This document shows, in pieces, positions 1 through 46,131 of a DNA stretch of 46,131 nt. Both the position numbers and the translations under genes were made by a program. The DNA is taken from IMG/VR virus record IMGVR_UViG_3300021963_004615, positions 1-46,131 of that record; one strand, written 5' to 3'. Source of the stretch: a virus. Below the pieces are notes generated by a model, which saw only the letters and a list, made by a program, of their open reading frames with translations, searched no databases and was not told the DNA's origin. Each line of letters begins with the position of its first letter. The stretch's first letter is position 1.

Positions 1-2
1 AT

Positions 3-251
3 AACTGTCCTAATTGTGGAAAAGCAATTAAAGATGCTTTACGTGTTTATAACAAAGAAGAAGGTGCTGATTTAAGTACAGGTAAATGTTTGTCTGCAAT
101 GACGGCAAATGGTGCAAGTAATCAAGCTATTGAACTCTTTATGGAGTTATTTACAGATAGCATGATTGGCTTTCTAGGTCAGATGGGTTACCCTGCTGAT
201 CAGTTTGAAATCAATGTAAAACTAAAAGATGGACAAGCAACAAAGTCTTAG
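3..251 (+). CDS. C-terminal part of a zinc-ribbon-like protein (cut by window edge)
   Basis: An open frame enters from the left edge and gives 82 residues before a TAG stop. It begins N-C-P-N-C-G-K, a CxxC knuckle as found in zinc ribbons, followed by a helical-looking tail ending DGQATKS. The rest of the protein lies outside the window, so a second Cys pair cannot be checked. Its last 23 bases overlap the start of the metallopeptidase/VWA gene in another frame, which suggests co-transcription and coupled translation. I do not recognise the family; a role with the MoxR/VWA pair is only suggested by position. Confidence 0.65.
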   Translation, partial: NCPNCGKAIKDALRVYNKEEGADLSTGKCLSAMTANGASNQAIELFMELFTDSMIGFLGQMGYPADQFEINVKLKDGQATKS

Positions 252-1542
252 TAAAACAGCTAAAGATTTGATGTTGAAAGAGCCCTATTACGGGTTCTTT
301 CTCATTATGTTGAATAAGTTGTGGAGTAAAAGAATACCTACTGCAGGTGTTAGTAAGAACGGTATCAATTATCAGTTAGTGGTAAATGATGAGTTCTGGG
401 AAAGCTTGACTGATATGCATAGGCTAGGCTTACTTAAGCATGAGCTATTGCATATTGCATTTGGTCATCTTACAACTGTATTTAAGTTTAGTGACAGAAA
501 GTTGGCAAATATTGCCATGGATATGGAAATTAATCAGTATATTGATAGTTCCTGGCTTCCAGGTGGAGAATTAACTCCAGACCAATTCAAACAACTTAAA
601 GAATCTGTTAAAGCTGAATTAGAAACAGCCAAAGAGAATGGTGCTTCTGTTGAAGATCTTCTTGCTATTAGTAAAAAACTTCCTGCAAGAGGTATCATGA
701 TTGATGATTATGCTGAGCTTAATTTAGACAGAAAAGCAGGTGCTAGATACTATTATGATAAACTTAAAGAAGCAAAAGATAAGAAAGATCAAACCGGCTC
801 AAGTGGGTCACCATCATTTGATGACTTATGTGACCAAATGGATGGGGATGCAGATGGTGAAGGCCTACCTGACCACAGTACATGGGATGAGTTTGAGAAC
901 CTTAGCGAAGCAGAACAGAAGCTTATTGATAAGCAGTTACAGAAAGTCCTTGGAGATGCCAAAGAACAAACTCTCAAGAAAAGAGGATCAGTTCCCGGTG
1001 AAATTGAAGGGGTCATTGTCATTGAGGAAATAGTAGCACCTAAGTTTGATTGGAGAGGTTATATCAGAAGATTTACCGGAATCAGCACTAAAGTCTTTAC
1101 TAAAAAGATTAGAAGAAAAGAGAATAGAAGATTCTCTGAAAATCCAGGTCTTAAGATAAAGATGAAACAACACATGTTATTAGCTATTGATACCTCAGGT
1201 TCAGTAAGTGATTCTGAGCTAAAAGAATTTATGAATGAGATTCATCATATCTATAAAGCAGGTGTTGATATTACTATAGTGCAGTGCGATACCAGTATCC
1301 GTAGCATTGAACCTTATAAAGGTAAGAATGACCTTAAAGTACATGGAAGAGGTGGTACTCAATTTGATCCCGTCCTCAATTATTATAATGAAAACAGTAA
1401 AAAGTATACAAGCCTAGTATATTTTACTGATGGAGAGTGTGATGCAAATGTAAAACCAAAAGGTAATGTCCTTTGGGTTATATCAGAGAGATCAGCGTTA
1501 AATGAAGACCTTCCCGGAAAAGTGATCAAACTTGAACTTTAA
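229..1542 (+). CDS. DUF2201-type metallopeptidase / VWA-domain protein
   Basis: A 437-residue protein with two parts. The N-terminal part carries HELLH at residues 71-75, the zinc-binding HExxH of the putative metallopeptidase domain found in DUF2201 proteins. The C-terminal part is a von Willebrand A fold with a MIDAS site, AIDTSGS (Asp321), then GRGGTQF and YFTDGECD. An acidic linker lies between them (around residues 195-230). Such proteins normally partner a MoxR-type AAA+ ATPase, and that partner is encoded just downstream. Known MoxR-VWA pairs act as chaperones or metal-insertion and remodelling machines; the target here is unknown. The last eight residues, GKVIKLEL, reappear at the end of the endonuclease gene that follows. 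The ATG at 229 lies inside the preceding gene. Confidence 0.88.
   Translation: MDKQQSLSKTAKDLMLKEPYYGFFLIMLNKLWSKRIPTAGVSKNGINYQLVVNDEFWESLTDMHRLGLLKHELLHIAFGHLTTVFKFSDRKLANIAMDMEINQYIDSSWLPGGELTPDQFKQLKESVKAELETAKENGASVEDLLAISKKLPARGIMIDDYAELNLDRKAGARYYYDKLKEAKDKKDQTGSSGSPSFDDLCDQMDGDADGEGLPDHSTWDEFENLSEAEQKLIDKQLQKVLGDAKEQTLKKRGSVPGEIEGVIVIEEIVAPKFDWRGYIRRFTGISTKVFTKKIRRKENRRFSENPGLKIKMKQHMLLAIDTSGSVSDSELKEFMNEIHHIYKAGVDITIVQCDTSIRSIEPYKGKNDLKVHGRGGTQFDPVLNYYNENSKKYTSLVYFTDGECDANVKPKGNVLWVISERSALNEDLPGKVIKLEL
1516..1542 (+). repeat. Recoded terminal repeat, copy in VWA gene
   Basis: Last eight codons plus stop of the VWA gene. They encode GKVIKLEL, identical in protein to 2301-2327 at the end of the next gene. 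The two 24-base coding stretches differ at eight positions and every difference is synonymous (for example both Leu codons are CTT here and TTA there). The protein-level identity at two adjacent C-termini looks like a captured or replaced gene end rather than a recent DNA duplication. Confidence 0.7.
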
Positions 1543-1575
1543 TTCCAATTTTATTACTTAATCACATTTTTTATG

Positions 1576-1583
1576 TATATTTG
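1576..1583 (+). promoter_or_regulatory. TAnnTTTG promoter box of the first GIY-YIG gene
   Basis: TATATTTG matches the Bacteroidota -7 consensus TAnnTTTG and lies three bases before the ATG at 1587. A start of transcription at the usual distance would fall at or next to the start codon, giving a leaderless or nearly leaderless message. No convincing -33 TTG box is visible. The same layout precedes the genes at 2815 and 11449. Confidence 0.5.
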
Positions 1584-1586
1584 TAT

Positions 1587-2327
1587 ATGAAGTTAAAACA
1601 TCAAAAACAGGATATACATAAGAAGTGTGGAGTGTATATCATAAGTACAAGTTCCCATAGATACGTGGGTAGCAGTGTTGATATATACTCTAGATATAAA
1701 CAGCATTTAAATTCTCTAAAGAGGGGTAATCATTACAATGAATTTCTTCAAAGAGTGTATAATTTGTATAGAGAAGAAATGACTTTTACTGTTATTGAAT
1801 TTTGTGAAAACTATCTTGAGAAAGAAGCACATTACATTAATTATTATGAATGTGATATCAATGCTGAAAGAGATCCTGTAAGTAGAAAAAAGAGTGAAAT
1901 CACAAAAGAAAAGTTGAGAATGGCTAACACTAATAAAAGGTTAGGTAAGGACAATCATGCTTCAATTAAGGTATATCAATATACGTTAGATGGTTGTTAT
2001 GTAAATGAGTACAGTAGTATAAGGGAAGCTGCATTAGCTGTTAACGGTAATGAGCAGTCCATAGGAGATGCTGCAAGTGGAAATTATAAATCTTCTAGGG
2101 GTTTTCAATGGAGAAAGGAAAAGTTTGATGTTATATCAAGTATTTCTAAGAGAGATAGAAAACCATATTCAATTAAGAAGATTAGCATATTTGATGGAGT
2201 TGAAACAACTGTTGTATCAAGTATTAAAGAAGCTGCACTATTATTAAATGCCAATGAAGGCACAGTTAGAAAAGCTCTTACACATGGATTTAAGTGTAAA
2301 GGCAAGGTAATTAAATTAGAATTATAA
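1587..2327 (+). CDS. GIY-YIG homing endonuclease, free-standing, fused to a gene-end copy
   Basis: 246 residues from the ATG at 1587; a TTG at 1581 in the same frame is less likely because it overlaps the promoter box. The N-terminal nuclease domain shows GVY (residues 15-17), YVG (26-28), an Arg/Tyr/His helix and the metal-binding Glu in LEKEAHYI (about residue 80). Two DNA-binding repeats of the NUMOD1/IENR1 type follow, one around VYQYTLDG and one around SSIKEAALLL. There is no group I intron core in the short spacers on either side (44 and 11 bases), so it is not intron-borne. Its C-terminus GKVIKLEL repeats that of the VWA protein upstream. It separates the VWA gene from its ATPase partner. 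A homing enzyme cutting the VWA gene end is my inference. Confidence 0.88.
   Translation: MKLKHQKQDIHKKCGVYIISTSSHRYVGSSVDIYSRYKQHLNSLKRGNHYNEFLQRVYNLYREEMTFTVIEFCENYLEKEAHYINYYECDINAERDPVSRKKSEITKEKLRMANTNKRLGKDNHASIKVYQYTLDGCYVNEYSSIREAALAVNGNEQSIGDAASGNYKSSRGFQWRKEKFDVISSISKRDRKPYSIKKISIFDGVETTVVSSIKEAALLLNANEGTVRKALTHGFKCKGKVIKLEL
2301..2327 (+). repeat. Recoded terminal repeat, copy in GIY-YIG gene
   Basis: Last eight codons plus stop of the first GIY-YIG gene, encoding GKVIKLEL as at 1516-1542 but with TTA leucine codons and other third-base changes. If the endonuclease cassette entered the VWA gene near its end, this copy would be the displaced original end and the copy at 1516-1542 the one brought in by the cassette. 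The alternative that the DNA-binding repeat ends this way by chance is possible but unlikely for eight residues at matching positions. Confidence 0.65.
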
Positions 2328-2338
2328 AAACAAAAGTT

Positions 2339-2758
2339 ATGAGTCAAGTACAATTGAATGTAGAAGAATTAAAAGATTTTATCAAACACATGGTTAACAA
2401 TAACCAGCATATTCAAGCTCAAGGAAAAGTTCCTGTAGCAATTAACATTGAGGGTGATGCCGGTCTTGGCAAGACTTCTGCTATTATGCAGTTGGGTAAA
2501 GAGATGAATATGCAAGTTGTAAAACTTAATTTATCTCAATTGGAAGAGTTAGGTGACTTGGTTGGTTTTCCTGTGAAAGAATTTGAAATTCAGAATGCTG
2601 AAGGAAAAACTAAATGGATTGGTGAAGCACAAGTACAAATGGCTTTACAAAAAGGTTTTAAAGTTGTGGCTAAGAGAATGTCTCATGCTGCTCCTGAATG
2701 GATTCAAGGTAAAGGTGAGGGTGGCTTCTTAGTATTGGATGACTATACTCGTGCGGAT
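2339..2758 (+). CDS. MoxR-like AAA+ ATPase, exon 1 (N-terminal 140 residues)
   Basis: First exon of an ATPase of the MoxR/dynein-related type. Walker A is GDAGLGKTS (residues 39-47) and Walker B is LVLDDYTRAD (Asp134, Asp135). The frame meets TAA at 2759-2761, the first three bases of a group I intron. Joining base 2758 to 3807 gives DDYTRAD-HRFMQAT, which restores the usual region after Walker B and continues through sensor 1 (ILTTNPDNGDYN) in exon 2. The spliced protein is 389 residues, a normal length. It is the natural partner of the VWA protein encoded upstream. Without splicing only a truncated nucleotide-binding fragment would be made. Confidence 0.88.
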
Positions 2759-2802
2759 TAACAAAATATGCAGTCTAATAGTGTTAGTGTGAATAATTTA
2801 AA

Positions 2803-2810
2803 TATCTTTG
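2803..2810 (+). promoter_or_regulatory. TAnnTTTG promoter box of the intron endonuclease
   Basis: TATCTTTG matches TAnnTTTG and lies four bases before the ATG at 2815, inside the intron. It would let the endonuclease be made from its own short transcript, independently of splicing of the ATPase message. No clear -33 element is seen. Confidence 0.45.
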
Positions 2811-2814
2811 TGAT

Positions 2815-3564
2815 ATGGAAAAATTAAACACACAGACTCTTAAGACAGCATTAAAGAGTATAGGAGTCTATAAAATTAAAATTAATGATAAAGAGTACAT
2901 CGGTAGCTCTTGTAATATTGGTCACAGGTTAAAACACCATTTGTGGTCTCTTGAAAACTTAAAACATCACAATAGAACAATGCAAAACTTGTACAACAAG
3001 TATGGTAAAGAAGAACTTTACTTTACTATTGTAGAAGAGTGTTCAGATGATATTTTAATAGAAAGAGAAGCTTACTACATTAGTACACTTAATCCTTACA
3101 TAAATCATATATTAGATCCACAAACTTTAGTTAGGGATGATATATATAAACAAAGGTTAAGTGCGGCTAAGAAAAAAGCTTATGCAAATGGTTTAAAACC
3201 TCACAATCTTAAAGCAGTACATAAATATTCACTTGATAAAGGTGATTATTTAGAAAGTTTTGAATCTCTTACAGCCGCTGCTAAGTCTATTAATGCTAAA
3301 AGTATTAATGGTATAAAAGCAGTTTGTAAAGGTGATGTATCTTCTGCAGGAGGATTTATATGGTCTTTTACTTATAACATCAATATGTTATATAGACTGA
3401 AAGAGTACAAATTACAACCAGTATTACAATTTACTACTGATAATATTTTTATCAAAAAATGGGAGTCTATAACTGAAGCAAGTAAAGAACTTGGTATCTC
3501 TAATATTAATAGAGCAATATCTAAGGACTTAACTGCTGGAGGGTATAGATGGAAAAAAGCATAA
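2815..3564 (+). CDS. GIY-YIG homing endonuclease inside the group I intron
   Basis: 249 residues. The nuclease domain has GVY (17-19), YIG (28-30), an Arg/His helix (HRLKHHL) and the catalytic Glu in LIEREAYYI. Two NUMOD1/IENR1-type DNA-binding repeats follow: VHKYSLDKGDYLESF with GGFIWS, and VLQFTTDN with GGYRWKK. The stop codon lies only four bases before the guide sequence that pairs with both exons, so the gene occupies almost the whole P1 loop. By analogy with intron endonucleases of this family it should cut intronless ATPase alleles near the codon after Walker B. It resembles the gene at 1587 in architecture but the sequences differ widely, so they are not a recent duplication. Confidence 0.92.
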   Translation: MEKLNTQTLKTALKSIGVYKIKINDKEYIGSSCNIGHRLKHHLWSLENLKHHNRTMQNLYNKYGKEELYFTIVEECSDDILIEREAYYISTLNPYINHILDPQTLVRDDIYKQRLSAAKKKAYANGLKPHNLKAVHKYSLDKGDYLESFESLTAAAKSINAKSINGIKAVCKGDVSSAGGFIWSFTYNINMLYRLKEYKLQPVLQFTTDNIFIKKWESITEASKELGISNINRAISKDLTAGGYRWKKA

Positions 3565-3806
3565 AGCGGGTGGTCCGCAATAAATTCCGTGAATTCAGGG
3601 AAACTCCAGAGATGGACAATCCTGAGCCAAGCCTTATAGGGATATAAGGAAGGTGCAACGACTAGTGTATGGAGTCTAGAACAGACAGTAAAACACCAAG
3701 AGCGCGGAACACATAGAAATATGTGATGATATAGTCTGACCTGTAGATATAATCTAAAAGAAACTACAGAATCATAGGATAAAGAGCCTATGAGTTAACA
3801 ATAATG

Positions 3807-4556
3807 CACCGCTTTATGCAAGCAACAATGGAAATCTTGGACCGTCAAGAATATGTATCATGGAAGCTTCCTAAGAACTGGCATGTTATCTTGACTACTA
3901 ATCCAGACAATGGTGACTATAATGTTACCTCTTTGGATGTAGCTCAAAAGACCCGCTTTGTGTCTGTTGAGTTGAAATATGATGTGAATGTTTGGGCTAA
4001 ATGGGCTGAGACTGCAGGTATTGATGGTAGATGTATCAACTTTATGTTGATGAACCCGGAGCTTGTTACACAACGTGTTAATCCAAGATCTGTGACTACA
4101 TTCTTTAATGCTATCAGTTCTATTCCCAAGTTTGAAGACAGCTTGCCTATCATTCAAATGATTGGTGAAGGTTCTGTAGGAGTAGACTTCAGCTCTATGT
4201 TCACTATGTTTATTAATAACAAGTTGGATAGAATCATTAGTCCTGAAGATATCATGACTAAGGATGAGCAGTATGTGATGAATGCTCTCACAAATGCAGT
4301 AGGTCAAGATGATGACTTCCGTGCTGATATTTCTAGTGTGATTTCTACAAGGATTATTAACTATTCTTTGGTGCATGCAGAAAATAAATCAGTTCCGGAT
4401 CCAATGATCAACCGCTTGGTAAAATTAACCACAGACTGTAAGGCATTTACTGATGACTTGAGATATTTTATGATCAAGGAGATTGTAAATGGTAACAAGT
4501 TGAAGTTCAGCAAGTTGATGATGAACAACAATGTTGTTAAAATGGCAGTTAAGTAA
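3807..4556 (+). CDS. MoxR-like AAA+ ATPase, exon 2 (C-terminal 249 residues)
   Basis: Continues the ATPase from HRFMQAT. It contains the sensor 1 strand (VILTTNPDNGDYN), an arginine-finger region (DVAQKTRFVSVEL) and the C-terminal lid (NPRSVTTFFNAIS). The ATG at 3804 would give an open frame but its three bases belong to the intron by the P10 pairing and the terminal G; the exon starts with CAC. The gene ends with TAA and is followed ten bases later by a terminator hairpin, closing the first operon. Function is as given for exon 1: ATP-driven remodelling together with the VWA protein. Confidence 0.88.
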   Translation, partial: HRFMQATMEILDRQEYVSWKLPKNWHVILTTNPDNGDYNVTSLDVAQKTRFVSVELKYDVNVWAKWAETAGIDGRCINFMLMNPELVTQRVNPRSVTTFFNAISSIPKFEDSLPIIQMIGEGSVGVDFSSMFTMFINNKLDRIISPEDIMTKDEQYVMNALTNAVGQDDDFRADISSVISTRIINYSLVHAENKSVPDPMINRLVKLTTDCKAFTDDLRYFMIKEIVNGNKLKFSKLMMNNNVVKMAVK

Positions 4557-4565
4557 TAATCAATC

Positions 4566-4589
4566 AGGGGAGGTAACACTCCCCTTTTT
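4566..4589 (+). terminator. Rho-independent terminator after the ATPase gene
   Basis: AGGGGAG (4566-4572) pairs with CTCCCCT (4579-4585), seven base pairs with a six-base loop, followed by a T-run. It separates the ATPase operon from the next gene at 4602. Confidence 0.85.
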
Positions 4590-4601
4590 AAACTATTAAG
4601 A

Positions 4602-5900
4602 ATGGATAAAAATATTTTAGTTATAAAAAGTAATGACCTAGAAACTCACTTTGAAAGTAATACTACTCAGGAAATAACTTTTAATATAGAAAGTTTTCTT
4701 GGTGATTTTAATGCAGAGAGCAGTAGTTTGTTGAATATTGTAAAAGAACCTTATGTTCCTCAAAAAGGAGATAAGATTTATTTCTTACCCCAGGTAAGTG
4801 TTCCAAGAGTTAAATTTAAGAATGTCTCTGTAGAGTATGGTATCAAAACTGTGAGAGATCCTAAGGCAGCTAATGTTTTCTTTGGTTGTTCTAGAAGTAT
4901 TCATAGTATGACTAATAATGTGTGGCATTACCGAGCACAAGTCAAAGATTTTCTTGAGTTCATTAAAGTTATAGACCATAGACTAGATGATCATACTAGA
5001 GATGTACTTGAAACAGCATTAGAATTCTATGAAAAAGATCATATTGGTGTTAGTTGGAACATCATGAACTGTATGGTTGCTACTGTACCGGATGCACAAG
5101 TAAGCAGACATAGTCAAAGACTTGTTTATATTGATGATGATTACAAAGAAGAATTTATCAATCTTCAATTAATTAAGATCTATGATGAGTCTAGTGTAAT
5201 TGATATCCTAAATGGCGAAGAGGCTACAGTAATTGATGAGCCTATGTATGAACATCTCCGTGAAATGTTTAATAGTTCAGATACAGATAATCATGTACTT
5301 GCTATGGAGATCATGGCAAATTCTAAGTACACTGAAAGTTTGATTTATCTTGAGCTATTGTTTCATTTCCATGCTAACAGAATGATGGATAGCACTACTA
5401 AAAACCATGTCAACTTTAAGTCCCTTGTAAGTTATTTGGGTAAAGAGTTGAGATATCTTTATACAGATCTTGATGGGGTTGTTGACAGCTTGATAAAGAA
5501 AGATCAGTTTACTCCAGATAAAATGGAAATTGTCATGAATCATCTGAATGGGATTATTACTCAAACAGGAGATAGCAAGCATTTTACTGTAAAGACTATC
5601 ACTATTCATCCTGATTTTATTGCTCAGTTAGGTACTAACTTTACTTATCAAGTACAAGATGACTATATTAGTCCTGAAGTTCCTGTTGAAATGGAAGAAG
5701 AAGAAAGAGTATCTGTTCCGGAAATTGAAACTATAGTTGATGAAGAAGATCTCTTAGAAGAAGCTATCACTAGAGTTGAAAGAGCAGACAACAAAGCTGT
5801 ATTAGTGGAACTTGAAGAGCAAATACAAGCTTCAGAACCTGTATCAAATAACAATCAAATAACACAAACAAATGAGTCTAATGACCTTGACTGGTTCTGA
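4602..5900 (+). CDS. Conserved-type phage protein of unknown function with acidic tail
   Basis: 432 residues; I do not recognise the fold. The first 340 or so residues look globular, mixed alpha/beta. From about residue 365 the chain is very acidic and low in complexity (for example EMEEEERVSVPEI) and ends NDLDWF. Acidic residues capped by a terminal aromatic are typical of the C-terminal tips of single-stranded DNA-binding proteins, which recruit other replication proteins. It opens the operon that continues with the exonuclease, whose start it overlaps by 29 bases, so a role in DNA replication or recombination is likely. An assignment as SSB would need a structural match. Confidence 0.8.
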   Translation: MDKNILVIKSNDLETHFESNTTQEITFNIESFLGDFNAESSSLLNIVKEPYVPQKGDKIYFLPQVSVPRVKFKNVSVEYGIKTVRDPKAANVFFGCSRSIHSMTNNVWHYRAQVKDFLEFIKVIDHRLDDHTRDVLETALEFYEKDHIGVSWNIMNCMVATVPDAQVSRHSQRLVYIDDDYKEEFINLQLIKIYDESSVIDILNGEEATVIDEPMYEHLREMFNSSDTDNHVLAMEIMANSKYTESLIYLELLFHFHANRMMDSTTKNHVNFKSLVSYLGKELRYLYTDLDGVVDSLIKKDQFTPDKMEIVMNHLNGIITQTGDSKHFTVKTITIHPDFIAQLGTNFTYQVQDDYISPEVPVEMEEEERVSVPEIETIVDEEDLLEEAITRVERADNKAVLVELEEQIQASEPVSNNNQITQTNESNDLDWF

Positions 5901-6891
5901 TGAACTAGAATTATTCTACAAAAAACCATTTTGGTTTAGTTACAGTAGCATTAATAAGCTATTGTTCTCACCTAGGATGTTTTACAGTCATTATGTTTTG
6001 AATCAGAGAGAAGACAGTACAGACGCGCACCTGGTAGCAGGGCGTGTCTTACACTGTCTCTTATTTGAGCCAGACAATTATGACAAGCAATTTATTAGCA
6101 TGCCAGGTAAATATCCTACGGATAGCCAAAGAAAGATTATTGATACTATTTTCAAGTACCATTGTACTGTTGGAAATAATACATTATCTTTGGATGATTA
6201 CTCTCAAGAAATACTCACAGAACTCCTTACAGCAAATCTCTACCAGTCTCTTAAAACAGATGCTCAAAGACTAGATAAAGTTCTTACACCAGAAAATAAA
6301 TCTTACTTTGATTTCTTAAAAGAAAGTCTTGATAAGACTATAGTTGATGAGGTTACTTTGAATAATTGCAAAGAATCTCTGATAGAACTAAAGTCTAATC
6401 AAGCAGTAAGAGCCCTTTTACAATTGGATAAAACTCCTAATGATGTTCACATAAAAACATTTAGTGAGCACATGATTAGTGTTAATCAGGAGCATTTACC
6501 ATTTGGCTATAAGGGTATCTTAGATAATGTGGTAATGGACTATGAAACCAAGACCTTATTTATCAATGACTTAAAGACAACAGGTAAAGATATTGCATCT
6601 TTCCCGGAGTCTGTAAGCTATTATAAGTATTGGATTCAGGCAGCCATTTATCACAAGCTTGCCTGGGAGAATTTCATTAAACCACTTCCAGATGCTGTTG
6701 AATGGAATATAGTAATTACATTCATAGTAATTGATAAGTACAACCAAGTGTATCCTTACCAGGTAAGCAAAGAATCATTAGAGATGTGGTTAGCTGACTT
6801 TGAAGACATAGAAGATAAGATAAAGTATCACTATGTTAACAGAGAATACAAGTTACCATATGAACTAGCAATTGGTAATGTAAAACTGTAG
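5872..6891 (+). CDS. PD-(D/E)XK exonuclease (RecB/RecE/Cas4-like)
   Basis: 339 residues. The N-terminal motif YSSINKLLFSPRMFY and HLVAGRVLHCLLFEP are typical of RecE/YqaJ-like phage exonucleases. Catalytic residues are visible as GILDNV (Asp218), INDLKTT (Asp233, Lys235) and the supporting Q-A-A-I-Y helix (Gln256). Such enzymes resect double-stranded ends for recombination and genome processing. The start at 5872 overlaps the previous gene by 29 bases; a second ATG a few codons in is possible. The next gene starts three bases after the stop, so translation is probably coupled. Confidence 0.85.
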   Translation: MSLMTLTGSDELELFYKKPFWFSYSSINKLLFSPRMFYSHYVLNQREDSTDAHLVAGRVLHCLLFEPDNYDKQFISMPGKYPTDSQRKIIDTIFKYHCTVGNNTLSLDDYSQEILTELLTANLYQSLKTDAQRLDKVLTPENKSYFDFLKESLDKTIVDEVTLNNCKESLIELKSNQAVRALLQLDKTPNDVHIKTFSEHMISVNQEHLPFGYKGILDNVVMDYETKTLFINDLKTTGKDIASFPESVSYYKYWIQAAIYHKLAWENFIKPLPDAVEWNIVITFIVIDKYNQVYPYQVSKESLEMWLADFEDIEDKIKYHYVNREYKLPYELAIGNVKL

Positions 6892-6894
6892 ATC

Positions 6895-7458
6895 ATGAGA
6901 TTAAATACGCTTTATAGCAAATACTTTCAAAAGTCCAAGATATTCCTGTATCCGCTCTTGGAAATTAAAAGAGGAAGTATAGTTCCTACTGAAACTTATT
7001 TAAGTTGGGGTAGTAGCTATGCTCCCGAGGATATGAAATTAGTATGCAACTACAAACCAGAAGACACAGATAAGTATAACAGCTTTGAAAAGAATGTGTT
7101 GTTAAAACATACCAGATTAGCTGACTATGTTAAGGTGGATGAGGAGCATACTATATTTACATTTGATTTTTCTGATTATGAAAATGAATGGAGACATTTC
7201 ATTAATGGTAAGTACAGCCAGATGAGTGAATCTGTAAAGCGTAAGATCTTAAATTATTTTGAAAAGCACAGTGGTAATCATGTTTATGTAGAAAGCTACT
7301 TATATCCTGAGAAGTATATGAAAAAGTATGCTGAGCTATTAAATGTACCTGTAGAACTCCTTATTTCTGTTGGTGAACTCTGTGACAAGCCTGATTTAGA
7401 AAAAGAAAAGTTACTGATAGAAGTAGCAGATTTGGAAAACTTGAAAATTCTAGATTAA
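6895..7458 (+). CDS. Hypothetical protein, 187 aa
   Basis: Not recognised. It is a soluble, charged protein with two apparent parts: an N-terminal beta-rich half (IFLYPLLEIKRGSIVPTET, WGSSYAPED) and a C-terminal helical half (YLYPEKYMKKYAELLNV). No membrane segment or known catalytic motif is seen. It starts three bases after the exonuclease stop and belongs to the same operon, which suggests a helper role in DNA metabolism. Confidence 0.8.
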   Translation: MRLNTLYSKYFQKSKIFLYPLLEIKRGSIVPTETYLSWGSSYAPEDMKLVCNYKPEDTDKYNSFEKNVLLKHTRLADYVKVDEEHTIFTFDFSDYENEWRHFINGKYSQMSESVKRKILNYFEKHSGNHVYVESYLYPEKYMKKYAELLNVPVELLISVGELCDKPDLEKEKLLIEVADLENLKILD

Positions 7459-7489
7459 TTTGTATTAAATTTATAAAAAAAACTAACAC

Positions 7490-7849
7490 ATGAGTGAAAA
7501 CACAATGATGCTTGTCCAAGCTACTTGGCAAGAAAATCAAACTTTTAGAATGATTCCTATTAGTGAGTCATGTCCATATGTAGAATGTATCTTTGATCCG
7601 GGAACTAAGGTTTTTGTTATCATCTCTAAGATTAAGAGAGTGTCTCTACAGATGCTTCCTAAATTGGATGAGTATGGTCAACCTATTACAGGAGCAAAAG
7701 GACACAAGGAAGAAAGAAACAAGATTGAAGTATTCCAAGAGTTCTACATTGAAGACAAAGCAGCTGTTGACAGCTTGATTCAATTGTTTGCAGTTAATGC
7801 AAAGAAGTTTGATTACAAACAATTTATGGCAGTAGAAGCAGCTGAGTAA
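7490..7849 (+). CDS. Hypothetical protein, 119 aa
   Basis: A small, compact, probably beta-rich protein with no recognised domain. It has a central charged stretch (GAKGHKEERNKIE) likely to be a loop, followed by two helices. The ATG is preceded by an A-rich leader (ATAAAAAAAACTAAC), the usual Bacteroidota-type ribosome site. It is the last gene of its operon: a terminator hairpin follows 24 bases after the stop. Confidence 0.8.
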   Translation: MSENTMMLVQATWQENQTFRMIPISESCPYVECIFDPGTKVFVIISKIKRVSLQMLPKLDEYGQPITGAKGHKEERNKIEVFQEFYIEDKAAVDSLIQLFAVNAKKFDYKQFMAVEAAE

Positions 7850-7873
7850 TCAGTCTATAACCTAAACTAAAAT

Positions 7874-7904
7874 GGGGTGGATGCAATGCAACTGCCCCTT
7901 TTTT
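7874..7904 (+). terminator. Rho-independent terminator with an alternative hairpin
   Basis: GGGGTGG (7874-7880) pairs with CTGCCCC (7892-7898) using two G.U pairs, followed by six T. The same CCCCTTT (7895-7901) can also pair with AAAGGGG (7912-7918), so two exclusive hairpins exist between the 119-aa gene and the polymerase operon. Confidence 0.75.
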
Positions 7905-7932
7905 ATGCAGTAAAGGGGGGACAGCTTAACTG

Positions 7933-7940
7933 AACATTTG
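7933..7940 (+). promoter_or_regulatory. TAnnTTTG-like promoter box before the polymerase operon
   Basis: AACATTTG differs from TAnnTTTG only at the first base and lies four bases before the ATG at 7945, after a terminator, where a promoter is expected. The spacing matches the boxes at 1576 and 2803. Evidence is weak without a -33 box. Confidence 0.3.
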
Positions 7941-7944
7941 TATT

Positions 7945-8217
7945 ATGGTAAAGTATAAAATAAGTAAAAGGCTTAGTCAAGCAGCATACAGAAGATGTTC
8001 TTCAAGATATAATTGCTGGAGTAGCACAACATACTCAGTAAAAATTATAACCAGTATTAACTGTGAATGTTGTAGTAAAGGACATAAAGAAACTCAATTC
8101 TTATGTGCTGATCATGTTAAAGATCCTGAGAAATTTTTACCTCGGACTGTAACTGCAAATCTCTACATATCTCAATTAGCAGATCCAATTGTTAATGAAT
8201 TATTTGTTAAAATATGA
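7945..8217 (+). CDS. Small Cys/His-rich protein upstream of DNA polymerase
   Basis: 90 residues, basic at the N-terminus (MVKYKISKRLSQAAYRR). Cysteines and histidines are clustered: C-S-S-R-Y-N-C, then C-E-C-C-S-K-G-H and L-C-A-D-H. This could bind one zinc ion, although the spacing fits no zinc-finger family I can name. The stop overlaps the polymerase start as ATGA (8214-8217), a translational coupling that suggests a polymerase accessory or regulator. Confidence 0.75.
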   Translation: MVKYKISKRLSQAAYRRCSSRYNCWSSTTYSVKIITSINCECCSKGHKETQFLCADHVKDPEKFLPRTVTANLYISQLADPIVNELFVKI

Positions 8218-10115
8218 GCCGTACACATTGGGTAATGGATTATGAGACTCTCAGCAATTGTTTCATAGCCTGCTTTGAAAGCGTCAAGTCTGAGGACCGT
8301 GAGATATTCACAGTGCACAAAGACAAAAATGAAATAGCAGAGTTTATTGCATTTCTTGAACGGAACATTCAGCTACAAGAATGGCATGTATCTTTTAATG
8401 GTCTTGGATTTGACAGTCAGATTACTGAACATGTCCTTAGAAATGCTGGTATGTTATCTTTTATGGATGGTGAAGAGATTGCTGAATTTATTTACAGCAA
8501 AGCACAGGATGTAATTGGTAGACAAAACCGTCAGGAGTTTCTAGAGTTTAGTTTGCGGGACCTACATATTAACCAGGTAGATGTCTTTAAACTAAATCAC
8601 TGGGATAACAATGCTAAGAGAAGTTCTTTAAAGTGGATTCAGTATACCATGGATTGGAAGAACATAATGGACATGCCAATTCATCACACTGCTGAAGTTA
8701 CTGTTGATCAGATTCCAGAGATTATAACCTATTGTATTAATGATGTTAGATCTACTAAGCAAATCATGCAGCTCAGCAAGAGTCAGATTGAACTTAGAAA
8801 GACTTTGACTGAAGAATATAATATCAATCTATTTTCTGCATCTGAGCCAAGGATTTCTAAAGAGTTGTTCTTGCACTTCTTAAGTGGTCACACTGGGATT
8901 AAAAAGTGGGACCTTAGACAAATGAGAACTCACCGTCCTAAGATTGTTGTTAAGGATATTATACTTCCTTATATTCAATTCAAGACAGCTACATTTGAGA
9001 ATCTGTTACAGAAGTTTCAAGATGTAGTTATCTATCCGGGTGAAACTAAAGGAGGGTTTAAGTATTCTGTGCAGTATAAAGGAGTCAAGACTGATTATGG
9101 TCTTGGTGGTATTCATGGTGCTAGGTCTGCTAAGGTATATGAGTCTACGGAAGATATGGTTATCATGACAAGTGATGTTACCAGTTTCTATCCTAATCTT
9201 GCTATTAGGAATAGATGGTCTCCGGGACATTTACCACAAGAAGAATTCTGTGACCTGTATGAATGGTTCTTTGAAGAAAGAAAGAAGATTCCTAAGAAAG
9301 ATCCTAAGAACTATGTATATAAGATTATCCTAAACTCAACCTATGGTTTGAGCAATGATGAGAATAGCTTCCTATATGATCCTGAGTTTACTATGAGGAT
9401 TACTATTAATGGTCAGCTAAGTCTTACCATGTTGTATGAGATGATCTGTGAAGAAATCCCTAATGCAATTCCACTAATGCAGAATACAGATGGTCTTGAG
9501 ACTTTAATCCCAAGAGAGTATGTAGACAAGTATATGGATATCTGTGCAAGATGGGAGAAGCGTACACTACTTCAGCTAGAACATGATAAATATTCTAAGA
9601 TCATCCTTGGTGATGTGAATAATTACATTGCTATTACTGAAGATGGTAAAGCTAAGAGTAAGGGTAGGTTTGAGTATAAAGATTTAGCTCTACATAAGAA
9701 CAAGAGTTTTCTCATTATACCAAAAGCTATCCAAGCTTATTTTGTAGATGGTATTAAACCTGAAGATTTCTTAGCTCAAAACCAAAACATATTTGATTAC
9801 TGTGGTGGTGTTAAGATTAAAGGAGACTGGGAGTTCTATGAACACTCTATTGTTAATGGAGAACACTCTATTGAACAGTTACAGCATACCATAAGATATT
9901 TTGTTTCCAATTCCGGGTCAAAGATTGTAAAGAAAAACAATACTGATGGGAGAGAAATCCAGGTTGAGGCCGGGAAGTGGATGCAGACTATCATGATTGA
10001 TTATGTTGAGAAAGATTTTGCTGAGTATGATATCAACACAAAGTATTATCTAGAGAACATATACAAAGAAATAAGGTCCTTAGAACCTATTAATAACCAA
10101 CTAAGTTTATTTTAA
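8214..10115 (+). CDS. Family B DNA polymerase with 3'-5' exonuclease
   Basis: 633 residues, short for the family. Exonuclease motifs: DYET (Asp9, Glu11), FNGLGFDSQ and YCINDVRS. Polymerase motifs: A, SDVTSFYPN (Asp321); B, KIILNSTYG (Lys370 to Gly378); C, QNTDG with Asp426. In motif C the first Asp of the usual DTD is Asn424. The protein ends QLSLF, a perfect match to the bacterial beta-clamp-binding consensus QL(S/D)LF, placed at the extreme C-terminus. This suggests the phage polymerase uses the host sliding clamp, since no clamp gene is seen here. The start overlaps the preceding small gene by four bases, and the next gene follows after one base. Confidence 0.93.
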   Translation: MSRTHWVMDYETLSNCFIACFESVKSEDREIFTVHKDKNEIAEFIAFLERNIQLQEWHVSFNGLGFDSQITEHVLRNAGMLSFMDGEEIAEFIYSKAQDVIGRQNRQEFLEFSLRDLHINQVDVFKLNHWDNNAKRSSLKWIQYTMDWKNIMDMPIHHTAEVTVDQIPEIITYCINDVRSTKQIMQLSKSQIELRKTLTEEYNINLFSASEPRISKELFLHFLSGHTGIKKWDLRQMRTHRPKIVVKDIILPYIQFKTATFENLLQKFQDVVIYPGETKGGFKYSVQYKGVKTDYGLGGIHGARSAKVYESTEDMVIMTSDVTSFYPNLAIRNRWSPGHLPQEEFCDLYEWFFEERKKIPKKDPKNYVYKIILNSTYGLSNDENSFLYDPEFTMRITINGQLSLTMLYEMICEEIPNAIPLMQNTDGLETLIPREYVDKYMDICARWEKRTLLQLEHDKYSKIILGDVNNYIAITEDGKAKSKGRFEYKDLALHKNKSFLIIPKAIQAYFVDGIKPEDFLAQNQNIFDYCGGVKIKGDWEFYEHSIVNGEHSIEQLQHTIRYFVSNSGSKIVKKNNTDGREIQVEAGKWMQTIMIDYVEKDFAEYDINTKYYLENIYKEIRSLEPINNQLSLF

Positions 10116-10116
10116 A

Positions 10117-11385
10117 ATGCCAAAGAAAATTCAAGATTGCACAAAAGCACATTTGATTAGTATTGACCTACCGGTTCATGGTGATAGCTACACAGTTATT
10201 AGCCATGAATCAGTAATAAATTATGCATATACAGAACTTGCTAACGCAGGTTTTGGTATTGTACAAGAAGAGTATAGAGCAACTGCAGATGGTCAGATTG
10301 CTCAGGGTATCTATAAATTACAATATAATAGTGACCCAGAATTATCTATGATGTTTGCTTGGACTAATAGTTATAACAAACAAGTAAGATTTAAGTGTGG
10401 AGTTGGTGCATATGTGAACCAAACCGGCACCGTGATGGTGTGTGGAGACATGGGAAGTTGGGCCAGAAAACATACTGGTACAGCAGATGCAGAGACTATC
10501 CAAACTATTAAGGAGCAGATTGCTCATGCTCAGATGTATTATAATCAGTTAGTATCTGATAAAGAAGTAATGAAGGGCATCTCTATGAATAAGAGAAGAC
10601 AAGCACAGATGCTTGGTATCCTGTTTGCAGAGTATCAGATCCTTACTACTGAACAAGCTAGTATGATCAGAAATCAAATGGACAAACCAAGTCATGTGTT
10701 TGAAGACTCCAATAGTTTGTGGGCATTTTATAACTATGTAACTATAGCATTACAGCATTCTCATCCTAAAACATGGATGGAAGATCAAAGAGTTCTGCAC
10801 TATTTTATTTCTAGTGTTAATAACTTTAACACAGCTCCTATTCCTCAACCAGTTGTTGAAGCTCCCATAGATCCATTAACTACAAATTATGGTGAGCCAG
10901 AGAATCAGCTCAATATTTTGACTGAAATTGAGAAAACAGAAGCTGAGGAAACTTCATTAGAATTAGAGCTAAGTATAACTAATTTAGAAATAAATGAGTT
11001 TAACTTAGAAAATAACTTAAATGATTCTAATGTTGAAGAAATAGCTAATGAAGTTATAGAAGAAACAATAACCTATACTGATCCTGTAGGTAATACTTTT
11101 GAGACACCAGTTTTTAATTCAGAAGTTGAAGAAGCTAAAACACTTGATGTAGATTTCATGACTCTTTCTGCTGAAGATGATGACTTTGAAGATTTTCAAG
11201 AAGGTGTGCATCAAGATTGGTTAGCTGTAGATCCAAATGTAAAGTCTTTACAACCTACGCCAGAAGATCATGTACAGTTTGAAGCTGACCTAAGTAAACT
11301 TGAAGTAGAAGTAGAAGCTGATGATTTTGATTTGTCAAGTGGTATAGAAGATGAGGAATATGGTGATGTTCCTGACTTCTTTTAG
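10117..11385 (+). CDS. DUF932-like protein with long acidic tail
   Basis: 422 residues. Residues 1-250 or so resemble the phage/plasmid DUF932 family: the beta-rich core around VGAYVNQTGTVMVCGD and the helical end LWAFYNYVTIALQHSHP. After residue 255 the chain is an acidic, probably disordered tail of about 165 residues, ending YGDVPDFF. The tip, acidic and closed by two Phe, resembles the protein-interaction tip of single-stranded DNA-binding proteins. It starts one base after the polymerase stop and is followed by a terminator. A role in replication is inferred from the neighbour; the DUF932 call is from remembered family features only. Confidence 0.7.
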   Translation: MPKKIQDCTKAHLISIDLPVHGDSYTVISHESVINYAYTELANAGFGIVQEEYRATADGQIAQGIYKLQYNSDPELSMMFAWTNSYNKQVRFKCGVGAYVNQTGTVMVCGDMGSWARKHTGTADAETIQTIKEQIAHAQMYYNQLVSDKEVMKGISMNKRRQAQMLGILFAEYQILTTEQASMIRNQMDKPSHVFEDSNSLWAFYNYVTIALQHSHPKTWMEDQRVLHYFISSVNNFNTAPIPQPVVEAPIDPLTTNYGEPENQLNILTEIEKTEAEETSLELELSITNLEINEFNLENNLNDSNVEEIANEVIEETITYTDPVGNTFETPVFNSEVEEAKTLDVDFMTLSAEDDDFEDFQEGVHQDWLAVDPNVKSLQPTPEDHVQFEADLSKLEVEVEADDFDLSSGIEDEEYGDVPDFF

Positions 11386-11406
11386 TAAATAATTTTTTTC
11401 ACCACT

Positions 11407-11438
11407 AAGGGGATGCAGAAATGTGTCCCCTTTTTTTT
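11407..11438 (+). terminator. Rho-independent terminator after the polymerase operon
   Basis: AAGGGGA (11407-11413) pairs with TCCCCTT (11426-11432), seven base pairs, followed by a run of eight T. The end of the T-run merges with the promoter box of the next gene. Confidence 0.88.
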
Positions 11439-11445
11439 AACTTTG
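11438..11445 (+). promoter_or_regulatory. TAnnTTTG promoter box of the MazG/thioesterase operon
   Basis: TAACTTTG matches TAnnTTTG exactly, directly after a terminator and three bases before the ATG at 11449. This also decides the start: an upstream in-frame ATG at 11413 lies inside the terminator stem and would precede the promoter. Confidence 0.5.
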
Positions 11446-11448
11446 ACT

Positions 11449-11835
11449 ATGAAAGAACAATTACAAAAAGTGGAGATATTTCACAATGCTTTTGGGCAAG
11501 AAAACGGTAAATGGCCACAACCATTAAGTGAGCATGAGTTTAATCTTAGACACTCTCTTATGAAAGAAGAGAATGATGAATACTTAGAAGCTTGTTTTAA
11601 GAACTCACTAATAGAAATTGCTGATGCACTAGGTGACCAGTTATACATTCTTTGTGGAACTATCCTTAAGCATGGTATGCAACATGTCATAGAAGATGTA
11701 TTTAATGAGATTCAAGCAAGTAACATGAGTAAGTTAGGCAATGATGGTAAGCCTGTTCTCCGTGAAGACGGTAAAATATTAAAAGGAAGTCAATATTTTA
11801 GACCTGACTTATCTAAATTCATTAAAGTGAAATGA
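11449..11835 (+). CDS. MazG-like nucleoside triphosphate pyrophosphohydrolase
   Basis: 128 residues from the ATG at 11449. The all-alpha NTP-pyrophosphatase signature is visible: KEENDEYLEA (Glu40, Glu41, Glu44) and EIADALGD (Asp59, Asp63), the EExxE plus ExxD-type metal site of the MazG/HisE/dUTPase-2 superfamily. Members hydrolyse (d)NTPs or phosphoribosyl-ATP to monophosphate and pyrophosphate; phage versions adjust nucleotide pools or lower alarmones. The C-terminal part (GNDGKPVLREDGKI) is a typical extension of phage members. It overlaps the thioesterase start by four bases (ATGA). Confidence 0.82.
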   Translation: MKEQLQKVEIFHNAFGQENGKWPQPLSEHEFNLRHSLMKEENDEYLEACFKNSLIEIADALGDQLYILCGTILKHGMQHVIEDVFNEIQASNMSKLGNDGKPVLREDGKILKGSQYFRPDLSKFIKVK

Positions 11836-12260
11836 CTTTTCTCAACTCTCATCCAATTAAAAAATCTGACCTTGGCTTTCATGGTAACTTGTTTGGAGGT
11901 AAACTTCTGGCATGGATTGATGCAGCTGCTGCTGGTTATGCAATGCAGTTATGTGACACTCCAAGAATGGTTACTGTAAGTATTGACCAATGTAATTTTG
12001 AAAAGCCTGCAAGAGAAAGTCAACTGCTTAAGATATATGGTAAACCGTCTAAAGTGGGAAATACATCATTGTCCTTATATATGGAAGCTAGAGCACACAA
12101 TGTTTATACAGGTGTCCAGTCTTTAGTTTTAAAAACAAATATTACTTTTGTACATATTGATGAAGAGGGTAACCCTATTCCAATAGGAGAAAAAGGTAGA
12201 AGAAGAATTACAAATCTGATAGAAGATGAGTCCACAACAACTAAAGAAACTCCTTATTGA
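11832..12260 (+). CDS. Hotdog-fold acyl-CoA thioesterase (YciA/ACOT-like)
   Basis: 142 residues, a usual length for single hotdog thioesterases. The signature HGNLFGGKLLAWID (residues 17-30) matches the long helix of the YciA/cytosolic acyl-CoA hydrolase family, with Asn19 and Asp30 as likely active-site residues. Later strands TVSIDQCNFEKPAR and TNITFVHIDEEGNP fit the same fold. The reaction would be hydrolysis of acyl-CoA to fatty acid and CoA. This is an unusual gene for a phage and is probably a host-derived metabolic gene. It is coupled to the MazG-like gene and overlaps the next small gene by 35 bases. Confidence 0.85.
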   Translation: MTFLNSHPIKKSDLGFHGNLFGGKLLAWIDAAAAGYAMQLCDTPRMVTVSIDQCNFEKPARESQLLKIYGKPSKVGNTSLSLYMEARAHNVYTGVQSLVLKTNITFVHIDEEGNPIPIGEKGRRRITNLIEDESTTTKETPY

Positions 12261-12408
12261 AGCTTACTTAGCCGGTGCTGAGAGCGTATATTGTGGGTGC
12301 TTACCTGCTGCAACAAAAGCTGAAGCAAGAGATTGGTTTGAAGAAAACCACCAGTTATTTCAAGAAACTGATAAGAAGAAAAAAGAAAATAAGAGGGGAG
12401 AGATTTAG
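12226..12408 (+). CDS. Small protein, 60 aa, last gene of the plus block
   Basis: Starts inside the thioesterase gene and continues with an amphipathic helix (QQLKKLLIEAYLAGAESV), a Cys pair (YCGC), a second helix ending in DWFEENHQLF, and a very basic tail (DKKKKENKRGE). The stop codon lies in the loop of the terminator hairpin. Small phage proteins with this helical layout are common, but I cannot assign a function. Gene status is supported by tight packing and a sensible composition. Confidence 0.6.
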   Translation: MSPQQLKKLLIEAYLAGAESVYCGCLPAATKAEARDWFEENHQLFQETDKKKKENKRGEI

Positions 12409-12426
12409 GTCTTTCCCCTTTTTTTC
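12395..12426 (+). terminator. Terminator between the two converging blocks
   Basis: GGGGAGAGA (12395-12403) pairs with TCTTTCCCC (12410-12418), nine pairs with one G.U, loop of six, then seven T. It ends the plus block 18 bases before the end of the minus-strand operon. On the other strand the stem is followed by an A/T-rich tract, so it may also stop minus-strand transcription. Confidence 0.85.
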
Positions 12427-12443
12427 TGTTCCGATCAACTCCG

Positions 12444-15400
12444 CTATCTAACAAAAGTTGATTGGAAACTTTTCACAGCTTGATCAGGTGTAAAGTTATA
12501 TCCAGAGAAGCCCATTACTTTTAAGAATGCAGCCCAAGCTTTGTTATCTCCTTTCTTCCAAACACCTGTATCTCTTTTATATTCTTCAGCAATGTTCCAA
12601 GGGAGTATTTGAGAGTATAATTTAGTAGCTCTATCTATAGTGCCCATTACAGCAGATGGTGATTTAAAGATACGGTAGAAATCTGCAGGGCTTACATAAG
12701 CTAGAGTCTCACTGCGCATTCTCATTGCTTGGTATAATGCAAAGTTGTATGCATAAGTTTTCTCAATCTCTGATTTTTCATCATCATCTCCACCACCTAA
12801 TGCAGCTAACAAAGCTAGGATAACTCCTAATGAAGCAACAATACCAGCTTCCATAGCTACTTTTCTAATCTGAGCTTTTTCAAATGGTGTGTATCCGGTC
12901 CATCTAGAACCTACTTCTAGCTTATAAGTAATTAAGTCTCTACCTAATGTTCTCCAGAATGTGCGGTACATACCTTCTGTTTCTCCACCAAGCTCTTCAT
13001 CATAAGATAAGTCTTTGTATCTTCTTTTGATACCTGGATACATGTGCTTTCTATACATCATAAGTAATCTTCCTAATGCATATCTCTGAGCGGTACCCTT
13101 ATCAAAGTCATTATAGACACCATGCATTCTTTTATTGAGGGCATGTAGTCTATTCATTACATCTTGGCGGTCTCTTTCTTCAAAGTCAACTTTAACTATG
13201 TTGCCATCAGCATCTTCTTTCTCAAGTTCAACTTTGTATTTTTTTACCTTCTTACCGTTCTCATCCTTTTCAATCTCAAAAAGATCAGGACCATACTTCT
13301 CATGTGCTGCTAATAGTGTAATCTCTTCTCCTGTTGCTTTATCAATTACTTTTGTACCATCCATAAGAGCAAGCATTGTTTTTACCTGAATCTCATGCTC
13401 AGCAAAGTTCTGATTAAAGAATAGAGTGTTGGTTCTAAATAACTTATTAGCTACACTTGCAGATACATCTCTACCATATTGATCTTTAAATGTACCTTGG
13501 ATTGGGTCATATCTTTCAATCAGTTTACCCAACCAGCTTTCTGGTTTAAGTTTACCAAAGTCAGATATGCATCCACCTACTGTAGACCAATATTTTACAT
13601 TACCCTTGCGCAAGTTTTTACCATTGAAGTATTGACCACCTGCAGCCTCAATTAGAACCTGAATATTACCTTGGATATTATTTGCAAGACCTTTGAGTAA
13701 GTCCAGTGATAATGTAGTAACAGCAGCTATACCCATAGCAGTATTAGTAAGTTTAGATATCTCTAAATTCCAGAGCTTTTCTGCTTTTTGAGATTCTCCA
13801 TACACAACCATCTCTAAGAATGCATCTAAGTGATTCTTAGAATATGAATCCCCATTCATGCGGATAGGTTCATCATAACCTAAGCTTTTTGCAGCCTTAT
13901 TAATCAAAGCTTGACCCTTAGCATTTGTTATTGGAGTAGCTCTTTGATTAATGATAGTTCTAAAAGCACTAATTTCAGAGTGCATTTTATTCATAGCATT
14001 GTATCTTCTGGCCATTGAACCAAATCTTAGCACAGAACTTAACAAATCTACACTGACATCATCTATATCAATGTTCTGAGTATAGTATACAGGAAGCATG
14101 TGTTGGCTTTCTGCAGATAGAGTAGCATTACCATACTCTTCATCCCAACTTTGAATAACTGAAGCTTCACTAACTCCGGCTTTTGTAGCATTAACAATAC
14201 CATTTCTTTGCATTCTTTCCCAACTACTCATAGGAATAGATGGTAAGATATAACCAGGTTTTTGATTATCAGGTAAAAGCTCTTGGTCTTTAAAATATTC
14301 ATCAGTCAAGTACTTATGGAACTCACCTTGTGGAGAAATGGGATTACCATTATCATCATAAAGCTTTTGCCATTTTTCATTTAAGTACTTATCACTTGGC
14401 TCTGCAAGTTCTCTTGTAAATCTTTTGATACCAGTTTTTGGATCTGTAGTTTCTACAGTTTTTAACCATTCATCATACTCTTCAGAAGTTCTAATTCCTT
14501 TATCTACTTCTTTTTGTTTTTCAGCTTTAATTGCAGCAATTTCTTCTGCAGATTTTGGTTTAGTATTAAGAGCATACCAGGTACTTCTAGCTTTGCTCCA
14601 ATCTTTTATAGCTTTCTTATACACTTGTTCTTCAACAGGAGTAGCATCTTCTGAGAGTTGTGGTCTAGGATTATTTTTATACCACTCACTTAAAGCTTTA
14701 TTGTACTTTGTTATATCATACTTTTGTACAAAGCCCATTTGCTTTTTAAAAATAACCTCACCAGTTTCTTTGTCTCTTTTAACTCTACCATTAGGTTCTA
14801 AACTCAGTGTCTCAACAACCTCATATATACCCTCATTTAATGCAGCAACATCATTCACAGACCTTCCTGTTTTACGCATGAACTCTTCAAGCTGATCAAC
14901 ACCTTCTTCTTTTTGCACAATGTCATCCATTCTTGCTTCTTCAAAAGCAGACTTGATCATTTTAGCAAATAGAGCTAGGGCACTGTCTTCAGAACTGATA
15001 AGTGGGTTGATGAGAAAATCAAAAATGCTCTCATCTTTTACAGCCATTTTTAATACTTCCTGTAGTTTTTCCTTATCCAAAAGCATGCCTTGCCATTTGT
15101 CTAGGGTAGTTTGTTCCCTTGCAATTCTTTTTTCTTTTGTAGCATCATTTGCATCAGAGTCTTCTATCTCTTTAATCCTTCCCTGTAATGCTTTAATGTT
15201 CTCTCTAATACTTTTGTTACCTGCAGTAGATCTGAAGTTTACTAATACCTCTGCCATAAGAGGAATAGCTTCATCAACAAAAGCAGCTTTGATGTTATTT
15301 CTAATAGTGATTGCTGCTGTTAGTTTGTCTTGAGGAGTAAACTCAGATTCTGGCTTACCAATAACAGGAGTACTAAAAAAGTTTTTTACATCAACTTTAT

Positions 15401-15917
15401 TAATCTCATCTAAGATACTATAGTTATTTGCAAACTCACTAACTGCTACTAGTTTATCAAGAGCTTGCTTTCTATCATAGTTACCCTCTTTAATATTCTT
15501 GAGTACTTTAGCCATTACTTCAGATATCTCTTTAGCCTTTTGGTAACTGTCCTCAATAAAAGCATTGATTGCATCAACGCCATCAAGGTCATCAACAAGT
15601 TTTCTTAGTGCTTTTAGCTCAAGTTCCTTTTTAGTTTGGTTCTTAACTTTTCTACCAGCCAAGTCTTTTTGTTTTTGCTTAAGGAAGATTCTGGCATTTT
15701 TAAGAGCATCTGCAAAAGTTTTTGATTCTTCTGATACTTCCTCATCTTCTAAATCTTCAAAGTCATCTTCAGTTGCTCCTTGTGGTGGTTCATTTAAGTC
15801 CTCTCTGTCACCGTATCTTTCATCCCAAAGCTCACGCGCTCTGACCTCATTATTCTCAGCTTCAGCAAGAACTTCTTTCCACTCATCTGAATTTTTATTT
15901 GGGCAACTTCCTAACAT
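12444..15917 (-). CDS. Large protein downstream of the RNA polymerase, probable virion/injected protein
   Basis: 1157 residues, no recognised enzyme. The N-terminal 150 residues are acidic (EDDFEDLEDEEVSEE), then long charged helices of coiled-coil character. The middle has IQGNIQVLIEAAGGQYF after a mildly hydrophobic helix. A clear membrane-type segment, VASLGVILALLAALGGG, lies near residues 1023-1041 and is followed at once by DDDEK. The start overlaps the end of the polymerase gene as ATGTTAG, so it is translationally coupled and last in the operon. Long helical proteins with a single late hydrophobic segment suit ejection or cargo proteins; this role is inference. Confidence 0.85.
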   Translation of the reverse strand: MLGSCPNKNSDEWKEVLAEAENNEVRARELWDERYGDREDLNEPPQGATEDDFEDLEDEEVSEESKTFADALKNARIFLKQKQKDLAGRKVKNQTKKELELKALRKLVDDLDGVDAINAFIEDSYQKAKEISEVMAKVLKNIKEGNYDRKQALDKLVAVSEFANNYSILDEINKVDVKNFFSTPVIGKPESEFTPQDKLTAAITIRNNIKAAFVDEAIPLMAEVLVNFRSTAGNKSIRENIKALQGRIKEIEDSDANDATKEKRIAREQTTLDKWQGMLLDKEKLQEVLKMAVKDESIFDFLINPLISSEDSALALFAKMIKSAFEEARMDDIVQKEEGVDQLEEFMRKTGRSVNDVAALNEGIYEVVETLSLEPNGRVKRDKETGEVIFKKQMGFVQKYDITKYNKALSEWYKNNPRPQLSEDATPVEEQVYKKAIKDWSKARSTWYALNTKPKSAEEIAAIKAEKQKEVDKGIRTSEEYDEWLKTVETTDPKTGIKRFTRELAEPSDKYLNEKWQKLYDDNGNPISPQGEFHKYLTDEYFKDQELLPDNQKPGYILPSIPMSSWERMQRNGIVNATKAGVSEASVIQSWDEEYGNATLSAESQHMLPVYYTQNIDIDDVSVDLLSSVLRFGSMARRYNAMNKMHSEISAFRTIINQRATPITNAKGQALINKAAKSLGYDEPIRMNGDSYSKNHLDAFLEMVVYGESQKAEKLWNLEISKLTNTAMGIAAVTTLSLDLLKGLANNIQGNIQVLIEAAGGQYFNGKNLRKGNVKYWSTVGGCISDFGKLKPESWLGKLIERYDPIQGTFKDQYGRDVSASVANKLFRTNTLFFNQNFAEHEIQVKTMLALMDGTKVIDKATGEEITLLAAHEKYGPDLFEIEKDENGKKVKKYKVELEKEDADGNIVKVDFEERDRQDVMNRLHALNKRMHGVYNDFDKGTAQRYALGRLLMMYRKHMYPGIKRRYKDLSYDEELGGETEGMYRTFWRTLGRDLITYKLEVGSRWTGYTPFEKAQIRKVAMEAGIVASLGVILALLAALGGGDDDEKSEIEKTYAYNFALYQAMRMRSETLAYVSPADFYRIFKSPSAVMGTIDRATKLYSQILPWNIAEEYKRDTGVWKKGDNKAWAAFLKVMGFSGYNFTPDQAVKSFQSTFVR

Positions 15918-18900
15918 AACTTATCTAATATTTCCATTACTTTATTGTACTCTTCCATTGTTTTAGCTTTCACTAAATTATTCAATAAATCCTTAACATC
16001 ATAACCAATGATGGCCAATTGTTCTGCTAACTGTTGATTCTTAACCATGTCTTGGATTTTAGTCAAGGCACTTTCTTTTTTAGCAGGATCTAATGTTTCT
16101 TCTTGACTTGCTTCTGGTTCAGAAAGTCCAGTCTCCATGTTAACATTTCTTTGATAGATATCACCGGTAGTTGCATCTACAAGATCATAGTTACCATACT
16201 GATTGATAGTCCATTTTCTACTACCTGACATGAATGATTTTGGTAATTCACCTTTGTTAGCTTTAACTAACTCTTGGAACATCATCATGTCTTCTTCTAT
16301 AGTGCGCTCATCTTTAACAGGACCTTCAGCTTGATTGTTGAGTTTAGTTGTCTGTGGCACACCCGGTTTTATAGGCATAACCCTTCTCATGGTAATAGTT
16401 ATTCTATAAGAACCTGCTGGATAACTCTTACCATCAAGCTTGGTAGTTAATGCAGGTAAGAAACTTTTTTGAGGAGTAGGGAATGTTCTATGCCATACTT
16501 CTCTATTAACGCCATTTACACCAAATACATAAGCTGTACCATCTTGTAGATCAAGTTTTTTAGGATCTCCATCTCTAGATTCAATTGAGAAATTTCCTGG
16601 ACCACCAATATTAATTCCAATTACTGGATAATTAATAGCAGATCTACTTTCATCTACATCATTGTGAGAAGAAATAAAAGTATCTTTTTCATATAGATTT
16701 ATGATGGCCCCATCATAATTGGTCATATCTACACCACTGGCTTTTTGCATAAGCTCTCTGAATCTAGAACTAATTTCACCCAGAGGTTGTCCATTTATTG
16801 ATTCAGTGTAATAACCATATTTATTTTTATTACCCGGATTGATTACATCTGGAATATTCACAGCCTGTTTTCCGGGATTATTACTTTTATAATCCCATCT
16901 TAAACCAAGACCAATCATTTTACTAGCATTAGCACCTTTATTTGTTTTAGCACCTTGCTCTTCTATAAATGGTTTTAAGTAATTAAATAGCTCAAGTTGT
17001 TCTTCTTTTGTAAGAGCTCCTTGATTTACATAAATTCCTGGTTTAACTTCTTCTCCTTTGGGTGTTTCAGTAGATTGAGTAGCTTCACTAAAAGTTTTTT
17101 CATAAACATTTCTGATAGCTTGTTTACCAGCTTTATTGATTTCTCTAGTACCAATACCTGCAAAGTTCTTTGTAAGAACCGGAACTTCAGATTTAGACCA
17201 TTCACCATTAAGATTCTTATACCATTGATTTCTTACTTGATCAAATACATAAACTGGTTTACCAGCTTGTATAGCCATTTCCACAGCATATCCTGTACCA
17301 CCTTGTACCGCAAACTTAAGAAGCTTTCTTGGTTCATTAGATTTTTCATCTCCTTTCCAAATATCACCTTCTTTACCTAATGTACCAATTGCAAATACAG
17401 CATCGGAATTAGCAACTTGCGCCCAATTTCTGATCAGTCTCTGATCTTTCATTGTAGTGTACTTATACCCCCACATCTGTTTAGCAGCTTGAGCAACTTT
17501 ACTTGCTCCTTCTATAGCTATTGGTAAATCTGTAATATCTTCATTTCCTAATGGTGCATTACCTGGTCCTTTTACTCCGGTATAGTAATGTTTATTATTT
17601 ACCATTCCAAACTCTTTACCAATAATATCCCATTGTGTATCTGAACCAGCAGCACCACCAGAATGATTAGTAAAATCTGCAGGTTTAACACCAGTGGATG
17701 GTTGAGTAGATATTTTAGAAACAAAACTTTTAAATCCTTCTATATCTTGTTCAGTTCCTAATATATGTATTTGTTCTGGTTCAAATACTATAAATTGATC
17801 TTCATTACTTATATCTTTTACATCCTTAGCAATTAAAGCATCATTATTATTTTTAATAGCTTCTTCAACTTCTTCTTTATAAAACTTAAACCCTTTGTCA
17901 GGATTATCTTCAAAATACTGTTTGAAAGACTCAGTTACAGGATTGGTTGTATTTAAAATATATTGAAATATTTTGTTATCAAAAGTATCTTCCTCCTCAC
18001 TTCCTGCAAGTTGCATCCATCGCCAACCAGACCAATCTTCTGCTCCTTTTTTAGTTGTAAAATAAAAACCATTATCAAATTTAGTGGTATCCTTTCCTTT
18101 TCTAAAATTATTAAAAAGTGAACCTTTTTTCTTTGTTTCATTTCTATAAACAATATCTTTTAGTTTACTATTAGGAAATATAGTATCTAAGTATTGAGAG
18201 TATTGTTCAAGTGTTCCTATAGATGCTAATTCAGGATTAGAGTCAAATACATCTTGCACACCTTCTTTAACTTCAATTGATTTTTCCAAAGGCCCCTCTT
18301 CACCACCTTCTACTTGACCAATCATTTGTAAGCCTGTAGTAAGGTCTACATTTTGGTAGTACACTTCTCCAGACTCCGGATCCTGATCAATCATATCATA
18401 TAGACCATTGTCATTCAATACCCATATAGCAGACTGTGGCATGGGTTCTCTTTTACCAGTACCATTATTATAGAAAGCACTGAAAGTAGATTTGGCTGTG
18501 AAGTGTTTGTTAGGTTTTTTACCACCATTTTTAGAAACACGGTCCAAGAATGCATTGACATCTTCTTCAAAGACAACTCTTTTGCCTGGTGTAAAGTTAG
18601 CAGGAACCTCAAAAGAATTTTTTGAAACAGGTACTACAGTGTTTGCATACTCTTTATTTCTAAAGCCTTCAGTATCCACTAAATAGTTTTTAAACCTAGC
18701 CTGATTTGATACAACAGCAAGTACTCTAGATAAGCTTTCATTGTTCAAGTAGTTGTTTTGGAACTGTTGTGATGCTCTAACCATTAGGTTTTTATAAGCA
18801 GCCGGATCTAACACTTTGTTGAATGACAACTTGCTCTTACCTACACCATGTTGATAATACATCATCAATGAGAATACATTAAAGATCTCAGAGATTCTTT

Positions 18901-21900
18901 CATTGTCAGCTCTGTTGTTTACCTTATCAATTGTGCGGTCAGCTAATTGTTTCAAGTTAGTATAATAAGCTGTAGCCAGGTTACCTTGGGCTTCTTTGTT
19001 ATTATTGAGCTGTAAGATTTTTACATTCTCTTTGTTAGGAGCCGGGGATAAGTTAGCAAGGATAGGATAAGTCTCTTTGATATTAAGACTCTCAAACTCA
19101 TTGATGATTCCCATCACAGCATCAGTATAACTATACTTGGTTTTACCCATGATGTATGCATAGTTAAAGCTTTTCATTAAGGCTTTCTCAGAAAGGAAGC
19201 TTTCATAACCAGCTTCTTCACCCATAGTCTCAACTAATCTTTTGTAAGCTTTATTTTCTTCTAAGCTTTCAATAGGATTGTTTTGTCTTAGTACTGCTCT
19301 TTCAATTACATAACGGTAGTAACTGGCAAGAGTATCAAATGGATCTTGCTTTAAAGTAAAAGTATCCAAACCTCTACTAGCATAGTTGTCAGGGTCTTCA
19401 TTAATTGTAAGGTATGCTTTTGTTGCATAGTCTTTCTCAATCTGCTTGGTATTAATTGCAATACCTTCTTTTACTACAATAGCATCATAAGGAATAGTAT
19501 CATCTACTATAACATCTTGAGTATCATAGACATCCGGGAAGTTTACAAACTCACCATTCTTATTTGTAAAATTGGATTGGTAGTTTTGGAAGATACTATT
19601 GATGTACCCATTGTTAAACTGATTGGTAAATCTTTCTTGACCATCTACACCAAACCCAAATTTTCGTCTAATAGTTGCAGATTCAGCAGGGTCCAAGAGT
19701 GTGGCATTAATAAAATCAGTTACTGTGTCATTAAGCTTTAATCCAAACAAAGGAGTAATGATATCTCTGATCAACTCATCTTGGTTAAAAGAAGATATGA
19801 TAGATTCTTTAAATAGCTTTGTTAAAAACTCCTGATCAATAGCTGATGACTTAGCCAACTCTTTGTACATCTCCATTCTTTTGATAACCTGCTGCACTGT
19901 TGTAAGCTTAGCTGTATCAGGAGAAAACTGCTGTTGCAAGTCTTTCATTCCACGGAACTGTTTCTCAAGTTCTATGAAGTTCATAAATATAGCAAGAGCT
20001 TGCATGCTTTTTGAGTCATTCTTTTGAACGGCATTATCAAGCACACTCATGTTTATCTTACCATTTGGAAGATAATTTTTTGATAACCAGTCTGTAAAGA
20101 AGACATAGTTTTCAGCACTTGCAAGTTTAGAAGAATACCCATAGATATAATTGTTTACAGACATATCATCCTTTGACAATGCAATTTTCATTACATCACT
20201 TGCCTTAATGCTTTTGTCATTCAAGGCTTTTATCAAAGTACTGAGTTTAATGTCTGCAGGAGTTTTCCCAGATAATGCTATGCTAAATGTTTTATCTAGG
20301 TTCTTCACCTTAAGTACATCAAGCAATGCTCTTAGCTTAGCTTCATTTACTTTATCACTAATAGCTTTAACAGCATCTTTACCCTGTGAGTCAAGTACTT
20401 TTTCTATGAGTCCTGTGTAAGCTTGACTCTTTGTAGCATTCTTACCTGGATTAAGGATTTCATAGTAAGCACTGTTCTGAATCTTCTGATTTTCAAAGTA
20501 CTGTTTTACAAGCGGCTGGTTTAAGAAATAGAATATCTCTTCTTCAGAAACACCGGCTTGAATCATATAACTGAACACATCCATTCCTTCTGGTACCAAT
20601 TGTAGTACAAATGGGAACGGGTTCTTAGCTCTATCTAAGATACCTTGTAGACCATGTGAAATTACATCTGAAATTCTTGTGCCTAATTGGGTTCTTTCTC
20701 CACCTAATGAAATAACAGTCTCACCTTTTGAGTTAGTAGTTTCATTATGAGCAAATCTCATTACCACAGGTAGCTTAATACCAGACTCTATACTTCTATT
20801 CAATCTTTTGTTAAAAGAAATAACTCTATAACTAGCCGGCATCTTAGCACCAATAGACTTATAAATTGGGTGCCCTTTTGATAACTTGGCCATGATACCC
20901 AATGAAGGCTCTAATGATAAGTTTGCTTCATGCACATATAAGTTGTGTGCTGCTTCAAACATTCTTGTAGGACTTGTTACAGTTTCACCTTTAACTGATT
21001 TTTTAGCAGGTTGTTTGTGAGCATTTTTATATTTGTCATAGCCCACTTTATTCTTCTCAAGACCTTCTACATACTTATCCACAAGATAAGTACCATTTGG
21101 TTTAGTCAAGTATGCATAGTTTTCAGGAAGCATTAAGATCTCAACTGAGATGTTCTTATACTTGTTCTGCAAATACTTCTTCTGGATACTGATCAACTTT
21201 CTAGATGACATCATTCCTTCTGGAAGCTTTTTATTGTTCTCTGCTGCTTCTTTTTCTAATGCTTTAGTTTGAGCTAATACACTTTTAAAGTTCTCAATAG
21301 GTTGTGGTAATGAACCATCACTGTTGATATTAGTCATGTTCATAAACAACTTATCACCATCAAAGTCAGATCCTGCTTTACCAACAATCTCAGTAGGGAG
21401 TATAATGCTGTTACCAAATGCTTCAGGCAAGAAATGCCATACAGTTGCAGCCTCAATAGTTGAGGTAGCATCATTAGGAATCCTTGGACCGAACATTGTT
21501 AATGCCTCACGGTGTTTTTCAAACCACACAGGATCTTTAATAAGCTCATTCAATCTGTCAATATCACCTACAGTAACACCATCAAGATCTTTTGCATTTA
21601 ACAAATTGACATAGTCTCCTTGCAATGCAACAGCCACTTTCATTTCAGTGCTTCTCTTACCCTTGTTTCTAATATAGAAAGGAAGAGTGTTTGTACCTAA
21701 CAGTTTTTTGATTTCTTCAGGGTCAGTAAGAACTGCATACTCTGTATCCCAAATACCATTAGTAAATGTGCTTGGTGTTTGTACTAAAGGCTCACCATTT
21801 GTAACCTGTTTGATCAAGCCTTTCTGAACAAAGCTCATCAATAGCTTTTCAATACTATCAGATTCCGGGTGCAAGGATAAGTCCATTGCAAGCTGTCTGT

Positions 21901-24900
21901 CTTCAGTGGTATTGATAAGCTTAACTAAGTGTTGTGGAGTGTCTCTGTTTTCTAACTCTCTTCTGATTACTTCAACAAACTCTGTTAGGTTACCAACATA
22001 CTGACCATCTATAAACTCAAAGCCAACTTCATTAAGTAAGTCTTCTTTTAAGATGTCTGTGTAATCTCTAATTGTTTGGTTGTAAGAATTGAGTAGCTCA
22101 GCATTCTTAGCATTTTTTACTTCACCATTAGAATACAAGTTGTCAATAATGATACCTCTGGTTTGTGTTGCAATTGGCAACTCACCTTTAAAGTGCTCAT
22201 TGATAACTGTTACTTCTTTTAGGTTAGCTAAGTAAATTGGATTTTTTGTAAGCTGGAATTCATACTCACCTTCTGCATCTAATTTATCCTTGATAGCTTT
22301 ATCTGTATCATTTGTAAAGATGTCATCTAGTGTACCATCTGCAGTTAAGTTAGCTCCTTTAGATCCTGAGTCAAATGTTACATACTGAACGTCTTGTTTC
22401 AACATCATTTTATGCAACTTGTCTAGCTCAGAACCTTCTTTTGCATTTACTCCTGGGATCAATGGAATTACGGCAAACTTGTGCATTGCAGTAATTGGTA
22501 GGATATCATTTTTAACAGCACCAAAGTAATGCAGCTTATATACAGAGAAGTATTCTCTAACTGTTTTAGGATTTACTGTTTCACCATTGATGATTTTCTG
22601 ATATAATTCTTCCTGAGCTAATGACCAACCTCTGCCTGTTTCATGAAGTGTACGGTATGCATCAAATGTCATGTATGCCATACCATCTCCTTCTTTCATT
22701 TCCTCATAAGCTTTAATATCATTTATGAGCATCTTTTCAATTTCCTCAGTGCTATAACCAGCCTCATCATACTCTTCTCTCCATGCCTCAATCATATCTT
22801 TTAGATAGATACTTTTTCTTACAGCATCTCTAATGACAGATGTATTAATTGTTTCTGAGAATCTATAGTTATCATATTCCTTACCAGTTTTTTCTGATAA
22901 CTTGGTGGCATAGGTTTCTTTGTTAAAGACATCATTAATAAATGTTGCCATACCTTCATCAAAGATAAAGCCTGTACCATCTGAAGTTAATCCAGGGATA
23001 CGTTTAGACCAGTCTTCTTTGTCATGGTTCCATTGAGCATGATCACCAAACATAATGATAGAAGACTCATACTTATGAATCCAGTCATTGTATTGATATG
23101 CTTTTAATAGCTGGTTAACTATGGTAGGATTGTTTCTAAGCTCAGATAACTTTTGATTAGTAAGCTCTTCTGCTTTGTAGCCTAACTTTTCAAACATTGA
23201 CTTAGAGATGAACTTAAACTTAGATAAGAATAACTCATCTAACTGTTGTGTCTTCTCATTAAAATAAGCCAACATCTCATTAACTATATCTGTCTTGAGT
23301 TGATTACCATTTAAGTAGTCAATTAAGTCAACATCAATTTGCTCTTCAGCTAGTTGGTATAAAGCTTTCTTAGTCTCTGGTTTTAATACATTATCAAATG
23401 CTGAGAATACTTGTCCTGCAAATACTGTATTGCCATCATCATCTAGAACTTTATTGTTATAACCTGTAGCTCTTAGGTACTGATCTTTTAATGGGCCTCT
23501 GAAGTTTTTGATTCTATCAAACTCTCCTTGTAAGTAACCAAATAAATAGTTACCAATAGCATACATCTCACCTTGGCTTCTTCCTTTTACATCTAGTTTT
23601 GTAAACATATTCAAGTCTACATATAGATTTTTGTCAGAGCCCTTGGTTATAGTACCTACAGGATTACCTTCAATACCACCCATTACTTTAACACCATAAG
23701 AGAATTTCTTCTCAGATGTTCTTGGGAATTCAGCAACTCCGGCCAAGTTCATTGTGTGGAACTCTTGGAGGAATTTAGAATAAGGGTCAAGCTCAGTTGT
23801 GTTGTTACCTACATCATCACCAGAAGCATCCTTCATAGAAGTACCGTCAACTGCAGCATACAATAAACTCTTACCATCAATCTTAACACCATCATCAAAC
23901 AAGCTTGAAATCATTTTCAAGTGTCTTGTGTGTGTATTTATGGTTGGGTCAAGATAAGACATGTAGTTATATCTTGAATCTGTCCAAAGTTGTTTAATAT
24001 CTGTGACAGCATTAATTGCATATACTTTAGCAGCAAATGTGCTCCAGTTCATATCCTGATATGCAGTGTTTCCATTTGCACGGATAACAGCGGTAGTTGC
24101 AGAGTCATAACCATACTTAGTTTGCAACTCAGCAAGTCTCTTTAACTGTGTAAGCTCTTTTACAGAACCTTTGATAGTTGTTATAATGTTGGCAGGAATA
24201 CCTTCTCTCAGAGTCTGAATAGGGTTCTCAACAAACATTTTCAAATACTTAAGCTCAGTAGCTGTAAGTTGTTCTGACTTACCTAATTCTTGGAAGCCTT
24301 TAACAACATCAAAGATATAAGCAAGACCATAGTAATCCGGGTTCTCTTCAATGGCATTCTTAATATTGTCATTGCTATCAAGACCAATACCAATTGCTTT
24401 TGCAAATTCTATTGAGTCCTTAGGAGCTAATTCATCATTAGTAGAAAACTTCTTTACTAAGGCATTGAGATTTGCCATAGAGACATTCTCAGCTGTCTTA
24501 GAAATGTATTCTGTTTTAGGTGAGCTTTTGAAGCCTGCCTCCCAACGGTTCAAAGTATTATCAATAGAGAGTGATGATTCTTTAACTTGGAAGTTATATC
24601 CTTTGGTGTCCTCATCAACAAATGCAAATAACTGCATGTACTTGATTCTTGGTTTACCAAAGTCTTGTAAGAACCTTCTGCTTATTTCTATTTCAAATTT
24701 GTTTTTGGTAGTAGATGGGTTTGGATACTTGGTATCAAATAGTTGTTTGATCTCAGGAAACTTCTCTGACTCTTCTTTTAGTTTCTCATAAGCTACATAC
24801 CTGTCTCTTTCTCCGCCAATAGTTCTAGCCAAAATGCTAAACACAGTGTTGAAATCAGCACGTTCCTTAAAGCCCAATCTGTTTGTTGGAGTAGACCCGT

Positions 24901-27900
24901 CTTTGTTTACTTTAAATAAACTTTTGAGAAGGTAAGTAGTTTCCTTACTCATCATTTGCTGTAAAGAAAGCTTACCCTGAAGAAGGTCATTGTTCATTTC
25001 TTCAGTGCCCACATTGACTTCTGCATCAACAGTTTCTCCTTCTTCATTTACAGGCTCATTATATCCAACCTCATACTTAGCTCTACCAATCTCATAGTCT
25101 GATTTTTCCATATGGTATTTAACCATACCGGATTTTTCATCACCCCAGTTACCTAGTATTTGCTGTAGAATTCTAACATTGTCTCTAACAAACTCTTGGT
25201 TCTCAGTTAAAACAATATCATTAATCTTAGGATTAATAGTAATCTTAGTAAAGTTCTTTGCCTTACTTGCTTTATAGTTTTCAAACTGAGCTTCAGCATC
25301 AGCAAGCTTTGATACAATAATGATATCAGCCGGACCCTTACCTTTTTTAATGGTGTTATGGGTATAGAAGTCTCCAACAATCTTGATAGTATCATAATAG
25401 TTTTCACCTCTTACTCTCTGACCTTTCTTGTTAGATGCCGATAGGTTGGTAAAGTCTTTGATTTGAGATGCCAAGAACACATATTTGTCCTCACCATTCT
25501 TAGCTTTGATAACAGCAGCAGCTTGTTTTTTAAGCTCACCTATTGTATTAATACTATTAAAGTCTATGTCAGCTTCAGTTGTCTCAAGCTTATCTTGTTC
25601 TGCTTTAAGTTTAGCCTCAAGTCTGCCTTTAGCTTTTTCATACATCCAGGCTCTCTTAGCAGGTTCAACAAGCATCACTATAGATGCAGCCTTTAAACCA
25701 TTGTCAAGTTCACCTTTAAGTTCAGCAGCTTGTTTTCTTTTGGTATAGATGTCATCTATTAGTTGAGAAAAGATACTGTCAATGCTGTCTACAGCTAGTT
25801 CAGAGTCTTGTGGGCTTAAAGCATCCTCTCTTGGATTAGTAACTTGTCTGACACCACGGTCCAACTCATACATCATCACATTGTCTATCAGAGGAGAATA
25901 GCTGTTAAACTTACCTAAGTAAAGTTTATCAAACAACTCTTTAGCCATTGGGGAATTCAAGCTATCAATCTGTACTTCTTTCTTATTGAACTTTTTAAGT
26001 ACTTTACCAAATAGCTGTTGCAAGAATTCAACAATTCTTCTGAAGATGCTATTTCTTTTAGGAGCATTTTTTTTAGCCTTACCTGTTTTTACATAGTCTC
26101 TAAAGTCCTCAGCTAACATCTCTTCCAATTCACGGAATGACTTGGTAGCATAAGGCTGATTACCTTCAGGTGTAGTGTAGTTCTTTAATTCATTGTACAA
26201 TGCAATCTTCTGATCTTTAGTTAAGAATAACTGAGAGAATGCGTGCCAAGACTCATGGTATATAGTCAAGTTCTGGTATACAGAACCTTTGCTTGTGTTT
26301 ACATTAATGCTTGCTATCTTTCCGTTTGGATCTGCAAGATTACTTGCATGAGCAATAAAGGTTGCATATACATCAGAGTTAACTAAGTTAGCAGCATGTT
26401 GTAAGCTAATAAGATTTCTTAATGGAGCTATCTCAGGACTGTTCCACCATCTTTTTGCTTCACGGATCTTAACAGGATTGATGAACTCTTTCTTAAATCC
26501 TTTTCTATCTAATCCTTTGAATATATCATCATCAAGATCAATGTCATCTATATTGTCCTCTGTAAATATTTTTCCTACTGCAGAGTTTACATTAGTTGGA
26601 TTTTGTGCTCCAGGAACTGTTACATTATCAATGATATCAGCCTCAGTTGCTTCTTTAGTTTTCTTCTCTACTCTCTCCGGAGTCTTAACTTCTTTTTCTG
26701 GAGCAAAGTCAGTCTCAGCTACATTACCAATAAACTCAGTACCTAAGTATACCTGAACTACATCCGTGAATACTTTACCGTCTTTTGTTTTAATCTCAGG
26801 ATTAAGCACAAGAGTAACAGTTTTTCCTTTGTCATCATCAGTAAGCTTTCTATCAGAGATATTATAAAAACTAATCTGATTACCGTCCTGCTCAAATACA
26901 TCCCAAAGAGTTTTCTTAGTAAAGAACTGGTCAATCTTACCACTTATTTCTTCACCTTCTTTGAGTCTTTCTACAACTCTATCCTTTGTATTTTTATATG
27001 CTGTAGGCTTAATGTTTACATCACTTGTGTTTTCAATAGCATTACCAAGCAAGCTTTCCGGTGTATCAAAGTTTACTACATAGTTATAGAATCCTGGGTC
27101 AGCCCCTGTAATTAAAATATCTGCTTCAGATTGAGATAAGAAGTCAGTGTAGCTTTTTGATACAAACTTACCATTTTCATATCTTAGATATTTCTTAGAA
27201 GCTAAGCCATCATTGTCATAACTGATAAAGCTTCTTTTACCATAAAGATCAAAGCCACCCTCCATCAATACCTTTACAATGTCATCTTGCATTGCTTTAA
27301 GTTCTTCAGGAGCTGCTTTTACTAATATGCTGTTGGAAAGATTCTTTCCTTTACCTACTGGGTTTTTAAAACCATGGTCCTTATAGATATTAAAGTACAA
27401 GTATAATTCAGATGGATCATACACAATCTTGTACTTTCTAGTCTTACCGTCTATGTCTAAAGATGTAGGTAAGAACTGATCAACAAATTTCTTTTTAGCA
27501 GCGTACTCTATCTTAGGATTAGTAAGCACCTGTGCAATCTCTGTAGCAATATCTTCAGTAATCAGTGGTCTGTCAAGTTTAAATACAGTACCATTAATTT
27601 TAATTGTAGCTTCTCCACTCTCTAGTTTATCAGTACCCTTAGAAGTTGTTTTAATGGTTCTGTAAACATTCTTTGTCATGTTAGGGAAATTCAACAAGTC
27701 TTTGAGAGATATTCTTGTTGCTGTCAAGTTTGCCGGGATACCATTTGTTATACCAGTAATTGGTAACAAAGGAGCTTGGTTTTTTAATGCTTTTTCTTGA
27801 AGGTCATACAGCTCTTTCATTTGCTCTTGCTGTACATTCTCAACCATTCTTAGATAAGCATTAGGTTCACCATCAGCTTCTTTGTTATAAGTAAGTCTAG

Positions 27901-28888
27901 CAATTTGTTTAGGGTTGAGAACTTGATCTGTTTTGTTATAGATGTCTCTTACAGTATACTTACCATCATTAGTTTTTCTAGCAACTCTTAAGAATTGGTA
28001 AATAGGTTTACCATTCTCTTTAGTGGTGATGTCTCCGTTGTCATCAAAGTACATTGTTTGCCCAAACTCATTAGTAACTAGTAAGATTACTCTTTGCTCT
28101 ACCTGTGCAATGTTAGGGTCTATATCTTCTTGCTTGATCTTTTTTTCTTTAAGCTTTTTTCTGATACTTCTTGATTCAACAATTTGTTTTAATGTATCTG
28201 CATCAAGCAAAGAATAGTTTGGTCCAGTTGCAAATTGGTCTAGATTAGATGCCTTAAACATCAATCTGTTACCATCAATAACAACTCCGTTTGTAGGATC
28301 TGTCATGTTTTGAGCAGCTTGTATCTTAGCTAACCCTTTGATAATGTGCACCTTATCTTGTGCAACAGTTTCTACATAGACAAAACCTTTGCGCTTCTTG
28401 TTAGGATTGATTGTAACAAAGTTTTGTAGAGTACCACTCATTGGACTCCAGGTTTGGAATCTAGTTGGTTCTTTAACTTTTACTTCAGCAGGAATAGGTA
28501 CTTCATTTACCTTAGCTTTCAAAGCTCTCTTCTGTTTAATCTCAGCTTTTTTTTGAGCTTTGTCAGCCTTAACACTAAGTGTGTCAATCACATTGGCAAT
28601 ACCATTATCTGCCTTAAACCTTTTGTTAAGCTTTTGTAGAGCAGTAAGATTAACACTCTCTAGCTCTTCAAAGTATGTATTTGCCGCATCAATAATCAAT
28701 CTTGGTACAGACTGTAAATATTTAGCAGCTACCTCAGGTGAAGTAGCTTCCGCAAACTTTTTATACATGTCTTTCAAGTATGCCTCATGGTCAAAATTAT
28801 CTTCCTTAGAAGATGCTTTTAATTGTGCAGTGATGTGTTTGTATAGTAAGCTTACAATCTCAGGATTATTGATTGAACAAGTGATCAT
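15911..28888 (-). CDS. Giant multidomain virion RNA polymerase (polyvalent protein)
   Basis: 4325 residues. In order: a lysine-rich N-terminal region; a zincin metallopeptidase with HESWH at 878-882 and a possible third ligand at Glu922-927; a single-chain RNA polymerase with first-barrel features GDGMAYMTFDAYR (Asp2068) and FDSGSKGA (Lys2177), and the metal-binding DFDGDK (Asp2508, 2510, 2512) preceded by GPRIPND; an ART-PolyVal-like domain (about 3575-3715, GFYFTTKKGAEDW to FEPEQIHILG); a SLOG-like nucleotide-binding domain (3738-3915, SGGAAGSDTQW, GGTGYAVEMA); and an AlkB-like Fe(II)/2-oxoglutarate dioxygenase (3950-4170; His4075, Asp4077, His4133, Arg4162, Arg4168). The crAss-like phage phi14:2 virion RNA polymerase is the model: packaged, injected and used for early genes. 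This protein is about twice that size. The start is coupled to the previous gene by TAATG. Confidence 0.93.
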   Translation of the reverse strand: MITCSINNPEIVSLLYKHITAQLKASSKEDNFDHEAYLKDMYKKFAEATSPEVAAKYLQSVPRLIIDAANTYFEELESVNLTALQKLNKRFKADNGIANVIDTLSVKADKAQKKAEIKQKRALKAKVNEVPIPAEVKVKEPTRFQTWSPMSGTLQNFVTINPNKKRKGFVYVETVAQDKVHIIKGLAKIQAAQNMTDPTNGVVIDGNRLMFKASNLDQFATGPNYSLLDADTLKQIVESRSIRKKLKEKKIKQEDIDPNIAQVEQRVILLVTNEFGQTMYFDDNGDITTKENGKPIYQFLRVARKTNDGKYTVRDIYNKTDQVLNPKQIARLTYNKEADGEPNAYLRMVENVQQEQMKELYDLQEKALKNQAPLLPITGITNGIPANLTATRISLKDLLNFPNMTKNVYRTIKTTSKGTDKLESGEATIKINGTVFKLDRPLITEDIATEIAQVLTNPKIEYAAKKKFVDQFLPTSLDIDGKTRKYKIVYDPSELYLYFNIYKDHGFKNPVGKGKNLSNSILVKAAPEELKAMQDDIVKVLMEGGFDLYGKRSFISYDNDGLASKKYLRYENGKFVSKSYTDFLSQSEADILITGADPGFYNYVVNFDTPESLLGNAIENTSDVNIKPTAYKNTKDRVVERLKEGEEISGKIDQFFTKKTLWDVFEQDGNQISFYNISDRKLTDDDKGKTVTLVLNPEIKTKDGKVFTDVVQVYLGTEFIGNVAETDFAPEKEVKTPERVEKKTKEATEADIIDNVTVPGAQNPTNVNSAVGKIFTEDNIDDIDLDDDIFKGLDRKGFKKEFINPVKIREAKRWWNSPEIAPLRNLISLQHAANLVNSDVYATFIAHASNLADPNGKIASINVNTSKGSVYQNLTIYHESWHAFSQLFLTKDQKIALYNELKNYTTPEGNQPYATKSFRELEEMLAEDFRDYVKTGKAKKNAPKRNSIFRRIVEFLQQLFGKVLKKFNKKEVQIDSLNSPMAKELFDKLYLGKFNSYSPLIDNVMMYELDRGVRQVTNPREDALSPQDSELAVDSIDSIFSQLIDDIYTKRKQAAELKGELDNGLKAASIVMLVEPAKRAWMYEKAKGRLEAKLKAEQDKLETTEADIDFNSINTIGELKKQAAAVIKAKNGEDKYVFLASQIKDFTNLSASNKKGQRVRGENYYDTIKIVGDFYTHNTIKKGKGPADIIIVSKLADAEAQFENYKASKAKNFTKITINPKINDIVLTENQEFVRDNVRILQQILGNWGDEKSGMVKYHMEKSDYEIGRAKYEVGYNEPVNEEGETVDAEVNVGTEEMNNDLLQGKLSLQQMMSKETTYLLKSLFKVNKDGSTPTNRLGFKERADFNTVFSILARTIGGERDRYVAYEKLKEESEKFPEIKQLFDTKYPNPSTTKNKFEIEISRRFLQDFGKPRIKYMQLFAFVDEDTKGYNFQVKESSLSIDNTLNRWEAGFKSSPKTEYISKTAENVSMANLNALVKKFSTNDELAPKDSIEFAKAIGIGLDSNDNIKNAIEENPDYYGLAYIFDVVKGFQELGKSEQLTATELKYLKMFVENPIQTLREGIPANIITTIKGSVKELTQLKRLAELQTKYGYDSATTAVIRANGNTAYQDMNWSTFAAKVYAINAVTDIKQLWTDSRYNYMSYLDPTINTHTRHLKMISSLFDDGVKIDGKSLLYAAVDGTSMKDASGDDVGNNTTELDPYSKFLQEFHTMNLAGVAEFPRTSEKKFSYGVKVMGGIEGNPVGTITKGSDKNLYVDLNMFTKLDVKGRSQGEMYAIGNYLFGYLQGEFDRIKNFRGPLKDQYLRATGYNNKVLDDDGNTVFAGQVFSAFDNVLKPETKKALYQLAEEQIDVDLIDYLNGNQLKTDIVNEMLAYFNEKTQQLDELFLSKFKFISKSMFEKLGYKAEELTNQKLSELRNNPTIVNQLLKAYQYNDWIHKYESSIIMFGDHAQWNHDKEDWSKRIPGLTSDGTGFIFDEGMATFINDVFNKETYATKLSEKTGKEYDNYRFSETINTSVIRDAVRKSIYLKDMIEAWREEYDEAGYSTEEIEKMLINDIKAYEEMKEGDGMAYMTFDAYRTLHETGRGWSLAQEELYQKIINGETVNPKTVREYFSVYKLHYFGAVKNDILPITAMHKFAVIPLIPGVNAKEGSELDKLHKMMLKQDVQYVTFDSGSKGANLTADGTLDDIFTNDTDKAIKDKLDAEGEYEFQLTKNPIYLANLKEVTVINEHFKGELPIATQTRGIIIDNLYSNGEVKNAKNAELLNSYNQTIRDYTDILKEDLLNEVGFEFIDGQYVGNLTEFVEVIRRELENRDTPQHLVKLINTTEDRQLAMDLSLHPESDSIEKLLMSFVQKGLIKQVTNGEPLVQTPSTFTNGIWDTEYAVLTDPEEIKKLLGTNTLPFYIRNKGKRSTEMKVAVALQGDYVNLLNAKDLDGVTVGDIDRLNELIKDPVWFEKHREALTMFGPRIPNDATSTIEAATVWHFLPEAFGNSIILPTEIVGKAGSDFDGDKLFMNMTNINSDGSLPQPIENFKSVLAQTKALEKEAAENNKKLPEGMMSSRKLISIQKKYLQNKYKNISVEILMLPENYAYLTKPNGTYLVDKYVEGLEKNKVGYDKYKNAHKQPAKKSVKGETVTSPTRMFEAAHNLYVHEANLSLEPSLGIMAKLSKGHPIYKSIGAKMPASYRVISFNKRLNRSIESGIKLPVVMRFAHNETTNSKGETVISLGGERTQLGTRISDVISHGLQGILDRAKNPFPFVLQLVPEGMDVFSYMIQAGVSEEEIFYFLNQPLVKQYFENQKIQNSAYYEILNPGKNATKSQAYTGLIEKVLDSQGKDAVKAISDKVNEAKLRALLDVLKVKNLDKTFSIALSGKTPADIKLSTLIKALNDKSIKASDVMKIALSKDDMSVNNYIYGYSSKLASAENYVFFTDWLSKNYLPNGKINMSVLDNAVQKNDSKSMQALAIFMNFIELEKQFRGMKDLQQQFSPDTAKLTTVQQVIKRMEMYKELAKSSAIDQEFLTKLFKESIISSFNQDELIRDIITPLFGLKLNDTVTDFINATLLDPAESATIRRKFGFGVDGQERFTNQFNNGYINSIFQNYQSNFTNKNGEFVNFPDVYDTQDVIVDDTIPYDAIVVKEGIAINTKQIEKDYATKAYLTINEDPDNYASRGLDTFTLKQDPFDTLASYYRYVIERAVLRQNNPIESLEENKAYKRLVETMGEEAGYESFLSEKALMKSFNYAYIMGKTKYSYTDAVMGIINEFESLNIKETYPILANLSPAPNKENVKILQLNNNKEAQGNLATAYYTNLKQLADRTIDKVNNRADNERISEIFNVFSLMMYYQHGVGKSKLSFNKVLDPAAYKNLMVRASQQFQNNYLNNESLSRVLAVVSNQARFKNYLVDTEGFRNKEYANTVVPVSKNSFEVPANFTPGKRVVFEEDVNAFLDRVSKNGGKKPNKHFTAKSTFSAFYNNGTGKREPMPQSAIWVLNDNGLYDMIDQDPESGEVYYQNVDLTTGLQMIGQVEGGEEGPLEKSIEVKEGVQDVFDSNPELASIGTLEQYSQYLDTIFPNSKLKDIVYRNETKKKGSLFNNFRKGKDTTKFDNGFYFTTKKGAEDWSGWRWMQLAGSEEEDTFDNKIFQYILNTTNPVTESFKQYFEDNPDKGFKFYKEEVEEAIKNNNDALIAKDVKDISNEDQFIVFEPEQIHILGTEQDIEGFKSFVSKISTQPSTGVKPADFTNHSGGAAGSDTQWDIIGKEFGMVNNKHYYTGVKGPGNAPLGNEDITDLPIAIEGASKVAQAAKQMWGYKYTTMKDQRLIRNWAQVANSDAVFAIGTLGKEGDIWKGDEKSNEPRKLLKFAVQGGTGYAVEMAIQAGKPVYVFDQVRNQWYKNLNGEWSKSEVPVLTKNFAGIGTREINKAGKQAIRNVYEKTFSEATQSTETPKGEEVKPGIYVNQGALTKEEQLELFNYLKPFIEEQGAKTNKGANASKMIGLGLRWDYKSNNPGKQAVNIPDVINPGNKNKYGYYTESINGQPLGEISSRFRELMQKASGVDMTNYDGAIINLYEKDTFISSHNDVDESRSAINYPVIGINIGGPGNFSIESRDGDPKKLDLQDGTAYVFGVNGVNREVWHRTFPTPQKSFLPALTTKLDGKSYPAGSYRITITMRRVMPIKPGVPQTTKLNNQAEGPVKDERTIEEDMMMFQELVKANKGELPKSFMSGSRKWTINQYGNYDLVDATTGDIYQRNVNMETGLSEPEASQEETLDPAKKESALTKIQDMVKNQQLAEQLAIIGYDVKDLLNNLVKAKTMEEYNKVMEILDKLC
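16150..16230 (-). repeat. Internal module, copy 2 (C-terminal end of the giant protein)
   Basis: Encodes WTINQYGNYDLVD...TGDIYQRNVNMETGL around Trp4226. It matches a stretch near Trp3489 in the same protein at most positions, with the shared pattern W-x-[LI]-N-x-x-G-x-Y-D and Y-x-[QR]-N-V-x-x-x-T-G-L. Confidence 0.75.
18330..18430 (-). repeat. Internal module, copy 1 (before the ART-like domain)
   Basis: Encodes WVLNDNGLYDMID...SGEVYYQNVDLTTGL around Trp3489, preceded by a helix (EEDVNAFLDRV) that also has a counterpart before copy 2 (EEDMMMFQELV). The two copies bracket the ART, SLOG and AlkB-like domains. Confidence 0.75.
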
Positions 28889-31800
28889 TACTGACAGTTT
28901 TTAATTTCTTTTATTAAATCTTTTTCAATTGAAGCAAGGCTTTGTTTCATACCTTCTTCATGTGCTTTGTCTTTAAGTGCAGGTGTTGTGATAAATTGAT
29001 CTACAGTGCCCTGTGATTCTTCAAGATGACTATCCTCTACAGGAGTAGTTTCATATGAAGTATCTTCTGGTTTTTCTCCCATCATTTCTTGTTCAGTTAA
29101 ATAATCTCTGCCAAGTGTATCCATTCTGTGGGTAGTTGGTTTGCCGTTTGCATCAGCTAAAACCACAGTTCCATCATCATTTATTTTGTCAACAGTGTAT
29201 TCATCAAAGTTATCATTTTTCTTATAAATTTTTGTGCCCACAGGGTAGTTATTTTCAAGCTCACTACCAACAGATTCAAACTCTTCAAGCTCTCCTTCTT
29301 CCTCCATATCTACTGGAGTTTCAAACATTTCTTCAACATAACCTGTCATGTCTACAATAGCCTGTTTCATGGCATTGAAGTCCGTGATTTTAGTAGTTAC
29401 AGTTTTCTTCTCAGTGTCTTTGATGTATGGAGAGTTTAATAGCTTCTCCAGCTTCATTAACTCAAGATCTAAAATGTCTATTGCAGGTTTAATATAACCC
29501 TGGTCAAGATTTTCTTTGATGTCTTCTAGTACAGAAACAGTGCTTACATTAGAAGCATGCCATTTAGTATTAAACATCAAGTTAAAGATCTCTTTTTGGT
29601 AGTCAGCTAATTCTGCAGCTTGTTTATCAGTAGCACTGTTTACCTTAAGATACTGAATTCTTTTGACACTTTCATGAATTAATTCAGATACTTCTGAGCT
29701 ATTATACTTATCAATAGTAATTGCATTATACTCTTCATCTGTTAGTATGCCAGAAAGATGTAATGTTTCAGCTGCAATTAATTGTCCAGCAGTAGGCTCA
29801 CTTGTTCTGTTTGCAAAGTATTCTTCATGAGTATTAAATCTGCTTTCAAATTGCTCATCTGCTTCCAACTGCTCTTGAATAAACTCACTGTAAGGATCTA
29901 AGTCAATCTCATCAAAACTAACATTAGTTTTAAGCTTGCTTAGCTTATCAGTTATCTTATCAATTCTTTGTTGGCTGCTGTCTTTAGTTGTTTGATATTT
30001 GTTGATCACATTGTTGATCACACGCATGCTTCCTTCTTTGTTTAAGTCAGCTCTCTTAAATTTAATTAAGTTAGTCAACTCATCAGGAATAGCAATATTG
30101 TTTTTAGCAGCAAACTCAGTCATGTGCTTCTCAATACCATCTAATGTTTTTACATTGGCTTTAGTATTTTCAGCAGTAACTTTATCCAATTGAGCTTTGT
30201 AAGAGTCCATTTGTTTTTTAGCAACAGACTCAAGACCTGGAATTAGTTTAACAGCACCTTGCGGGAATAAGATATTAAGTTTATCTTGAACAGGCTCTCT
30301 GTATAATGGAATAAAGAACTTGTATGCTTTGTCATTAGTCTGTTTAAATACTAATTGCCCAACATCATTTCTTTTATATGAGCCATCTAGGTTCTTTTCA
30401 TACTCTACAGTATTGTAAACAGCTTTATTAGTTGGTTGTCCTGCAGTAACCATTTGATTAGTTTCGGCATTAGAACTTCTTTCAATAGGTAGTAAAGCAA
30501 TAGTTACAGGAGCCTCAATCATGTTCTCTAACATAGTAGCATAAGCACCTTGTTGTAAGGTATACTCTTCTCTTTTAGAATACACTTTATCCTCTTCAGT
30601 TCTTTTTACTTTGTTGAAGTTTCTCCACTTAGTAGCAGTACCAGTCTTGATATCCACAATCATGATACCATCTTCTGTTGCTAACAATAAGTCAATCTCC
30701 CCAGCAATTCTATCTTTAGAACCATCAGGTCTTGTGATATCTGAGTCATAAACAACTAAATCTCTACCAATAAGATACATCTCACCAGCATCAACCATTC
30801 TTTTGATTTTAGTCAGGAAGCCTGTACTCTCATCAAATAAACTGTCATATGCTTCTTGGCTAATTAGCTTCTCATTAAACACAGGTTTAGCACCACTCTC
30901 TAAATAGTCTTTAGCAAGGTCAGCAAAGTTACCTGCAATTCTACCATCCTCAAAACTCTTCTCAGATATCATATCCATGATGATATCAAAAGTTGTGTGA
31001 GTGTTTATAGTTTCAGCCGGAGCAGTTGTTGCAGGCTGTTCTAAAGCAGCTAGTTCTGCATCATATTTAGTAGTATCCTGTTTAATTGTTACATACATTT
31101 TATCCCCTAATACAGGGCTAACAATAGTTACAACAGTCTTAAACCTTGAGCTAGTAGGACTTCTTTCTACTTTTTGTACTGTAATTATTGTATCATCAGT
31201 TAAATCTGGCCAATCCTCAAATAGTTTTTCATAATCTTCATCTAGTGGAAATTCTTCTTTGAATTCTTTAAAAGTCATTCTTCTACCTCCTGAAGAAACT
31301 CTAGTATCTCCAATCTTTGCTCCGTACTCTGTTACACTAATTATTACACCCTCTAGATCTTTTATAGAATTAGTTTGAGTTGTAGTTATTGTTTGACCTT
31401 TTGTGTTCCCTTTTTCTACAATTTCAGAAGATATTACTTTTGTAATTTTTGTTTCTGTATCAACTGGTGCAGCAGGTTGATCACCTTTTATTTTAGAATC
31501 AAGTTCAGCAAGCTTAGGATACAACTCAGCTCTCTGTTGGATTAGGTTCTGTACTCTTGTAGCATTACCATCTTCTTCAGCCTTTTCAATGTCAGCATTG
31601 ATCTTATCAATTTGCTTGAAGATCTTGTTTTGATCTTTCTCAAGTTTAATTTGCTCAACAGTCTTGCCATTAAGTGACTTTAACTCAGCTTCAACTTCAT
31701 CAAGAAGATCTTGATTCATTCCAGGTAAAGAGTCTGTTTCTAAAAGAGCAGACATCTGAGACATAAATGAACTTATAGACTTATCATTAAGACCTAACTC

Positions 31801-34800
31801 ACCAATAGTAAGGTTAAATGCTTTCTCTACAGCTTGTTTACCTGTGTACTCATACTCTTCTTCAATAACATCTTGTATGGCATTAGTAGTTCTTCTGTGT
31901 ACAAGACCATCAACACGGTATGCTTTTTCTCCAGCTTTTAATCCGGTTACTGGATCATCTGCTGTCAACAAGTATCCTGGCTCAACACCTTTCTGTGCTT
32001 CAAGAAGTTTTTGAATTTTCTTGATACCTTCTTTAATAACAGGTGAGAATCCAGCAAGTTGTCTTTTTTGGATAACAGTGTTTAGGGTTTTGATATCAGT
32101 CTTATAAGCTCTCTTAATATCTTTACCTTCTTCAATTTCTTCAGGAGTAGCCATAAGCTCATCCTTTTCCATTTCAGTAATTCTATCATTTAAGTTATCT
32201 CTGTATCTAATTAACTGAGGTAAAGTATAATCTTTAGTGTCAATATCTTCTCCTTCAAAAGTAAATACAGCATCCTCTTTTGCAACAGGTTTGTTTTGCT
32301 TATTGTATTTATCAAAGTATTGTTTGTTTTCCGGAAGTTTTGTCCACTCTTCAAACTCTTGATTGAATACCTCAGGATCATCATATAGTCTTTCCTTTTC
32401 TTCTTCATCAAGTGTTTCTACATAGTCAGTATATTTTTCATACAGCATGTTTCTGAACTCTTTCAAGTCTGCTGTGTTTAAATCAGTATTCTGATCTATC
32501 TCTTCAAACTCTGCTTCATCCTCAAGGATTTTCTTATCCTCATTGTAAGCATCTAAGATTGCATCTCTCTTTACTTTAAAGGCATCTTCAATCTTCTTTA
32601 CTTCAGCTGGATTAGGTTGTTCCTCATAAGTAAACTTCTTAGCCTCTGTAAACCTAACTGAGATGTCTTCTAAGTCTACATAATCTCCTTCTGGACCCTC
32701 AAGTCTAACATCTCCATTAGCATCCTTATAATAGATTATAGGAGCTGTCATGTTTTTGTAAGACAGTTCTACATACTGCTCATTCTCAAGTTGGTCATAG
32801 ACTTCATCAAAAGATAAGGTTTTGTTTTTACCTTTCTTTTTCATGTTCTCTCCATCAACTCTTACTTGCTCAGTAGGTAAAGCAGCTATAGCAGCTTCTT
32901 TTTCAGTCTCAAGGTCAGCCAGTTGTTTCTCATAATTAGCTTTTACTATACCTGTTTTTTTAGGTTTAGCTTTTGATTTAAGCTCAGCTCTTTTCTTAAA
33001 GAACTCTTCATATATCTTTACATACTCCGGGCTACCTTCTAAATAAATTTCTTGAGTAGTGTGGTTGTATATCTCTTTGGGAGGCATGTTGCCTTTACCT
33101 AAGTAAGCCAACATGTCTTCTTGACTCATTACATAACCCGCATCATATAACTTATTTAAGAAAGCATTATCTCTTACCTTACCTATCTCAGATGAAATAA
33201 GGTCTTCATAGTACTTAATTCTTTTGTTATACTGGTGATCCATCCACTTAGCATTTTTGGATACTAAGTCATAGAAGTTCTCAGGATTATGCAAATGGTC
33301 AATATACTTAGCTAAGCTTTGTCCTTCTTGACCAAGCTTGTAGTAATCCATTAACAATTCAAAGGCTTCATCCATGTCTCTATCAAAGACAATCTCTCCT
33401 TTATCCTTAGCTAGTGATTTGATGTAGTTGTTGTGAGCTTTTTGTAGGTTGTCAATAAAAGCTTCTTTCATTTGAGAATCATCTAATGAACCCATCTCTT
33501 GTTCCATTCTGTCAGCAATCTCTTCTGCAGTAGGTTCTCTTTTAAGTTCTTTAGTTAATTCAGCTTTGTACTCTTCAGCAAACTGATGTCTGTTGAAGAA
33601 TAAATCAAATTTAGAATGTGCATCAGCATACTGTGATAGAACCTCTATCTTAGACTCAAGTGCTTTTATTTTCTTAGGATCTTTTGTAGTATCCATCTCC
33701 ATCTGAAGTTCCTGAGCTGCTAGTGCAATCTCATTAACCATTTGATCTGGTTTGAATAAAAGAGCTCCTTCAGTGTAACCTGCTTTTTGTAGTTCAGTAT
33801 TTGATAAATACTTTTCTTGGATAGCAACTCTTCTTCCCATAGCATCTTTAAATGCTTCATTGAAGAATACTAAGTTTTTAATGGCTGTGTGATGAGCATT
33901 GTAGGCAAGTACTTTTGCTTTATACTCATCAGAGTTTTCATCTAGACCAAGTGTTTTTGGATTTGCCGGACTTGGAAAAAGTTTTTCTCCTTTATCATAA
34001 GTATCATTGATACTATCAATTCTTTGAATTGCATTATCAATGCGTGCTCTATATTTGTCAGCATCTTTTACATCAATACCAATAGCATCTGCAAACTCTT
34101 CATCAGTAGCATCCTTTAATGATTCTAGCTTTTCTTTAAACAAATATGTAGAACCTGTACTTCTCATCAAGTCAATGCCTTGGATATAAGATTCCATCTC
34201 AGCATCTAAACCAGCTTTCTTACTACCAGAATTCTTTATCTTACTGATAAGGTCTTGAGCTCCTACATTAAAATGCACATCAGAGAAATGCTCAGCTAAG
34301 CTTTGGTTATTCAATTGCTCAATTAAACCCTCTGTTATATTCATTTGTGCATTCTTCCACTCAGCATAACCCTCTTTATCAAAGATTCTATTGTAGGAAG
34401 AACTTAGAAAAGGAACAGCATTGTTTAATGGACCGGCTAATGTACCCATGAATAAACCTGAAGCAAATGTCTCAGCACCTTGAGCACTGAACTGGTCTTT
34501 TAATCCATCATAGTAGTAATCTTCCTTAGGTTGTAAGCCTTGTTTAATTACAGCTTTGGAATATAAGCTTGCTTGTAGTGCCGGGCTTTTATATGAGTCA
34601 ATATAATATCTTTCATTTGCTTGAGCAATCACCTCTTGCAAGTTCTCTTGGACACCTTCTATAAAGTTTGCTTTAAAGTAACCCACAGTATTTGCTACTG
34701 ATTTGTAGATAGGGTCTTTTGTCCAGCCTTTTGCCCAAGTAGCAAGATTTCTTTTTTGGAATTCAAATGCTTTAGTAGCTTGGTTGTATATTACTTTACC

Positions 34801-36210
34801 AAGTTTACCAAAGTCTTTTGCACCTTCTTTTGCAGCTACTTCATATAGCTCATCTGTACTTGACTTAATGAAGTTTCTGATACCACCTCTTGGTCTAGTT
34901 ACATTTCCAAAAGTAATTTTATTAGATACAAGAATGATACCTGTGTTAAGCATCAATGTTTCTAATGAAGCTTCCTTAGCTTGTTTTTCAATAGCAGCTA
35001 ACTCTTGATTGCTAGGTACTTTATGATCATTAGCAATCCAGGCATCATTGTACAACTTGTCATATACTTTATTCTCAGTCATACCGGCCTCAAGTCTTGC
35101 TTCAGATAATGCCATATTGATATTTCTAATATCTCTATAGAATCCTCCTGCAGTTTTTGAGATCATTGCCAAGTCAGTAATATTATCTCCAGCTTTAAGA
35201 GCAGTTTTAATACCTGTTACAGCATCATATGTGTTCTCCAATGGATTAATAAACCTACCAACCTTTCCTAAAGTTGTACTTTCTTTAACTCCTTGCCATA
35301 CTTTTCTGGCATCAGTTATATTATTTAATGCCTTCAAAGAATTTTTAACTGCAGAATAACCATCTGACATAAGGTCTAAACCCTTGATGGTAGTTTTTGC
35401 TTTGCGCAAATTATTCAGGGTAGCAGCAAATAAACTAGCCCCTCCTGTTGGAGCAGCTAACAAAGCTCCTGCAGCTTCTTCAAGAATAGCTTCACCAATA
35501 ATACCTGCAGTGTAGCCAAAGTTCATAACAGTATTGTTTATGAATCCCATTGCACCACCTTTGCTAGATTGACCAATAGCCGCAGCCTCTTCATATAGTC
35601 TAGCATCTTCTAAATCAGCACTGGTAAAGTCACCAGTAGCCATAGCCATAAGGCTTCTTGGTCCTGATGTAAAACCACTTGTAAGCAATGGAACAAATGA
35701 ATGAGTCATCATTCTTGAGAAGTCATCCCATCTTGTAGTTCTTGAGTTAAAGTTTGCTTCATTATCTCTAATAGGAGAGAAACCTACTTCATCAAATTTT
35801 TGTTGTCCATAAGCAGCATATCTTTTATAGAAAGCATTACCATCTGGGCCAGCATTGTAGCTATAGATTTTACCGTAGGCATTCTTATCTTGATTAGCCT
35901 GAAAGAAGTTATCTAAGTAAGCTTTGTTGGCAGCATTTATATCAGAAGCCTTTACATTCTTTTTGGGAATGCTGGAATTATTAGCAGGAGTTCTAACTAG
36001 ATTCTGTCTAATATTTACATTCTGACGGTCTAAGTTTTGTACACCACCTAATGTAGGATAATAGTTCTCTGGCTTTGGAAACTCAATCTGAGGTGTTCTA
36101 GGAACGTTACCTTCAAATGCACTTAAACCTACTTGGTCAAGTATAGGACTATTAATACTTCCATATTCCGGACCTAGTGAATCCAGAGGGTTAAAGATTT
36201 CTTCTGCCAT
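28888..36210 (-). CDS. 2440-residue protein with PD-(D/E)XK nuclease domain, probable virion cargo
   Basis: Most of the protein is charged helix with coiled-coil character (roughly residues 600-1600). A small-residue hydrophobic stretch (AAGALLAAPTGGASLFAATL) lies near residue 250. A RecB-like PD-(D/E)XK nuclease domain occupies about 1740-1930: IAGEIDLLL (Glu1838, Asp1840), IVDIKTGT (Asp1853, Lys1855) and the Gln-rich helix LQQGAYATML. Near the C-terminus YPVGTKIYKKNDNF followed by alternating strands looks like an SH3/Tudor-like barrel. Starts by TAATG coupling to the 986-residue gene and ends the same way into the polymerase gene. Function unknown; the nuclease may act on host DNA or on the phage's own ends after injection. 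Confidence 0.88.
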   Translation of the reverse strand: MAEEIFNPLDSLGPEYGSINSPILDQVGLSAFEGNVPRTPQIEFPKPENYYPTLGGVQNLDRQNVNIRQNLVRTPANNSSIPKKNVKASDINAANKAYLDNFFQANQDKNAYGKIYSYNAGPDGNAFYKRYAAYGQQKFDEVGFSPIRDNEANFNSRTTRWDDFSRMMTHSFVPLLTSGFTSGPRSLMAMATGDFTSADLEDARLYEEAAAIGQSSKGGAMGFINNTVMNFGYTAGIIGEAILEEAAGALLAAPTGGASLFAATLNNLRKAKTTIKGLDLMSDGYSAVKNSLKALNNITDARKVWQGVKESTTLGKVGRFINPLENTYDAVTGIKTALKAGDNITDLAMISKTAGGFYRDIRNINMALSEARLEAGMTENKVYDKLYNDAWIANDHKVPSNQELAAIEKQAKEASLETLMLNTGIILVSNKITFGNVTRPRGGIRNFIKSSTDELYEVAAKEGAKDFGKLGKVIYNQATKAFEFQKRNLATWAKGWTKDPIYKSVANTVGYFKANFIEGVQENLQEVIAQANERYYIDSYKSPALQASLYSKAVIKQGLQPKEDYYYDGLKDQFSAQGAETFASGLFMGTLAGPLNNAVPFLSSSYNRIFDKEGYAEWKNAQMNITEGLIEQLNNQSLAEHFSDVHFNVGAQDLISKIKNSGSKKAGLDAEMESYIQGIDLMRSTGSTYLFKEKLESLKDATDEEFADAIGIDVKDADKYRARIDNAIQRIDSINDTYDKGEKLFPSPANPKTLGLDENSDEYKAKVLAYNAHHTAIKNLVFFNEAFKDAMGRRVAIQEKYLSNTELQKAGYTEGALLFKPDQMVNEIALAAQELQMEMDTTKDPKKIKALESKIEVLSQYADAHSKFDLFFNRHQFAEEYKAELTKELKREPTAEEIADRMEQEMGSLDDSQMKEAFIDNLQKAHNNYIKSLAKDKGEIVFDRDMDEAFELLMDYYKLGQEGQSLAKYIDHLHNPENFYDLVSKNAKWMDHQYNKRIKYYEDLISSEIGKVRDNAFLNKLYDAGYVMSQEDMLAYLGKGNMPPKEIYNHTTQEIYLEGSPEYVKIYEEFFKKRAELKSKAKPKKTGIVKANYEKQLADLETEKEAAIAALPTEQVRVDGENMKKKGKNKTLSFDEVYDQLENEQYVELSYKNMTAPIIYYKDANGDVRLEGPEGDYVDLEDISVRFTEAKKFTYEEQPNPAEVKKIEDAFKVKRDAILDAYNEDKKILEDEAEFEEIDQNTDLNTADLKEFRNMLYEKYTDYVETLDEEEKERLYDDPEVFNQEFEEWTKLPENKQYFDKYNKQNKPVAKEDAVFTFEGEDIDTKDYTLPQLIRYRDNLNDRITEMEKDELMATPEEIEEGKDIKRAYKTDIKTLNTVIQKRQLAGFSPVIKEGIKKIQKLLEAQKGVEPGYLLTADDPVTGLKAGEKAYRVDGLVHRRTTNAIQDVIEEEYEYTGKQAVEKAFNLTIGELGLNDKSISSFMSQMSALLETDSLPGMNQDLLDEVEAELKSLNGKTVEQIKLEKDQNKIFKQIDKINADIEKAEEDGNATRVQNLIQQRAELYPKLAELDSKIKGDQPAAPVDTETKITKVISSEIVEKGNTKGQTITTTQTNSIKDLEGVIISVTEYGAKIGDTRVSSGGRRMTFKEFKEEFPLDEDYEKLFEDWPDLTDDTIITVQKVERSPTSSRFKTVVTIVSPVLGDKMYVTIKQDTTKYDAELAALEQPATTAPAETINTHTTFDIIMDMISEKSFEDGRIAGNFADLAKDYLESGAKPVFNEKLISQEAYDSLFDESTGFLTKIKRMVDAGEMYLIGRDLVVYDSDITRPDGSKDRIAGEIDLLLATEDGIMIVDIKTGTATKWRNFNKVKRTEEDKVYSKREEYTLQQGAYATMLENMIEAPVTIALLPIERSSNAETNQMVTAGQPTNKAVYNTVEYEKNLDGSYKRNDVGQLVFKQTNDKAYKFFIPLYREPVQDKLNILFPQGAVKLIPGLESVAKKQMDSYKAQLDKVTAENTKANVKTLDGIEKHMTEFAAKNNIAIPDELTNLIKFKRADLNKEGSMRVINNVINKYQTTKDSSQQRIDKITDKLSKLKTNVSFDEIDLDPYSEFIQEQLEADEQFESRFNTHEEYFANRTSEPTAGQLIAAETLHLSGILTDEEYNAITIDKYNSSEVSELIHESVKRIQYLKVNSATDKQAAELADYQKEIFNLMFNTKWHASNVSTVSVLEDIKENLDQGYIKPAIDILDLELMKLEKLLNSPYIKDTEKKTVTTKITDFNAMKQAIVDMTGYVEEMFETPVDMEEEGELEEFESVGSELENNYPVGTKIYKKNDNFDEYTVDKINDDGTVVLADANGKPTTHRMDTLGRDYLTEQEMMGEKPEDTSYETTPVEDSHLEESQGTVDQFITTPALKDKAHEEGMKQSLASIEKDLIKEIKNCQ

Positions 36211-39170
36211 TAGTCAATGCGTGTAAAGTTATTGTACAAGTAACTATTCATTTCATCTGCTTGATCCATGTAACCATAGATCATTTGATCTCTGTTGCTT
36301 TCTAGATTTGTCCCATGATACACATTGTTACTCACATATGTAGCTTTCTCAAGAGTACCTTTCTCAGGGTTGTACTGTGGATAGGTCATAGTGATTGTAT
36401 AATCACCTGTTCCTAAATCATTTTTCTCAATCTTGTATGACTTCATTGGATCACCACCAATGTTTTTATAAGTATAACCTTCCTCATGAGTATTTACATA
36501 TGCTTGTAAAGGAGAATCAAATGAAGATCTGTACATCTGATTTTTCATTTTACTAGCATCCATCATAAAGCTCATACCATTTTGTATCAGAGCATTAGCT
36601 TGATCATTGGTTAAATAGTTGTCCTTACCTTTTGTTGATGATCTGTACTGATCAACCCACTCCCTATTTGGTTTAATAATAATAGCACCTTTATTACCTC
36701 TACCACCGGCAATTGGAGATACAGAAATAGTAAATAAACTTAACTTACTGTTTTTACCTTTTTGCATATCAGCCTTCATAGCATCAAGCAAGTATCTCAT
36801 TTCTTTGTTTCTGTTCTTCTCTGTCCAACCATCATAAGCACCTTTACCTATTCCGTTAAAGGTAGCTCTATCAGATTGTCCGTTCCAGTCAAAGTTTTCT
36901 AAGTCTCTTACCACATCATAAAAGTGTGCTTTACCTGCACTGTTTCCTCTAGGATTAACTGTAATACTAGATACTTGTGTACTAGATAAACCAGTTCCAG
37001 GATCAACAGGACCTTTAGTAATTCTTACCGGAGGAGTTACAAGTTTTGGATTAGAATACGCAGCACTTGCTGCTTTTACTAAATCATCATAATTAATTTC
37101 TTTTTCAAATCCTGACTTAGTTTTTATAGTTTCTCCTGTTGTACCCATAGTAAGTGAACTACCACCAACATATGTTTGTACACCTGATGTGCGTTTTGAC
37201 TCTAAATATTCTTTGGGAATATTTGCATAAAACTGTTCTCTGCTTCTTAAATTACCATTCTTATCATATAAGAATTCAGCATATTTAAAGTTCTGTCTTT
37301 TCAAACTTGCTTCAACAGCCTTAGCGGTATTTATTTTCCATTCATCACTACTCTTAGTATAGAGCATGTAGTCATGGAAGTTTGTATTAGCGGATCTTAT
37401 GTCTTTATATAACTGAGTCTTCTGACCATTCCCGGCATTAAATAAATCAGTCTCTCTGTTTGCACCAACCCAAGCATTAAACTCATTTCTGATTTTACCC
37501 ATGTCTTTTTGGCCAATGACATTTCTTGCCCACTGAGCACCATAGGTATTGTACTTATCTTTAAATTCTTTAAAAGTAATCTTTGGATTTTTTGAGTAAC
37601 CAAGAATTTGACTTATCTCAGCATCAGTAATCTTACCTTCTTTTTGTGCTTTTTGTAAAGTAGCAAACATGGTTTTAAAGTACGGGTCAGCAAATTGCTC
37701 ATGGGTCTGTTGGTCAATTTCTCTTGACTTGTTTTTCATGTTGTACTTATCCGTACTGGTACCAGTTTCTAATTGCTCATTGTGAACTTGATGTTGGTCC
37801 TTGTACTCTTTGATTTGTCCATTCTCATCTCTGTAGTGAGTACCGTTTTCTACTAAACCATCCTCATACTTTTCAACCTTAGCTAATTTGCTTTTGTAGT
37901 CAGCTACTCTTTTAGAGGAAGCTTCTCTAGCAGCAAGTAATTGCATACTATTCTTTTGCTTTTCATCTAAGATTGCAAATGGATTAGCTTCAAGGTCTAC
38001 TTCAGAGTGTGTAGTTGCATAAGATACTGCAGCTTCATTTAAGTCTTTCTGCATTAGTAAGCTGGCCATACCATTGTCAACTTTCCATCTGAGTGATTTT
38101 AAATCTCCATAAGGATTAACAAAACCAGTTGTGGTAGTTGCAGTACTAGACTGACCACCATTTAATTCCTTTTGTTGTTCTTCAGCTCTTAATAATACCT
38201 TGTCAACAATCTCTTTGTTCATTTGGTATTGAGCCAACTGTTCTTTAGCAGCAGGACCTGCAGTACCATTTTTGATTTGGTTCTCAATATCCTTGATGTT
38301 AGTAGTTAAGACATTAGAACTTTGTTGAAGAGCTTTGTATCTTGCTACATTCTTTTCCTTAAGAACATTAAATGAGTCCTCAAGATACTTCATCTCTGCG
38401 GCATTCTCATCACCATTAAACTGAGCTGCATTTTGCACAGCATAGTCTTTTCTATCTACATACGCCTGTGTTTTATATACTGCCTGAACTGCAGGATCAT
38501 TACCTAATCTTGCTTCAAATAATCTTTGTAAAGGTTCTGTAAGAGTTTCTCCATTCTTGGTCTTAACAATAAACTTACCGTTGTCTTTAAAGTCAATTCT
38601 TTCAATGGATAAGTCTTCTTTCTTAGCCATCTCATGAGCCTTCTCAACAACATTTATATATGGAGTATACTCAGCATTTTCAAATGACATTGCATCTTCA
38701 GTTGTAGCAGCTTTGAATTCCTTTTTCTTGTACTCCATTGCCCGCATACCATCATCCCAGTACTGCTTTCTTTCTGCTTCATCATAAGAACCTTTTAGTC
38801 CCTGTGCTCTTCCTACTTGATTGTTGAAGTTTTTAGTCCAGGCCATATCCTTCATGAGACCCTTGTCTTCATAGAAAGGTTTAAAAACTTGTGTTGCTTG
38901 GTCTACATTTTGTTCCAATGACAAGTCTAGCTGAGAAACTCTTTTAAGTTCAAACTCAGCATTTTTTAGATAGCCTTCTTTCTTCTCAACATTTTCATCT
39001 CTTGTTAAATCAGCATGATAGTATTGACCATACATTTTATTTAAAGCTTGCCAGTTGTTATCATACTGGGTCTGCTTTGTCTGCATGATATTACCATAAA
39101 AATTCAAGTCCGGTTGGAATGGTTGAAACTGTGGAATATAATCTGTTACGCCCTGGAGGTATGTACTCAT
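36210..39170 (-). CDS. 986-residue probable virion protein
   Basis: Starts MSTYLQGVTDYIPQFQPFQP, a Pro/Gln/aromatic-rich head, followed by long charged helices and, after residue 600 or so, a more beta-rich region rich in Gly/Ser/Thr (TYVGGSSLTMGTTGETIKTK). No catalytic motif is recognised. By gene order (directly before the nuclease-domain and RNA polymerase genes) it is probably packaged in the virion; this is inference from crAss-like phages. The first six residues nearly repeat the start of the GIY-YIG protein encoded just upstream, whose stop codon overlaps this start as TAATG. Confidence 0.88.
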   Translation of the reverse strand: MSTYLQGVTDYIPQFQPFQPDLNFYGNIMQTKQTQYDNNWQALNKMYGQYYHADLTRDENVEKKEGYLKNAEFELKRVSQLDLSLEQNVDQATQVFKPFYEDKGLMKDMAWTKNFNNQVGRAQGLKGSYDEAERKQYWDDGMRAMEYKKKEFKAATTEDAMSFENAEYTPYINVVEKAHEMAKKEDLSIERIDFKDNGKFIVKTKNGETLTEPLQRLFEARLGNDPAVQAVYKTQAYVDRKDYAVQNAAQFNGDENAAEMKYLEDSFNVLKEKNVARYKALQQSSNVLTTNIKDIENQIKNGTAGPAAKEQLAQYQMNKEIVDKVLLRAEEQQKELNGGQSSTATTTTGFVNPYGDLKSLRWKVDNGMASLLMQKDLNEAAVSYATTHSEVDLEANPFAILDEKQKNSMQLLAAREASSKRVADYKSKLAKVEKYEDGLVENGTHYRDENGQIKEYKDQHQVHNEQLETGTSTDKYNMKNKSREIDQQTHEQFADPYFKTMFATLQKAQKEGKITDAEISQILGYSKNPKITFKEFKDKYNTYGAQWARNVIGQKDMGKIRNEFNAWVGANRETDLFNAGNGQKTQLYKDIRSANTNFHDYMLYTKSSDEWKINTAKAVEASLKRQNFKYAEFLYDKNGNLRSREQFYANIPKEYLESKRTSGVQTYVGGSSLTMGTTGETIKTKSGFEKEINYDDLVKAASAAYSNPKLVTPPVRITKGPVDPGTGLSSTQVSSITVNPRGNSAGKAHFYDVVRDLENFDWNGQSDRATFNGIGKGAYDGWTEKNRNKEMRYLLDAMKADMQKGKNSKLSLFTISVSPIAGGRGNKGAIIIKPNREWVDQYRSSTKGKDNYLTNDQANALIQNGMSFMMDASKMKNQMYRSSFDSPLQAYVNTHEEGYTYKNIGGDPMKSYKIEKNDLGTGDYTITMTYPQYNPEKGTLEKATYVSNNVYHGTNLESNRDQMIYGYMDQADEMNSYLYNNFTRID
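39153..39170 (-). repeat. Recoded initial repeat, copy at start of the 986-aa gene
   Basis: First six codons, MSTYLQ (ATG AGT ACA TAC CTC CAG). They match MATYLQ at the start of the GIY-YIG gene (39794-39811) in five of six residues, while the DNA differs at seven of 18 bases. Confidence 0.6.
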
Positions 39171-39811
39171 TATAAATAAATTAAATTAGTATTATTTTTT
39201 CTTTTTCCTAAAATACGTCTTGATAATTCATATTTAGGAATATTTAAAATATTTGATGCAACTGCTAAAGATTCATACACCTCACCTGTAATTATATTTT
39301 TTATAGACTTTTTTTTGTGTGCATTAACAATATTAAAATCTATATCTTTTAATTTTTTTCTAGCTTCTATTAAATTTATCTTGCATTCTTCTGAAGCATT
39401 GTATATTTTACCAGCTTCAATACATGCTGGAGATGGTTTTTTACCTTTATTAATAATTCTTAATTTTTCTTTTGTTTTTTCAGAGTGAACAGACTTACCA
39501 TTAGGATCTGTTGGTTTTAAATTATAACCAATTGATCTATCTAGACAATTAAGTTCATTAACCCAGTAGTGTTCTTTAAAATGTAAATCACTTATATCAC
39601 ATTTTTCAATTATTTCAAAAACAAAGTTTTCTTCACTATACTTATTCCATGCCCTTTGCAAATAACTATTATTATGTTTATCTTTTCTTAAATCATAGAG
39701 ATGTCCATTTATTCTAGTTCTTATGTTAGATGCACAACCAACATATATCTTACCATCAGTTTTACTAGTAATCTTATATATTCCTGGACTTGATTGTAAG
39801 TACGTTGCCAT
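39170..39811 (-). CDS. GIY-YIG homing endonuclease inserted at the head of the 986-aa gene
   Basis: 213 residues. The nuclease domain has GIY (10-12), YVG (23-25), the Arg helix IRTRINGHL and the catalytic Glu region LHFKEHYWV. A NUMOD3-like segment follows (HSEKTKEKLRIINKGKKP), then one IENR1-like repeat (TGEVYESLAVASNIL to RKNNTNLIYL). There is no intron core in the 62-base spacer upstream. It lies in an otherwise unbroken virion-protein operon. The first residues MATYLQ copy those of the gene downstream and the stop overlaps that gene's start as TAATG, so translation of the target gene continues through coupling. No TAnnTTTG box precedes it; it probably relies on the operon transcript. Confidence 0.9.
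   Translation of the reverse strand: MATYLQSSPGIYKITSKTDGKIYVGCASNIRTRINGHLYDLRKDKHNNSYLQRAWNKYSEENFVFEIIEKCDISDLHFKEHYWVNELNCLDRSIGYNLKPTDPNGKSVHSEKTKEKLRIINKGKKPSPACIEAGKIYNASEECKINLIEARKKLKDIDFNIVNAHKKKSIKNIITGEVYESLAVASNILNIPKYELSRRILGKRKNNTNLIYL
39794..39811 (-). repeat. Initial repeat, copy at start of the GIY-YIG gene
   Basis: First six codons of the endonuclease, MATYLQ (ATG GCA ACG TAC TTA CAA). If the element inserted after the sixth codon of the 986-aa gene, this would be the original gene head, now fused to the nuclease. Confidence 0.55.
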
Positions 39812-39853
39812 AATGTGTTTTATCTATAATGTAAAAATATCAACATTTTTTAA

Positions 39854-39880
39854 GTTTACTAAACCTCTGAAGTTTAGAGG
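39854..39880 (-). promoter_or_regulatory. Overlapping small hairpins at the end of the 826-aa gene
   Basis: Read on the minus strand, CCTCT/AGAGG and CTAAAC/GTTTAG form two mutually exclusive stems that include the TAA stop of the 826-residue gene; a further palindrome GTTTAGTAAAC follows. There is no T-run, so it is not a standard terminator. It might dampen or process the transcript before the endonuclease gene. Confidence 0.3.
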
Positions 39881-42354
39881 AATATAGGCCAGTCAGTGTA
39901 GATGTATCCAGCTTGAGTTTGACCACCTTTTTTACCTTTACCAAATTTTCTAGCCATCTCGGCTTTAATTTCTTCTGGAGTCCATCCTGCAGCTTTTAAT
40001 GTATTTCTGTATTCAAGAACATCTGCATCTCTTTTACCAGGATCAACAGTTTTATCTGTAGGAGTGTAACGCACTTTACCTCCAGGGCCAGCACTAGTTT
40101 GATAGTCAGGATACATTTGATTCAAGGCATCTGTTTTCCATTTGTTTGTAACAGCAGTATTGTAAGCTTGTCTTTGATTAGCTCTACCTTGTGCTTTAGA
40201 ATTATCAAACTGTTGGTTGGCAATAACATTCTTATCATAAACTCTATTAGCCATTTGTTGATTAGCCATAGATTCTTGATTTCTAATACCAACTTGATTT
40301 GCCTCAAACTGATTTGCTATACCAACATTCTGGTTATTTATTCTTGATAAAGTATCTGCAGCAGATCTTGCACCTTGACCTTGAATACCAGCTAATCTAG
40401 CATTCAAAGCTTGAGGTCCTGCAAATTGTGCAGCAGCTTGTGAAGCAATGTTAGCTTGTTCGGATTGTGCAGCAAGTTCTCTAGTAGGATCTAAGAATGT
40501 AGGTCTTGGTTCTTCAAGATCAACTCTTGCTTCCCAAGGCATATATTTCTTAAGACTCATTGTATCACCAAATGCACCCATAGTATTTACAGTATCCTGT
40601 AACCACCATTCTGGTTCTGGTTTTGGTGGTGCTGCAGCTTCTGAACCTACACACTCTTTACATGTTCCATCATCATTCTTTCCTGGATCAGAACCATCCT
40701 CACACTGACATGTTTCTACTTTCTTAGTACATGGTAAACATTGACCAGTTTTAGGATCCTTTTGTGCAACTTCTGGTGTACCATCAGCTTTAAGCATTGC
40801 TTTACCATTCTGATCAACACATGGGCATGGTTTATCTTCAGGAGATGGTGCTGGTGCTGGAGCTTGACCTGCTACATAGTTTATACGTTGACCTAGTGTA
40901 GTGTTAGTATTAGCATTATCAATACCAGTAATTGCTCCTCTTACTCCACCAACAGTCTCATCACCAACTCCTACTTGGAATTGACCATGTTGTTTAAACT
41001 CTGGTTTGTTAAGAGTATTTCTATAAGCAATGTATGCGGCTTGTCCTTTATAACCACCAGTAAAGTCTAAGTCAGATAATCCAGGTGTTTTGCTAATCAA
41101 GTCTAAAGCCTGTTGGTTAGTTCTACTACCTTTATTTTTCTGAGAAATTCTTTGATCTGTTTTAGCAGGGTCAAAACCAAAAGCATTAAGTCTAGCATTT
41201 CTTTCTTCTTGTGCTAGTAATTGCTCAAGCATTTGTTCTTTAGTCAGCTTAGCAAGTTCTGGTTGGTATCCTGAGTAAAGTTGTTCATTCTGTTTACCTT
41301 GAGTATAACTAGCTTTATCTGCAATGTCTTTTTTATACTCTTCATACATAGCATCAAGAAGCGCGGTATTACCTGTAAGACCAGATTTAGTATTCATGTA
41401 ATCAATGTAAGCTTTCTTGTTACCATTCCATTTGGTTTCAATAGCTTTTAGATCATCTGCAGATAAGTTAGACTCAGTTAATCCACCATCTTGGTATCTT
41501 TTAATTGGTCTTGGTGTTCCACCATAAGCCATCTCATTTGGATTATTGTAGAAAGGAATACCATATCCACCCATCTCCATACCAAATGCTGCCATAGGAG
41601 CTTGTGCCATCATTTCAGGAGCCATTTGCATTTGCTCTTCTTGCATGCCTTGTTCCATTTCTGGTTGTGGCATTTGTTGCTCCATACCTTGTTGAGGTGC
41701 TTGTTCAGGTGCTTGTTGAGCTAACTCTGGCATAACTTGTTCTGGAGCAATTTGGTTTGCCTCCATATAAGGTTGTGCAATTACAGGAATACCTTGTGGG
41801 AATCCTTTCTTTGCTTCCTGCGCTAATGCAAGAGCACCAAGTTTCATGACATAGTTCTTAATCATTAACTCAGCAGTCTTTCTTGCAATCTTATCTGTAT
41901 CCTGGTCCTGAAGTATTTGTCTATACTTGTTAAGATCATATTGTTTAGATAGTTCAGCAGGAGTATAACCACCTTTCTTTGGTGACTTGTTGAACATTTT
42001 CAATATGGTTGGGTCACTAATCTTCATTGACTGTGTATCACTGAAGATAAAGCTATCATCCGGTAAACTTAAAGGCACACCCCCACTATGGTGACGTGGA
42101 CCTTTAATACCATAGAATGACGGCATCATGCTACCATCTATGTTACCAACTACAGTCTCTCCACCTTCTGCTTCTAGGTTAGCCTGTTCTCTTGGTACCG
42201 CTGTAAGATTCTTTCTTACTTCAGGTTTCTGCTGTCCTATATATGCATTATAGTCAGCTCCACCCATTGCCGGAACATCATTAGCCAAAGAACCTTTTAC
42301 TTGGTATCCAGTTCTTGCTTTAGGTACTGATTTGATTTTTACTCTTCTTAACAT
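39874..42354 (-). CDS. 826-residue probable virion protein with Cys cluster
   Basis: The N-terminal 170 residues look like a conserved globular domain (AEGGETVVGNIDGSMMPSFY, KGPRHHSGGVPLSLPDDSF). Residues 200-265 or so are Gln/Met/Pro/Glu-rich low complexity. A Cys cluster lies at 510-568: CPC, CLPC, CQC and CKEC, in two similar halves. The last 200 residues are Asn/Gln/Ala-rich helix (NIASQAAAQFAGPQALNARL), like helical internal virion proteins. The gene begins eight bases after the 1247-residue gene ends. No enzyme motif is recognised; packaging in the virion is inferred from gene order. Confidence 0.87.
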   Translation of the reverse strand: MLRRVKIKSVPKARTGYQVKGSLANDVPAMGGADYNAYIGQQKPEVRKNLTAVPREQANLEAEGGETVVGNIDGSMMPSFYGIKGPRHHSGGVPLSLPDDSFIFSDTQSMKISDPTILKMFNKSPKKGGYTPAELSKQYDLNKYRQILQDQDTDKIARKTAELMIKNYVMKLGALALAQEAKKGFPQGIPVIAQPYMEANQIAPEQVMPELAQQAPEQAPQQGMEQQMPQPEMEQGMQEEQMQMAPEMMAQAPMAAFGMEMGGYGIPFYNNPNEMAYGGTPRPIKRYQDGGLTESNLSADDLKAIETKWNGNKKAYIDYMNTKSGLTGNTALLDAMYEEYKKDIADKASYTQGKQNEQLYSGYQPELAKLTKEQMLEQLLAQEERNARLNAFGFDPAKTDQRISQKNKGSRTNQQALDLISKTPGLSDLDFTGGYKGQAAYIAYRNTLNKPEFKQHGQFQVGVGDETVGGVRGAITGIDNANTNTTLGQRINYVAGQAPAPAPSPEDKPCPCVDQNGKAMLKADGTPEVAQKDPKTGQCLPCTKKVETCQCEDGSDPGKNDDGTCKECVGSEAAAPPKPEPEWWLQDTVNTMGAFGDTMSLKKYMPWEARVDLEEPRPTFLDPTRELAAQSEQANIASQAAAQFAGPQALNARLAGIQGQGARSAADTLSRINNQNVGIANQFEANQVGIRNQESMANQQMANRVYDKNVIANQQFDNSKAQGRANQRQAYNTAVTNKWKTDALNQMYPDYQTSAGPGGKVRYTPTDKTVDPGKRDADVLEYRNTLKAAGWTPEEIKAEMARKFGKGKKGGQTQAGYIYTDWPIFL

Positions 42355-42362
42355 AATATGGT

Positions 42363-45300
42363 TTAAATATATTCTACCTCTCCTCCGTTTGCTAAAAACT
42401 CATCTAGCTCATCATCAGTCATGTATACTTCTTGCCCTTCCACATAGCCACCATCTTCATATATAGATCCACCATACTGAGCTGATCTGCTATTCCAAGA
42501 TTGACCTTCTTCATCCGGTCTGTATAATCCACTGTTTGTATCATAGTCTCCTCTATCACGGCTTGGATCAGATGCATATAAGTTATCTGCATTAAGATTG
42601 TCATACATCTGAGCTTCTTGTTTTCTACCAGCTAGTCTATCTATGATTCCTGTTGCACCTCTTGCAGCTGCATTAAAGCTGTTAAGGGCACCTTGTGTAT
42701 CATTAACTCTAGACTTAGACTTATAATCTACAGTATATTCATCCGGTTGGTAATTAGCTTCAGCCTGAAGATCCTTTCTGCTTTGTTCAAACAACTGTTG
42801 ACCAGCTGCCTTAGAACTAACAGTTGGTAATCTAAAGTCTTTATCTATGTCTACATTTGGTGCAGCTGGATTATTCTCCATACTTACAGATGTTTCTTTA
42901 CCAAGCAATGCTTCATTTAAAGCTTGTCCACCAAATTGCTTAATAGTTTTGCTCTTTTGTTCCCAAGACTTCTCAAGCTTGCTCAATTCTTTATAGTACT
43001 GATCAAGTATGATTTGTCTTTTTACTTTCTTCTCAGCAGGAGAAAGATTCATCTTTTCAAGCTTATTATTAGATGCTTCAAGTCTACCATTTAACTTTTG
43101 TAGAGGTTGGTCATAGTAAAGCTTGTATGCAGCAATCTTTTTTTCATTATTATTAGCAGCAATGAGACGTTGTTTTCTAACTTCAAATGGTAAGTTCTGA
43201 TAGTTTTCTTGATTAGCTTGTTCATCTGCTTTTTGTCTTGCAATAAATCTTGCTTCTTGTGCTGCTAATTCTTGTTTTTGTGCGGTAGTTAATGGTCTTG
43301 GTTTATTAATAGGTGCTACTTTTGGTTTAGCAGAAGTACGCACATTTGATTTTGGTGGAGCTACCGGTTGAACAGGTTGTGCAAATGGTAGATAGTAATC
43401 TTGTCCACCACCTACTGGTAAGTCAAATGGATTTACACCAGGTTGAATAAGTTCCGCAGGATAGTCCATTTCAGACCATGCACCCATATCAGTAGGAGGA
43501 GCAAGTTCTTGCAACCTTGCATTATAAGCTGCTTCAGGATTTTGAATAAAATTATAATCAATCATTCCTGGAGTAACTAAAGCAGTATTAGGATCATATG
43601 GTGTTGAGTCTCCCATATACTCTTGTGCAAACTGAGCTCTAGCTAAAGCATTTTCTTCTGCTGTTAATTGATCTTCTTCCGTAGCAAGTGGTCCTTCCAT
43701 AGACATAGGTCCAAAGTCAGAAGTCATTCCACCTACAGGAATATTTGCTATCATATCTTGTGGTGCTCCCCAAGCTGCATCATCTTCAGGACTTTCTGAA
43801 AAACTGTATGCATTAAATTGTGTCATAGGAACACCTGCTGTACCCCAACCAGCATCATCATTATAATCTTCTATAGGTGACTGATATGCATTTGCTTGCT
43901 CTACAGCATCTTTTGGTGTACCCCATGTTGCAAAGTCTTCTTCTGTTGTTGGTGCACTTAAATCAGAAAAATTATAGGCATTGTTAGACACTGTTCTATC
44001 AAATGGAGCATCTATATTAATTGGGTCAAACTCAACATTAGTAGGATCTTCTTTATAAAGTTTTTCAAGATCTCTGTCTCTCTTTCTTTCTCCCTGTCTG
44101 ATAGCTCTTTTAGATTTTGCTTTAAGGCCCGTAACATCAGTTCTTTGACCATAGCCCGCATTTTCTAAAGCTGTTTGTCTTGCTGATTTTTCCTCACCTT
44201 TAGTTTCTTTTGAAGTTTCTGATTGAGGAGTTGTTTGAGCTACTGTAATTGGTCTAGCTGCAAGTTTTCTATCATCTGGATTTCCTGATGGATTATTGTC
44301 ATATGTAACAGTATATCTTTTTGGTTTTCCAAATAGACCTTCCTTAGTTACTTTAATGTCTTTTATAACAGCATTAGGATTGTATCCTGGAATACTTGTC
44401 AATGGATTTCCGGTAACTCTATCATAAGGACCCTTTACCATTTGTGAGGTATAGTATCTCTGCGGCATATTAGCCGGTAAGTATTGTTGTATTAATGCTC
44501 TAGCAGCACCACCACGTTGTGCTTCTGGCATGTATGCATCAGTAGTATCTTTTGAATACACGTCATCAATATCACCTTGAGTAAGTTCAGGAATAGATAT
44601 ATCATCTCCACCTCCCATAAACTTCTGTAGGTCACCATAAGCATTTACAAATGGATTGTCTACTGAACCACCTAGCTCATTATTTTGAATAAGTCTAGAA
44701 TTCTTTTTTAAATAGTCATAATTTTTATCACCTTGTTTTATAACAGCTGTAGCTTTATTTGAGATGGTACCATTAGCATTTTCTTTCAACTTAACAAAAG
44801 CACCATCAGCTCGCATTCTGTATATGTAGCCTGGTTTATCTTTTAAAGTATAATAGTCAGCTCCTTTACCTTTACCAGCATTTAGTTTGCTTAATATTTC
44901 TTTGTTTTTAACTTCTTTAGAATCCCCTTGAGATTTTTCTATAAACCATGTATTAGAATCTTTCCAATATAAATTATCATCCCCAGGTAATTTTATAGTT
45001 TGCACATCATTAGGATTAGCAGCAGCTCTTTTAGTAAGCTCTGCCATTGTAGGCTTAGGTTTTTCTGGTGCAGGTTTAGTGTAACCAGCAATGTTTTGCT
45101 GAACATTTGTTAGACCTGGTGTAAAATCAATACCTGGAGTAGCAGCAACTTGTTGTCTTGGAGCAGGTGGTGGTGTTACAGGAGCAACAGGAGGAGTCAC
45201 AGGTGCTACTGGAGCAGTAACTACTGGAGCTGTTGGACGTGGAGCTACTGGAGCAGCAGGAACTGTTGCAACTGGAGTAGTTGCCGCAGCTGGCGTAGCA

Positions 45301-46106
45301 GCAGGAGCAACAGGATTAGCAGCAGCAGAAGGTGTATCAGTATTTACAGTTGCTTTAGCAGCAGCTTCACTACCTGTTTCTTTAGCTACTTCTTTAAGTG
45401 CTTCACTGTTAACCACATTCTTTACATACTCAGTCTTAACTCTGGCAGGTGTTCTAGTAACTTTGGTACCGAATCCATATCCATAGTTAGCAGCCAACAT
45501 AGGGTTACTAGCTAACTGTACTAATGGTTTATCAAACTCAATAGTATATTCTCTTGCGCCACCAAATAATCCGGATCTATGTACATCAAACTTAGATACA
45601 GGTCCAACATTACCAACAGGTAATCTCTTTAATGTTCTTTGGAGTTGTCTAACAGCTCTTCTTTGTTCTCTTGGCATTCCTCCATATTGAGCTTGATCCA
45701 TACCCATCTCATTCTGAGGTATGAATGCACTCAAGTCAGGTTGTGCTACTTGTTGTTGATGCATTGCCATCATCTGGTCATACTGTTCTTCAGCTTGTTG
45801 TTTTGCCAAAGACATATTACCTTCTTTCTTAATGGAGCCAATGAATGCATTCAAATGGCTTTTTCTTAGGTCTGCACCTCTTGGGTCAGCATCATTAGAT
45901 TCTACTTCTTGGTCTCCGCCTAATTGCTTTTTAACAAGCTTTAGTACAGAGTTTACATAACCTTTTTTAGTTTTATAACCACCCATTCTAAACTCAGATG
46001 GATCTACAATAGGTTGTGTGTAATCTTCAACTTCTTCTTCAGAAACAATTTCTTCAGGAGCTTGCCATGCAATATCTGCAGCAGAGTTAGTAAACTGTTC
46101 TTCCAT
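42363..46106 (-). CDS. 1247-residue probable virion protein, possibly continuing past the window edge
   Basis: The ATG at 46106 is the first in the window, but the frame stays open to the right edge (LEAYLPSN before Met), so the true start may lie outside. Features: Lys-rich KTKKGYVNSVLKLVKKQLGG near residue 45; a long Pro/Ala/Val/Thr linker around residues 250-315; two copies of a GLFG module, SGLFGGAREYTIEFD (about residue 180) and EGLFGKPKRYTVTYD (about 590); a three-fold NAY...WG repeat at 708-785; and a C-terminus YMTDDELDEFLANGGEVEYI following a Tyr/Gly/Gly-rich stretch. The modular, low-complexity make-up suits a structural or cargo protein. No enzyme motif is seen. Confidence 0.85.
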   Translation of the reverse strand: MEEQFTNSAADIAWQAPEEIVSEEEVEDYTQPIVDPSEFRMGGYKTKKGYVNSVLKLVKKQLGGDQEVESNDADPRGADLRKSHLNAFIGSIKKEGNMSLAKQQAEEQYDQMMAMHQQQVAQPDLSAFIPQNEMGMDQAQYGGMPREQRRAVRQLQRTLKRLPVGNVGPVSKFDVHRSGLFGGAREYTIEFDKPLVQLASNPMLAANYGYGFGTKVTRTPARVKTEYVKNVVNSEALKEVAKETGSEAAAKATVNTDTPSAAANPVAPAATPAAATTPVATVPAAPVAPRPTAPVVTAPVAPVTPPVAPVTPPPAPRQQVAATPGIDFTPGLTNVQQNIAGYTKPAPEKPKPTMAELTKRAAANPNDVQTIKLPGDDNLYWKDSNTWFIEKSQGDSKEVKNKEILSKLNAGKGKGADYYTLKDKPGYIYRMRADGAFVKLKENANGTISNKATAVIKQGDKNYDYLKKNSRLIQNNELGGSVDNPFVNAYGDLQKFMGGGDDISIPELTQGDIDDVYSKDTTDAYMPEAQRGGAARALIQQYLPANMPQRYYTSQMVKGPYDRVTGNPLTSIPGYNPNAVIKDIKVTKEGLFGKPKRYTVTYDNNPSGNPDDRKLAARPITVAQTTPQSETSKETKGEEKSARQTALENAGYGQRTDVTGLKAKSKRAIRQGERKRDRDLEKLYKEDPTNVEFDPINIDAPFDRTVSNNAYNFSDLSAPTTEEDFATWGTPKDAVEQANAYQSPIEDYNDDAGWGTAGVPMTQFNAYSFSESPEDDAAWGAPQDMIANIPVGGMTSDFGPMSMEGPLATEEDQLTAEENALARAQFAQEYMGDSTPYDPNTALVTPGMIDYNFIQNPEAAYNARLQELAPPTDMGAWSEMDYPAELIQPGVNPFDLPVGGGQDYYLPFAQPVQPVAPPKSNVRTSAKPKVAPINKPRPLTTAQKQELAAQEARFIARQKADEQANQENYQNLPFEVRKQRLIAANNNEKKIAAYKLYYDQPLQKLNGRLEASNNKLEKMNLSPAEKKVKRQIILDQYYKELSKLEKSWEQKSKTIKQFGGQALNEALLGKETSVSMENNPAAPNVDIDKDFRLPTVSSKAAGQQLFEQSRKDLQAEANYQPDEYTVDYKSKSRVNDTQGALNSFNAAARGATGIIDRLAGRKQEAQMYDNLNADNLYASDPSRDRGDYDTNSGLYRPDEEGQSWNSRSAQYGGSIYEDGGYVEGQEVYMTDDELDEFLANGGEVEYI
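43752..43985 (-). repeat. Three-fold NAY...WG protein repeat in the 1247-aa gene
   Basis: Residues 708-785 contain three degenerate units, each starting NAY, followed by an acidic stretch and an aromatic WG pair: NAYNFSDLS...EEDFATWGTPKD, NAYQSPIEDYNDDAGWGTAG and NAYSFSESPEDDAAWGAPQD. Unit length is about 25-30 residues. Confidence 0.75.
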
Positions 46107-46131
46107 ATTAGATGGTAGATAAGCTTCTAGT

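Follow-up and report, generated by a model that had tools for sequence, protein, structure and literature searches.

Replacement of the end of a gene by a mobile endonuclease gene is known from fungal mitochondria, where endonuclease open reading frames (mORFs) replace the C-termini of atp6, atp9, cox2 and nad3 in Glomus (PMC3630166) and of atp6 and cox2 in Phlebia radiata (PMC4019555); a C-terminus-replacing mORF in atp6 of Allomyces macrogynus is cited in the former study (PMC3630166). Some of these replacements differ from the native end by synonymous changes only (PMC3630166; PMC4019555). Among phages, the Seg and Mob endonucleases of T4 are summarized in a review as spreading by intronless homing, i.e., by double-strand-break repair with co-conversion of the flanks, with split host genes exemplified by mobE in nrdA of Aeh1 and mobA in gene 60 (PMC2988022). 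Further, the ShiLan domain of phage methylases comprises an HNH enzyme encoded in another frame inside the gene, which is read through as an internal loop (PMC11855218).

The window, that is, the whole stretch of viral DNA analysed here (46,131 nt), carries a GIY-YIG endonuclease gene between a VWA gene and an ATPase gene (Table 1). Our main reading, to which we assign a probability of roughly 0.9, is that this is a free-standing, non-intron homing element that targets the 3' end of the VWA gene and swaps in a recoded end, with the native end displaced. Like the fungal mORFs, it places an endonuclease gene beside a gene end together with an imported C-terminus bearing mostly synonymous changes, its displaced native C-terminus lies downstream and matches element-free relatives, and it has moved horizontally. 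It differs from them in residing in a phage rather than a mitochondrion, in encoding a GIY-YIG enzyme where those of Glomus are mostly LAGLIDADG, in having many lineages with empty sites that permit a direct test, in having a gene-start version, and in that, at all 15 element-bearing junctions, the endonuclease reads in frame into the displaced end and has it as its C-terminus. By analogy, then, the VWA-end element would work as the mORFs do, a recoded end and a displaced native end being present in both, although we do not file it as a member of that group; the first-pass annotation had named the fungal cases as a partial precedent.

The element resembles T4 Seg in its GIY-YIG enzyme and both Seg and Mob in standing free between genes (PMC2988022). 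With ShiLan it shares being a mobile phage insertion without splicing, and the first 11 residues of the ShiLan insert resemble the host residues that follow the insertion, the DNA being less similar; however, no terminus is replaced there, and its authors weigh the repeat as a sign of an intron (PMC11855218). A term search of the phage homing endonuclease review (PMC2988022) and of a survey (PMC10448857) returned no recoded or captured termini. The first-pass annotation knew of no phage description of gene-end replacement, and none was found in the open-access literature, an absence that is weak evidence; the phenomenon is wider than that annotation supposed, since gene starts are affected as well.

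Table 1. Coordinates of the two terminus-replacing elements and neighbouring features in the window.
Feature	Position	Strand	Remarks
Host VWA gene, metallopeptidase/VWA-like protein, 437 aa	229..1542	+	DUF2201_N + DUF2201; imported recoded 3' end
Recoded replacement end, LPGKVIKLEL-stop	1510..1542	+	10/30 synonymous differences to L004
Element signature core, CTT GAA CTT TAA	1531-1542	+	CTT GAR CTT: 15/15 filled, 0/146 empty
Element leader, 44 nt	1543..1586	+	91-100% conserved between lineages; better than endonuclease
GIY-YIG homing endonuclease gene, 246 aa incl. 8 borrowed residues	1587..2327	+	contains a GIY-YIG domain, a NUMOD1 domain and, C-terminally, another NUMOD/HTH-like unit
Displaced native VWA end, GKVIKLEL-stop, in-frame endonuclease C-terminus	2301..2327	+	27/27 identical to L002-L004 VWA ends
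Native spacer VWA to ATPase, 11 nt	2328..2338	+	11/11 identical to L002, L003; as in empty relatives
AAA/MoxR-like ATPase gene, 5' exon, native downstream neighbour	2339..2758	+	weak Pfam AAA
Recoded start of 986-aa gene, MSTYLQGV	39147..39170	-	ATG AGT ACA TAC CTC CAG GGC GTA
Mirror element GIY3 endonuclease, 213 aa	39170..39811	-	native start MATYLQ of the next gene makes up its codons 1-6 (39794-39811)

The native end lies behind the endonuclease

Both the VWA ORF (229-1542) and the GIY-YIG ORF (ATG at 1587, stop ending at 2327) terminate in GKVIKLEL, encoded by GGA AAA GTG ATC AAA CTT GAA CTT in the former and by GGC AAG GTA ATT AAA TTA GAA TTA in the latter. The 8 differences in 24 bases are all synonymous, as had been noticed at first reading, and this kind of duplicated end is found at 15 distinct junctions with the element. 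Three relatives lacking the element, L002, L003 and L004 (L numbers denote loci), encode VWA proteins 97, 96, and 97% identical to that of the window. Their VWA genes end GGC AAG GTA ATT AAA TTA GAA TTA TAA, with the ATPase gene 11 nt further on, and positions 2301-2338 of the window reproduce this end and spacer letter for letter, so that the empty-site end matches the endonuclease tail exactly and runs straight into the ATPase leader, as the first-pass annotation had predicted. By contrast, the window's own VWA end differs from that of L004 at 10 of 30 bases (1510-1539), all synonymously, directly after 74 identical bases (1438-1511). Because the empty ends match the tail and the VWA end of the window departs from them after this identical stretch, the native end is the one behind the endonuclease and the VWA end is imported. 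The recoding was originally placed at 1516-1542; it does exist, but against L004 it is slightly longer, beginning at base 1512 within the LPGKVIKLEL codons.

The empty sites thus support the scheme first proposed, in which the element inserted before the last VWA codons, fused in frame to the displaced end and supplied a recoded one. The insertion point lies between the codons for ...LP and those for GKVIKLEL, the displaced native end completing the endonuclease in frame, and the element itself consists of the recoded last VWA codons with their stop, a leader of 43-46 nt, and an endonuclease ORF without last codons of its own.

Two other explanations can be weighed against these observations. 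A short strand following a glycine is a frequent ending of NUMOD-type domains (cf. residues 172-180), and the shared peptide might be due to chance or convergence, but this is refuted by the exact DNA match to empty-site genes and by its recurrence in 15 junctions, where Q and H variants are matched on both sides. Alternatively, the insert might be a group I intron or an intein whose 5' end resembles the 3' exon, as is often the case for group I introns, and indeed the adjoining ATPase gene has a group I intron that harbours a GIY-YIG gene. We regard this as highly improbable, since no Rfam intron was matched in 1500-2340 at a permissive threshold and the recoded end has its own stop, which gives a complete VWA protein without splicing; a group I ribozyme core (RF00028) was not found at the insertion in that interval by the same method that detects one at 3521-3756.

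Distribution and mobility of the element

A scan with the VWA protein yielded 80 loci, and copies of the element were sought both by the endonuclease protein and by the leader pattern. Of 174 distinct VWA-ATPase junctions surveyed, 15 are filled, 146 are empty, and 13 are others. The filled junctions represent 13 endonuclease lineages with 61-100% endonuclease identity and a constant length of 246 aa. Every member of the endonuclease family retrieved by the protein and leader searches is located at the VWA 3' site; the first-pass annotation had considered that related GIY-YIG genes with the GKVIKLEL tail might occur at unrelated sites, and none did among those retrieved. A weak match in L109 (37% over 78 residues) was set aside as a different GIY-YIG gene without such a tail. 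In bacterial genomes, the leader pattern gave four matches in genome contigs, none with the junction or the endonuclease, and these were judged to be chance. Likewise, VWA-ATPase spacers of 166-193 nt (L031, L042, L142, L196, L225, L231, L270, and L272), compared with the usual 10-20 nt, were rejected as VWA-end elements; those of L031 and L042 contain a small ORF.

At the filled junctions (n = 15), the two ends differ at 5-9 of 27 nt and by at most one amino acid each, and the K, Q or H residue of the tail always equals that of the new VWA end. Close filled/empty pairs show the tail to be native: it is identical at 27/27 bases in L104/L130 (with a spacer identical at 10/10) and in L107/L275, at 26/27 in L084/L146 (VWA 99.0%), and at 24/24 after the first codon in L113/L163 (VWA 98.7%). 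On their left side, the changes in such pairs start no more than about a dozen codons before the gene end. The tails of L049, L092, L093, L108, and L114 are 3-7 bases away from the nearest sampled empty end, which may reflect sampling or drift. The other parts behave differently, as the window and L084 are alike in endonuclease DNA (97%), leader (100%) and recoded end (97%) but less so in the VWA body (79%) and ATPase DNA (83%). Tails therefore track the host lineage, and the recoded end and the leader track the endonuclease. Since the recoded end moves with the element, it is imported in each recipient and not made afresh.

In a tree of 161 VWA proteins, built with the gene endings removed, the presence of the element requires 14 changes for 15 filled rows (mean with shuffled labels, 14.5), and the element must therefore be highly mobile. 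It has moved into the same VWA site between phage lineages many times. Another scenario has an endonuclease gene insert first, the gene end around it then duplicate locally in tandem, and one copy drift under protein selection, which would likewise leave two gene ends that encode the same peptide and differ synonymously. It is nevertheless very unlikely, because the tail is that of the empty-site host in each well-sampled lineage, the new end is that of other carriers with distant hosts, and independent drift per lineage would not arrive at the same CTT GAR CTT each time.

Significance of the recoding and proposed mechanism

All 15 filled VWA genes end in CTT GAA/GAG CTT TAA, compared with none of the 146 empty ones, and so the observation that would have spoken against the first-pass model, an empty gene ending like 1516-1542, was not made among them. 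The recoded core and the first leader bases are conserved at 16-18 of 18 positions in lineages whose endonuclease fourfold sites are as low as 35-74% identical.

Whether the recoding protects the element is a separate question. It is possible, though we put it somewhat below even odds, that the element is as described but that its recoding has no protective role. The synonymous changes would then have built up naturally in the VWA end of an ancient donor phage and have come along by co-conversion, as has been argued for the fungal mitochondrial cases. Consistent with this, between-lineage variation in the upstream, LPGKVIK part of the tract is like that of ordinary VWA genes, and L084 also imported non-synonymous differences (DS to ED). 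In addition, L105 has only three recoded bases in the last ten codons relative to its nearest empty relative, L205, so that the recoding seen elsewhere may for the most part stem from divergence of the donor and not from a need. Against it, all 13 lineages share CTT GAR CTT without exception, even where endonuclease identity is as low as 61%; this core is more conserved than neutral endonuclease sites and is absent from the 146 empty genes.

Under the reading of a homing element with a protective recoded end, and judging from the endonuclease family, the enzyme would cut empty VWA ends during co-infection, and repair would then copy the element into the cut end. The carrier would be immune, as the recoded end would no longer be a target and the displaced native end would lack the left half of the site. 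The replacement end would keep the VWA protein intact, while the retained native end would preserve the upstream region of the ATPase gene.

The native ends show a bias of their own. TTA occupies the first of the two Leu codons in 141 of 146 empty genes, compared with 26% of Leu codons in VWA bodies, and TTA GAA is thus nearly fixed, far beyond Leu codon usage, which suggests a DNA or RNA constraint at the gene end.

Anatomy of the element and its endonuclease

The endonuclease contains a GIY-YIG domain (PF01541, 26.4 bits, cutoff 22.6), and its nearest solved structures are those of the I-TevI catalytic domain (profile E 4e-8; fold TM 0.78 on target). The resemblance to I-TevI thus holds for the catalytic domain by sequence and fold; I-TevI, however, is encoded in a group I intron, and there is none here. 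With this domain and its sporadic presence at a single site, the protein has the features of a GIY-YIG homing endonuclease, as far as sequence can tell. An AF2 model (mean pLDDT 71) folds tail residues 240-245 into a beta-strand that closes the C-terminal domain and corresponds in position to strand 174-180 of the first NUMOD unit. The borrowed peptide thus probably contributes to the structure of the enzyme.

A motif scan of the leader found TATATTTG at 1576-1583, 3 nt before the ATG, which would correspond to a promoter box of the Bacteroidota type TAnnTTTG. The same box stands just before the start of the intron endonuclease at 2815, and in the window such boxes lie 3-5 nt before an ATG at 1576, 2803, and 11438; if these are promoters, they would yield leaderless or nearly leaderless mRNAs. 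The viruses with the VWA-end element probably infect Bacteroidota bacteria. An I-TevI-like translational lock formed by a leader hairpin was considered and rejected, because a strong hairpin (-20.6 to -26 kcal/mol) is confined to the clade that comprises the window, L049, L084, L087, L088, and L093 and is absent from other lineages. A promoter explains the conservation of the leader better than a hairpin does.

The mirror arrangement at gene starts

On the minus strand of the window (39147-39873), a second endonuclease, GIY3, has captured the native start and the upstream region of a 986-aa gene, which now has a recoded start. GIY3 begins ATG GCA ACG TAC TTA CAA (MATYLQ), as does the 986-aa gene in the empty relative L303, with 18/18 bases and the preceding 83 bases identical. 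The native start in L303 reads ATG GCA ACG TAC TTA CAA GGT GTC, from which the recoded start differs at 9 of 24 bases, followed by near identity. This arrangement recurs in 4 further loci with 58-85% GIY3 identity, although the replaced start is still MATYLQ in L365 and L377; of the roughly 50 distinct junctions compared, the majority are empty. Three other loci (L309, L327, and L360) have about 560 nt extra between the two genes, upstream of the 986-aa gene homologue, without homology to GIY3.

A comparable case is found in gut crAss-like phages. In cr125_1 and cr114_1 (the pair L285/L289), an endonuclease begins ATGATTAGTAATACAGCTCAA (MISNTAQ) and the next gene, for a virion structural protein, begins ATGATATCAAATACATTTCAA, its own start being recoded as MISNTFQ. 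The virion gene of cr4_1 (L284) is 97% identical from base 10 on and begins ATGATTAGTAATACAGCTTAG; L286 and L287 are empty at this site. The endonuclease carries the native virion gene start MISNTAQ, and the gene itself has been given a recoded one. The endonucleases of Buchavirus cr109/cr113 and of cr52, and crAss001 gp37/gp41, had no clear swapped terminus when inspected by eye. In cr6_1 (L290), an endonuclease at 2420-3133 begins MEIN (ATGGAGATAAAT) and the next gene, from 3112 onward, also begins MEIN (ATGGAAATCAAT), possibly a further start-side case with a shorter repeat.

Terminus swaps thus affect the VWA gene at its 3' end, the 986-aa gene at its 5' end and, in gut crAss-like phages, a virion gene, again at its 5' end. 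We consider it likely that these cases belong to a general class of phage homing elements that swap termini. Such elements would insert in frame near either end of a gene, complete their own ORF with the native terminus (and, at gene starts, with the native upstream region as well), and give the gene a recoded terminus that restores the protein and blocks re-cutting. Introns and inteins let a selfish endonuclease reside inside a conserved target gene without disrupting it; the element does so in a third manner, by bringing a spare recoded end, with no need for splicing. The many parallel cases with matching empty sites make the roles of recoding, cut site, and co-conversion testable, and the element accounts for odd duplicated termini of a kind that would be overlooked or wrongly called in automated annotation.

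The host VWA gene and its neighbours

The VWA gene, with its two domains (PF13203, E 3.6e-14; PF09967, E 6.2e-17), is an essential-looking gene whose conserved 3' end is targeted by the element. An AlphaFold model of its product (pLDDT 66, last residues <50) is too weak to judge the role of the last strand. In PHROG phrog_1314 and in many phage records, this gene goes under the name 'HNH endonuclease', which is probably an annotation error. The protein encoded by the ATPase 5' exon has 100% aa identity in L002 and L003, where it starts 11 nt after the VWA gene. The ATPase gene is interrupted at about 2760-3803 by the group I intron (RF00028 at 3521-3756, 83 bits), which carries its own GIY-YIG gene (2815-3564), and in L058, L061, and L070 another GIY-YIG insertion is present in the ATPase gene after about codon 42.
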